NCBI GenBank assembly: GCA_030835085.1
Contig: JAUQWQ010000022.1
Span: 1-48,340, forward strand
DNA: 48,340 nt
DNA from: Ignavibacteria bacterium
Lineage (GTDB): Bacteria; Bacteroidota; Ignavibacteria; Tepidaquicellales; OLB5
Direction of reading: 5' to 3'
This document shows positions 1-48,340 of this stretch, one piece after another. Position numbers and translations under genes: made by a program. The notes under the pieces were generated by a model that saw only the letters and a program-made list of their open reading frames with translations, was not told the origin of the DNA and made no database searches. The first letter of the stretch is position 1. Every line of letters starts with the position of its first letter.

Positions 1-1161
1 ACTGTTTTCAGTGATCTTGGCAAAAACTACCCAGTTTACACCGCCATTTGTAGTTTTCATGATATTGCCATTATACCCGCAGGCAATACCAAATTCTCCA
101 AAAAATTGTATTGAACGGTACCCGTCATTATTTCCTGCTCGTACAACAAACCAGTTATTGCCACCATCTGTTGATTTATATACATTAAGGTTTGAGCCTG
201 TGGTGTAACCAGTTAAAGAATTAGCAAAATAGATATCATACCCTTCGGGACCCGCTATTGCATTCCAGTTAATCCCCCCATTTGATGTTTTAAACAGGTT
301 GGAATTTGTCACTGCGAAACCTGTATCAGGATTATGGAAAAACAAAGAAGTGAAGTTCATGGATGAACCGCTTAGCTGTGTAAACCAGTTCTGACCGGCA
401 TTAGTAGTTTTTAGAATTACTCCCTGTCCGTTGTTTGCTTCTCCGCCTGTTGCATATCCTGTAGTTGAATTTGCGAAGACAATCGATAACAGATTCTTGT
501 CAGTTCCGCTAAATTGAAGAGACCAATTCAATCCGCCATTTACAGATTTTACTATTATGCCGCTGTCACCAGCCGCATATCCGGTGTTCACATCTGTAAA
601 ATATAGTGAACGCAGATTCCTTATATATCCTGAATTTATTTCCTCCCAGTTATTGCCGGAATTGGTCGTTTTGAGAATTGTGCCACCATCGCCGGATACA
701 TATCCTGTATTAGAATTCAGAAACTGAATGCCTCTAAGATTTATTTGATAGCCTGTCAAAAAATTCCAGTTCAACCCTGAATTATTGCTTTTTAAAACAA
801 CTCCGCCAATACCCGAAAGATAGATTGTGCTTTCGTTAAGCATATTTACACATTTGGATGACCCTCTTATAATAGGAAACATATAAGTGGTATCCGATTG
901 CCAATTCAATCCACCATCAATAGTCCTTAATATTCTGCCCACCTCTGTTACAATAAATCCTGTGTTATTTATCATTTCCATATCTCTTATAATTTCACCA
1001 TTTTGGGTATAAAAATTGTGATAATTTGACCAGTTTGCACCGCCATTTGTAGTCATAATAATATAATCACTTGCACCTGCATCTACTGCACCTACTACAG
1101 TAAATGGGTTTACTTGTGAAATACCCGCAACAAGATTTAACGGATTTTCAATTACACCGGT
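1..1161 (-). pseudogene. Continuation of the YCF48-repeat gene beyond an in-frame stop; cut by window edge
   Basis: I read this stretch codon by codon on the minus strand in the same frame as the part ending at 1162. It stays open for about 386 codons to the window edge and holds roughly nine more YCF48 repeats, with recurring N-T-G-Y/F-x-x-G...I-x-K-T-T-N-x-G-x-N-W units. Nothing in the reading frame shifts: only the TAA at 1162-1164 separates it from the N-terminal part. Either this is a recent nonsense mutation in a T9SS-type secreted protein or a base-calling error. Selection appears to have kept the downstream repeats intact, which argues for a recent event. The C-terminal sorting domain expected for this family would lie beyond the left edge. 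Confidence 0.75.
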
Positions 1162-1785
1162 TTATGCTATCCAGTTTTGCCCACCGTCGGTGGTAATTCT
1201 AAGGCTGTTAATTCCTCCAGCAGCGCCGATCAGGTCATTATAAAAATCGACAGTATAAAAATTTCCTAAGCCAGTTGACTGTAATACCCATGTCGCTCCC
1301 TGGTCAGTTGATTTATGTATAGTACCTGCACCAACAACATATCCTGCATTAGGACTCGGGAAATCAACTCCCTTATAATTTGCACCGGATTGATTCTGTA
1401 CTATAGTCCAGGCAGTCCCGCCATTGGTTGTTCTTAGTATTATTCCGTTGTTGCCGGATGAAACATCAACTCCAACAACTATCCATATATTAATATCAAC
1501 GTAAGTTACATCCCATAAAAATGCATATATTGGCGAAGGCTGAACGCTCCAGTTCAAGCCGCCATTGGTGGTTTTCATTATTGTGCCTGCTGCGCCAACA
1601 GCAATGCCTGTCTGCTGGTTAATGAATTTAACAGCTTCAAGCTGGTTGCCTGTCGGTAAGGGATGCTGCCAGAAAAAGCTTGTTTGGGCATTAAGGTTAT
1701 TTATTTCCGGCAGCAGCAATAATATCATAATGTTTAATAGTGTTATTATTATCCTCATTTTATTACTGCTGCAATTTAATTTCAT
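1162..1785 (-). CDS. YCF48/BNR-repeat exported protein, N-terminal part
   Basis: Secreted protein built from YCF48-like (photosystem II assembly factor-like) beta-propeller repeats, seen as recurring K-T-T-N-G-G-x-N-W units. The start at 1785 is preferred over the upstream 1884 start because it leads directly into a signal peptide: a short polar stretch, then I-I-I-T-L-L-N-I-M-I-L-L-L-L and a cleavage-like N-A-Q. An AGGA lies about 11 nt upstream; an internal ATG at 1758 is an alternative. The mature protein begins with a W-Q-H-P-L-P-T-G-N motif that also opens the complete paralogue at 29519-31615. Translation stops at an in-frame TAA (1162-1164), yet the same frame continues open with the same repeats to the left edge. 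It is therefore half of an interrupted gene, or an intact gene carrying a sequence error. The family function is structural or unknown; in this lineage such proteins are usually T9SS cargo. Confidence 0.8.
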   Translation of the reverse strand: MKLNCSSNKMRIIITLLNIMILLLLPEINNLNAQTSFFWQHPLPTGNQLEAVKFINQQTGIAVGAAGTIMKTTNGGLNWSVQPSPIYAFLWDVTYVDINIWIVVGVDVSSGNNGIILRTTNGGTAWTIVQNQSGANYKGVDFPSPNAGYVVGAGTIHKSTDQGATWVLQSTGLGNFYTVDFYNDLIGAAGGINSLRITTDGGQNWIA

Positions 1786-1923
1786 GGTGTAGTTTTTCCT
1801 AATACTTTTTATAAAATTTTCGGGGACATTTTTCCTGATTTGTGAATTGATCCTTTTTATATCATTAATATATAAAATAGTCATTTTATCAATTAATTAT
1901 TACAACTATTTTGCGTTATAAAT

Positions 1924-2523
1924 TTGGCGTTATACAATATGCCTCTCAAATACTTAAATATAAAACGAATATTACGTATCACAGATGTATATAAAGACAG
2001 GGATATACCTTTCTTTCCACGTTTACTGGAATATTCATTGGAACCCAAAAAATCCAGTGTGGAATTTGAATGGCTTAAAGGAAAACCAATTGCTGATAGT
2101 GAGCTTAATGCAGCTTTTTATGCTTTAGGAAAGCTGCATAAAACCTGCATGATAAAAAGCAATAAAAATTCATTGTATACTGTTTGCCATGGTGATGTTC
2201 ATAAAAAAAATATTATTAAGAACGGCAGTAAAATATTGTTCATTGATACATCATACACTCATTTAGGATGGAATTACACGGACCTGGATTATGTGGATCT
2301 TTATGATCTGTTTGAAAAAGAAAAATATCCATGGATCATAAAAGATAACGGAATACTTGATTCATATTTTGATAGCCTGGAAATGAATATTTCAATTTCA
2401 GAAAAGGGATCATTCAAAAAGAAAGCTGCTGTATATGCCCTTAGAAAATATATTAGAAATGGTTTGAAGAATAATATTGATATTGCTTACGAAAAGAAAT
2501 GCCTTGAAAAACTCTGTATATAA
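1924..2523 (+). CDS. Aminoglycoside/choline-kinase-like phosphotransferase, N-lobe truncated
   Basis: 199 residues with the catalytic half of the APH/choline kinase fold. The Brenner-type loop C-H-G-D-V-H-K-K-N sits about residue 88-96, followed by L-F-I-D-T-S-Y where the metal-binding Asp is expected, then a helical C-lobe. Full-length members normally have 250-300 residues. Here the N-lobe beta-sheet with the ATP-binding lysine is almost absent, and the 139 nt between this gene and the divergent signal peptide start at 1785 holds no coding sequence that could supply it. The start is a TTG at 1924; an ATG at 1939 is equally possible. Substrate cannot be told. It may be a decayed kinase or a minimal C-lobe protein. 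It converges on the next gene across a strong hairpin. Confidence 0.6.
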   Translation: MALYNMPLKYLNIKRILRITDVYKDRDIPFFPRLLEYSLEPKKSSVEFEWLKGKPIADSELNAAFYALGKLHKTCMIKSNKNSLYTVCHGDVHKKNIIKNGSKILFIDTSYTHLGWNYTDLDYVDLYDLFEKEKYPWIIKDNGILDSYFDSLEMNISISEKGSFKKKAAVYALRKYIRNGLKNNIDIAYEKKCLEKLCI

Positions 2524-2571
2524 TTTATTTTGCTGCAGGTAACACTGCTGTGCTGTAAAAAAATCTGAGGA

Positions 2572-2604
2572 ATTCACCGGATGACTTCGGGTCATCCGGT
2601 GAAT
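2572..2604. terminator. Bidirectional hairpin between convergent genes
   Basis: A perfect 14-bp stem (ATTCACCGGATGAC with its complement) closes a TTCGG loop. It lies 48 nt after the stop at 2523 and 14 nt past the stop of the minus-strand gene ending at 2618. There is no long T-run, so it may act as a shared terminator or as an mRNA 3'-end stabiliser. Confidence 0.7.
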
Positions 2605-2617
2605 AATGTATCATAGA

Positions 2618-5569
2618 TCATTTCTCAATCAAACTTATACTTTTTTTGCCATCCATCAGTATCTTTACCGGTGCGGGTAAATGCAGGTGAACAAAATGTT
2701 CTGTTGTATTTTCGGGCGTTATCGATCTCAGGTACTCCCAGTCAATAAAATCCCTGCCATTAGATTGGTGTACTGTCAGGTAACCGATATTCATTGATGT
2801 GATATTATGGAAAAAATGTGAGCCAAGAGAGGCATCAACCTTAAAATCATCAAGATCAGTCTCAACAATTATCTTCGCATTGCTGATCTGCGGCCACTGC
2901 ACGGGAATACCTAGCCATCGGTCACGGGTTCCCCACCTGCCCGGTGCAATGAGGATATAATTCCTTTTGGCAAGCCTCATTAATACATTCAGCTTTTCAA
3001 CTTCTGTCGCCATTTGCTCAGTTTTTGCTTTATTGAAGAGTTCAGGTACGGCGTAAATGATATCAGTAATATTTTCAACTTTTCCGTTACCCATACCGCG
3101 TTCGGTATAAAGTATCAGGTTCTCTTTCACTATATCTTCTTCATCAATCGTAAAAAACTCTCCGCTTCTTATAAGAGGTTTAAGCTGCAATATATAAAAG
3201 CCCGGATTATTCTCATCCAGGTTGACCGCAAATTCAATTTCAACCGGAAGACCCATTGAACTTTCGATGATTTCAAGCAGCCTGCTTAATACTTTGGCAA
3301 AGGGAAAAAGATCATATTTTAAAATTCCGGCAAAGTTCACTATCCTGGGTCCCTTATGGTTTAAGCCGACTTTTACTTTATTATCCTGCGGGTCGTAGAC
3401 AGAAACAATATCATCAAGTACACCTAGTGATTCAGCGTCAGATATTTCAACCCTTTTAAGAGTGATATCTTCACCCTGTGCAAGATTTGATATCCCCCGT
3501 TCCATATCTATTACATAGAAGAATGACTGTGAATCACGAAGCTGCGTTTCAGGGTCAACAATATCTATCTTCGGGTACTTTGGGCAGAAACGAAAAGCTT
3601 TTTCGGCATCTATAACATATTTGCCCAATCCCACCGCAGAAATACATATACCATCTTCCGGCTTAAACCTTGCTATAGGGTAAAAATTGTATGATTGCGC
3701 AACCCCTGATATATGGGGAAAAAATACATTTTCATATTTTATGCCGACAATTTCCTGCAGTACAACTGCCATCCGTTCATCATCTATTCTGTAATTAATG
3801 GCTTCAAAATAACTGCGGGCATGTTTGGAGTATATTGATGCATATACAAGCTTTATTGCATCAGTCAGATTCTTAAGCCTTTCGTTAAGGTTTTCGTGGT
3901 TGTTAGGTATAAGGAAAGTCTGGTAAATACCGGAAAAAGATTCGGATATTGAATCTTCAAACATTCCCGATGACCTTACAGCAATGGGAGATGTGGTTTT
4001 ATCAAGGTATACTCTTAGTTTTGAGACCAGCTCTTCACTGAGCGGCTTTGACAGAAATATCTGTTTTACTTCATCAAAATCGTGATCCATATGGATCCCA
4101 TAGAGATCATGTTTGTTTATGAAATTCTCATATTCTTCCGCCCCAATAATAGCCGTTTTAGGTATTTTGATTGAAACATTTTCTATACCGCTGAAGAGTT
4201 CTTTTGTCTGCAGAAGCGTATTAATGAAGGCTATTCCCCTTCCTTTGCCGCCGAAAGAGCCTGGGGCAAGCCTTAAGATCAGGTTATCTTCCTCAAGGAA
4301 TTTTGGACTGAAATCAACAACACCGCCTCGTGAAACTGTGGTTTCAACATTTTTTGTTGTTTTAATAATGTAATCTCTTATCGCATCTGCACCGGAAAAA
4401 TCGGTAACTTTCAATTTTTCCAGATGCTCGGCGATCTGTATTTCTCCCCTTGCCATCAGCCATGCAGAAAAATGGTTCCTCCCGCCGTGATAAAGCACAG
4501 ATTCAGCGGGTACCTTTTTCAGCTGATGTTTGAATTCATCTATCGAGGAAGCTCTTGCTATCTCTTCTCCTGAACGGTCACGGAAAATAAAATCCCCGAA
4601 TCCAAGGTTATCAAGTATAAAATCACGCAGGTCATCTGATAAAGTTTCGGAATTTTTATTGATGAAAGTAGCATCATTCAATATTGCCGTTTCTGAGAAA
4701 GTGCTCTCTGATGACTGTAGTAAAAATGGCAGATCACTGTCATCCGATTTTATCTTTTGCAGTAGTTTTATCCCTGCTTCCTCGTTTATCTTACCTTCAA
4801 AAGGGAACTTAACATCAGATATTACGCATAGTATGGTATTTTTGAATTTTTCGTAAAGCTCTACAGCCTCTTCATAACTGACAGCAAGCAGCACTTTAGG
4901 ACGGGCACGCATTCGCAGTATTTTTTTCACACCGTCAAGATTATCTTTTGTAATAAGCCGCTGTGTCTGTTTTATGATCTCAGTATACAGAATCGGCAGG
5001 TAGCGTGAATAATACCTGATCGAGTTTTCAACCAGCAATATTACCCTCACCAGACCTACTTCCGTATCGTTTGTACAGTTTTTTTTATCTTCAAAATATT
5101 TTATAATGGCAAGAAATATCTTGGTTTCGCGGTTCCAGACAAATACTTTTTCAAAAATATCTATTTTATCACGCATCTGGTTCACAAGGATTATATCACT
5201 GTTATCATACAGTAAAAGGAATATTGGCAGATCAGGTTTAATGTTTTTTATCCTCAATGCAAGCTCAAAAGGTGAAAGGTTTTGAGTGCGCATTGTAATT
5301 ATCACGAAATCAAAATATTTCTGGCTTAAAAGGGTTTCTGCTTCCTTTTCATCTGATGCGTTAGTTATCCTGGGTACATTGGATAGATCGAGCCCGTAAT
5401 ACTCACCGAATATTTTTTCGTTAAGCTTTTCTTCCTCTTCAAGTATAAATGCATCATATAAAGAAGTTACAAGCAGTATCTCACGCACGTGGAATTGCGC
5501 CAGATCATGATATATTTCATTATCACTTTTGTGTTTCTTGAAAATCGATTTAAGTTCTTCCTGCAGCAT
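2618..5569 (-). CDS. Receiver-like / PPDK-type ATP-grasp (PEP/pyruvate-binding domain) protein
   Basis: 983 residues. The first ~340 residues contain two receiver-like modules; the second has a candidate phospho-acceptor Asp in V-I-S-D-V-K-F-P. The rest is a PPDK/PEP-synthase N-terminal ATP-grasp: glycine loop G-G-K-G-R-G at residues 440-445 and V-R-S-S...E-D...S-F-S-G from residue 531. A further module carries A-P-G-R-W-G-T-R (around 877) and G-S-H-F-F (His 918). The phosphohistidine swivel domain and PEP-binding TIM barrel of true PEP synthases are absent, so it cannot run the complete PEP synthase reaction. In the family, ATP-grasp proteins bind ATP and transfer phosphate; the acceptor here is unknown. 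Start ATG at 5569; the next upstream gene ends 45 nt before, so co-transcription with it is possible. A paralogue lies at 25034-28213. Confidence 0.85.
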   Translation of the reverse strand: MLQEELKSIFKKHKSDNEIYHDLAQFHVREILLVTSLYDAFILEEEEKLNEKIFGEYYGLDLSNVPRITNASDEKEAETLLSQKYFDFVIITMRTQNLSPFELALRIKNIKPDLPIFLLLYDNSDIILVNQMRDKIDIFEKVFVWNRETKIFLAIIKYFEDKKNCTNDTEVGLVRVILLVENSIRYYSRYLPILYTEIIKQTQRLITKDNLDGVKKILRMRARPKVLLAVSYEEAVELYEKFKNTILCVISDVKFPFEGKINEEAGIKLLQKIKSDDSDLPFLLQSSESTFSETAILNDATFINKNSETLSDDLRDFILDNLGFGDFIFRDRSGEEIARASSIDEFKHQLKKVPAESVLYHGGRNHFSAWLMARGEIQIAEHLEKLKVTDFSGADAIRDYIIKTTKNVETTVSRGGVVDFSPKFLEEDNLILRLAPGSFGGKGRGIAFINTLLQTKELFSGIENVSIKIPKTAIIGAEEYENFINKHDLYGIHMDHDFDEVKQIFLSKPLSEELVSKLRVYLDKTTSPIAVRSSGMFEDSISESFSGIYQTFLIPNNHENLNERLKNLTDAIKLVYASIYSKHARSYFEAINYRIDDERMAVVLQEIVGIKYENVFFPHISGVAQSYNFYPIARFKPEDGICISAVGLGKYVIDAEKAFRFCPKYPKIDIVDPETQLRDSQSFFYVIDMERGISNLAQGEDITLKRVEISDAESLGVLDDIVSVYDPQDNKVKVGLNHKGPRIVNFAGILKYDLFPFAKVLSRLLEIIESSMGLPVEIEFAVNLDENNPGFYILQLKPLIRSGEFFTIDEEDIVKENLILYTERGMGNGKVENITDIIYAVPELFNKAKTEQMATEVEKLNVLMRLAKRNYILIAPGRWGTRDRWLGIPVQWPQISNAKIIVETDLDDFKVDASLGSHFFHNITSMNIGYLTVHQSNGRDFIDWEYLRSITPENTTEHFVHLHLPAPVKILMDGKKSISLIEK

Positions 5570-5614
5570 ATATATAGTATTATTTAGAAGTTACTTCAAA
5601 AATATCCGAACAAT

Positions 5615-6877
5615 TTATTTATATAGTAAATATTCTGATCTGACATTATTAAATCCTGTCAAACCTGCCAACCATGCAGCCTCAATTTCATCCACAGTAT
5701 TTCCCGCAAGTATCATTTTTCTAAGCTTATCAGTTCCTGCAAGTTTATCAATGAAATTATCTTTATTGAATTTAAACTCCGGGCAATTTTTGTATAATGC
5801 AATCAATATTGCCACACTGCATTTAACAGGGCGGAATTTGTTTTTATCAGTAACATTTAGATATACGCCATTGCATTGCTGATTGAAGAATTTAGGCGGG
5901 TAAGCAGATATTTTTTCTGATGGAGTGAATATTAAAGGCTCAAATTTCACTCCTTCAAAATTGTATGAATTCAGCTCATCAGCAATTTGCTGAGAATTAA
6001 CCCATGGCGCACCAAAATATTCAAATGGTTTTTCAGTCCCTCTTCCTTCTGATACATTTGTACCTTCCAGCAGACAGTTGGCGAGATAACAAACGGCTGT
6101 TGAAGAGTAAAACATACTTGGCGATGGTTTAACCCATGTTAATTTTAAGGTGTTATAATCCGTATTCCGTGTATAACCATCCATTTTTATTACATCAAGA
6201 TTTGCAGAACTGCCAAATACTTCTGAGTTCAGATAAGTAGCAAGCTCACCGCAAGTCATACCATAAGCCTGTGGTGCCGGAATTTTACCTACAAATGATT
6301 CATTTCCAGGTTCCAGCATAAATCCGCCTGTATACCCGGGATCAGTAATCATTGGCCTGTCGCAAACCCAGATCTGTTTGTTACTTTCAGCGGCGGCTTC
6401 GATGGCATAATATAAAGTTGAAGTATATGTATAAAACCTGGCACCAACGTCCTGAATATCATAAATAATTATATCAATATCAGCAAGATCATCCTTCGAT
6501 GGTTTTACTTTTCCGTTATATAAAGATACTATGTGTATTCCGGTCTTTTCATCAATTTCCGAATAATTCTCATCACCTCTTATGCCGTGTTCAGGCGAAA
6601 AGATCTTTACGATATTTACTCCCCTGTTTACAAGCGCGTCTATTATATGTGTGCCGTCCGGCAAAATGCCGGTTTGATTGGTTAATACCCCGATTCTCTT
6701 ATCTTTAAATTCACCGGCTTTCTCAAGCAGCACTTCATTGCCTAAGCGGAATTTTACATCAACAGCTTTGTGAACTTCGCCCAATGTATTGCTATTGCAA
6801 TGAATACTGCTGAAGAAAAAACCGGCAGAAATTATAAAGACTCTCAAAATAGCAGACTTCTTAAAGATTATTAACAT
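5615..6877 (-). CDS. namZ: NamZ-like exo-beta-N-acetylmuramidase (DUF1343 family)
   Basis: About 420 residues matching the DUF1343 family, whose characterised member NamZ removes N-acetylmuramic acid from the ends of peptidoglycan chains. Visible family motifs: I-G-V-L-T-N-Q-T-G near the start of the mature protein, F-S-P-E-H-G-I-R-G, Y-D-I-Q-D-V-G-A-R-F-Y-T-Y and D-R-P...P-G-Y-T-G-G. The ATG at 6877 was chosen because it begins a standard export signal (basic M-L-I-I-F-K-K-S, then a hydrophobic run ending S-S-I-H-C). The frame is open to an ATG at 6925, which would add 16 residues. The Cys after the hydrophobic run could be lipidated, but the lipobox is not canonical. It lies 45 nt upstream of the PPDK-type gene and downstream of the oxidoreductase gene, beyond a hairpin. 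A role in cell-wall turnover is inferred from the family. Confidence 0.85.
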   Translation of the reverse strand: MLIIFKKSAILRVFIISAGFFFSSIHCNSNTLGEVHKAVDVKFRLGNEVLLEKAGEFKDKRIGVLTNQTGILPDGTHIIDALVNRGVNIVKIFSPEHGIRGDENYSEIDEKTGIHIVSLYNGKVKPSKDDLADIDIIIYDIQDVGARFYTYTSTLYYAIEAAAESNKQIWVCDRPMITDPGYTGGFMLEPGNESFVGKIPAPQAYGMTCGELATYLNSEVFGSSANLDVIKMDGYTRNTDYNTLKLTWVKPSPSMFYSSTAVCYLANCLLEGTNVSEGRGTEKPFEYFGAPWVNSQQIADELNSYNFEGVKFEPLIFTPSEKISAYPPKFFNQQCNGVYLNVTDKNKFRPVKCSVAILIALYKNCPEFKFNKDNFIDKLAGTDKLRKMILAGNTVDEIEAAWLAGLTGFNNVRSEYLLYK

Positions 6878-6954
6878 TTTATTAAACAAATCTTCAAACA
6901 ATCTTTTTCGCATATAATAAATCATACTCTAATTTAGAAATTTATTAAACTTTA

Positions 6955-6983
6955 ACTTCAAAAGTCTTAAAGACTTTTGAAGT
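6955..6983 (-). terminator. Perfect palindrome at the end of the oxidoreductase gene
   Basis: The two 14-nt arms ACTTCAAAAGTCTT and AAGACTTTTGAAGT flank a single A. The stem begins inside the TGA stop codon of the minus-strand oxidoreductase. No T-run follows, so it may be an attenuating or stabilising hairpin rather than a full terminator. It stands between that gene and the muramidase. Confidence 0.6.
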
Positions 6984-8149
6984 CAGTGACTTATCCTTAT
7001 AACTCTTTTCTTTTTAATCGCCTCATCTATTGCACTTGCAACTTTTATGTCTTCCAGGGCAACTGATGTGCTGCTTTCAGGTTTTGTGTTCTTTGTGACC
7101 GTATCGTAGAACGCATTCCATTGCCCGCCGGAACCCGGATGCATAAATTCATCCTGATATTCATCATAGAACACCAGGTTTGTATCGGCCGGAGGGTAAC
7201 TCATCGGATATTTCCATACTACCGGATATTTCTTATCATCTGAAAAAATGTATATACTCGAAGGGTTCCCTTTCCATTTACGTTTTGAAGCGTTGTTTGC
7301 TTTTACAAAAGTCTCAAAGTGAGCAACTAGCTTGGCTTTTTCCAGCTGTATTATCCAGCGCGATTCACGAGCATGCGGACTGACATAAGAAACAGTGATT
7401 GATGCTTTTACACCATTCTTATATTTGATTATCGCCATTAAGTTATCATTTGAATCACCTTTAAGCTTTACTGAACTGTTGAATGCACGAACCTTACTGT
7501 ATGTTTTGGGATTGATAAGATACTGCCCCCCGAATGCAGCAGTTTCAGCCGGTTTAGCACCGGCAAACCGGTTAAACAAATTTATCTGGTGTACAGCCTT
7601 ATCGTGTATAATTGCATCGCCGTTTACAGCAGTGTTGTTGTAACGCCAAATGCAGGGATCAAACGGCCTGGTTTCCAGCCAGTTCATCCAGAGTACTCTT
7701 CCGTATTTCCCGGAATCAATTATCCTGCACAGCTCTTTATAGAAGGAACTGTATCTTAATACCATCCCAACCTGTACAAACCTGCCGTATTTTTTTTCTG
7801 CAGCAATAATACGCTTTACATCTTTAGGCAGTACAGCTGCCGGTTTTTCAAGAAATACATGTTTACCGCGTTTGAGCGCCTGTAATGTATAATTTACATG
7901 TACAGATGTACTGGTTAAAACCGCGACAGCATCAATCTGCGGATCTCTTAAAACATCTTCGGCATTATCTGAATATTTTATACCGCGGGAACCGGTAATA
8001 ATTTTTTTGGTGAGTTTAAATGCATTCTTATCTGTATCAAAGATCGATACGATTTTGAATTTATCGGAAAGGTTTAATAATGAAGGCAGGTGCATGGATC
8101 TGAAAACTGAGCCGCAGCCAATAATTCCTATGTTTACCTTCTTCTTCAT
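6983..8149 (-). CDS. Gfo/Idh/MocA family oxidoreductase
   Basis: 388 residues with the family's two domains. The N-terminal Rossmann fold shows G-I-I-G-C-G-S-V-F-R around residue 8 and the nucleotide-binding and catalytic E-K-P motif after H-V-F-L. The C-terminal alpha/beta domain carries a conserved H-D-K-A-V-H-Q-I-N segment with the catalytic-type histidine. Such enzymes use NAD(P) to oxidise or reduce sugars and sugar derivatives in the cytoplasm; the substrate cannot be read from sequence. It has no signal peptide. Start ATG at 8149 gives a normal N-terminus. It is transcribed in the same direction as the muramidase gene 105 nt downstream, so an amino-sugar substrate from peptidoglycan turnover is conceivable, but this is inference from adjacency only. 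Confidence 0.85.
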   Translation of the reverse strand: MKKKVNIGIIGCGSVFRSMHLPSLLNLSDKFKIVSIFDTDKNAFKLTKKIITGSRGIKYSDNAEDVLRDPQIDAVAVLTSTSVHVNYTLQALKRGKHVFLEKPAAVLPKDVKRIIAAEKKYGRFVQVGMVLRYSSFYKELCRIIDSGKYGRVLWMNWLETRPFDPCIWRYNNTAVNGDAIIHDKAVHQINLFNRFAGAKPAETAAFGGQYLINPKTYSKVRAFNSSVKLKGDSNDNLMAIIKYKNGVKASITVSYVSPHARESRWIIQLEKAKLVAHFETFVKANNASKRKWKGNPSSIYIFSDDKKYPVVWKYPMSYPPADTNLVFYDEYQDEFMHPGSGGQWNAFYDTVTKNTKPESSTSVALEDIKVASAIDEAIKKKRVIRISH

Positions 8150-8321
8150 CTATAAATTTATGCATAATTCATATTAAATTATACAGATTTCTGTTTTCAG
8201 CAATTTTACAGGAATTCAGAACAATTATGGATTACTTTCAGGAGAGTTGTACATAAAAAACAAACCGGCTGTTTAAGGATTTTCGTCCAATTCACAACCG
8301 GCTTAAACCAATCTATTTATA

Positions 8322-8553
8322 TGTAAGGGAAAAACTTTTTCTTCATAAGGGTAAAACTAATCTGTTCATAAGGGTATCTAAAAATCTCTCATAAGGGTCC
8401 TTCATATTACATAAGGGTATTACTACTGCTTTTCACAAGGGTTATATTTACTGCTCACATAAGGGTTGATCTTACTGCTATCACAAGGGTTATATTTACT
8501 GCCTGCATAAGGGTTAAATTATAAAACCGGTGAAACTTGAAAATCATAAGGGT
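8322..8553. repeat. Spaced direct-repeat array of CATAAGGGT
   Basis: Within the gene-free stretch 8150-8760, nine copies of CAYAAGGGT start at 8344, 8367, 8390, 8410, 8434, 8458, 8482, 8506 and 8545. A degenerate copy (TGTAAGGGA) starts at 8322. Spacings are 23, 23, 20, 24, 24, 24, 24 and 39 nt. Four central units also share TTACTGC in the spacer, so part of the array is a degenerate 24-bp tandem repeat. All copies point the same way. No long reading frame runs through it. Function unknown; it lies 207-440 nt upstream of the rhodanese-like gene. The rest of the gap, 8150-8321 and 8554-8760, is plain AT-rich sequence apart from a direct repeat of ACCGGCT near 8263 and 8297. Confidence 0.85.
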
Positions 8554-8760
8554 TTATCTAATTAACTATTTTGAATCATCTAATGAACTATGTAACTAAT
8601 CTTTCTATACAAACATAACACTTTATGTACATGCTGAAATATAGTAATATGTGTTAAAGGTTTGTAGTAAAATTAATTACATTCAGGTATGATAAATTTT
8701 GCTTAAATTTTTGAATTTTAAGCGATTTTTAAGTATTTTTGAATAAAGGAGATCAGGATA

Positions 8761-9216
8761 ATGAAAAAATCACCGCTTCACAGTATGAATTTCCTGTCAA
8801 TTCTGAGTCACAAAATATTACTGATTCCGGTTGTGATCTCTTATTTTTTGTTATTTCAGGGATGTGAATACCTGTTTCCGTCTCTTAGAAGTGATAAAAT
8901 TACAGTTGAAGAAGCAGCTGTTTTTCTCGAAAAAAATAAAGGTGAAGTTGATGTTGTTTTAATGGATATCAGAACGAAGCGTGAATATGATTCACTACGT
9001 CTTGAAAATTCTGTTAATATTGATTTTTCTTTGCCTGATTTTCCGGATATGATAAACAAGCTTGACAAAGAAAAAAGATATATCCTCATAGACCAAAACG
9101 GCAGGAAAAGCGCAATGGCTTTTGAATTAATGAAAGAACTTAGATTCCCCAGGATACACTATATAATTGGCGGAATTAATGAATGGACCAGGAACAATTA
9201 CCCGGTTCAGAAATGA
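8761..9216 (+). CDS. Rhodanese-like lipoprotein lacking the catalytic cysteine
   Basis: 151 residues. A basic N-terminus and hydrophobic run end in a lipobox L-L-F-Q-G-C at about residue 35, predicting lipid anchoring to the envelope. The rest is a rhodanese fold: V-D-V-V-L-M-D-I-R-T-K-R-E-Y-D is the CDC25/rhodanese N-motif and I-G-G-I-N-E-W the C-terminal motif. The active-site loop that normally begins with Cys reads L-I-D-Q-N-G-R-K-S-A, with Asp in the cysteine position. The protein is therefore not a sulfurtransferase; inactive rhodanese domains usually serve as binding modules. A GGAGA 8 nt before the ATG supports the start. It is followed after 156 nt by a two-component system on the same strand and preceded by the CATAAGGGT array. 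Confidence 0.8.
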   Translation: MKKSPLHSMNFLSILSHKILLIPVVISYFLLFQGCEYLFPSLRSDKITVEEAAVFLEKNKGEVDVVLMDIRTKREYDSLRLENSVNIDFSLPDFPDMINKLDKEKRYILIDQNGRKSAMAFELMKELRFPRIHYIIGGINEWTRNNYPVQK

Positions 9217-9372
9217 CTCAATTCAGCCGTTTTCAGGTAATTATTGTTTCCCGGGGCTTTAAAAGATAATTATAAATTGTTAATATTTATCGTTACTTAC
9301 ACCTGAACTTATTATCATTCTTTTTAAAATTCTAGATTGTATATTATGGGAAATTTATGAAATGATGAAAAT

Positions 9373-10452
9373 TTGATACAGGATTATATAAACAAGGCAG
9401 GAACATTCACAATACTGCTGGCTGGACTTTTGCTGCTTTCTGCTGTAGCTCTGACGGACTTTTTTACCACAAAAGAGATTTCATTTTCAATTTTCTACCT
9501 TATTCCTATAGCTTTTGTTACCTGGAATACAAAACGTTTGTATGGTATTTTATTCTCGTTTATTTGCGCTTTTTTATGGATATACATGGATACAGATGGA
9601 TTTAAATTAGTTACAAATTATGCCCTTCACTTTTGGAGCACAATTGTGAGATTCGGTTTCTTTATAATAGTGACTATCCTGATCTCAAAACTGAAGATTC
9701 TTAAAGTAGACCAGGAAAACATCATTACCCAAAGAACATCTGAACTTCTGAATGAAATTAGCGATCATGAAAAATCAAAAGCCGAACTTCTTCAGAAAAG
9801 CAGGCAGTTAAGAGAGCTTAACAAAAAAATTGAGACAATAAAAGAAGATCAGAATGTACAGATAGCCCGTGAAATACATGATGAGCTTGGACAATCATTA
9901 ACTGCCGTTAATCTTGAAGTAAACTGGGTTGCCAAAAAGCATGCGGATAATCCTGATATAGTTGCAAAAATGTATGAAATTTCAAAAATAGTTGATAATA
10001 CCATTGTTACTGTCAGAAAGATATCTTCTGATCTCAGGCCAAGGCTCCTTGATCAGCTCGGGATTCTGCCTGCTATTGAGAGCCTGTTAAAAGAATTTGT
10101 GAAAAGGACCAAAATTGAAACGGAATTTAATATGCCTGAAATTAAAGTAAACCTTGAAAATTCCGCATCAATTATTGTGTACAGGATACTTCAGGAGGCA
10201 CTTACAAATATCGCAAGACACTCAAAATGTACACGGGTGGAGGTTTATATAAACATAGAAAATGACATGTTGAAATTGTCAATTATAGATAACGGTACAG
10301 GATTCAGCTTTAAAAATAAAATTAACGAAACAAAATCATTAGGTTTAATTGGCATGCAGGAACGCGCAGAAATGCTTCGCGGTACACTTGAAATTAATAC
10401 TGTCGAAAACATCGGAACAGAAATAATACTCTATGTTCCACTGAATAATTAA
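9373..10452 (+). CDS. Membrane sensor histidine kinase, NarL/LiaS (HisKA_3) type
   Basis: 359 residues. Residues ~10-105 form four hydrophobic segments with the I-S-F-S-I-F-Y-L-I-P-I sequence seen in integral-membrane sensor domains, followed by a coiled-coil linker. The dimerisation and phospho-acceptor helix reads Q-I-A-R-E-I-H-D-E-L-G-Q-S-L with His at residue 169. The HATPase domain has L-Q-E-A-L-T-N-I-A-R-H-S (N-box), D-N-G-T-G-F and G-L-I-G-M-Q-E-R. All catalytic elements are present. The start codon is TTG at 9373; nearby ATGs at 9357 and 9362 are out of frame. The response regulator follows 15 nt after the stop, so the two form a phosphorelay. No periplasmic sensory domain is visible, so the stimulus is probably membrane-borne. 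Confidence 0.88.
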   Translation: MIQDYINKAGTFTILLAGLLLLSAVALTDFFTTKEISFSIFYLIPIAFVTWNTKRLYGILFSFICAFLWIYMDTDGFKLVTNYALHFWSTIVRFGFFIIVTILISKLKILKVDQENIITQRTSELLNEISDHEKSKAELLQKSRQLRELNKKIETIKEDQNVQIAREIHDELGQSLTAVNLEVNWVAKKHADNPDIVAKMYEISKIVDNTIVTVRKISSDLRPRLLDQLGILPAIESLLKEFVKRTKIETEFNMPEIKVNLENSASIIVYRILQEALTNIARHSKCTRVEVYINIENDMLKLSIIDNGTGFSFKNKINETKSLGLIGMQERAEMLRGTLEINTVENIGTEIILYVPLNN

Positions 10453-10467
10453 CTATTTAACATTATT

Positions 10468-11106
10468 ATGATAAAAATTTTAATAGCAGATGACCATTCC
10501 GTAGTGAGACGCGGAATAAAACAAATTCTCTCGGATGAATCAGATATGCAGGTACTTGGTGAAGCATCTAACAGCGATGAGATCTTTGCCCAGCTTGATA
10601 AACAAAAGTGGGACCTTCTTATACTTGATATTACAATGCCCGGCAAAAGCGGTCTTGACTGTTTAATAGAAATACGACAGAAAGAACCTGATCTGAAAAT
10701 ATTGATCCTTTCAATGCATCCTGAGGAAGAAATTGCATTGCGGGCTATAAAAACCGGGGCAGACGGCTACCTGAATAAAGATAGCGTGCCCGGAGAGCTG
10801 ATAAGAGCAATTAAAAAAGTTGTTGCAGGCGGTAAGTATATTAGCAGTACGCTGGCCGAAACATTAATATTTTCTGTGAACAACCAGAGCAATAAACTGC
10901 CTCACGAAATTCTTTCAGAAAGGGAGTTCCAGGTATTATGTTTGCTTGCTTCAGGGAATTCATTGACTCAAATTGCCGATAAATTTTCATTAAGCGTAAA
11001 AACAATAAGCACATACCGCTCTAGAATACTTGAAAAAATGGACCTGAAGTCAAATGTTGATATTACACATTATGCGATCAAACATAAGCTTGTTGTTAAC
11101 GGATAA
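10468..11106 (+). CDS. NarL/FixJ-family response regulator
   Basis: 212 residues. The receiver domain shows acidic D8-D9, phospho-acceptor Asp54 in L-I-L-D-I-T-M-P, the switch Ser in I-L-S-M-H and the conserved Lys in Y-L-N-K-D. The C-terminal LuxR-type helix-turn-helix begins at L-S-E-R-E-F-Q-V-L and includes I-A-D-K-F-S-L-S-V-K-T-I-S-T-Y. It is the partner of the kinase immediately upstream (15 nt gap, probably one transcript). It is expected to dimerise on phosphorylation and bind DNA. Targets are unknown; the neighbouring giant secreted protein and the CATAAGGGT array are the closest candidates, without direct evidence. Confidence 0.9.
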   Translation: MIKILIADDHSVVRRGIKQILSDESDMQVLGEASNSDEIFAQLDKQKWDLLILDITMPGKSGLDCLIEIRQKEPDLKILILSMHPEEEIALRAIKTGADGYLNKDSVPGELIRAIKKVVAGGKYISSTLAETLIFSVNNQSNKLPHEILSEREFQVLCLLASGNSLTQIADKFSLSVKTISTYRSRILEKMDLKSNVDITHYAIKHKLVVNG

Positions 11107-11318
11107 ACAGTTCAGCTAATAGTTGTACAGGATGCTTTTGTTTTATAGTTCAGTTTTAACCTCAATTGCAGGGTTAATTTCCGTTTATTCAGGTCACTTT
11201 TCACATAATCCCACACTATAAGGTACAATTCACTTACAACACATTTCTTTTTAAGTATAATTCAGCTTATCAATTCAGGTTAATATTCTTACATTCCATA
11301 TCAAACACAATTAGTAGT

Positions 11319-11346
11319 AATCAGCAATCCTGATTTTATTTTTCTT
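11319..11346 (+). terminator. Weak hairpin with T-rich tail in a 560-nt gap
   Basis: A 6-bp stem (AATCAG/CTGATT) with a 5-nt loop is followed by TTATTTTT, about 210 nt after the response regulator stop. The gap 11107-11666 otherwise holds a TATATTTG element at 11393-11400 that fits the Bacteroidota -7 consensus TAnnTTTG, possibly the promoter of the giant gene, and a hairpin-capable GGATTTA/TAAATCC pair near 11515-11535. I see no gene in it. Confidence 0.35.
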
Positions 11347-11666
11347 ACAAAAAAATAAGACAATACCTATATACAGTGAGTTTGCTTGTAAGTATATTTG
11401 TTCATTAACTAATTCAATAACTCAACCGTATATGCTACCGGTGCAGCGTATTTATTATGCTGCTTAAAGTGTTTGGCTTACCGTAAATACTCAATGCCAT
11501 GCGGTTCTATAAGCCGGATTTAAATAAAATAAATCCCCGGGAAGGTAAATTTATGTCTAAAGAATTTACAATGCTGATCAATTCACTCTTTTTCTGCAGA
11601 ACTGATTAAATAAAAGTATAATTTCTTAAAAAAAAATAAATAATCTCAACTAACAATATTATTCAT

Positions 11667-14600
11667 ATGAATAAAAAAATGTCATTTATAATAATCATTA
11701 TTGCTGCTCTATTTGCCCAGTTATCTTTCGGGCAGAATAACAACAGCAGTAATTATGATGCTGCGAAAGCTAATTTCTGGAAACAGTATTTGCAGTATAA
11801 AGAGAACCTGAAATTAAATCCCTACACTGTAAAACCTGTGGACCCTGCCGGTCTTTTTGAAATTGATGCGAATAACCAGGTTGTATTTATTGATAAAAGC
11901 ATAAACAATCAGCAGCAGGTTCACTCAAATGCGCCATGGATAAACGGAGAGGAACAGGATCTTGTAAGTATTGATTATACCTGGTCTCAAACTACCGGTA
12001 CTTATACTCCCGTTACAGGAACGGTACTTGGAACAAATGCAAATGATGATAATACCTTCGCGGCCACGCCTATAGGTTTCAATTTTATATACGAAGGAAT
12101 AACCTATACAACAGTTGATATTAACACAAACGGTTATATCAAATTCGGAACAATTTCAGGAAGTCATTACCCGCAGGTTTTATCACTTCAGCCAAATATA
12201 TTCGCAGCGTGCAATAATGATCTAAGAGCCAACAATACTACCAGCACACTTCAGTATTTTACAACAGGAAGTGTTGGCAGCAGAACAATGACTATACAGT
12301 GGGCTAATTATGGTTTTTATAATGCAGGTTATGATGGAAGCGATATTTCATTCCAGATTATTTTAAGCGAAACTTCAAATACTATTCAGGTAGTTTACGG
12401 CGCTTACCCGACTATAGTTTTTGTACCATACACAACACAGGTTGGTATGAATACAACGACACTTGATTTTAATAATCGTACAACAACTACAGACTGGGCT
12501 GCAACAACAGCAGGCGGTACAAATCTTGCCGGGTTAACACTATCCGGCACTATTAAACCTTCTTCCGGATTAACATACACGTGGACACCTTCGGTAATGT
12601 CATATTCATCCAGTACAACTGCGCAGCTCCTTTCAGGGCAGAACATTATAGTACCATCCAACAATAATCAGGTTCTTCAGATACAGGTTGTTACAACAGG
12701 TTCCAACAGCCCGTTTGCAGCAACATCATTTAACCTTGGAACCAACGGTTCAACAAATCCTGTAACAGATATTTCCAATGCAAAACTGTATTATACAGGT
12801 ACATCAGCGGTTTTTTCAACTGCTGTACTTTATGGCTCCACTGCATCACCAAACGGTACATTTACAATAAACGGCTCACAGTCTTTGCCATCAGGCACAA
12901 GTTACTTCTGGCTGGTCTATGATGTCCCGTCATCAGGAATCAACGGGAATGTAGTTGATGCACAGTGCAATTCAATTACGATCAACTCAATTGCACAGAT
13001 ACCTTCAGTAATTGCTCCGGCAGGCAGCAGGCCTTTGCTGGTACCAAACCCGCTTTGCGGGGTTAAAAGTATCCCCGGAGACTATCCGACAATAACCGCA
13101 GCTATTAACGATCTGAATTTAAACGGAGTTGGATGCAACGGTGTTACCTTTAACGTAGCAGCAAACTTCAGAGAAAATAACACCGGTAACCTGCAGATCA
13201 GCTGTCTTACTTCACCACCAAACTCAACAAGACCGATAGTTTTCCAGAAATCCGGCGCAGGAGCAAATCCTTTAATTACTTCAGGACCGGGAGTTTCAAC
13301 AACTCTTGACGGAATTATTATATTAAACGGTGTAAGTTATGTTACATTTGATGGAATTGACCTTATGGATAGTACAGGCAACACAACAACAACAACACAG
13401 ATGGAATGGGGTTATGCTGTTCTTAAACAGAACGGAACCACAGGCAGTTCTAACAACGTAATTAAGAACTGTACGATAACATTGCAGAAATCAAATGTAA
13501 ATTCAGTTGGTATTTACACAGGCAATCACACACCGCTTGCAACAACTGCAATCACTGTTACATCCTTAAACGGAGCATCATCCTATAATAAATACTTAAG
13601 CAATACAATTCAGAACTGCTTTATAGGTATGCAGATACAGGGATTCGCTGCAGCTACTCCGTTTGACCTATATGACCAGGGTAACGAAGTTGGTACCATT
13701 GGCGGAGGAAGAAGCCAGATATTGAATTTTGGTAACGGTACTTCAGCAACTTCAGCATACGGTATCAGAGCAATAAACCAGAACAATATTAAAATTTACA
13801 ACACATATATTAACAGTACCGGCGGTGCCGATAACAACTCAACACTGAACGGAATTTTCCTTTCAACAGGTACAAACTCAAACTTTGATATTTATAACGA
13901 TACAATTACCGTAGTCAGCGGAGCAACAACATCCCAGCTAGTTGGTATAACCACTGATATGGGAGCTACAGGTAACGGCAATACAATTAATATCTACAAT
14001 AACGTTATTCAAAACTGTTTATACCCAACTGCTACATCAGGTGAGTTCAGAGGCATTGCAAATAACGCATCAACAGCAACAAACATAAATATTTATAATA
14101 ACAAAGTTATTAACAACACACTCCCCGGAACAGGAGTATTTTCAGGACTCTATCTTACAGCCAGTACTTCAACTAACATGATAAACGAAAATGTTTATAA
14201 TAATGTTGTATCCGGAAACACGAAAACAGGTACTTCGGGTATTATGTATATGTGTTACGTGAACGGAAGTGTTCAGAATAAAAGATTCTATAATAACCAG
14301 CTGCTTAATAACTCAAACTCATTAAGCTCCGGCGCTACTTACGGTTACTATAATAACGGCGTTGATTTTAATGAATATGTATACGGTAATACAATTTCAG
14401 GCAATACCGGCGGTACATCAACTTTTTACTGCCTCAATGCAACATCAGGTTCAGGAACAAATAAATATATATACAACAACACTATAAACGGGAATTCCGG
14501 CGGTAACCAGGTTGGCGGTATTTTTCATAATCTGACAACTGACGCCCAGATATATAATAACAATATTTACAATCTTTCAACAACTAATGCAGCTGCATTA

Positions 14601-17600
14601 GCACCAGCAGTTTTCGGGATAGGTACTGGTACCACAGGCGTTAACACTCTTTTGTATAACAACTTTATTTCAGATCTGAGAGCGCCAAATGCAACAGGTA
14701 TCACTTCTATTTACGGAATGTGGCTTTTAAGTACAGGTACAATTAACGCATACTATAATACTATTTATCTGAATGCGTCAGGTTCTTCGACGACATTCGG
14801 TACAGCAGGCGTAAATTATACAAACGCCGCAGCAACAGTACCTGTATTTGATTTCAGGAATAATATAGTAGTGAACAATTCAACACCCGGCGCAACAGGC
14901 AGAACAACTGCTTTGACTAGAACAACAGCATCGCTGGTGAATTATAATCCGCTCTCAGGTAATAACTGCTTATATGCAGGTGCACCATCTGTAACAAACC
15001 TGATATATTTTGACGGAACCAATTCTGACCAGACATTACAGGCATTCAAGAACAGGGTCGGACCCAGGGAACAGGCATCATTTTCACAGATCCCTCCGTT
15101 TATAAATATCGGGGCAACTCCGTATGATCTGCATATTCAGACCGGAACCGGAACCCAGGTTGAAAAAGGCGGACAGCCGGTATCAGTTACTGTTGACTAC
15201 GACGGCGTTACAAGGGATGGATCTTTTCCGGATGTAGGGGCTGATGAAGTTGCAGGTACAATGACAGATAATGCTTCACCGCTTATTACTTACACACTAC
15301 TTGGTAACTCAGACGGAACATCACCAAGGAATGTTACCGGCATTTCGATAACAGACCCTTCCGGTGTAAATACAACTGCAGGTACAAAACCCAGGATGTA
15401 TTATAAAAAATCGACAAATACCAATACATATAACGATAATACAAATGCAACTGACGGATGGAAATACGTCGAAGCTTCAAATGCTTCCTCACCATTCAGT
15501 TTTGCAATGGATTATTCGCTGGTTAACGGCGGTATAGCTGCAGGAAACATAATGCAGTATTTTGTTACTGCACAGGATCTTAGCGGTACACCTTTTGTGG
15601 GACTTAACAACGGAGCATTTACAGTACAGCCTGCAAGTGTTAACCTGGCAGCAGCAAACTTTCCGCTGAACGGAACGATCAACCAGTTTACAATCACAAC
15701 TTCAGCCGGACTTTCAGGTACTATTAACGTTGGTTCAACAGAAACTATTACATCGTTAACCAATACCGGCGGTGCTTTCGCATTAATTAACGGAAGCAGC
15801 TTATCAGGAAACGTAACACTGAATATCACTTCAGATCTTACCGCTGAGCTTGGAACCGTTGGATTAAACCAGTGGTCTGAGATCGGTGCAGGTAATTATA
15901 CTGTAAGCATTGTATCAAGCGCTGCAACAATAAGGACAATTTCAGGTACTCTCGCTTCAAACGGCCTTGTTAGGCTGGATGGTGCCGACAGGGTAATGTT
16001 TGACGGCCGCTTTGGCGGTACAGGTCAATTCCTGAGATTCAGGAACCTGAGCACTTCAGGAAGCTCTGTGTTACTACTGAATGACGCCAAGAACAACACA
16101 GTCAGAAACTGTATCCTTGAAGGAAACAGCATCTCAACTTCAGGCAACGGTGCAGGCGTTATTACAATAGGAACTACAACGTTAACCGACGGTAATGATA
16201 ATAATACAATAACATTCAACGAAGTAAGGGATAGAAGCGATGCAGCGGGCTTCCCTGCTTTGGGAATTTTTTCAGCAGGCACCACAACAACACTGCAGCA
16301 GTATAATAATAACTGCGTGATCTCTAACAACAATGTACATGACTGCTATCTTGATGGCGGTACGGTACAGGGCGGCATATACGCTTCAGTTGGTACCACC
16401 GGCTTTAACATAGATTCAAACAGTGTTTACATGGCGACCACAAGATCAATTGTGACCACAGGTACAACCATGTTTGGTATCGGTATCAGCAATTCATCTA
16501 CACTTGCAATAAACGGCGGATTCAATATCAGGAATAATTACATCGGCGGTTCTGCGCCATTATGTGCCGGAACACCATTTACTCTTGGGGTTGCTTCAAC
16601 AACGCCAATTTATGGATTCAGGGCAATACAGATAGTAACAGGACAGATTCCGAACAGCATACAGGGTAATGTTATCGCAAATTATGATCTTACTGTAAAT
16701 GGCGGGGCTTCTAACTTCTTATTTGCAGGTATTGCAGGCGGTAACGGTATCCATAATGTTGGTACTGTGAACGGAAATACTATCGGTTCGGGAACAGGTA
16801 CAGATAATATTAAAATAACAATTAACGGTGCAACAGGTGCTACCATAGTAAGAGGAATTTCACTTGGATTCTTCACATCTACAGTATGGGGCGGTAATGT
16901 GGATAACAACACAGTTGGTTCTATTACAATAGGCGGACCAATTACCGGTACAGGTACAACCTGCGATTTCATTTCTATCGGTGCATCAGCAGGCTGGCAG
17001 AATGATTTTTCTGTTTCAAACAATACCGTGGGCAGCCAAACTACTGCAAACAGTATTAAATTTACCTACACATCAGCATCTACAAATATGCGGGGAATTT
17101 CTATATTCCCTGTACAGAGTGTAAATGCAACAGTGAATAATAACAAAGTGATGAACATTACCGAACAGAGCAGCTCTACCGGTTCAGTATTCTTCAGTAT
17201 GCTTATGAACTCAGGTGCTGCTCCGTTAAAATACAATATCACAAACAATACTGTTGCAAACCTCAGCTCAGCAATGACATCAGCTTCAACAAATGCACTG
17301 AATGGTATATACCTGATAACCAGTTACAATAATGTTAATATAGCAGGTAACCTGGTTCAAAATTTATCATTAACCAATACAGGTGCTTTCAATTCCGGTG
17401 TTATTGGTATGCTAACACAGACCAATAACTATATGAGCGGAACAATTACAAAGAACAAAGTCAGCGGTTTAACCAATCAATTGACAGGTTCCTTCCCTTC
17501 TGTAATGGGCATGTGGATGATAAACGGTGCAGATTGGAATGTTTCGAACAATATGTTCACTTTAACAAACGGTGAAACTACTCTGGATCTTAATAACAGC

Positions 17601-19844
17601 GATCTCAGGGTTCCCGTTGAAAAAGTTGACTATACTGTTAAAAATGTACTTCCCGGTTTTGAAGTACCATATAACTATGTACCAACAAATGAAAAATTTG
17701 AAAATGTACCCGCTGAAACGCCATCAATGTCAGAATTCATGATCAGCAGCTCATCATTAAAACCTAATGTTTCAGATAAGAAGACTGATGTTAAGGAATC
17801 AAGGAAAAAGAATGAAAAAACAGAAATAGACGCATTTACTACCGGTATGCCGATATATGGAATCTATGATCAGACTTCAGGCGGTACTAAATCTTTAAAT
17901 TATAATTCTATCTATATTGGCGGTTCGAATACCGGTACTGCTTTCAGCAGTTACTGCTATTATAAACTAGGTGCAGATATTGCATTTTTAAGGAACAACC
18001 TCTTCTTTAACGCCAGAACAGGAACAGGCGTTCATTATGCAATAGCTAATGACGCTGCCACTCCTTCAAACGGGTGGAATAACACTGCTTCTAACTACAA
18101 TGTTTTTGTTACTTCTGACAGCACTGCTATCGGTTCATGGGGACTTGTAAACAGAAGCATAGATACATGGAGATCAAGCTCACTTGGTGATAACCAAAGC
18201 TGGTATGCAAAAACTACACAGGTAACAGCTTCAAGTCTGTTTACAGATATATCAACCGGTGACCTTCATATAAACTCATCCAATTCCGCGGCATGGCTAA
18301 TAAGCGGAAAAGGACTTGCAATTGCAGGATTTAACCAGGATTACGACGGTAATACAAGGTCAGTTACAATATCCGGCGGCGTAACAGATATTGGCGCTGA
18401 TGAATTTACTGCAACACCTCCTGGCAATCCAACTGCGCTTCAATCAGCTGCACCAAGCTCTGGCGGAACTACAGACTACATATTGTACGGCAGAAAAATT
18501 GCAACAATAAACTGGGGCACAGGAGGCGTCTATCCTTCTTCAGTAAATATAAATTATTTCTCAGGTGTAAATCCTGTTGCGCCAAATGTTACAAACCCGA
18601 ACAGGACAAGCAATTCATACTGGACAGCGGCACCGACAGGTGTATTAAGCGGAACAACATATGATATTACATGGTATTTTGGTGAGAATGAAACATATAC
18701 AATAACATCACCATCTACAAACGTATTGATGGCTAAGAACGATAACACTTTCTGGATGACCTATCCGCAGGGTACCGGCACTTACCAGAGTGAATTTACA
18801 CCATCTGCATACAGTGTTAAATTAAGAGGAATGTTCAGATTCTCTTCATTTACATTAAGTGATGCTGCTTTACCGGCTGAGTTTCCGGCGACGCCTTTAA
18901 ATAATTCCATAGTTGCAGTATCAAACCCGACACTTGTATGGAGTAAATCTGCCATAGCCAGTACATACAGGGTACAGCTGTCAACAGATTCTTTATTTAA
19001 TACAATAGTATTTAATGATTCAACTGTAACTGATACAACTAGACAGGTTACAGGTTTACTGAACAATACAAATTATTGGTGGAGAGTCAACGGCAAGAAC
19101 GGCACCGGAACGGGCGGCTGGTCGCAGGTATTTAAATTTACTTGCGTCACTGTTCTTCCTCCAGCTGTAGTTAACTTATCGGTTATTCCGGGCGGATTTT
19201 ATAATACCGGAACAGGAAGACTGAATATGAGAGATACAATCAGTGTATATCTTATTGATTCAACATCCTGCTTAAGTGTGGACTCAGCCAAAGGTGTACT
19301 TGACTCAGTTAACTTTACGACCAATATCAGTTTTTCAAATGCGAATACCGGAAATTATTACCTGATAGTGTATCACAGGAACCATATAGCGGCTGCTACA
19401 AGGTTCAGGACAACAGTAACCAGGGGTTCATCTGTAGGTTATGATTTCACAACAGATTCAACGAAAGCATTCGGGTTCAATATGATCAAAGTATCCAGCT
19501 CACCTGTAAGATGGGCACTGATACCGGGTGATGCAAATCGTGACGGATTTGTAGACGGTTTGGATCAAACCATATGGATTGGCCAAAACGGACTGGATGG
19601 ATATCTTGTATCTGATTTCAACGGTGATAGCTTTATAGACGGTCTTGACCAGACGTTATGGATAATTTACAATGGTTACAGCTCATTCCTGCCATGCGGG
19701 TTTACCCTTGATCCTGTTACCCAGCATGTAATTGTTAACACCGCAGATTACGATGCTAAGAAAAGCAACAGGGTACTTTATGAAATGAGAAAGAAAGAAA
19801 TTCCTTCAGAATATAATGTGAAACAGAATAACAGCAGGAAATAA
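11667..19844 (+). CDS. Giant secreted beta-helix protein with dockerin-like C-terminus
   Basis: 2725 residues. A signal peptide (hydrophobic I-I-I-I-I-A-A-L-F-A, cleavage after F-G-Q) is followed by a beta-sandwich region (~30-300) and a domain resembling the N-terminal domain of BNR neuraminidases (~315-460). Then come two long right-handed beta-helix blocks with repeated I-Y-N-N-x-I units, each ending in D-V/I-G-A-D-E (residues ~1189 and ~2241). A charged, repeat-free insert of about 85 residues interrupts the second block near 1970-2055. A fibronectin III-like domain spans ~2400-2495. The C-terminus has two calcium-loop repeats, D-A-N-R-D-G-F-V-D at 2622 and D-F-N-G-D-S-F-I-D at 2650, arranged like a dockerin. 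No T9SS sorting domain is present. Possible roles are adhesion or polysaccharide binding; no catalytic motif was recognised. Confidence 0.85.
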   Translation: MNKKMSFIIIIIAALFAQLSFGQNNNSSNYDAAKANFWKQYLQYKENLKLNPYTVKPVDPAGLFEIDANNQVVFIDKSINNQQQVHSNAPWINGEEQDLVSIDYTWSQTTGTYTPVTGTVLGTNANDDNTFAATPIGFNFIYEGITYTTVDINTNGYIKFGTISGSHYPQVLSLQPNIFAACNNDLRANNTTSTLQYFTTGSVGSRTMTIQWANYGFYNAGYDGSDISFQIILSETSNTIQVVYGAYPTIVFVPYTTQVGMNTTTLDFNNRTTTTDWAATTAGGTNLAGLTLSGTIKPSSGLTYTWTPSVMSYSSSTTAQLLSGQNIIVPSNNNQVLQIQVVTTGSNSPFAATSFNLGTNGSTNPVTDISNAKLYYTGTSAVFSTAVLYGSTASPNGTFTINGSQSLPSGTSYFWLVYDVPSSGINGNVVDAQCNSITINSIAQIPSVIAPAGSRPLLVPNPLCGVKSIPGDYPTITAAINDLNLNGVGCNGVTFNVAANFRENNTGNLQISCLTSPPNSTRPIVFQKSGAGANPLITSGPGVSTTLDGIIILNGVSYVTFDGIDLMDSTGNTTTTTQMEWGYAVLKQNGTTGSSNNVIKNCTITLQKSNVNSVGIYTGNHTPLATTAITVTSLNGASSYNKYLSNTIQNCFIGMQIQGFAAATPFDLYDQGNEVGTIGGGRSQILNFGNGTSATSAYGIRAINQNNIKIYNTYINSTGGADNNSTLNGIFLSTGTNSNFDIYNDTITVVSGATTSQLVGITTDMGATGNGNTINIYNNVIQNCLYPTATSGEFRGIANNASTATNINIYNNKVINNTLPGTGVFSGLYLTASTSTNMINENVYNNVVSGNTKTGTSGIMYMCYVNGSVQNKRFYNNQLLNNSNSLSSGATYGYYNNGVDFNEYVYGNTISGNTGGTSTFYCLNATSGSGTNKYIYNNTINGNSGGNQVGGIFHNLTTDAQIYNNNIYNLSTTNAAALAPAVFGIGTGTTGVNTLLYNNFISDLRAPNATGITSIYGMWLLSTGTINAYYNTIYLNASGSSTTFGTAGVNYTNAAATVPVFDFRNNIVVNNSTPGATGRTTALTRTTASLVNYNPLSGNNCLYAGAPSVTNLIYFDGTNSDQTLQAFKNRVGPREQASFSQIPPFINIGATPYDLHIQTGTGTQVEKGGQPVSVTVDYDGVTRDGSFPDVGADEVAGTMTDNASPLITYTLLGNSDGTSPRNVTGISITDPSGVNTTAGTKPRMYYKKSTNTNTYNDNTNATDGWKYVEASNASSPFSFAMDYSLVNGGIAAGNIMQYFVTAQDLSGTPFVGLNNGAFTVQPASVNLAAANFPLNGTINQFTITTSAGLSGTINVGSTETITSLTNTGGAFALINGSSLSGNVTLNITSDLTAELGTVGLNQWSEIGAGNYTVSIVSSAATIRTISGTLASNGLVRLDGADRVMFDGRFGGTGQFLRFRNLSTSGSSVLLLNDAKNNTVRNCILEGNSISTSGNGAGVITIGTTTLTDGNDNNTITFNEVRDRSDAAGFPALGIFSAGTTTTLQQYNNNCVISNNNVHDCYLDGGTVQGGIYASVGTTGFNIDSNSVYMATTRSIVTTGTTMFGIGISNSSTLAINGGFNIRNNYIGGSAPLCAGTPFTLGVASTTPIYGFRAIQIVTGQIPNSIQGNVIANYDLTVNGGASNFLFAGIAGGNGIHNVGTVNGNTIGSGTGTDNIKITINGATGATIVRGISLGFFTSTVWGGNVDNNTVGSITIGGPITGTGTTCDFISIGASAGWQNDFSVSNNTVGSQTTANSIKFTYTSASTNMRGISIFPVQSVNATVNNNKVMNITEQSSSTGSVFFSMLMNSGAAPLKYNITNNTVANLSSAMTSASTNALNGIYLITSYNNVNIAGNLVQNLSLTNTGAFNSGVIGMLTQTNNYMSGTITKNKVSGLTNQLTGSFPSVMGMWMINGADWNVSNNMFTLTNGETTLDLNNSDLRVPVEKVDYTVKNVLPGFEVPYNYVPTNEKFENVPAETPSMSEFMISSSSLKPNVSDKKTDVKESRKKNEKTEIDAFTTGMPIYGIYDQTSGGTKSLNYNSIYIGGSNTGTAFSSYCYYKLGADIAFLRNNLFFNARTGTGVHYAIANDAATPSNGWNNTASNYNVFVTSDSTAIGSWGLVNRSIDTWRSSSLGDNQSWYAKTTQVTASSLFTDISTGDLHINSSNSAAWLISGKGLAIAGFNQDYDGNTRSVTISGGVTDIGADEFTATPPGNPTALQSAAPSSGGTTDYILYGRKIATINWGTGGVYPSSVNINYFSGVNPVAPNVTNPNRTSNSYWTAAPTGVLSGTTYDITWYFGENETYTITSPSTNVLMAKNDNTFWMTYPQGTGTYQSEFTPSAYSVKLRGMFRFSSFTLSDAALPAEFPATPLNNSIVAVSNPTLVWSKSAIASTYRVQLSTDSLFNTIVFNDSTVTDTTRQVTGLLNNTNYWWRVNGKNGTGTGGWSQVFKFTCVTVLPPAVVNLSVIPGGFYNTGTGRLNMRDTISVYLIDSTSCLSVDSAKGVLDSVNFTTNISFSNANTGNYYLIVYHRNHIAAATRFRTTVTRGSSVGYDFTTDSTKAFGFNMIKVSSSPVRWALIPGDANRDGFVDGLDQTIWIGQNGLDGYLVSDFNGDSFIDGLDQTLWIIYNGYSSFLPCGFTLDPVTQHVIVNTADYDAKKSNRVLYEMRKKEIPSEYNVKQNNSRK

Positions 19845-19853
19845 TTGAATTCA

Positions 19854-19891
19854 TTTCCGGCGTTTTTCTTACGAAAAACGCCGGAAATTTT
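19854..19891 (+). terminator. Strong rho-independent terminator
   Basis: A perfect 15-bp stem (TTTCCGGCGTTTTTC and its complement) with loop TTAC is followed by TTTT. It begins 10 nt after the giant gene's stop and ends 38 nt before the next ATG. The two genes may therefore be transcribed separately or with partial read-through. Confidence 0.85.
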
Positions 19892-19928
19892 AATAAAAAT
19901 TAATTTAAAAAATATAATTTATATAAAT

Positions 19929-20771
19929 ATGAAAAAAATAATTTTATCATTATTGATTTTGTTTCTGGTTTCAGGCACAGGTTTTTCTGTAGTAAAGGTT
20001 CAGTTTAAAATACAAAACCCGCACCTTGAAGCAGGGTTATGGGCAATAGATGTTATTGCTGTAGTACCTGCAGGTCAACAGTGGCGTGTTGGATCAAGCA
20101 ATTTAAGGTGGAATTTCACAACTACTCCAACAGGTGCAGCTACCATTCATCCTGATGCAACCGTTTCTGGAGCTAATGTTAACCTGAACTCCGGTAACTA
20201 CAGCAATATGACAACAACTTCCATCAGCGGCGGTACGGCGATAAGTCTTAACATTGCCCGTTTAGGTGCTTGTTATTATATGACACCGGGAACATACCTG
20301 CTTGGCAGAATAAGGTTTAACAGGGTAGATACCTCAGGCTGTATTACTTTAAATTTGAGGACCACTGTTTCAGGTTTTTCAGTCGTACAGGATTCAATAA
20401 CCCAGTGGTTTTCACCAGCTGATTTTGATTCACTGGCAACAACACCGCCGGGATGTATCAGGTTAGACTTCTTAACCGGACTTGCAGGAAACGAGAATGA
20501 AATGCCGACCGTATTTAAGCTGTACAACAACTATCCAAATCCGTTTAACCCGTCAACATCAATTAAGTATGACCTGCCGAGAAATACTTTTGTTAAGCTG
20601 AGCGTATATGATATTCTTGGAAAGCTTGTGACTAATTTGGTAGATCAGAATATGACACCCGGCAGATATGAAGCCGTTTGGGATGCGAAAAATTATGCCA
20701 GCGGAACATATATCTATAAGCTTGAAACGAATGATTTTTCTGATGTGAAAAAAATGATATTGGTAAAATAA
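19929..20771 (+). CDS. T9SS-exported protein, possibly cohesin-like
   Basis: 280 residues from the ATG at 19929. That start was chosen because it opens a clear signal peptide (M-K-K-I-I-L-S-L-L-I-L-F-L-V) and lies beyond the terminator; the frame is open further upstream to 19845. The central ~150 residues are a single beta-rich domain with W-R-V-G-S-S-N-L-R-W-N-F and a L-L-G-R-I-R-F...S-G-C-I-T-L-N-L pattern. That pattern resembles strands of cohesin domains. The last ~80 residues are a T9SS type A sorting domain: N-Y-P-N-P-F-N-P, then V-Y-D-I-L-G-K, G-T-Y-I-Y-K-L and a terminal K-K-M-I-L-V-K. It is likely carried across the outer membrane and anchored or released. Adjacent to a giant protein with dockerin-like repeats but no sorting domain, it could be that protein's anchor. 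The cohesin assignment is tentative. Confidence 0.8.
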   Translation: MKKIILSLLILFLVSGTGFSVVKVQFKIQNPHLEAGLWAIDVIAVVPAGQQWRVGSSNLRWNFTTTPTGAATIHPDATVSGANVNLNSGNYSNMTTTSISGGTAISLNIARLGACYYMTPGTYLLGRIRFNRVDTSGCITLNLRTTVSGFSVVQDSITQWFSPADFDSLATTPPGCIRLDFLTGLAGNENEMPTVFKLYNNYPNPFNPSTSIKYDLPRNTFVKLSVYDILGKLVTNLVDQNMTPGRYEAVWDAKNYASGTYIYKLETNDFSDVKKMILVK

Positions 20772-20812
20772 AGAAATGCATTTCATGTGTTAATTGGTTA
20801 ATTGATTGATTC

Positions 20813-20844
20813 AAAAACCCGGGAGATTTTGCCCGGGTTTTTTT
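20813..20844. terminator. Bidirectional rho-independent terminator
   Basis: The stem AAAAACCCGGG/CCCGGGTTTTT has an 8-nt loop and a run of T on both strands (seven or more on the plus strand). It lies between the convergent stops at 20771 and 20858 and can serve both genes. Confidence 0.88.
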
Positions 20845-20857
20845 ATTTCTGTCCGGC

Positions 20858-22381
20858 TTATTCCATTATATAATTTTTATAAATTATTCTCATCGTACCC
20901 TTTACATTTATCTTAAGCTCCGCTTTTACCCGCGTTCCTTTAGGAGGAAGCTTTGCACTGTTCCAAATTATGCTTACGCTATAGGACTTCAGAACCTGGT
21001 CCAATATATTGGAATATATCATTTTCAGCTCTGCCGGATCATTTGCCTGGTAGAAAAATCCCCCGGTATTCTGCGCAATTGAAAGCATATCAGCCTTTCT
21101 TCTCATCAATTCACCCTCATCAGGTTTGAAGTTTCCTACATCGCTGTATAAGCCTATTGTAAAAATTTTTGTTCCTGTAAGCCCGCTTTTTCTGTAAATC
21201 GAATCAAGAGTTATTTTACCTGATGAATTTTCCATTCCGTCTGTGAACGCTATGACGGTTTTCATTACTGTCGGGTTACTCTGATATATTGTATCACTAA
21301 GGGCTGCGAATATGGATGAATAAAGTGCCGTTCCTCCCATTGGATATGAATTATTTTCAAGCGAGCTTAATAATACATCCCTGGATTTAGTAAATCTCAG
21401 CGGCTGCAAAACTGTGGAGCCGAATTTGATTATTTTGCAGTACATATTGTTTCCCATCATTTTTATGAACTGCTCAACACTTTTTTCCATTGCTATTATT
21501 TTATCACTTTTGGGAATATTCTTTTCACGGGTTTCTGTACCGTACATACTGCCGCTGTAATCCATTGTGAGGGTAAATGCAATTTTCTTTTTGTCATTTA
21601 TTGGAATAAGCCTTGGTGTACCTTCTGTTGAATCAATGATACCATTTTGTTGCCATTTCAGCAATGCGGAGATATCTTCGGCTTTAACAGAATCAACAGG
21701 CTGCCCTGCGGAATCACGTATTGAGAGCTCTGCTGTAATTTCATCCCTTGATCTCACTTTAAATGACGAATTGACATACTCATTTTTAAGAGTTGCTTCT
21801 GCATAAAACCTGCTGCCGGGAAACTTATCAACTGCATTTTTCCCCGTATTCCTTTGAGTATCATAAAATGAAAACACTGCTCTGCGGTTCAATGCCCTTT
21901 CCTTATCGTTGGCATTATCATTTAACGGGTCATTTTTACCCATTGCTTTAATTATCAAATTCTCTTCGTTAACTCCTTTGGATAAAAGATAATCCTTTAC
22001 AGATTTTGCGCGCTCAAATGAGAGTGATTGATTGAACTCATCACTTCCCCTGTCATCGGTATAACCGGTGATATAGAGCTTCACTTTATTGTTATTCCTC
22101 ATTTCATCAGCAATTCTGTCCATAACAGGATAAGCTTCATCTTTCAAACTGTACTTTCCGTAATCAAAATAAACAGTTTCTGAACTGTTAAGTGAATCAA
22201 GAAGTACTTTCAGTGAATTAAAATTGCTGTTGGCAGTAGTTACAAATGAAATTATTGAAACTAATACAACAGCTATTAATAACCATAACAGGTATCTTAC
22301 TCCCCGTTTCTGCGCATGATACTCAGTTTGTCCGGCTGCTGCGGAATTGTTCTGTTTTTTTTCTGCCTCTTGAGTTTTCAT
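20858..22381 (-). CDS. Membrane-anchored OmpA-vWA domain protein
   Basis: 507 residues from ATG 22381. This start has a GAGGAGG ribosome-binding site about 9 nt upstream, stronger than any other in the window; an upstream start at 22447 lacks one. A transmembrane helix (Y-L-L-W-L-L-I-A-V-V-L-V) follows a short polar tail. An OmpA-type peptidoglycan-binding domain comes next: V-Y-F-D-Y-G-K-Y...G-Y-T-D-D-R-G-S...N-R-R-A. A von Willebrand A domain occupies the C-terminal half with an intact MIDAS: D-Y-S-G-S-M, G-G-T-A-L-Y and F-T-D-G-M-E-N. It probably spans from the inner membrane to peptidoglycan and binds a metal-dependent partner. The order, OmpA before vWA, is uncommon. It is divergent from the WYL regulator 187 nt away. 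Confidence 0.85.
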   Translation of the reverse strand: MKTQEAEKKQNNSAAAGQTEYHAQKRGVRYLLWLLIAVVLVSIISFVTTANSNFNSLKVLLDSLNSSETVYFDYGKYSLKDEAYPVMDRIADEMRNNNKVKLYITGYTDDRGSDEFNQSLSFERAKSVKDYLLSKGVNEENLIIKAMGKNDPLNDNANDKERALNRRAVFSFYDTQRNTGKNAVDKFPGSRFYAEATLKNEYVNSSFKVRSRDEITAELSIRDSAGQPVDSVKAEDISALLKWQQNGIIDSTEGTPRLIPINDKKKIAFTLTMDYSGSMYGTETREKNIPKSDKIIAMEKSVEQFIKMMGNNMYCKIIKFGSTVLQPLRFTKSRDVLLSSLENNSYPMGGTALYSSIFAALSDTIYQSNPTVMKTVIAFTDGMENSSGKITLDSIYRKSGLTGTKIFTIGLYSDVGNFKPDEGELMRRKADMLSIAQNTGGFFYQANDPAELKMIYSNILDQVLKSYSVSIIWNSAKLPPKGTRVKAELKINVKGTMRIIYKNYIME

Positions 22382-22568
22382 AATGATATTCCTCCTCTGT
22401 TTTTGTTTGGTACAACATACTTTTCTGAAATTGTAATTTCCTATCATATTGTGATAGAATTTTCAATTTTTCTAACTGATAAAACTAACCGTACTTCCTA
22501 ATGGCATTCTTTTCAAATCTGCTATTCAGGTTATTTCAAGTAAAATTCAAAATCAGTAATTTGCATTT

Positions 22569-23438
22569 ATGCAGGATATCAGAAGTAAGTTCAAGAGGCA
22601 GCTTGAAATTGTGGGGTTAATACTTTCACAAAACTATTCGGGCTTATTACGCTCAGCCGATCTTGCATATATTTTTGAAGTTGAAGAGCTAACCATAATG
22701 CGGGACCTGCAGCAATTACGTTCTATTGGCATTGATATTCATTCAACCAAAAAGGATGGAGTGTGTATTAACAAAAAGCTCCATGAACAAAAATTACTTG
22801 AGCTTATACAGCAATATTCATCACTCAGCCAGAATTCAGCCTTCGCTGATAAATCAACCAAGCTACTTGTGAACAGGCTTGGCGAAAAATCGCTTGCAAA
22901 CTTTGTAATACTGCAGATGGCAGCTGAAAAGAACCGCATTGCAGCAATTGATTATGAAAAGGATAACGGGATGCTTGATTTCGGCAGGGAAATCTGCCCG
23001 GTACTTGTTTTCCAAAGCGATAATTACTGGCGTGTATTAACATGCTCTGAAGGAAAGTTCAAACAGTTCCATTTAAATAAAATACTCGAAGCCCGCCAAA
23101 CCGAAAGATCATTCCCAAATATTTCAGATAATGTACTTGAAGACGTATTCAGGTTTTCCTGGAAAAGCTGGGTTGGCACTGATAAGATTGATATCAAGCT
23201 TCAATTTTCAACTGTATGGAAAGAACGTATTCTTCCTAAACAATTAATGACAAATGAAACATTCACTGAATCGGAAGAAGGAAATTTCATTTATGAAACG
23301 ACTGTAAACTCTCTGGATGAACTGGCGTCATGGATAGTAAGCCGCGGTAAAGGTGTTAAAGTTATTGAACCCGATGAGCTAAGAACCAGGGTAATATCCC
23401 TGGCAAAAGACTCACTTGGCAACTACCAAAATGACTGA
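22569..23438 (+). CDS. Helix-turn-helix / WYL-domain transcriptional regulator
   Basis: 289 residues. The N-terminus is a winged helix-turn-helix of the DeoR/YafY kind (L-R-S-A-D-L-A-Y-I-F-E-V-E-E-L-T-I-M-R-D-L). The middle is a WYL-type ligand-sensing domain starting at R-I-A-A-I-D-Y and continuing I-C-P-V-L-V-F-Q-S-D-N-Y-W-R-V-L. The tripeptide that names the family reads W-R-V here. A WCX-like C-terminal extension follows, with V-N-S-L-D-E-L-A-S-W-I-V-S-R-G. WYL proteins bind nucleic-acid or nucleotide ligands and regulate transcription, often in stress or defence contexts, though no defence genes are nearby. It lies opposite the OmpA-vWA gene and 187 nt before glutamate dehydrogenase, so either could be a target. 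Confidence 0.82.
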   Translation: MQDIRSKFKRQLEIVGLILSQNYSGLLRSADLAYIFEVEELTIMRDLQQLRSIGIDIHSTKKDGVCINKKLHEQKLLELIQQYSSLSQNSAFADKSTKLLVNRLGEKSLANFVILQMAAEKNRIAAIDYEKDNGMLDFGREICPVLVFQSDNYWRVLTCSEGKFKQFHLNKILEARQTERSFPNISDNVLEDVFRFSWKSWVGTDKIDIKLQFSTVWKERILPKQLMTNETFTESEEGNFIYETTVNSLDELASWIVSRGKGVKVIEPDELRTRVISLAKDSLGNYQND

Positions 23439-23625
23439 TTTTTCACCCTTGTTTTCACTTTAAGCAGAAATAAATAAAATTGAATATGTATGATTTATAT
23501 CAATTTTTTTTAATTAAAAAAGTATGATATTTGTATAGAGTCAAAAAGTTTAACCCATAATAAACATATATTTAGATTTTAAAAATTAATAGGATATCTA
23601 AAAATAAAGATACAGAGGTCATAAA

Positions 23626-24912
23626 ATGAGCGACAAAAATTTTAACGCCTACCAGATGGCACAGGCACAGTTTGATAAAGTAGCGGATATTTTAACACTG
23701 GATGAATCAGCAAGACAGCTATTAAGGGAACCTTTACGTGAATATCACTTCTCAATTCCTGTTAAAATGGATGACGGCACAACAAAAATATTCAAAGGTT
23801 TCAGAGTTCAGCATAACGATGCATTCGGTCCTTCAAAAGGCGGAATAAGATTTCACCCGATGGAAACAATTGATACGGTTCGCGCGCTCGCTATGTGGAT
23901 GACCTGGAAATGCGCAGTTGTCGGTATTCCTTTAGGCGGCGGAAAAGGCGGAGTTATTTGTGATCCGCATAATTTAAGTATGCGCGAGCAGGAGCAGATC
24001 TGCCGCGGATGGGTTAGACAGCTTGCAAAAAATGTAGGACCTATAAATGATGTACCTGCACCTGATGTAATGACAAATGCCCAGCATATGTTATGGATGC
24101 TCGATGAATTCGAAGTTATACACGGCGGAAAGCACCCGGGCTTTATTACAGGTAAACCTGTTGGTATGGGCGGCTCGCTTGGCAGAACTGAAGCTACAGG
24201 TTACGGTGTTATATATACACTGCGCGAAGCTTGTAAGAAAAAAGGAATAAAGATAGAAGAAACAACAGCCGCATTCCAGGGCTTTGGAAACGTTTCGCAA
24301 TACGCGCTTCAGCTCTATATACAGCTTGGCGGAAAAGCAATTTGCGTATCATGCTGGGACCAAAAAGACCAGACTTCCTATACATTTAAAAGAGAGTCCG
24401 GTATCAGCTTTGATGAACTGATGAAGATAACCGATAAATTCGGCGGTATTGATAAAACAGAAGCGAAAAAATTAGGCTATGAAATTCTGCCGGGTGATGT
24501 CTGGATCGAGCAGAAAGTTGATATACTTATTCCCGCTGCCCTTGAAAACCAGGTACGCGGAGATAATGCAGTAAAGATCGCTGATACAGTAAAAATTGTT
24601 GCTGAAGGCGCAAACGGACCTACTACCCCTGAAGCCGACAAAATATTTCAGAAAAAAGACATTTTCGTGATCCCGGATTTTCTTGCAAATGCAGGCGGTG
24701 TTACATGCAGTTACTTTGAACAGGTTCAGTCTAACATGAACTATTTCTGGACAAAAGAAGAAGTACTTACAAAACTGGATAATATCATGTCAGCAGCTTT
24801 TGACGCTGTATACGATACAGCAGTTAAAAATAAACTTTACATGCGAGATGCGGCTTATGTAATTTCAATTTCTAAAGTTGCCCATGCATGCAAAGATAGA
24901 GGCTGGCTGTAA
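23626..24912 (+). CDS. gdhA: Glutamate dehydrogenase (Glu/Leu/Phe/Val dehydrogenase family)
   Basis: 428 residues, the usual length for hexameric bacterial and archaeal glutamate dehydrogenases. It converts glutamate and NAD(P)+ to 2-oxoglutarate and ammonium in the cytoplasm. Family residues are in place: Lys71 in S-K-G-G-I-R-F-H-P, Lys95 in T-W-K-C-A-V-V, Lys107 in G-G-G-K-G-G-V and the catalytic Asp147 in P-A-P-D-V-M-T-N. The dinucleotide domain has the G-F-G-N-V-S motif. The start ATG has GAGG about 10 nt upstream. It ends at a clear terminator. Cofactor preference cannot be decided by eye. Codon use is regular and similar to the housekeeping-like genes nearby. Confidence 0.93.
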   Translation: MSDKNFNAYQMAQAQFDKVADILTLDESARQLLREPLREYHFSIPVKMDDGTTKIFKGFRVQHNDAFGPSKGGIRFHPMETIDTVRALAMWMTWKCAVVGIPLGGGKGGVICDPHNLSMREQEQICRGWVRQLAKNVGPINDVPAPDVMTNAQHMLWMLDEFEVIHGGKHPGFITGKPVGMGGSLGRTEATGYGVIYTLREACKKKGIKIEETTAAFQGFGNVSQYALQLYIQLGGKAICVSCWDQKDQTSYTFKRESGISFDELMKITDKFGGIDKTEAKKLGYEILPGDVWIEQKVDILIPAALENQVRGDNAVKIADTVKIVAEGANGPTTPEADKIFQKKDIFVIPDFLANAGGVTCSYFEQVQSNMNYFWTKEEVLTKLDNIMSAAFDAVYDTAVKNKLYMRDAAYVISISKVAHACKDRGWL

Positions 24913-24937
24913 AATAAAATTAAACACTGTATTTACA

Positions 24938-24970
24938 ATAGCCGGGGCTTAAACCCGGCTATATTTTTTT
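24938..24970 (+). terminator. Rho-independent terminator after glutamate dehydrogenase
   Basis: The stem ATAGCCGGG/CCCGGCTAT with a 7-nt loop is followed by ATTTTTTT, 26 nt after the stop codon. Confidence 0.9.
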
Positions 24971-25033
24971 ATATGATTTTCAATTAAATTTCATGAAAGT
25001 TTTTTTCTTCAAACCGGTTTATATACTTAAATA

Positions 25034-28000
25034 ATGAGCGAAAAAACACAGCCTATAGAGCATCTTGTAAGGGAGCTTGAAGAAAGAGCCAAAGAGCTTA
25101 ACTGTCTTTATAGAATTGAAGACACCCTCAATCATTCGGATATTTCTCTTGATGAAGCATTCAATCTTGTGGTTGATGCAATCCCCCCCGGGTGGCAGTA
25201 CCCGGATATTACCCGTGTAAAGCTTGAATATAAAGGGAATACATATACAACCGAACATTTTTCCGAAAGTATCTGGTTTCAGCGGGCTGATATAAAAGTA
25301 AATGATGAGGTCGTAGGCCATATTTCAGTTTATTATGTAAAACCTGTCAGAGATTACGATGAAGGTCCGTTCTTAAAGGAAGAACGTAAATTACTTAATA
25401 CAATTGCTGAAAGGCTGAGCCACTTTATACTTCATAAGGATACATTTGCATTTATTTCTGAACTGCAGGAAATAAGGGATGTTACTTCGGGTAATTTAAA
25501 GCATAAGTGGCAGGTAGTGCTTGATATGCTCTACAAGACCGATAAACCTCTTTTTAACACAATAATCCGCAAACTTCTGCATAACTTATGCTGGCAGGAA
25601 AACAAAGAAGCACAGAAGCTATTAAAGGAAGCAGGTATTGAACAAAAATCGCTGGTTGATGAAGATGGCGATACAATGTACGAAGATAACAAACCGCTGA
25701 AAAAGAAATCTCTTGATAATGCTGTTTTTGTTCAGTCTGTTATTAAACTTGCCGATGAAAATTTAAGGGATGATGAAATTCTTGCAAAACTGCAAAAATG
25801 GATATACGAAGATAAATGCAGCGGACTGGTTAAAGCGGTTGAGACAATGGAAACTTCACTCAATGAAATTTCAGAAGCACTGAGGAAATATTATCCGCTG
25901 CTTTCAAACGGCGAGCTATCCCCTTCAATTGAAAAAGGATTAAAAGTATCACTTATCCGCAGATTCTTTACAGACCAGACCGAATTTATTTCAATAGCAA
26001 AAGAATTTGTTGATATAAATGATTTTTATGACCTGACCGACAGGATAATTCTTCCTTCCAAAAGTTACGGTAAACTTGGAGGTAAATCAGCAGGTATGTT
26101 CCTCGCTTCAAAGATCATTGCTAAAAAGGCCAGGACATCAGATAAATTCAAAAATATCAAAATACCCAAAACCTGGTTCATTCCGTCTGATGGTATCATG
26201 CACTTCCTGCATTACAATGAGCTGGAGGAAGTTATCGAGCAGAAATACAAAGATATTGAAGAGATCAGAAGAGAATATCCCCACATAGTACAGATCTTCA
26301 AGAACTCTGATTTTACTTCAGAGTTCATAAACGGAGTATCGGTAGCGCTTGATGATTTTGGTGAATGTCCGCTGGTTGTAAGAAGCTCAAGCCTGCTGGA
26401 AGACCAGTTTGGCGCAGCCTTTTCAGGCAAATATAAAAGTTTGTTTATTGCCAACCAGGGAACAAAAAGCGAGCGGTTATCAGCTTTACTTGACGCCATT
26501 TCTGAAGTATATGCCTCAACATTCGGTCCGGACCCTATAGAATACCGCGCAGAAAGAAACCTGCTTGATTTCCATGAGGAAATGGGTATAATGATCCAGG
26601 AAGTTGTTGGCACAAAAATAGGTAAATATTTTATGCCTGCATATGCAGGCGTTGCTTTCAGCAACAATGAATTCCGCTGGTCTCCCCGCATTAAACGTGA
26701 AGATGGGCTTATCAGGCTTGTACCCGGTCTTGGTACACGCGCTGTTGACAGGCTTGGCGACGACTATCCGATTTTGCTCGCTCCCGGGCAGCCAAACCTC
26801 CGTGTAAATGTTTCATTCCTTGAAAAGATAAAATACACTCCCCAGCATATAGATCTTATTGATCTTAATACAAATGAATTTGAAACACACAAGATAAGCA
26901 CTATAATTAAAGAAACCGGCAATCAGTACCCGGGCCTGAAGAGTATAATATCAATTATTAAAGATAATCATGTGACTCAGCCTATGGGATTAAACGCAGA
27001 TTATGAAAACGATGATATTATAGTCACGTTTGAAGGGTTGATCTCAAACAATATCTTTGTACCCCAGATCAAGTTCCTGCTGGATACACTGCAGGAAGGC
27101 ATGCGCTGCCCCGTTGATATTGAGTTCGCATCAAACGGCACAGATTTTTATATACTGCAATGCCGCTCGCAGACCAAATCAAAGGAAATTCAGCCTGACC
27201 CGATCCCGAGGGATATCCCCCGGAAGAAAGTCGTTTTCACAGCCAATAAATACGTTTCAAACGGAAAAGTCCCGGAGATCTCGCATATAGTATATGTTGA
27301 TCCTCAAAGTTATTACAACATCGGATCAAGGGATGAACTTGTGGAAATAGGCAGGGCTGTTGGTAAACTGAATAAAATTCTTCCCAAGCGCAGGTTTATT
27401 TTAATGGGTCCCGGCAGGTGGGGCAGCCGCGGTGATATTAAACTTGGTGTAAATGTTACATATTCTGATATCAACAATACTTCAATGCTTATCGAAATTG
27501 CAAAACAGGTTGGCAATTACACCCCTGATCTTTCCTTCGGTACGCATTTCTTTCAGGACCTGGTTGAAGCATCCATAAGGTATTTACCGCTTTACCCGGA
27601 TGCTGAGGACGTAATTTTTAATGAACCGTTTTTCCGTAAATCGGAAAATATGCTTGAGCATCTTGTACCTGAATATAAACATCTTGGTGATACAATTAAA
27701 GTTATTGATGTAACCCATGCAACTGACGGCCAGATTCTCAGGGTGCTAATCAATGCGGAGCTTGAAGAAGCTATAGCATTTCTTGATGAACCAAAAGCCA
27801 CCAAGGTTACATCGCTGGATACCAGCGAATACGTTGAGTGGCAGCCCAGCAATTACTGGCAGTGGCGGTATAAAATGGCTGAAAGAATGGCAGAGCTTAT
27901 TCCTGCCGAAAAATTCGGGGTTAAAAGCTTTTACATCTTCGGCAGCTCTAAAAATGCAAATGCCGGACCCGCAAGCGATATTGACCTGCTTATACATATT

Positions 28001-28213
28001 GATGAAAAAGCAGATACTGAAAAACTGAATCTTTGGTTTGACGGCTGGAGCCAGTGTTTAAGTGAGCTTAATTATCTTAAAACCGGCTACTCTTCTGACG
28101 GTCTGCTTGATATTCATTATGTTACAGATGAAGATATAGAAAAGCGCACAAGCTTTGCAAGCAAGATCGGGGCTATTACAGATCCTGCAAAGCAGCTTAA
28201 GATCGGAAAATGA
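25034..28213 (+). CDS. PPDK-type ATP-grasp protein fused to a nucleotidyltransferase domain
   Basis: 1059 residues. The N-terminal ~130 residues are GAF-like: E-L-N-C-L-Y-R-I-E-D...F-L-K-E-E-R-K-L-L-N-T-I-A-E-R-L, as in kinase sensor modules. A helical region follows. The PPDK/PEP-synthase ATP-grasp starts with L-G-G-K-S-A-G at 348-354 and V-R-S-S...E-D from 449. A module shared with the protein at 2618-5569 has G-P-G-R-W-G-S-R at 792 and G-T-H-F-F (His 838). The C-terminus is a MNT/KNT-like nucleotidyltransferase, G-S-S (970-972) with D-I-D at 982-984. The swivel phosphohistidine and PEP-binding domains are absent. Two nucleotide-using centres in one chain suggest a signalling or modification enzyme; the substrate is unknown. 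It has its own promoter region between two terminator-like boundaries. Confidence 0.85.
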   Translation: MSEKTQPIEHLVRELEERAKELNCLYRIEDTLNHSDISLDEAFNLVVDAIPPGWQYPDITRVKLEYKGNTYTTEHFSESIWFQRADIKVNDEVVGHISVYYVKPVRDYDEGPFLKEERKLLNTIAERLSHFILHKDTFAFISELQEIRDVTSGNLKHKWQVVLDMLYKTDKPLFNTIIRKLLHNLCWQENKEAQKLLKEAGIEQKSLVDEDGDTMYEDNKPLKKKSLDNAVFVQSVIKLADENLRDDEILAKLQKWIYEDKCSGLVKAVETMETSLNEISEALRKYYPLLSNGELSPSIEKGLKVSLIRRFFTDQTEFISIAKEFVDINDFYDLTDRIILPSKSYGKLGGKSAGMFLASKIIAKKARTSDKFKNIKIPKTWFIPSDGIMHFLHYNELEEVIEQKYKDIEEIRREYPHIVQIFKNSDFTSEFINGVSVALDDFGECPLVVRSSSLLEDQFGAAFSGKYKSLFIANQGTKSERLSALLDAISEVYASTFGPDPIEYRAERNLLDFHEEMGIMIQEVVGTKIGKYFMPAYAGVAFSNNEFRWSPRIKREDGLIRLVPGLGTRAVDRLGDDYPILLAPGQPNLRVNVSFLEKIKYTPQHIDLIDLNTNEFETHKISTIIKETGNQYPGLKSIISIIKDNHVTQPMGLNADYENDDIIVTFEGLISNNIFVPQIKFLLDTLQEGMRCPVDIEFASNGTDFYILQCRSQTKSKEIQPDPIPRDIPRKKVVFTANKYVSNGKVPEISHIVYVDPQSYYNIGSRDELVEIGRAVGKLNKILPKRRFILMGPGRWGSRGDIKLGVNVTYSDINNTSMLIEIAKQVGNYTPDLSFGTHFFQDLVEASIRYLPLYPDAEDVIFNEPFFRKSENMLEHLVPEYKHLGDTIKVIDVTHATDGQILRVLINAELEEAIAFLDEPKATKVTSLDTSEYVEWQPSNYWQWRYKMAERMAELIPAEKFGVKSFYIFGSSKNANAGPASDIDLLIHIDEKADTEKLNLWFDGWSQCLSELNYLKTGYSSDGLLDIHYVTDEDIEKRTSFASKIGAITDPAKQLKIGK

Positions 28214-28236
28214 TTTATTTTGCGGCATCTTCAAGT

Positions 28237-28271
28237 GGTAAGGTTTTGGGTAAGGAAAAAAATTAAATTTG
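28237..28271 (+). promoter_or_regulatory. Twin-heptamer promoter of the first coiled-coil gene
   Basis: GGTAAGG at 28237-28243, 5 nt, GGTAAGG at 28249-28255, 8 nt, then TAAATTTG at 28264-28271. The last element matches the Bacteroidota -7 consensus TAnnTTTG. The same elements with identical spacing precede the paralogous gene at 31948, which supports function. Confidence 0.7.
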
Positions 28272-28340
28272 AAGGAACGGTTGATAAAAATTTACATTTT
28301 TATCTTTTTATCAAATAAATCAGTATCAATTAATAAAAAA

Positions 28341-28508
28341 ATGCCGGACCGCATAATAGTTAAAATAAGCATGGCAGAAAGGATCGAAAAAGAACTTGAG
28401 ATCCTTTATAAGAAGCTGAACGATCTAAAGAAAAAAGGGAAGAAGAAATTGATCGATGAAACAAATCTGAAGATAGAAAAACTGCAGGATGAGCTTGATA
28501 ATGTATAA
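28341..28508 (+). CDS. Small 55-residue coiled-coil protein, copy 1
   Basis: The ATG at 28341 was chosen because the resulting 55-residue protein aligns end to end with the product of 31948-32115. Both begin M-P-D/N-R-x-x-V-x-I-S and share E-R-I-E-K-E-L-E-x-L, then L-K-x-x-G, L-K-I-E-x-L and E-L-D. The sequence is a nearly continuous charged helix with heptad-spaced Leu/Ile, predicted coiled coil, broken once by a glycine. The frame is open upstream to 28269, but that extension is not conserved in the paralogue and overlaps the leader. No family recognised; a small adaptor or antitoxin-like role cannot be excluded. It is cytoplasmic, with no signal. The gene sits 127 nt after the ATP-grasp/nucleotidyltransferase gene behind its own promoter. 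Confidence 0.75.
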   Translation: MPDRIIVKISMAERIEKELEILYKKLNDLKKKGKKKLIDETNLKIEKLQDELDNV

Positions 28509-28578
28509 AAAACACTTCTCCGGGTTTAAGCGGAGTTCAGAATGTTCAGTCTTCCTTATGGATCTCTTTGCCGGGTTC

Positions 28579-29418
28579 TCAAATCATAATTCTTACAGCA
28601 TTTCCGGCTGAGCTGCTGTCAAACTCAATAATGGCTAGCTCACTGCCTGAATTCGCTGCATTAAAACAAAGTGTACTGCCAATTTTATCCTGCCATTTAC
28701 CTGTAATATCAGTTGACTCATGTATATGCCCATGTATCGTAAGTAAAGGCTGTTTCTTCTCAATGAATTTTCTTATCGCGTAGCTTCCAACACTCAAAAT
28801 CTCCTTATCACCATTAATGCTGTTTCCATATATCTTATCCAGATTTGTTTCACAAGGAGGTGAGTGGAACAGGCAAATCGTTTTGCTGAAATCCTTTACA
28901 TCTTCAGAAAGCTCAGCAAGGTCATCTTTTATAGTTGTGTACTTTATGATATTCGCAGGCACATTAACCGTCCTTATCCCGTCTTCGGGAGATACAGTAT
29001 CCCTGGGTAAATAACGTGATACGTCATACTTCTCCCAGTCCTTCAGTAAAAACGGTGTAGGGGGAACGTATGGATACCCTAAAACTGTATATCCCTTTTG
29101 ATTGGTCACCATTTTATTTGCAAAATGTATCAATCCTTTTAATTCCAGGTACCTCAGGTGTTCGCAGCTTATAGCTGCATCATCATTTCCCGTAATAAGA
29201 AAAATATCAGGGTAATTTTCAGAAAGTTCATCTTTTAGTTCACTAAGCAAAGACTTCAGGGTATCATTGATAAAATCCCGGGGATCAGTTACGTAATAGT
29301 TTGGCAGCACATCGCCGGCAATAAAAACAGCATCGGGCAGGGTCTGTTTAATATAACCGCATAGCTTCCTGTATTTTACATCGTTCCCGTGAATATCACT
29401 CAAACATATTGCCTTCAT
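28579..29418 (-). CDS. Calcineurin-like metallophosphoesterase
   Basis: 279 residues with the five blocks of the family: D8-x-H10 at the N-terminus, G35-D36 in F-I-A-G-D-V, I-T-G-N-D-D, C-L-F-H-S-P-P and G-H-I-H-E-S. These residues bind a two-metal centre that hydrolyses phosphoesters. It has no signal peptide, so the enzyme is cytoplasmic. The substrate cannot be assigned: such enzymes act on cyclic nucleotides, nucleotides, phosphoproteins or nucleic acids. The start ATG at 29418 places the first metal motif at the expected distance. It stands alone between two coiled-coil genes. It is oriented like the YCF48 gene upstream but is separated from it by a terminator. Confidence 0.88.
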   Translation of the reverse strand: MKAICLSDIHGNDVKYRKLCGYIKQTLPDAVFIAGDVLPNYYVTDPRDFINDTLKSLLSELKDELSENYPDIFLITGNDDAAISCEHLRYLELKGLIHFANKMVTNQKGYTVLGYPYVPPTPFLLKDWEKYDVSRYLPRDTVSPEDGIRTVNVPANIIKYTTIKDDLAELSEDVKDFSKTICLFHSPPCETNLDKIYGNSINGDKEILSVGSYAIRKFIEKKQPLLTIHGHIHESTDITGKWQDKIGSTLCFNAANSGSELAIIEFDSSSAGNAVRIMI

Positions 29419-29470
29419 ATTACAAATTTAATTGATGCAAAATTAATGTAATATGTAAATTTGCATACAA

Positions 29471-29495
29471 AAAAGCCCGTTAAAATCGGGCTTTT
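29471..29495 (-). terminator. Rho-independent terminator of the YCF48/T9SS gene
   Basis: The stem AAAAGCCCG/CGGGCTTTT has a 7-nt loop and a T6 tail on the minus strand. It starts 24 nt past the stop at 29519. Confidence 0.88.
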
Positions 29496-29518
29496 AGGTT
29501 AAAACATATTAAGACTGG

Positions 29519-31615
29519 TTACTTCACTAAAATCATTTTTTTTGTTTCAGTGAAATTACCGGCTATTATTTTGTAATAGTAGATGCCTGATGAGTATTTT
29601 GAAGCATCCCAGTCAGTTTCATATGTACCCGGCTGTAATTGCCGGTTTACCAGAGTGTATACTTCTTTACCAAGCATATCGTATACTTTGATTAACACAT
29701 TTTCAGTTCGGGGAACATCAAATCGTATCCTGGTTGCCGGATTAAACGGGTTAGGATAATTTTGGTATAGTTTATATCCTTCAGGTATCCTGGTGTTGAT
29801 ATGCTGTATACCAATCGCTGTTGTTCCGCTTATCCTGTATATCATTCCTCCATAGCCCATTACCCACGCCGTGTGCGGTGTAACAAAATTAAATACCTGG
29901 TAGCCCTGCAAATTCATTATGTAATGATACCAGTTTTCACCAGCATTTGTAGTTACATAAGTTACGCCGTTATAACCACCCGTAAATCCGGTGTTTTCAT
30001 CTCTGAAGGCAATTGCCAGATTATGTATAGTTGAGCCTGTTGATCTTTCTATCCAGTTCAATCCGCTGTTTGTCGTTTTGTATATTTTCCCCAGCTGCGA
30101 GGCTGCAAAGCCGGTATTTTCATTCACAAACTGAAGGTCGTTTATACTGCTGAAAACCCCTGAACATTGCTGTACCCAGCTGCCTGCCCCATTTGTAGTT
30201 TTAAGAACTACTCCGTTCGCAAATGCAGCCCACCCGGTATTGTTGTTAATAAAATGCACTTTCGGCAGATTTCCTGTAGCCGGTAAACCCGCCTGTATCC
30301 AGTTAACTCCGCTGTTAGTACTTTTTAAGAAAAGTCCGCTGGCAGTAAAGATGATCCCTGTATTCTGATCAAAGAATCTAACATACATTAAATTCTGTGT
30401 CGTACCTGTCTGCATCGATATCCAGTTTGTTCCTCCATTCGTAGTTTTATATGAAGTACCGTAGCCGCCAACAATCCATGCGTTCTGTGAAGATAAAGCG
30501 AAAACGGAAAATACACTGTATTCATCCGGAAGAAACTGCTCATTCCAGTTAATTCCACCGTTTGTTGTTTTTAAAAGCTTACTATCATCTGCACCCGCCC
30601 AGCCGGTGAGCGAATCAAGGAAAAATGAACTGACAAAATCATAATAGTATCCGTTTGACTGCGCAAACCAGTTTATACCGCCATTGGTAGATTTGTACAG
30701 CAAACCGTTATAGCCGCTTAACCAGCCAGTTGTAGAATTTGCAAAACTAATGTAGCTGAGAGTAAGCGGAGTTGTTACCGGTAAAAGGTCTACCTGAGTC
30801 CAGTTGATTCCCGTATTTGTAGTTTTGAAGTATTTTCCGTTGGAAGCCGCAATATAACCCGTATTATTATTAATAAAGTGAATTGAATTAAGTGTCTGGT
30901 TTGTCCAGTTAAGAGGAGGTCTTGTCCAGTTAGCTCCGGCGTTAATAGTTTTAAGAATATAGCCTCCGGCACCAACTGCAAAACCTATATTTTCATCGAG
31001 GAATCTGACTGAAAAAATATTCTCGTTTATTCCGCTAGTCTGTGATGCCCAGTTCAAACCGCTGTTAACAGTCATTACTATCTTGCCATTTTGCCCGGTT
31101 GCCCAGCCGGTGTTTGAATTAATGAAATAACAGCAGAAGAGCGCTTCACTAACGCCGCTTTGTATTACCTGCCAATTTGCGCCTCCATTAATAGTCTTAA
31201 GGATCTTGCCGCCTCCGCATGCGGCAAATCCGGTCAAAGCGTCTGCAAACCAAACCGATCTGATCACGTCGCCAATTGTTGAACTTAGTTCGAACCAGTT
31301 ATTTCCACCATTAGTAGTTTTAAGCAATAGTCCGAAATCACAACCTGCATATCCTGTGGATGCAACGGGAAAGTGAATTCCGAAAACCGTATTGTCAGTT
31401 GGGTAATTTATCTGCACCCAGTTCAACCCTGAATTTGAGCTCCTTATTATAGTACCTGCATTCCCCCCTGCAATAATATTGTTTTCGTCAATTGCCTGAA
31501 TGCAGGTCAAATAATTCCCCTGCGGTAAAGGGTTCTGCCAGTACCCGATCGGTTGAGAACGTATAATAAAATCAAATAAATGAAAAATCACAATAAATAA
31601 TATAATTTTTTTCAT
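29519..31615 (-). CDS. YCF48-repeat protein with T9SS type A sorting domain
   Basis: 698 residues. A signal peptide (M-K-K-I-I-L-F-I-V-I-F-H-L-F) precedes about thirteen YCF48/BNR-like repeats, each with a G-x-x-G...I/L-K-T-T-N-x-G-x-N-W core. The C-terminal ~85 residues are the sorting domain: N-Y-P-N-P-F-N-P-A-T-R-I-R-F-D-V-P, V-Y-D-M-L-G-K, G-I-Y-Y-Y-K-I and terminal K-K-M-I-L-V-K. The product should cross the outer membrane by type IX secretion and lose the domain on arrival. The repeats probably fold as a beta-propeller used for binding; no enzyme motif is visible. It is the complete counterpart of the interrupted gene at the left edge. Its own terminator follows. Confidence 0.9.
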   Translation of the reverse strand: MKKIILFIVIFHLFDFIIRSQPIGYWQNPLPQGNYLTCIQAIDENNIIAGGNAGTIIRSSNSGLNWVQINYPTDNTVFGIHFPVASTGYAGCDFGLLLKTTNGGNNWFELSSTIGDVIRSVWFADALTGFAACGGGKILKTINGGANWQVIQSGVSEALFCCYFINSNTGWATGQNGKIVMTVNSGLNWASQTSGINENIFSVRFLDENIGFAVGAGGYILKTINAGANWTRPPLNWTNQTLNSIHFINNNTGYIAASNGKYFKTTNTGINWTQVDLLPVTTPLTLSYISFANSTTGWLSGYNGLLYKSTNGGINWFAQSNGYYYDFVSSFFLDSLTGWAGADDSKLLKTTNGGINWNEQFLPDEYSVFSVFALSSQNAWIVGGYGTSYKTTNGGTNWISMQTGTTQNLMYVRFFDQNTGIIFTASGLFLKSTNSGVNWIQAGLPATGNLPKVHFINNNTGWAAFANGVVLKTTNGAGSWVQQCSGVFSSINDLQFVNENTGFAASQLGKIYKTTNSGLNWIERSTGSTIHNLAIAFRDENTGFTGGYNGVTYVTTNAGENWYHYIMNLQGYQVFNFVTPHTAWVMGYGGMIYRISGTTAIGIQHINTRIPEGYKLYQNYPNPFNPATRIRFDVPRTENVLIKVYDMLGKEVYTLVNRQLQPGTYETDWDASKYSSGIYYYKIIAGNFTETKKMILVK

Positions 31616-31844
31616 TCTATAGTAGATTATTTTTGAGTTTTGGATAAGAAATTACGTTCCTGAAATATATTTATAGCCAAAATTGAGATCACCCTAATTA
31701 CAAAAATATACGCCTGTAATATGTTAATCCAATGATTACAGACAATTACATTTATGATTATTATCTGCCAGCAATTTCAATGAAGATATTCAGGAAAAAA
31801 TGACCGGAGGGTTGGGTTTATTTATACCGCATTTCAGTACATCC

Positions 31845-31879
31845 GGTAAGGTTTCAGGTAAGGAAAATAAATATATTTG
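31845..31879 (+). promoter_or_regulatory. Twin-heptamer promoter of the second coiled-coil gene
   Basis: GGTAAGG at 31845-31851, 5 nt, GGTAAGG at 31857-31863, 8 nt, then TATATTTG at 31872-31879. The geometry is the same as at 28237-28271. The TAnnTTTG ends 68 nt before the ATG (69 nt in the other copy). Confidence 0.7.
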
Positions 31880-31947
31880 TAAAACAGGAAAGGATATTCA
31901 GAGTTATAATTTTACCATTTGTTGAAATATTTAAACCGGAAAACATT

Positions 31948-32115
31948 ATGCCAAACAGAGTAGCTGTAAGTATCAGTAAATCAGAAAGAATTGAAAAAGA
32001 GCTCGAAGATCTGGATAGAGAGCTAAGGGAACTAAAAGCGGAAGGAAACAATGAAAAGATCAGGGTTGTGAAACTGAAAATTGAAGAATTACTCCTTGAG
32101 CTGGATGATTGTTAG
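31948..32115 (+). CDS. Small 55-residue coiled-coil protein, copy 2
   Basis: Read directly from the sequence: ATG at 31948 and TAG ending at 32115 encode 55 residues. They start M-P-N-R-V-A-V-S-I-S and continue with S-E-R-I-E-K-E-L-E-D-L, L-K-A-E-G and L-K-I-E-E-L-L-L-E-L-D-D-C. By my alignment nearly half of the positions match the product of 28341-28508 with no gaps. Both have the same length, which supports a real gene despite its size. It is acidic and fully helical in prediction; the C-terminal Cys is not shared with copy 1. No family recognised. The conserved promoter upstream suggests that both copies are expressed under the same control. Confidence 0.75.
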   Translation: MPNRVAVSISKSERIEKELEDLDRELRELKAEGNNEKIRVVKLKIEELLLELDDC

Positions 32116-32223
32116 TAAAACTTCCATCCTGAATTTTTCTGTATCATCCCGTTAAAAATCAGTATAGCTTAATTAACAGCCTGCATATTCCCCAAAAAGA
32201 ATATTTTCAGGAAATTAATATTT

Positions 32224-32820
32224 TTACTTATCATCCATTCCTTTCCCGTTTAGAATATGCTTTATATACTTTTCCACTCTTGTTTCGCGGGTTTTGGATT
32301 GTTTTGCCCCCGAAAAATAAAGAAGGTACCCTCTTTGCCTGCCGGGTGTTAATGAATAAAAAGCCTTTTTCAGTGCAGCGTCTTCATCTAGCCTAATTTG
32401 AAATTCTTCAGGAATTTCATACTCAGATGTTTTCTTAAATTCCACCTTCAACCCGGCTTTTTCTGCTTTTATTGCCTCATTGATATAAGCCTTCAGTACC
32501 AGTTTAAGCTCTTTTACTTCGTCAAGACTGATAAAGCGCATTTGACGTCCGGATTGAACATTCTTTGTTTGCTGAATAAGTATATTCTCCTCATCTTTTA
32601 ACAAAGCCCCTTTAAAAAATAGTACTGCACAGTATTCTTTGAATACGTGTATCAATACTATATTTTTATCCTCAAGTGTGTAACAGGGGCAGCCCCACTT
32701 CAGTTCTTCAACCAGTCCGCAGCTTAATATAACATCTCTTAATATGTTTATTTCTTCCTTCCATTTACGAGGCTTCTTAAAATACCAGTCTACTTTCGGA
32801 TTTGGTTTGCTTTTTTTCAT
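32224..32820 (-). CDS. YdeI/OmpD-associated (DUF1801-type) family protein
   Basis: 198 residues. An N-terminal DUF1801-like region (W-K-E-E-I-N-I-L-R-D-V-I-L...L-K-W-G-C-P-C-Y) is followed by the YdeI-type C-terminus: F-Y-S-L-T-P-G-R-Q-R-G-Y-L-L-Y-F-S-G-A-K-Q-S-K-T-R-E-T-R-V. The family is described as bacteriocin-protection or OmpD-associated, but its biochemistry is not established. It is soluble, with no signal. It is the last gene of a four-gene operon led by an ArsR regulator, 15 nt after the DUF4256 gene. Such ArsR/SRPBCC/YdeI groupings recur in many bacteria. Start ATG at 32820. Confidence 0.85.
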   Translation of the reverse strand: MKKSKPNPKVDWYFKKPRKWKEEINILRDVILSCGLVEELKWGCPCYTLEDKNIVLIHVFKEYCAVLFFKGALLKDEENILIQQTKNVQSGRQMRFISLDEVKELKLVLKAYINEAIKAEKAGLKVEFKKTSEYEIPEEFQIRLDEDAALKKAFYSLTPGRQRGYLLYFSGAKQSKTRETRVEKYIKHILNGKGMDDK

Positions 32821-32835
32821 ATACTTTTTTATTTC

Positions 32836-33411
32836 TTAAACTTTTATTATACCGCGGAAACCTCTTGCAGCATAATATGACTCCGCCCCGTTATGATAAA
32901 CAAATATTGTGTTGTAGCGGCGGTCACAAAAAATTGCACCACCGAGTTTCCTTATATCCGGTGGAGTGTTTATCCAGCTTGATGTTTTCAGATCGAACTC
33001 ACCAAGCCCCTGCAGCTCACGATACTGCTCTTCTGTCAGTATTTCTATTCCCATTTCAGCAGCCATATCTATTGCGCTGTTTTTTGGTTTATGCTCTTTC
33101 CTTGCATTCAGGGCATCACGGTCATAACACAAACTTCTGCGTCCGGCAGGACTCTCCGCGGAACAATCGCAAAAAATATACTCATCTTTCTTTTTATCAT
33201 ATCCTATTACATCGGGTTCGCCGCCGGTGGTTTCCATTTCACCCACTGACCAGAGCTTATCCGGATTTGCCTCTAGCTTTGACTGCACTTTATCCCAAAG
33301 CAATCCTTTATGGCGAATCATGTTCTTCTCAAAACGGGTTTTCAGGATTTTGAAAAGTTCTTCATTTTCAAATGACCTTTTACTTTTTGCGCTTATGATT
33401 TTCTTTGACAT
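32836..33411 (-). CDS. DUF4256 domain protein
   Basis: 191 residues matching the DUF4256 family from end to end: W-D-K-V-Q-S-K-L near residue 40, M-E-x-T-G-G-E-P-D-V-I-G, F-C-D-C-S-A-E-S-P-A-G-R-R-S-L-C-Y-D and the C-terminal G-G-A-I-F-C-D-R-R-Y-N-T-I-F-V-Y-H-N-G-A. Cysteines and histidines are conserved-looking but no catalytic role is established. It is soluble. The start is one base after the stop of the SRPBCC gene, so translation may be coupled. Its place in the ArsR-led operon suggests a stress or solute response, by inference. Confidence 0.88.
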   Translation of the reverse strand: MSKKIISAKSKRSFENEELFKILKTRFEKNMIRHKGLLWDKVQSKLEANPDKLWSVGEMETTGGEPDVIGYDKKKDEYIFCDCSAESPAGRRSLCYDRDALNARKEHKPKNSAIDMAAEMGIEILTEEQYRELQGLGEFDLKTSSWINTPPDIRKLGGAIFCDRRYNTIFVYHNGAESYYAARGFRGIIKV

Positions 33412-33412
33412 T

Positions 33413-33886
33413 TTAGTTATTTTTTAATTTACCGGCAATCTCCTGAAGCCTGTTGTGAGCCATATTAATTCCGGAAGCAAAAGGCATTTTAAGCAGCTGG
33501 TCTCTGTATGCACCTGATTTGAATATCATCAGTATGTAGAGTCTGCTGGTATTTTCAGAAAGTTTTTCAAACTCCAGAAATTCCAGCTGAACCGGGAAAG
33601 GTGTATTTTCCATTTCAAATGTCCTTATTATCCGTTGGTTTGGCTTGAACTCATGTATTACACCATTGGCACTGAATACAACATTTCCGCCTGCATCCGA
33701 AGTTTCAAACCTGTATGCCCCGTGATCTTTATTTTCAAGTTTAAGTACTTTCGTTCCCATCCACTTTTCTAAAATCTCAGGTTCTTCATATGCTTTAAAC
33801 AGCAATTCTACCGGCAGGTCAAATTCACGCGTGATGCGAATTTCCTGTTTCCCTCCGTCAGCTTCCACTTTTGTTTTCATTTCCAT
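33413..33886 (-). CDS. SRPBCC (AHSA1/START-like) domain protein
   Basis: 157 residues of the AHSA1 branch of the SRPBCC ligand-binding superfamily. Visible signatures: I-T-R-E-F-D-L-P-V-E-L-L-F-K-A-Y near the N-terminus, E-P-E-I-L-E-K-W-M-G, and a C-terminal helix containing G-I-N-M-A-H-N-R-L. The fold forms a hydrophobic cavity for a small ligand. It starts 6 nt after the ArsR stop. The pairing of an ArsR repressor with an AHSA1 protein is common and is thought to form a ligand-responsive unit. The ligand is unknown. Start ATG at 33886. Confidence 0.88.
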   Translation of the reverse strand: MEMKTKVEADGGKQEIRITREFDLPVELLFKAYEEPEILEKWMGTKVLKLENKDHGAYRFETSDAGGNVVFSANGVIHEFKPNQRIIRTFEMENTPFPVQLEFLEFEKLSENTSRLYILMIFKSGAYRDQLLKMPFASGINMAHNRLQEIAGKLKNN

Positions 33887-33892
33887 ACATGA

Positions 33893-34216
33893 CTATTTTT
33901 TAGGTTTATAATTTTTCATTATTGATTCAAGTTTATTGAATCTATCATCCCACATTTTACGGAACGGTTCAATGAATTCAGCTATTTCTTTCATCCTCGT
34001 GGGGTTTAAGTGATAATATATTTCCCTGCCGTTTTGTTCAGGTTTAACCAGTTCGCACTCTGTGAGTATGTGAAGATGCTTCGAGACTGTGGGTCTTGCT
34101 GTATTGAAATTTGCGGCAATAGCACCTGCTGTCATTGATTGAGCTGCCACCAATAGAAGGATCGCTCTTCTGGTGGGATCTGCAATTGCCTGGAATACAT
34201 CTCTTCTTAAATTCAT
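33893..34216 (-). CDS. ArsR-family winged-helix repressor
   Basis: 107 residues. The ArsR fold is clear: [15 protein letters not shown] at the N-terminus, recognition helix region [13 protein letters not shown], and wing [11 protein letters not shown]. No Cys-rich metal site is present, so it belongs to the non-metal branch usually paired with SRPBCC proteins. It is first gene of an operon continuing with SRPBCC, DUF4256 and YdeI-like genes at gaps of 6, 1 and 15 nt. Two palindromes immediately upstream of the ATG are probable autoregulatory operators. Confidence 0.92.
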
Positions 34217-34218
34217 TG

Positions 34219-34236
34219 TGTAGTTATTTGGCTACA
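34219..34236 (-). promoter_or_regulatory. ArsR operator site 1
   Basis: An imperfect palindrome with arms TGTAG/CTACA begins 3 nt upstream of the ArsR start codon. It shares the core GTAGTTATTTRRCTAC with site 2 (14 of 16 positions identical). Binding here would block translation initiation or elongation of the transcript. Confidence 0.7.
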
Positions 34237-34243
34237 AATATAA

Positions 34244-34263
34244 GCGTAGTTATTTAACTACGC
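34244..34263 (-). promoter_or_regulatory. ArsR operator site 2
   Basis: A palindrome with perfect 9-nt arms GCGTAGTTA/TAACTACGC separated by TT. Its centre is 26 bp from that of site 1. This is the stronger of the two sites and probably overlaps the promoter. Confidence 0.75.
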
Positions 34264-34358
34264 AAGTTCTGGGATAATTATTTTTAATTTTTATTTCTTA
34301 AGATTTTGTTAAATATATACTTCTGAGATATTTAATTCAGAGTGCTAAATAAGATTCT

Positions 34359-35288
34359 TCAAATGGTTATAATAACATTTCCTTTTTTATGTCCTTTATC
34401 CACATATCTATGTGCTTCAACAATTTGTTCTAATGGGTAAACTCTGTCTATCACAGATATTAGCTTACCTGATTCACAGAGTTCTTTCAGGTAGTTCAGG
34501 TCTTTTGCTTTTAATTTTATATTTCCTGATAGCGCTAATGAAGTTAAATACTTTCCTGTTATAGTTAAGGCAATTCTGCGTTTTGATCGCTTAATTTTTC
34601 CGATTGCATCAAAAATTACATCATACTTATCTGCTCTTTCGGTAAAATCTTCTATGGTATAATCAATAACAGTATCAGCACCCAGTGATCTTACCATATC
34701 TAGATTTGCCGAGCTGCATACGCCTGTAACCTCTGCTCCCAAATGCTTTGCTATCTGTACAGCATAAGTGCCCACACTGCCGGAGGCTCCGTATATCAAT
34801 ACTTTCTGTCCATTTTGAATTTTAGCTTTTCTCAGATTTATCAAAGCAGTAAGGCCTGCATTGGATACAGGCGCTGCTTCCCGGTATGCCATTTTTGCCG
34901 GAATAATTGCAATAACACCATCTTCTGATATACAGCAGTATTCAGCATATGTTCCAAACCGGAACTCTGTGGTTGCAAAAATCCTGTCGTCCGGCCTGAA
35001 TTTAGATACTTTACTGCCAACAGCTTCAACATCTCCCGCAAATTCCATTCCAAGTATCTCTTTCCGGGGTCTGCGGAATCCTATCATAAACCGCATTATC
35101 GGCTTGAAAAAGAAATCACGCAAAGCCCCCAGTCCCGGTTCAAATCGCCTTATCTTTGTATCACCAATGTGAGCAGTAGTTGCTTTTATCCTCACAAGCA
35201 ATTCTTTATCATTGGGAACCGGTTTTGGAATCTCCCTTATCATGAGAACTTCCGGCGGCCCGTATTTTGTGCATATTACTGCTTTCAT
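34359..35288 (-). CDS. Zinc-independent MDR alcohol dehydrogenase/quinone reductase
   Basis: 309 residues of the medium-chain dehydrogenase/reductase superfamily. The N-terminal GroES-like domain has P-E-V-L-M-I-R-E-I-P-K-P and G-M-E-F-A-G-D-V-E-A-V-G. The NAD(P) domain has Y-G-A-S-G-S-V-G-T-Y-A-V-Q-I-A-K-H-L-G-A and later V-I-D-Y-T. The zinc-binding cysteines and histidine are missing, which fits the quinone oxidoreductase branch. It is cytoplasmic. The stop lies 142 nt from the ArsR start. Upstream it is separated by 19 nt from the DUF4395 gene, so it is probably the second gene of that transcript. Substrate unknown. Confidence 0.88.
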   Translation of the reverse strand: MKAVICTKYGPPEVLMIREIPKPVPNDKELLVRIKATTAHIGDTKIRRFEPGLGALRDFFFKPIMRFMIGFRRPRKEILGMEFAGDVEAVGSKVSKFRPDDRIFATTEFRFGTYAEYCCISEDGVIAIIPAKMAYREAAPVSNAGLTALINLRKAKIQNGQKVLIYGASGSVGTYAVQIAKHLGAEVTGVCSSANLDMVRSLGADTVIDYTIEDFTERADKYDVIFDAIGKIKRSKRRIALTITGKYLTSLALSGNIKLKAKDLNYLKELCESGKLISVIDRVYPLEQIVEAHRYVDKGHKKGNVIITI

Positions 35289-35307
35289 ATATGTTTTTTA
35301 TGATTTG

Positions 35308-35970
35308 TTATTTTGTTTGCCCGGAACTTCTAATTCCTGACAAGTTATATGGTTTCTCACTGAACCGGTCATTCATAGCATATACAAAAATAACTGCAAA
35401 ACATACAAATGCAATCAGAATTGAGAGCTGACCCGGTGAAATTTTCCGGATTTCTTTCTTTTGTCCTGAACCACAAATACCACCTGAACAATATTCAGTT
35501 CTCTTTTTAACAAAAAGAGGATAGAACATACAACCCAGACAGATTCCGAAGGCAGATTCAGCAAACAGAAATACCAGGCAAACCAGGCAGATTATGCCCG
35601 TGACCGGCCCGTAGGCATTCAAAATATTGAAATAGACAAACATCGCAGATGCCAGCACTACGCCAATTATCCATGCAAATTTTTTCTGGGCCGCGCCTAC
35701 ATATTCCGGTTCTTGATTCCCTACGATCAGGCGCGCAAGGATAAGCGTCGGTGAAAATTCAGGATTTACAATAACCCGTATCAATAGATCCAAAAGGAAA
35801 AATGTTAACACATATCTTATCGGAACAAAGTTTTCTTCAAACAAAATGTACATTAATGAAATGAAAGTTGCTAAAAAAAGTATGCCGGCAGCCGCCCGCA
35901 CTTCCCTCTCGTTCAACACAGGGATATTGTATCCTTTAACATTTTCACCGAATTTGATTATTCTGTTCAT
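35308..35970 (-). CDS. DUF4395 membrane protein
   Basis: 220 residues with the DUF4395 pattern: an N-terminal L-N-E-R-E-V-R-A-A-A, several transmembrane helices (about residues 27-45, 50-66, 98-115, 122-140), and the C-x-x-C-type motif G-I-C-L-G-C-M-F-Y close after the last one. A cysteine-containing tail (E-Y-C-S-G-G-I-C-G-S-G) and one further helix with V-C-F-A-V-I-F-V-Y-A extend beyond the usual domain. The family is often found beside thioredoxin-like proteins; none is present here. It is likely an inner-membrane redox partner, by inference. Start ATG at 35970. Confidence 0.85.
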   Translation of the reverse strand: MNRIIKFGENVKGYNIPVLNEREVRAAAGILFLATFISLMYILFEENFVPIRYVLTFFLLDLLIRVIVNPEFSPTLILARLIVGNQEPEYVGAAQKKFAWIIGVVLASAMFVYFNILNAYGPVTGIICLVCLVFLFAESAFGICLGCMFYPLFVKKRTEYCSGGICGSGQKKEIRKISPGQLSILIAFVCFAVIFVYAMNDRFSEKPYNLSGIRSSGQTK

Positions 35971-36055
35971 TTTATATTCCTTTATATTTATCTATACAAT
36001 GCAGCTTGATACTTTAAACGAAATACATATGAGATTGCTCAAATATGAAGAGAAA

Positions 36056-36694
36056 TTAAGTTTTTTTTAATTCCATAATTCCCCAGGGTATATAAGCAAT
36101 ACACATCAGTGCAGCACCTATTGAGCTGATTAACTCAATATCAGGATTAAGCAACAGCAGTAATCCCGCAATTATCAGCAGACCCTGCCAGCCTTTGATC
36201 ACTTTTTCTTTCAGCAAACCAGCTATCTGCAAAATGCCGCCTATTACCAGGGCAAATAACAGCCAGACAATAAAAAGTAAACCGCTTTTCGATACGATCA
36301 CCTGTAAGAAAGGAGCGAAAACCGCGAATTGTTCTTCCGAAAGCGTATCAAACGCTGACATTGTTAAGCATAAAGCACCTTTATCAACAGCCAAAATAAA
36401 CGCGCCAAATACTCCAATTACTCCTCCCCAGAATCCAAACGCTTTCCCCTTTCCCTGCAGCAAATTCATTACACCAATAAAATAAACTATAATTACAGGT
36501 ACAGAAAAAGTAACTATCATATGTCCGAAGTGATACATTGCATTATTATGAAACCTGCTAACCAGCTGTTCAACAGTTTGAAGAGGTTCCATTGCTATCA
36601 AATTTGGATGTGTAACAAAACCAATAAACAGCATTACCGGGTACACTATCAATGATACAGCAAAGCTTTTCTTTTTTACAGTTTCGATTTTCAT
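36056..36694 (-). CDS. Six-helix integral membrane protein of unknown function
   Basis: 212 residues with about six hydrophobic segments, from A-V-S-L-I-V-Y-P-V-M-L-F-I-G-F at the N-terminus to L-I-S-S-I-G-A-A-L-M-C-I-A-Y-I-P-W-G at the end. A loop after the first helix carries N-N-A-M-Y-H-F-G-H-M, whose histidines sit at the membrane surface. I do not recognise the family. It has no cysteine pair. It precedes the DUF4395 gene by 85 nt on the same strand and may belong to the same transcript. Start ATG at 36694 gives a basic, inside-facing N-terminus. Confidence 0.7.
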   Translation of the reverse strand: MKIETVKKKSFAVSLIVYPVMLFIGFVTHPNLIAMEPLQTVEQLVSRFHNNAMYHFGHMIVTFSVPVIIVYFIGVMNLLQGKGKAFGFWGGVIGVFGAFILAVDKGALCLTMSAFDTLSEEQFAVFAPFLQVIVSKSGLLFIVWLLFALVIGGILQIAGLLKEKVIKGWQGLLIIAGLLLLLNPDIELISSIGAALMCIAYIPWGIMELKKT

Positions 36695-36760
36695 GATATT
36701 ATTCTTAATTATTCAGTTACAATATTTACTATTTCAATATCCATTAATGACATCTGCATT

Positions 36761-38236
36761 CTATTTCAATACGACCATTTTCCTAGTTTGAATGAAATTT
36801 CCTGTTTTAAGTTTATAAAAATATACACCGCTGCTGAAACTCCCTGCATTAAGATTGACTTTATAACTTCCGGCTCGTAATGATTCATTCACCAGAACAG
36901 CAATTTCCCTGCCAGTAACATCATATACTTTCAATATCGTTTGAGTTTGTTTTATAATATCAAACGAAATGCTTGTACTTGGATTGAACGGGTTGGGATA
37001 ATTCTGTAACAACCTGTATTCATTTGGCACAATTTCATTGATTGGCTCTAAACCAATGTGCTGAATAATATTCAGTGTAAAAAAGCAGGATGCATTTGCG
37101 CCCGCAGTATCAGTTGCTGTTACTTTTAAGTTTATGGATTGTACCGGTGATATTACCCCTGAAAAAGTCCTTGAGGTTGAATCAAAGCTCAGCCAGGATG
37201 GCAATGGAGCGCCGTTGCTTAATACTGCTGAATATGAAAGTGTATTATTTCCATCATCATCAAAAAATGTACTGTCAGGAAAAGTATAACTGAACTGCTT
37301 ACCCGCCGTATCAGTCTGGTTCGGTATCTGATTCTTTAAATATGGTACATAATTTGTGTACTTTAAGCTATCGATAATATTGTCAATTCTGCACCAGTAT
37401 GTGAAATAGGAATTCCATGCATTTCCTCCGCGTGTAAAGAAGAGATATTTGTTATCCTGAGTTACAAACGGTCCGTATTCCCATGTAGGCGTGGGGTAAT
37501 TAATATGACTGCCCAGAGATTTGGAATTCGTCCATCCACCGCCCGTTTTTTTGTAACTGATAAGCAGATCGCCGGTTGCAGATGAGGAGTGCCGTGCGTG
37601 AATTATGTATGATTCATCACGTGCTATAAAAAAATCGCTTTCATCCAGCGCTGTGTTTACCGGCAGCCCGATATTAAATAATGTAGTATCAGAACCGGTT
37701 ATCAGAATTTTCCCAATATCCCTGAGTGATGAACCCGGAAAATTAGTGGATGTATAAATATTGTTCAGGTTAGTTGATTGCGTATAATGCGATTGCTGGC
37801 TGAAATAGAACATTTGTACCGGGGTGCTCCATCCTGTTGCTGTTCTGCGGGAATAATATGTTTCTCCCCTGTCATAAGTAATGGTTGCCTGCATAAACAA
37901 GATGCTGTCATTGGGTGATAAAGCCGGAGCTGCATATCCGTTGAATAGTTCAGTTGGTCCCTGCCACATGTTATCAAAATATTTGTAACAATGTATTTTC
38001 GTAACGTTGAGAGTGTTACCATAACCATTCAATTGACTAAAATATATTTCTTTCCTATCGCTTGAAATTGTGATCCTTTCAATTGGTCTAAAACTGCCAT
38101 TTATCGGTAAAACGAAAATTTTAGGCTCGAAGCCCGGTGGAACCTGTCCCAGATAAAGACTATCCACAGGTATAGGCTGTGCAATACTGGTGCATAACAG
38201 GGCTGTAAAAAACGTTATGATTATTATTGTTCTCAT
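36761..38236 (-). CDS. PD40/Ig-like T9SS-sorted protein, copy A
   Basis: 491 residues from the ATG at 38236, which opens a signal peptide (M-R-T-I-I-I-I-T-F-F-T-A-L-L-C); an upstream ATG at 38260 is possible. The N-terminal half contains WD40-like/PD40 beta-propeller strands such as S-S-D-R-K-E-I-Y-F-S and F-I-A-R-D-E-S-Y-I-I. A putative Ig/cadherin-like domain (N-Q-I-P-N-Q-T-D-T-A-G...L-P-S-W-L-S-F-D) and a T9SS type A sorting domain follow. It is probably secreted to the cell surface; no catalytic residues are visible. It is a tandem duplicate of the next gene upstream (38287-39768): the C-terminal halves are almost identical while the propellers differ. Confidence 0.85.
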   Translation of the reverse strand: MRTIIIITFFTALLCTSIAQPIPVDSLYLGQVPPGFEPKIFVLPINGSFRPIERITISSDRKEIYFSQLNGYGNTLNVTKIHCYKYFDNMWQGPTELFNGYAAPALSPNDSILFMQATITYDRGETYYSRRTATGWSTPVQMFYFSQQSHYTQSTNLNNIYTSTNFPGSSLRDIGKILITGSDTTLFNIGLPVNTALDESDFFIARDESYIIHARHSSSATGDLLISYKKTGGGWTNSKSLGSHINYPTPTWEYGPFVTQDNKYLFFTRGGNAWNSYFTYWCRIDNIIDSLKYTNYVPYLKNQIPNQTDTAGKQFSYTFPDSTFFDDDGNNTLSYSAVLSNGAPLPSWLSFDSTSRTFSGVISPVQSINLKVTATDTAGANASCFFTLNIIQHIGLEPINEIVPNEYRLLQNYPNPFNPSTSISFDIIKQTQTILKVYDVTGREIAVLVNESLRAGSYKVNLNAGSFSSGVYFYKLKTGNFIQTRKMVVLK

Positions 38237-38286
38237 TTTTGTATTTTTTATTTTATGCATTCTGAATTATACTGTTATTCTGATTA

Positions 38287-39768
38287 TTACTTGATCAATA
38301 TCATTTTTCTGGTTTTGGTGAAATCTTCTGCTGCAAGTTTATACAGGTAAACACCGCTGCTTAAATTAACTGCATTAAGGTTTATACTGTAACTTCCGGC
38401 ACGCAGTAATTCATTTACAAGCACAGCTGCTTCTCTGCCGGTTAAATCATATACTTTCAATAACACATGCGACTGTTTGGGTATATCAAACAAAATACTA
38501 GTGGTGGGATTGAACGGATTTGGGTAGTTCTGCAGCAGCCTGTATTGGTTTGGTATTATCTCATTTGCCGGGTTCAAGCCAATTTGCTGAATGATATTCA
38601 GTGTAAATGTGCAGGATGCACTGGCACTTGCTGTATCTGTTGCTGTAACTTTTATATTGAGGGAAGTTAATGATGAGATTACTCCTGAAAAAGTTCTTGT
38701 GGCAGAATCAAAACTCAGCCAGGATGGCAATGGATCACCGCTGCTTAAGGCTGCTGAATATGTGAGAGTATTATTCCCGTCATCATCGGCAAAAGTGCTG
38801 TCAGGAAAAGTATATAAAAATTGTTTACCGGCAGTATCCGTTTGGTCCGGGATCTGATTTCTTAAATATGGAACAAAATTAGTTCTGCTTAGCTTCAGAA
38901 TGAAATCTGCTCTAACCCAATAAATATCTGCCGGTTGATTTGGACCCCAGCCGGCCGGCCGGCTGAAAAAATAGTAATTGCTCTCAGGGCTGATATAGGA
39001 TCCATATTCAATACCGGTGGAATTAATAAACGGTCCGAGATTTTTAGGATTAGTCCACCTGCCGTTTCTTTTGTAACTTATATATTGATCTTCCTGGCCG
39101 TATCCGCCCGAACGGACCGAAGTAAAAATGAGGTAACTTTCATCTGCTGAAATGAACGGATCATAAGCCCCGTTCTGCTGAGAGTTATGCCGGTTAATGA
39201 CATCATCGAGTTTTGTAACCGCTGAATAGCTCCCGTTTTCATATTTAGAACAATAAATATCCAGACTGCCGTTACTGCGCGTTGAACAGAAATAAAGAGT
39301 CCCCGCTGAGGAAACTGTTGGATGGTACTCTTCGTAACCCGTATTGACAGGAAATCCAAGCTTAACAGGTGTTCCCCAGTCCTGGTTTAGGCGGGCAGAA
39401 ACATAGATATCTGTATTACTTACAAAAAAGATATTAAGGCTATCAGGCGAAAAAAATGGTTCTATTGGATTTACATTAGCAATGAAATTAGCAGTCTGCG
39501 GCTCTGACCAGTATCCGTTAAAATGATTTGAGTACATTATCTTAAAGGCATTGCTCACGCCAACACCTATCAGACACTCCAGTCCGCTTGGGGAAAAAAC
39601 AATTTTGGTTTCCCTTCTGTTTGCCAGAGATATTAATCCCGGCGCAAATATGACTGCGGAATCACCCGGCGGGTTTTGCCGCCAATATAGGCTGTCAGGG
39701 ATAGCGGCCGGAATATAGCAAGTATTTAAAAATACCAAACAAATAACTGAACTGATAAATGCTTTCAT
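38287..39768 (-). CDS. PD40/Ig-like T9SS-sorted protein, copy B
   Basis: 493 residues. A signal peptide (M-K-A-F-I-S-S-V-I-C-L-V-F-L) is followed by PD40 propeller blades such as F-F-S-P-D-S-L-N-I-F-F-V-S and L-Y-F-C-S-T-R-S-N-G-S-L-D-I-Y. Next come the Ig-like domain (N-Q-I-P-D-Q-T-D-T-A-G) and the sorting domain with N-Y-P-N-P-F-N-P-T-T-S-I-L-F-D-I-P and K-T-R-K-M-I-L-I-K. The order of domains is the same as in copy A 50 nt downstream, and the two are probably co-transcribed. The propeller region is richer in substitutions than the C-terminal half, so the two may bind different partners with a shared export and anchor unit. Confidence 0.87.
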   Translation of the reverse strand: MKAFISSVICLVFLNTCYIPAAIPDSLYWRQNPPGDSAVIFAPGLISLANRRETKIVFSPSGLECLIGVGVSNAFKIMYSNHFNGYWSEPQTANFIANVNPIEPFFSPDSLNIFFVSNTDIYVSARLNQDWGTPVKLGFPVNTGYEEYHPTVSSAGTLYFCSTRSNGSLDIYCSKYENGSYSAVTKLDDVINRHNSQQNGAYDPFISADESYLIFTSVRSGGYGQEDQYISYKRNGRWTNPKNLGPFINSTGIEYGSYISPESNYYFFSRPAGWGPNQPADIYWVRADFILKLSRTNFVPYLRNQIPDQTDTAGKQFLYTFPDSTFADDDGNNTLTYSAALSSGDPLPSWLSFDSATRTFSGVISSLTSLNIKVTATDTASASASCTFTLNIIQQIGLNPANEIIPNQYRLLQNYPNPFNPTTSILFDIPKQSHVLLKVYDLTGREAAVLVNELLRAGSYSINLNAVNLSSGVYLYKLAAEDFTKTRKMILIK

Positions 39769-40023
39769 GATTTGTTTATGTTGTATGAAAAATGTTTCAA
39801 ATTAATTTCACATAAATATAATTGATACAAATAATGCGCGAAAATCATTTCCTGCATATCACAGTGAATATTCTGTGAAAGGCTTGCTTTGATAAGTGAA
39901 AACACGGTTGTTTTTTTATGTTTTGGGGCAGGGTTTTTGCTATTTCGCTTAATATTCCGGCGGGTTCATTTAAATTGGATATTTAAAACATTTGATATTG
40001 ATTATTTTTCAACGATCATTATT

Positions 40024-41061
40024 ATGGAAAACGGGACAATACTAAAATTCCATATTATATTCTGGATAGTTGTTATATCCGTCTCATTGCTGGATACGTT
40101 CACGTATATCGAAAATATCCTGTTTCTGCCATTATTAACAGGTACAATAATAATATTGATATACAACAGCCTTTCATTTTACCTGTTTTATTACATTTTA
40201 TCCCAAAAGTTATTACGTAAAAAATACGCGGTTTATACTGTACTTGCCGGTCTGGTTTACATAACAATCTCAGGTTTTTCAGTAGTCCTGCTTTCGTATT
40301 ATCCCTTTATATATTTCTATCCTCCTGATGTGCCTGTAAAGTTTACTCATCAGGATTGGGTCGTAACGTATATATACGGGGTAATGGCATCCGGAACTAT
40401 ATATTCGATCCTCGGAAGTCTTGCAAGGATATCTCTTATCTGGTACAGAAGCAAAATAAAACAGATGGAAACCGAAAAACAGAACCTTACAAATGAGCTT
40501 GCAATGCTGAGAGCGCAGATCAATCCGCACTTTTTGTTTAACACACTTAATAATATCAAATCGCTGATTAAAAGCATTCCTGCAAAAGCAGTTTACAGCA
40601 TCGATAAACTGAATGGTATTATGGACTATATGCTGTATGAATCGTCGCTTGAAAAAGTACCGCTCAGCAATGAAATAAGATATATAAAGAACTACCTGGA
40701 GCTTGAAAGGATCCGGTACACCGACCCGGATTATATAGTTTTCTCTATCACAGGCGATTATTCCGGAGTGCAGGTTCCCCCGCTTATATTCATGCCGTTT
40801 ATAGAAAATTCATTTAAACACGGGAATAAACTCAAACCCTCGCCCGGGATCATAATAAAAATGGATATTACAGAAAGCCGGATATTATTCAGTACAAAAA
40901 ACTTCACAAAAGAAAATAATAGCTCCGGAAATAAGAACAGCGGTTTCGGGCTTCCGAATATTCGCCGAAGGCTTGATCTTCTGTTTGATAAGAATTATGA
41001 ACTGAAAATTGAACCGGGCAGCAGCGAATTCATTGTCAAACTAAATTTTTTAATATCATGA
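40024..41061 (+). CDS. LytS-type membrane histidine kinase (His_kinase internal region family)
   Basis: 346 residues from the ATG at 40024. That start was chosen because the paralogue at 41789 begins at the equivalent place (both start just before H-x-x-F-W-x-V). The frame is open upstream to a TTG at 39889, which would add 45 residues. Four transmembrane segments lead to a coiled coil and A-Q-I-N-P-H-F-L-F-N with phospho-acceptor His169. The ATPase part has M-P-F-I-E-N-S-F-K-H-G (N-box) and G-F-G-L-P-N-I-R-R-R. All catalytic motifs are intact. It overlaps the regulator gene by 4 nt (ATGA), so the two are translationally coupled. No extracellular sensory domain is seen. Confidence 0.88.
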   Translation: MENGTILKFHIIFWIVVISVSLLDTFTYIENILFLPLLTGTIIILIYNSLSFYLFYYILSQKLLRKKYAVYTVLAGLVYITISGFSVVLLSYYPFIYFYPPDVPVKFTHQDWVVTYIYGVMASGTIYSILGSLARISLIWYRSKIKQMETEKQNLTNELAMLRAQINPHFLFNTLNNIKSLIKSIPAKAVYSIDKLNGIMDYMLYESSLEKVPLSNEIRYIKNYLELERIRYTDPDYIVFSITGDYSGVQVPPLIFMPFIENSFKHGNKLKPSPGIIIKMDITESRILFSTKNFTKENNSSGNKNSGFGLPNIRRRLDLLFDKNYELKIEPGSSEFIVKLNFLIS

Positions 41062-41774
41062 CCATTAAATGTATAGCTGTTGATGATGAGCCCCTGGCTC
41101 TGGATATAATCATGGACTATATATCAAAGGTACCTTTTCTGAAGCTGATGAAAACATTCAAAGACGGCATAAGTGTTTTGGAATACCTCTCTGCAAACAC
41201 GGTCGATCTTATCTTCCTTGATATTGAAATGGGAGGTCTCACCGGCACTCAGCTGCTAAAAACACTGCAGAAAAAACCCAAAGTAATAATGACAACAGCA
41301 TACAGGAAATATGCAGTTGATGCATTCGATCTGGATGTAACCGACTACCTGCTGAAGCCATTTTCATTTGAAAGATTCCTGAAAGCTGTGGAAAAAGCCT
41401 GCAATCTGTTGACAGTACCGCACAAAGATCATGCGCCGGCTGATAATCAAAAGGATTTTATCTTTGTAAAATCAGGCTATAAAATGTTAAAGGTTAACCT
41501 GAAAGATATAATCTATATTGAAGGCTTAAGCGAGTACATTATCATTAAAACCACAGCATCAAATATCATAACTCTGCAAAGCTTTAAGAATATTGAAAAG
41601 ATACTCCCGGAAACAAAATTTATCAGAATTCACAAGTCTTATATGATTGCCATCGATAAAATTGACTCAATTGAAGGGCAGTGTGTTGTAATTGCAAAAA
41701 AGGAACTGCCTATTGGAGATAAATACAAAAAAAGATTTTTCGAAGTTATCTCCCTGATAAGGGAGAACAGCTAA
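41058..41774 (+). CDS. LytTR-family response regulator
   Basis: 238 residues. The receiver domain has D9-D10-E11, phospho-acceptor Asp55 in F-L-D-I-E-M-G-G, the Thr in M-T-T-A-Y and the Lys in L-L-K-P-F. The C-terminal LytTR DNA-binding domain has F-V-K-S-G-Y-K-M-L-K-V, I-I-Y-I-E-G-L-S-E-Y-I and I-R-I-H-K-S-Y-M-I-A. Its start overlaps the kinase stop by 4 nt. LytTR proteins bind pairs of 9-10 bp direct repeats; no such pair was found by eye near this operon. The next gene, 14 nt after the stop, is a degenerate kinase. Confidence 0.92.
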   Translation: MTIKCIAVDDEPLALDIIMDYISKVPFLKLMKTFKDGISVLEYLSANTVDLIFLDIEMGGLTGTQLLKTLQKKPKVIMTTAYRKYAVDAFDLDVTDYLLKPFSFERFLKAVEKACNLLTVPHKDHAPADNQKDFIFVKSGYKMLKVNLKDIIYIEGLSEYIIIKTTASNIITLQSFKNIEKILPETKFIRIHKSYMIAIDKIDSIEGQCVVIAKKELPIGDKYKKRFFEVISLIRENS

Positions 41775-41788
41775 GCTGATTTGAGCGA

Positions 41789-42820
41789 TTGAATAAAAAG
41801 AACAAAATACTGCTTCATCTCGTTTTCTGGTTGGTAATGCTGATATCAACGGGGCTCGAGGTAATTCCTTCAATAGGTAAATATTCAACAGGTATAATAG
41901 CCGGTGACTATTTTCTCTATCTATTTTTCCATGTATCGGTCTTTTATATGTATTACTTTTTTCTTTCGAAGCAGCACGTTACAAAGAAAAAGCCTGTCTT
42001 ATTGATACTCTATGGATTGATCTTCATTGCCATTATATCATTACCGTTTACATACATCTTTGTCAGGACTCTATTTGCTGATGTGTTTGAGCAAAGCGGA
42101 AAGAAATTCTTCCTGGCATTCAGCAGGCAATATCTGAGCATTCTGCAGACAAATATCATATATGCAGTATCCGGTTCGCTCCTTAAAATTTCGCTGTTAT
42201 GGTATGAAAACGTTAAGCTGCAGAAAGAAACCGAGAAGCAGTTTATTGCCGGCGAGCTTGCACTGCTGCGCTCGCAGATAAATCCAAAATTCCTTTCAAA
42301 CAGTCTTGGTAATATTAAAACCCTCATCGAAAAAAAGCCTGAAAAGGCGATAAAAAGCATCGAAAACCTTTCAGAAATTATGAGCTACATGCTTTACGAA
42401 ACTTCAGAGGAAAAAATATCGCTTGATAAAGAAATAAACTATATCAATAATTATCTTAATCTGCAAAAAGAAAGATACATCCCGGGGTATATAACATTTA
42501 AAGTTTCAGGCGATACAAACAACATAGAAGTACCGACAATGCTGTTTATGCCTTTGCTTGAATATTTATTCAGCTCAGCATGCGGGGATGCAGCAGATAT
42601 ACCGGGTATAAGAATATTTATTAATGCCCGGGAAAATAATATGCAGTTTGAATCTGTAAGTTATATTAAAGAAAATGCCGCAAATTCAGCAGATGAGAAG
42701 GCATTCAGTATAAGCTCAATTAAGCGGTTTCTTGATCTTCAGTACATGAATAAGTACACTCTTGAAACAATAGAAGAATATAATAAAAAAATACTACGGC
42801 TGAATTTAACAATAGCCTAG
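41789..42820 (+). CDS. LytS-like pseudokinase lacking phospho-acceptor His and N-box
   Basis: 343 residues from a TTG at 41789. It aligns along its whole length with the kinase at 40024: a basic N-terminus, four membrane segments, a coiled coil and the internal region. In the phosphorylation motif the expected N-P-H-F-L-F-N reads N-P-K-F-L-S-N (Lys at residue 167). The ATP-binding N-box reads M-P-L-L-E-Y-L-F-S-S-A-C-G, and the glycine-rich box is lost (A-F-S-I-S-S-I-K-R-F). It can hardly bind ATP or autophosphorylate. The frame is intact with normal codon use, so it seems to be maintained, perhaps as a dimer partner or inhibitor of the active kinase. It is the third gene of the operon, ending at a bidirectional terminator. 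Confidence 0.85.
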   Translation: MNKKNKILLHLVFWLVMLISTGLEVIPSIGKYSTGIIAGDYFLYLFFHVSVFYMYYFFLSKQHVTKKKPVLLILYGLIFIAIISLPFTYIFVRTLFADVFEQSGKKFFLAFSRQYLSILQTNIIYAVSGSLLKISLLWYENVKLQKETEKQFIAGELALLRSQINPKFLSNSLGNIKTLIEKKPEKAIKSIENLSEIMSYMLYETSEEKISLDKEINYINNYLNLQKERYIPGYITFKVSGDTNNIEVPTMLFMPLLEYLFSSACGDAADIPGIRIFINARENNMQFESVSYIKENAANSADEKAFSISSIKRFLDLQYMNKYTLETIEEYNKKILRLNLTIA

Positions 42821-42854
42821 GATTACTTCCCCGCTGTGCATTCTCCGGTTAATA

Positions 42855-42885
42855 AAAAAGGTCAGCAATATCAGCTGACCTTTTT
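42855..42885. terminator. Rho-independent terminator after the LytS/LytTR operon
   Basis: The perfect 12-bp stem AAAAAGGTCAGC/GCTGACCTTTTT has a 7-nt loop and A/T tracts on both sides, so it can work in both directions. It lies 34 nt after the operon's stop. Confidence 0.88.
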
Positions 42886-42894
42886 AAAATTTAC

Positions 42895-42925
42895 GGAACT
42901 TAGGGGGGCCGCGCCGCGGGAATCC
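42895..42925. repeat. GC-rich GGAACTTAGGGGG element, short form
   Basis: An unusually GC-rich patch in AT-rich surroundings. It begins GGAACTTAGGGGGG, continues GCCGCGCCGCGGG and ends AATCC. A related longer sequence is at 45917-45961. Both follow a terminator hairpin by 9-24 nt. Confidence 0.4.
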
Positions 42926-42949
42926 ACAGAAGTCATATTGACTTCTGTG
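42925..42949 (-). terminator. Hairpin downstream of the T9SS gene
   Basis: Perfect 11-bp arms CACAGAAGTCA/TGACTTCTGTG with loop TAT, 14 nt past the stop of the minus-strand gene ending at 42964. No T-run follows it. Confidence 0.6.
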
Positions 42950-42963
42950 ATCATACAGAATAT

Positions 42964-43935
42964 TTATTTGATTAAAACCATTTTTTTTGTTTCTGAAAAT
43001 CCGTCCGTTTCCAATTTATAAAAATACATTCCGCTTGAATATGAATCTGCATTAAAGATCACTTTATATGTTCCAGCATTTAGTTCTTGATTTACCAATA
43101 TCTCTATTACCCGCCCTGTAATATCATATACAGTTATTTTTACAAACTTATTTTCAGGAATTCCGAATTCTATTTGCGTCATTGGATTAAAAGGATTTGG
43201 GTAATTTTGCTTCAGGTCATATTTCTCCGGAATTGTTGTATTGATATTTGTCATACCTGTTGCAGAGCTTCCAGTAGTGCGGATTGCGAAACATTTATAT
43301 CCCGGCCATATGTTTTGTGCTTCAGTCCATTGGCCGATAAGTGATGACCATCCATAACCAGGCCATATTGATAAGGATGTGTCGCCATCAGATAAAATAT
43401 ATTTATCTCCCTGGGAAGTTTGAGACGCGTCATATCTTATTCCAATAAAATATGAGCCGCTATTCAGTTGAGGCGAAGATGAAATATCAAATGAGAACCA
43501 AGAAAATTCGGGCAAACTTAAAATTGGTCTTGCAATCTGATTTGTAAGAGTAAAAACAGGGGTCGTACCGGGAATTCCACCGTTTCCAGTTGTGTCGTAT
43601 ATTACGATATCAAATTGTAAAGAATCTGCCATCGCCATTAGCGATGTTAATGCAATACACATCCTGTCATACTTCCACGGGTAAGAAGAAGGTGTAAATT
43701 TTAAAACAATTCGTCCTTCTGTGACTTGAGAATTCCAACCATTGGCATTGGTAAAAATTCCGCTATCGTGACGTTCACTACCGATGCCGACACAACTATC
43801 CCCCAATATATCAACAAAGGGATATGCTGAATTTAAATATACTGCGTACTGTGAAAAAGCATTACCGGAATAAAAAAACATTAAAATAATACACAAGAAT
43901 GTGAACAAAATAAAATGTTTCATTTTAATCTTCAT
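42964..43935 (-). CDS. T9SS-sorted secreted protein with beta-sandwich domain
   Basis: 323 residues. A signal peptide (H-F-I-L-F-T-F-L-C-I-I-L-M-F-F) ends at N-A-F-S-Q. The body (about residues 30-235) is a single beta-rich domain, D-S-L-Q-F-D-I-V-I-Y-D-T-T-G and G-S-Y-F-I-G-I-R-Y-D-A-S, resembling jelly-roll folds, but I do not recognise the family. The C-terminal ~80 residues are the type A sorting domain: N-Y-P-N-P-F-N-P-M-T-Q-I-E-F-G-I-P, V-Y-D-I-T-G-R, G-M-Y-F-Y-K-L and K-K-M-V-L-I-K. It should be exported by type IX secretion. It is transcribed alone; the region 43936-44259 upstream holds only AT-rich sequence and a weak TTTGATTT/AAATCAAA hairpin at 43992-44014. Confidence 0.85.
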   Translation of the reverse strand: MKIKMKHFILFTFLCIILMFFYSGNAFSQYAVYLNSAYPFVDILGDSCVGIGSERHDSGIFTNANGWNSQVTEGRIVLKFTPSSYPWKYDRMCIALTSLMAMADSLQFDIVIYDTTGNGGIPGTTPVFTLTNQIARPILSLPEFSWFSFDISSSPQLNSGSYFIGIRYDASQTSQGDKYILSDGDTSLSIWPGYGWSSLIGQWTEAQNIWPGYKCFAIRTTGSSATGMTNINTTIPEKYDLKQNYPNPFNPMTQIEFGIPENKFVKITVYDITGRVIEILVNQELNAGTYKVIFNADSYSSGMYFYKLETDGFSETKKMVLIK

Positions 43936-44259
43936 TAATTAATAATAAAAAGTTGGTTAACCATAAAAAGCACTAAAGTGAGATTTTCGGATTTGATTTT
44001 AATCAGAAATCAAAACAACTGAATCATGATTTTCATAAAACTTCTCACACACAAAATTACTCACATTAAAATCAATCACCAAAAGAAAAAAATTACAATT
44101 TGTGCATCGAATAATCTTTACTGCGATTCTCAACTTATTGATTATAAATATATTGCTGCTCATTTGAATTAAGTTTTGTGCATTTATTACAAACAATTGT
44201 TTATATATAATTGATATAAATATTTTATTCAAAAATAGGATAATCCAAAGAATCTAATT

Positions 44260-45738
44260 ATGCTTAAACATCAGTCAATTAATATTATCAGGTCCTTTTC
44301 GAAAAAGGAATTAAATAAATTCGATTTGTTTATCAGGTCCCCATACTTCACTAAAAGCAAAAAAATGATCGAATTTTTTGGAGTACTGAAAGACTATATA
44401 CATCATTATAATATAAATGAAAATTATACGAAGGAGAATATATGGAGGGATTTAGAGTTTAAAGGAGAGTATAAAGATTTTGTTATAAGAAGGATGTTTT
44501 CGGATCTTTTAATTATTCTAAAAAAGTTTTTAGTGCATGAATTCATTTCAGAAAGTAAATACGAAAGTGCAAATTATCTTTTAGGGCAATACTATTTCAG
44601 AAATCTTGATAAACTCTTCGAGAAGCATATGATAGCAATTGAAAAAGAAGCAAGTGAAGGAAAAACGAATGATATCGGAGATCTTTTTCAAATAAGCAAT
44701 CTAAAGATCCTTAAACATAATTACATTTCAAAGAAATCAGGGGAGGAAAATCGCGAACAAATTTTTGGAATGATCAATATTAGTAAAGAGACTATGGTTT
44801 TAAGTATGATATTCTTTTTTTGGAATTTTATTACATCCTACAGGAATATTATCACCATTTCAAGATATTATAATATTACTCCTGTTCACGATTTCGAGAA
44901 AATTTATAAAAGTATTAATATTGTAAATATATTTAATACGATGAAAGAAGAAAATGAGTATAAACTTCTATTGCAGATATCCATACTATTATTCGAAGAA
45001 TTCAGTGATATGGAAGATTTCCAAAAGTACTTAAAGTTAAAAAAAGCTGTCAAAAAAAATGCAAACAGATTCTCTAAAATATTATTAAAGAGTGTTTATG
45101 AATTGATGATCAATGATTGCGTTATTCGGAAACAAATTGACGAAAAGCATAAACATTTTTATGACAAAGAGATATTAAGCATATACAAAGATATTTTAGT
45201 GATCATAAAAGATAGTCCCGGCATTACTGTTCAGTTCTTTCGGGGAATTATGAAATATTCATTAATATTAAAAAAATATAAATGGTTCCAAAATTTTATA
45301 GAGGCCCACTATAGGAAACTCAGACGTGAACATCGGGATGAAATATACAAGCTATCTTATGCAAATTTATATTTTAATTTGGGGAAATACGAAGAGGCGC
45401 ATACTTATATAAGCACAATAAAGGGATTCAATCATTTTGCAAAAACAGATATCAAAGACATAGAGTTGAAAATATTATATGAAAAACGGCTTTATGAAAA
45501 TATCTTTTATGCAATAGAGAGCTACAAGAAATTTCTAAAAAACAATAAATCAGTAACTGATAAAAAAAGGGAAAAAATTACAAAGTTTTTAATAATATTA
45601 AGAAAACTCGTTTCTATTCAAATAAAAAATGAAAGAGTAACAAGCAGGGAGAATTTAATAAATGAAATCAAAAAAGATAAAAGTATTAATGAATACGAAT
45701 GGCTGATTGAGAAAACTAATGAAATGAAGGATATCTAA
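44260..45738 (+). CDS. AT-rich helical (TPR-like) protein of unknown function
   Basis: 492 residues, almost entirely alpha-helical and rich in Lys, Ile, Asn and Tyr. The N-terminus has the pattern S-F-S-K-K-E-L-N-K-F-D-L-F-I-R-S-P-Y-F, which recurs in uncharacterised Bacteroidota proteins. The C-terminal part shows paired helices (K-L-S-Y-A-N-L-Y-F-N-L-G-K-Y-E-E-A-H-T-Y-I) typical of tetratricopeptide repeats. No signal peptide and no catalytic motif are present. The gene is clearly richer in A+T than its neighbours, which may mean horizontal transfer or weak selection. It is alone on its strand and followed by an 11-bp repeat array and a terminator. A scaffold role is inferred from the helical repeats only. 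Confidence 0.75.
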   Translation: MLKHQSINIIRSFSKKELNKFDLFIRSPYFTKSKKMIEFFGVLKDYIHHYNINENYTKENIWRDLEFKGEYKDFVIRRMFSDLLIILKKFLVHEFISESKYESANYLLGQYYFRNLDKLFEKHMIAIEKEASEGKTNDIGDLFQISNLKILKHNYISKKSGEENREQIFGMINISKETMVLSMIFFFWNFITSYRNIITISRYYNITPVHDFEKIYKSINIVNIFNTMKEENEYKLLLQISILLFEEFSDMEDFQKYLKLKKAVKKNANRFSKILLKSVYELMINDCVIRKQIDEKHKHFYDKEILSIYKDILVIIKDSPGITVQFFRGIMKYSLILKKYKWFQNFIEAHYRKLRREHRDEIYKLSYANLYFNLGKYEEAHTYISTIKGFNHFAKTDIKDIELKILYEKRLYENIFYAIESYKKFLKNNKSVTDKKREKITKFLIILRKLVSIQIKNERVTSRENLINEIKKDKSINEYEWLIEKTNEMKDI

Positions 45739-45786
45739 AATGAAAAAATCATTATTTACACAAATCTATTTACATCTGTTGTAAAC

Positions 45787-45841
45787 AATTCGTAGCCAAT
45801 TCGTAGCCAAATCGTAGCCAAATTGTAGCCAAATCGTAGCC
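45787..45841 (+). repeat. Five tandem 11-bp repeats (AAWTCGTAGCC)
   Basis: Five uninterrupted 11-nt units occupy 55 bp, starting at 45787, 45798, 45809, 45820 and 45831. They differ only at the third base, plus one C-to-T change in the fourth copy. The unit length is not a multiple of three, so the array is not coding, and is close to one helical turn. It is 49 nt after the stop of the helical protein gene and 22 nt before a terminator, so it lies in the 3' untranslated region. Confidence 0.85.
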
Positions 45842-45862
45842 AGAATCTAGTGTGTAAAAATT

Positions 45863-45893
45863 AAAAGGGTTAGCAACCAATGCTAACCCTTTT
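45863..45893 (+). terminator. Rho-independent terminator
   Basis: The 13-bp stem AAAAGGGTTAGCA/TGCTAACCCTTTT has a 5-nt loop. It ends the transcript of the 44260 gene after the 11-bp repeats. Confidence 0.85.
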
Positions 45894-45916
45894 AGTTTCT
45901 CATACTTACAGCCTGT

Positions 45917-46075
45917 GGAACTAAGGGGGATCTCTCCGAAGAAGTCCCGTTGGGAAATTCCTTACCTCTTGATTGCCATTCAAGCACTCTCATCTGCGAG
46001 TCTTCGACTCGTAAAGTCGTAGACCAGCTGCCTGTCTGCCGAAGCGATAACGTAGGCAGAAGCTGCAGCACCAAA
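45917..46075. repeat. GC-rich non-coding element with several hairpins
   Basis: In the gene-free region 45739-46193, a patch of clearly higher GC begins GGAACTAAGGGGG. It contains TCCC-GTT-GGGA, GAGTC-TTC-GACTC and CTGCC/GGCAG inverted repeats. Its first part, 45917-45961, resembles the shorter element at 42895-42925. An open frame across it on the minus strand has no coding character. It is possibly a dispersed palindromic repeat. The rest, 46076-46193, is plain AT-rich sequence. Confidence 0.4.
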
Positions 46076-46193
46076 TTATCATAAGATTATCAAAAGTTTA
46101 GAGATAACTGAAAATATTATCAATTCACAAAGCGGGTATGTAAATGGAGTATATTTGATTAGGCGATCAGAAAGATCTCAAAATGTCATTGTA

Positions 46194-46592
46194 TTAAACT
46201 TTTGCTTTAACACCTAATTGATATCTTATGATCAATAGATATACACCAACAGTGAAGTCAAGAGTTGAACAGAACAGATCATAATGTGGCGGGATTAAAG
46301 CAGTATTTGCAGCCTGGCTATAAACTAAATCCCATATACCATGCAGGAAATACCCCGCGATCAAAATATACGAATTGCTTTTGATTCCGTAATAAGCCAG
46401 AAATAAAAAGAATATTGCCTGTAATGTGTTTATAGAAAAAAGCCCGAAATCAGACCAGGTAAAACCTACATACAAAAATCCTATTACGGCAAGTATCATA
46501 CCATATATTAACTTTTTTTCTATTCGTTTAAGTAGTACGAATATTAAAATTATAACAACCCCCGAAACAAAACCTATCAATGCAGCCTTCAT
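46194..46592 (-). CDS. Small four-helix membrane protein, DUF6010-like
   Basis: 132 residues, nearly all hydrophobic, with four to five transmembrane helices beginning A-A-L-I-G-F-V-S-G-V-V-I-I-L-I-F. The pattern G-Y-F-L-H-G-I-W-D-L-V-Y and H-Y-D-L-F-C-S-T-L-D-F-T-V-G matches what I know of the DUF6010 family, whose function is not established. Conserved His and Asp residues lie near helix ends. It is encoded 60 nt downstream of the multicopper oxidase gene on the same strand, and the two could be one transcript. The start ATG at 46592 has no ribosome-binding site, as usual in this genome. Confidence 0.75.
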   Translation of the reverse strand: MKAALIGFVSGVVIILIFVLLKRIEKKLIYGMILAVIGFLYVGFTWSDFGLFSINTLQAIFFLFLAYYGIKSNSYILIAGYFLHGIWDLVYSQAANTALIPPHYDLFCSTLDFTVGVYLLIIRYQLGVKAKV

Positions 46593-46652
46593 AATTATTA
46601 CTTAATTATTTGATATAATACTTAACTGTAATTTTCAGATTTTAAACTGACA

Positions 46653-47999
46653 CTATGGTTTATGGTGGTGATGGTGATGATGATGCGACTGAGTGTTGAG
46701 CGAGTCCTCACTTTGTTTTTCGCTGTCATATACTTCAAAGTTAGCCATCATTCCTGCAGCATGATGTTCGATAATATGACAATGATACATCCAGGTACCC
46801 GGGCGATTATCAGGCATCCATGCAATTTTTACCTTACTTCTCGGGGTCAAATTGACTGTATCTTTCCAGGCCATATATTCCGGTGCTTTACCATTTTCTT
46901 CAATTACCTGGAAGAAAAATCCATGTAAATGAAAAGGATGGTCCATCAAACTGGTGTTGGAAACTTCCCAGATCTGCAGTTCACCGACTTTTACCGGTTT
47001 GTCATTGATATGGACGTCATCGTTTACTAGAAAATTCATTCCATCTTTTAAGCTTGGTCCGACAGAAAGTTTAACTTTCCTTGTTATTACTGCATCCTGA
47101 TTTGCCAAAGGCTCAATTCTTCTTAACGTTTCCGGAATGAATGCAGTTGAAGGTTTTTGTTCTCCTACCTTAACAGTTGCAAAAATTTGGCGTTTTGGTT
47201 TGAGGAAAGTACTTCTGTTATAACGCAATGACTCTAAAGCAAAAGATTCCCCTTCATTAAAAGGTCCCGCTGCAATATCTATTCTTTCACCCGGAGTTAT
47301 CAATACACTTGTTACCGTGCGTGGGCGTTCAAGCAGTCCGCCATCTGTTCCGATTATTTTAAATTCTTTCCCGTCTAAATGTAGCAAAAAATATCTGGCA
47401 CTGGATGAATTGATAAAACGCCATCTTTCTGTTTGACCGGCATGAATTTCTATCAATGGATTTTCTTTACCATTTATTAACAAAGTATTGCCTTCACGTC
47501 CATCATGCCTTTCAACAATTCGCGGAACAGCCCATCCGGGTTTGGTAAATTTATTATTAGAATCCAGTTTCATGTCATCGATCATAAATACTTTTTCACC
47601 GTCAAAAACCGGATCAGTTTGGTCTTCAACTATTAACGCACCATACAACCCTTTTTCCATTTGTTCCGTTTCATTGAAATGCGAATGGTACCAAAATGTA
47701 CCAGCATCAGGAAGAACAAAGCGATACTCAAAGACCTCACCAGGGTCAACAGGTTTTTGAACTGCATCGGTACCATCCATAGTCGCAGGGATGCGTAATC
47801 CGTGCCAATGGATCATTGTAGATTCTTTAAGATTATTAGTTAGTCGTACAACCAGGGTATCTCCCGCATTTGCTCTTAAAGTTGGACCCGGAAGCTGTTT
47901 ATTGAATCCCCATGCTTCAATTGTTTTACCGGGAGAAATCTCCCAGTTAAACTCATTTGCTTCGAAATTATACTCAACTACCTTTGATTGATTTTTCAT
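46653..47999 (-). CDS. Multicopper oxidase with poly-His tail and no signal peptide
   Basis: 448 residues, three cupredoxin domains. The four copper-ligand motifs are all present: H-W-H-G at residues 64-67, W-Y-H-S-H-F, H-P-F-H-L-H-G and M-Y-H-C-H-I-I-E-H-H-A-A-G-M-M. The Cys in the last motif binds the type 1 copper, and the Met four residues after the last ligand His is the expected axial ligand. These enzymes oxidise phenols or metal ions and reduce O2 to water. The product begins directly at the first cupredoxin strand: the ATG at 47999 is preceded by an in-frame stop, so there is no export signal, unlike most family members. It ends in eight consecutive histidines (46659-46682), a natural metal-binding tail. 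Confidence 0.9.
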   Translation of the reverse strand: MKNQSKVVEYNFEANEFNWEISPGKTIEAWGFNKQLPGPTLRANAGDTLVVRLTNNLKESTMIHWHGLRIPATMDGTDAVQKPVDPGEVFEYRFVLPDAGTFWYHSHFNETEQMEKGLYGALIVEDQTDPVFDGEKVFMIDDMKLDSNNKFTKPGWAVPRIVERHDGREGNTLLINGKENPLIEIHAGQTERWRFINSSSARYFLLHLDGKEFKIIGTDGGLLERPRTVTSVLITPGERIDIAAGPFNEGESFALESLRYNRSTFLKPKRQIFATVKVGEQKPSTAFIPETLRRIEPLANQDAVITRKVKLSVGPSLKDGMNFLVNDDVHINDKPVKVGELQIWEVSNTSLMDHPFHLHGFFFQVIEENGKAPEYMAWKDTVNLTPRSKVKIAWMPDNRPGTWMYHCHIIEHHAAGMMANFEVYDSEKQSEDSLNTQSHHHHHHHHKP

Positions 48000-48182
48000 T
48001 TGCTCTTATATTATTTCATGAAAAGTATTCAATGCTTGGTTGTACTTATTCTTAAATCATTGATAAATAGAGCGTAATATACAAAAAACATAATAATTAG
48101 AAAACGAAAAAGAATTATTTTTTATTGATTTATGAGAACTTAATCTTTTTGACTCCTTATATGATTATTCTTTTGATAACAA

Positions 48183-48215
48183 AAAAGGCTGCATTTTCTA
48201 TATTTGCAGCCTTTT
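48183..48215 (-). terminator. Rho-independent terminator of the edge gene
   Basis: The stem AAAAGGCTGCA/TGCAGCCTTTT has an 11-nt loop and a T6 tail on the minus strand, 37 nt past the stop at 48252. The region 48000-48251 holds no gene. Confidence 0.8.
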
Positions 48216-48251
48216 CGGATCAAAAGTTATTATTTCAGGTCTACGGAATCG

Positions 48252-48340
48252 TTACTCTACTTTCTCTAATGCCTGTTCAAGATCCCACAAGAGGTCATTA
48301 ATATCTTCAATGCCTGCGGAATATCGTACAAGCCCGTCTG
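48252..48340 (-). CDS. Cys/Met-metabolism PLP-dependent enzyme, C-terminus only
   Basis: The last ~29 residues of a protein running off the right edge. They read D-G-L-V-R-Y-S-A-G-I-E-D-I-N-D-L-L-W-D-L-E-Q-A-L-E-K-V-E and then TAA. This matches the conserved end of the cystathionine gamma-synthase / O-acetylhomoserine sulfhydrylase family (G-I-E-D-x-x-D-L-x-x-D-L-x-x-A-L). Such enzymes use pyridoxal phosphate for sulfur amino acid metabolism in the cytoplasm. Which member it is cannot be told from this fragment. It is too short for a length-filtered gene call, and its terminator lies just beyond the stop. Confidence 0.8.
   Translation of the reverse strand, partial: DGLVRYSAGIEDINDLLWDLEQALEKVE

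Follow-up and report, generated by a model that had tools for sequence, protein, structure and literature searches.

The repeat array and its surroundings

An array of 9-bp repeats lay upstream of, and divergent from, a rhodanese–histidine kinase–response regulator operon in the window (the whole stretch of DNA analysed, 48,340 nt). The following features were recognized.

8255–8606, minus strand: predicted non-coding RNA gene of ~350 nt; promoter and terminator conserved in 12 orthologues
8255–8304, minus strand: predicted intrinsic terminator, AAGCCGGTTGT ... ACAGCCGGTTT and then GTTTTTT; fold of −19.8 kcal/mol, with covariation
8322–8330, minus strand: decayed end copy of the repeat, TGTAAGGGA on the plus and TCCCTTACA on the minus strand; CCCTT retained at the equivalent position in most orthologues
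8344–8553, minus strand: array of nine perfect ACCCTTRTG (CAYAAGGGT on the plus strand), from a copy search; 93 copies across 12 orthologues
8556–8568, minus strand: conserved RNA leader TAGTTAATTAGAT, directly ahead of the first motif, from orthologue alignments
8610–8617, minus strand: −7 element TATGTTTG; TTAnnTTTGT invariant in 12 orthologues
8663–8681, minus strand: 19-bp dyad TGTAATTAATTTTACTACA, candidate response-regulator site; consensus TGTAAY-N7-RYTACA
8710–8741, plus strand: TTTG ... TATTTTTG, read from the sequence, probably the rhodanese operon's own promoter; conserved in most genus mates
8761–9216, plus strand: divergent lipoprotein-like protein with a rhodanese domain (PF00581); neighbour in all orthologous loci
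9373–10452, plus strand: histidine kinase (HisKA_3, Pfam), syntenic among relatives
10468–11106, plus strand: LuxR/NarL-type response regulator; best NCBIfam model UvrY/SirA/GacA

On the plus strand, the nine perfect copies of CAYAAGGGT started at 8344, 8367, 8390, 8410, 8434, 8458, 8482, 8506 and 8545, with start-to-start distances of 23, 23, 20, 24, 24, 24, 24 and 39. This recount agreed with the nine 9-mers, one degenerate copy and spacings given in an earlier note on this DNA. By chance 0.58 copies were expected in the whole window, and nine were reached in none of 100 dinucleotide shuffles. The meaningful reading of the repeat is ACCCTTRTG, on the minus strand. A similarity search against phage records gave no match, and neither did Rfam covariance models against 8000–9000, up to E = 1.

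The 4.05-Mb host genome contained no second CAYAAGGGT array. Outside the array, CATAAGGGT was not over-represented (21 copies vs 47 for the reversed control); nearly all these copies lay within ORFs, and a conservation check of the 21 found two intragenic sites common to the host and contig G009:C2. The earlier note had taken a random genome-wide frequency of the 9-mer as grounds against a function; such a frequency was indeed found outside the array, but a function of the array is not thereby refuted. As a separate observation, CATAAGGGT was about half as common as its reversed control elsewhere in the host genome, and the motif is possibly avoided there.

Like CRISPR arrays, the array had short repeats at regular spacing. 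However, CRISPR repeats are roughly 21 nt or more and their spacers are acquired, whereas here the unit was 9 nt and the spacers, mostly 11–15 nt, were orthologous between species and drifting; no cas-like domain was found among the nearby proteins scanned. The array was thus not a CRISPR, as the earlier note had said.

Two other ORFs of the window were unusual. Positions 2618–5569 (minus strand) encoded a 983-aa protein that matched DUF5752 weakly; its receiver-like region and PPDK_N ATP-binding domain are an uncommon pairing. At 11667–19844, downstream of the two-component genes, was a 2725-aa ORF, Asn/Thr/Gly-rich and apparently secreted.

A predicted RNA gene on the minus strand

To the left of the array (plus strand), an inverted repeat around CCGG was conserved in all 12 sequences. 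On the minus strand it read as a GC-rich hairpin followed by the U-tract GTTTTTT, as expected of an intrinsic terminator. Across the 12 genomes 92.4% of the cells of the stem were paired, vs 21–52% in slid controls, and ten cells were altered on both sides, vs 3.3 in shuffled alignments, with two-sided changes at four pairs. The covariation was 0.264 vs 0.179 shuffled, a value reached in none of 500 shuffles. A simple terminator scan (loops of at most 8 only) detected no terminator, and a simple sigma-70 promoter scan was uninformative. On the other side of the array, the invariant TTAnnTTTGT resembled the −7 box consensus of Bacteroidota, TAnnTTTG (PMC7366714), and the dyad lay 44–45 bp upstream of this box.

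Since the covarying terminator and the conserved promoter bound the array, a minus-strand RNA gene was placed at about 8606–8255, its 5′ end estimated by means of the −7 box and its 3′ end set at the U-tract. This predicted gene is well supported by the comparison of sequences. Lying between these two elements, the array would therefore be transcribed away from the rhodanese and two-component genes. The region, described earlier as gene-free, thus probably holds an RNA gene.

Alternatively, array and terminator together might be a cis-acting leader, attenuating the minus-strand GFO/IDH/MocA oxidoreductase and NamZ genes. Genes in the same direction begin at 8149, and an oxidoreductase or NamZ gene came next in relatives. 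However, the next gene was not constant (mostly the oxidoreductase gene, but NamZ immediately in G011 and G013), unrelated sequence intervened in G008 and G010, a conserved TATAATTT...TTTATGCATAAATTTAT just ahead of the oxidoreductase gene resembled a promoter of its own, and related RNAs elsewhere had different neighbours. We consider such a leader very unlikely and prefer a separate RNA gene.

Distribution of the array

Orthologous loci were found via the rhodanese gene, and the upstream sequence was then read. The array was present in 10 of the 11 testable genus mates (G001, G002, G003, G005, G006, G008, G009, G010, G011 and G012) and in one genome of a sister genus (G013, about four copies); those of G006 and G011 were reduced. 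All orthologous arrays were divergent from the rhodanese gene, mostly with the kinase and regulator genes next. In G004 the array is lost: the response regulator was kept (77% identical in the part present), with one doubtful promoter match. The locus was absent from G007 (64% complete). Absence of the array from relatives with the same neighbourhood, which the earlier note had put forward as evidence against its reading, was therefore seen in G004 alone and not in relatives generally.

In a scan of 148 genomes, paired motifs were restricted to the host's genus, with one array per genome. When 84,980 species were scanned for three ACCCTTRTG motifs, 75 loci were found, five of them in genus mates, with divergent spacers. 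Most others were tandem repeats of near-identical units; the few with divergent spacers (e.g. L082 and L128) had just three or four motifs each. Conserved arrays in other phyla were rejected, because these matches were mostly ordinary tandem repeats. The literature searched reported no such RNA for Ignavibacteria.

Constraint on the motif and properties of the predicted RNA

Among the 93 copies in the 12 orthologues, the core CCCUURUG was strongly kept: C2 and T5 never varied, T6 was kept in 92 copies, C4 in 91, C3 in 86, T8 in 85 and G9 in 80, and position 7 was A in 78 and G in 14. Flanking bases were unconstrained, except that A was preferred after the motif. Motifs changed less than spacers between G000 (the host) and G005 (1/56 vs 33/204, p 0.003), between G000 and G012 (6/66 vs 56/206, p 0.002) and between G009 and G002 (p 0.02); in the diverged pair G010 and G006 they were no slower than spacers (p 1.0).

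A functionless, decaying tandem repeat, expanded here by chance, would account for neighbouring units having similar spacers in G008 and G000, and this similarity means that units do duplicate. However, the core was kept over 93 copies in 12 genomes while the spacers diverged, and most other loci of the motif scan, unlike the array in the window, consisted of near-identical units. We regard chance expansion as extremely improbable; the same contrast between core and spacers bears out the proposal that the motif is under selection.

Spacing over the orthologues was 22.2 ± 1.9 nt (extremes 17–49 nt). The spacings fell evenly in the three reading frames (21/25/25), indicating, as previously claimed, that the array is non-coding and arguing against a repeat protein.

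The single orientation, this near-regular spacing and the adjacent regulator genes would suit a site acting as DNA, either a cooperative transcription-factor operator or an iteron or segregation site, both suggested in the earlier note. However, a predicted transcription unit, its promoter and terminator both conserved, enclosed the array, the terminator covaried as RNA, the spacing varied widely among orthologues, and there was a single array in each genome. An operator for the rhodanese and two-component genes was disfavoured because the array is transcribed away from them and the likely regulator site is the separate dyad at 8663–8681; an iteron was disfavoured because no replication or partition gene was present among the neighbouring proteins scanned (metabolic, rhodanese and two-component). 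A DNA-level role thus appears very unlikely indeed.

The RNA, our preferred reading, was predicted to be weakly structured. That of the window folded worse than its shuffles (z +2.0); over the 12 orthologous RNAs the mean z was +0.8, eight being positive and 4 of 12 not less folded than shuffles. Predicted accessibility was only slightly higher for motifs than for spacers (about 0.5 vs 0.45), and the motif complement (AAGGG/TAAGG) was absent within 11 of the 12 transcripts. These properties are those of a predicted string of exposed sites, each with a footprint of ~22 nt. Among the roles listed earlier, a binding platform for a repeat-recognizing protein or RNA came closest.

The promoter and the two-component system

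The response regulator matched the UvrY/SirA/GacA NCBIfam model at 184.7 bits (E 1.8e-54), under the equivalog cut-off of 280. It was 75–93% identical among genus mates (parts compared), the most conserved of the three proteins of the operon, and wherever the contig or locus of a genus mate extended that far, the gene order was rhodanese–kinase–regulator. The rsmY RNA is controlled by GacA and has TGTAAGCATTCTCTTACA as its upstream activating sequence (PMC4353343), and the dyad TGTAATTAATTTTACTACA is similar to this GacA box; likewise, the consensus TGTAAY-N7-RYTACA is similar to the GacA-type site TGTAAG-N6-CTTACA, although the family match of the regulator is below cut-off. Since the regulator is nearest to UvrY/SirA/GacA and the dyad resembles a GacA box, the layout copies that of Gac-Csr/Rsm. 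The array RNA is likely under the control of the neighbouring two-component system, with the adjacent response regulator probably the protein that binds the dyad, as judged from proximity and family.

A search for the composite promoter (dyad plus −7 box), made independently of the array, gave 38 sites vs one for the reversed control in 14 genomes (G000–G013), and one match vs five for the reversed control in 45 other relatives. The dyad alone was not enriched as a pattern; the signal therefore resides in the fixed spacing between dyad and −7 box. The host genome had four composite promoters: those of the array RNA and of a second RNA (on C103, see below), and those on C66 and C122.

The C66 promoter resembled a G012 site located ahead of a response-regulator-like gene. 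Composite promoters preceded the start of such a gene (e.g. MPYNMLIVEDSDLVV...) at G012:C8:109629 and on G006:C14, G008:C63 and G013:C44 (loci L317, L311, L312 and L305), which suggests a regulator cascade.

Shorter RNAs under the same promoter

With the promoter/leader model, shorter RNAs were found in the same genomes. Three of them (G010:C160, L189; G006:C5, L185; and G013:C12) had two motifs or variants each and their own terminators, and L189 and L185 lay directly downstream of a second histidine-kinase gene. The dyad of the G010 paralogue, TGTAATAGAAACTATTACA, was a palindrome perfect except at its centre.

Another class, INPF, was found on G000:C103, G012:C8, G002:C13, G005:C292, G001:C397, G009:C2, G008:C54 and G003:C311 (host locus L184, G000:C103:4759–4905, minus strand; orthologues L183, L186, L188 and L190–L193). 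Each had a dyad promoter, its own terminator and a mini-ORF of about 14–18 codons ending in NPF-stop (e.g. MKHEHLHFARYIINPF). The last codons of the mini-ORF and the 3′ flank read AAYCCCTTCTGATTTTTACC. In the string CCCTTC, both CCC and TTC were unchanged at synonymous sites, and a second INPF copy in G002 retained the string outside the mini-ORF. Because of these two observations, the CCCUU core of the INPF RNA may be active at the RNA level too.

Search for a ligand and targets

CsrA (PF02599) was found in none of 25 genomes, with positive controls in E. coli, B. subtilis and T. maritima, and Hfq (PF17209) in none of 15 genomes, with five positive control genomes. As neither was found, another factor would bind the array RNA. 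RRM proteins were not found in the host genome; one (L343, G007:C64) was seen in G007 only among the genus members searched.

At the start codons of the 1,235 genes of contig G009:C2, neither the motif nor its complement showed enrichment of its 6-mers. This contig had no other motif cluster of note beyond the array. Structural RNAs were considered as pairing partners, but none of its tRNAs contained the full motif complement (it carried no 16S). Thus G009:C2 gave no target set backing titration; with no enriched sites found, the targets may be few or may carry a shorter motif.

These searches also bear on another possibility, a protein-free riboregulator whose repeated seed would base-pair either with another sRNA or with mRNA sites resembling CAYAAGGGU. 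The core changes seen most often, G for A at position 7 and U for C at positions 3 and 4, would still allow pairing with an unchanging U or G, and known sRNA-binding proteins are missing, as in Bacteroides, for which protein-independent sRNAs have been discussed (PMC7366714). One copy of the complement fell in the leader (L150) of a gene that follows a sigma factor; this candidate was rejected, being conserved in no relative examined. Against pairing, AAGGGT and TAAGGG were not notably enriched at starts, CATAAGGGT was rarer than its reversed control genome-wide, C2 never became U, though pairing would tolerate U, and the co-regulated INPF RNA repeated the same-sense motif, not its complement. 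We judge base pairing to be unlikely.

A proposed decoy RNA

We think it moderately probable that the array specifies a two-component-controlled decoy RNA of ~350 nt, whose ACCCUURUG sites titrate an RNA-binding factor. The minus-strand RNA would be made divergently from the rhodanese–histidine kinase–response regulator operon, the GacA-like regulator activating it by binding the dyad at a fixed distance from the −7 box. Along the weakly structured RNA, the ACCCUURUG site would be displayed about nine times, at intervals of roughly 22 nt. Each site would probably hold one copy of the factor, and synthesis of the RNA would draw the factor off its other targets; titration is the step that we infer. 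The shorter RNAs with one or two motifs, made from the same type of promoter, would serve as paralogues.

The closest known systems are CsrB/CsrC and RsmX/Y/Z, the Csr/Rsm decoy RNAs under GacS/GacA, which share with the array RNA a repeat-bearing sRNA with an intrinsic terminator, redundant paralogous RNAs, a TGTAA...TTACA promoter dyad and a linked GacA-like response regulator. The Csr/Rsm motif, however, is GGA in hairpin loops, whereas ACCCUURUG is a unit without GGA in a weakly structured body. Csr/Rsm needs CsrA, which was found in none of the 25 genomes searched, the −7 box of the array RNA is of the Bacteroidota type, and its gene, unlike those of Csr/Rsm, adjoins the two-component operon. 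Transcription of CrcZ and CrcY is activated by the CbrA/CbrB two-component system. These sequestering RNAs, with repeated motifs and Hfq/Crc as ligand (PMC12533007), have a similar two-component-driven design; their CA motif AAnAAnAA and Hfq/Crc differ from the C/U-rich motif of the array RNA and a group in which Hfq was not found. Bacteroides, in a related phylum-level group, has unstructured AU-rich sRNAs, a TAnnTTTG promoter and no obvious Hfq or ProQ (PMC7366714), resembling the array RNA in promoter, low structure and lack of Hfq; no Bacteroides sRNA with an array of one repeated motif was described in the literature searched. Thus the design of a decoy RNA under a two-component system is already known; the motif and lineage are new, and so would be the ligand.

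More tentatively, and with rather less than even confidence, the locus may be part of a separately evolved Gac/Csr-like decoy circuit of Ignavibacteriota, consisting of a GacA-type regulator, redundant RNAs with 1–10 ACCCUURUG sites and an RNA-binding global regulator. Bacteroidota and Ignavibacteriota are expected to use sRNA regulation, although Bacteroides lacks an obvious Hfq or ProQ homologue and neither CsrA nor Hfq was found in the genomes searched here. With about nine copies of a single 9-nt site, the array RNA would be a near-ideal bait for such a factor, if one exists. If the reading is true, it suggests that the design of a decoy RNA made by a two-component system had more than one origin, the RNA motif differing between them.
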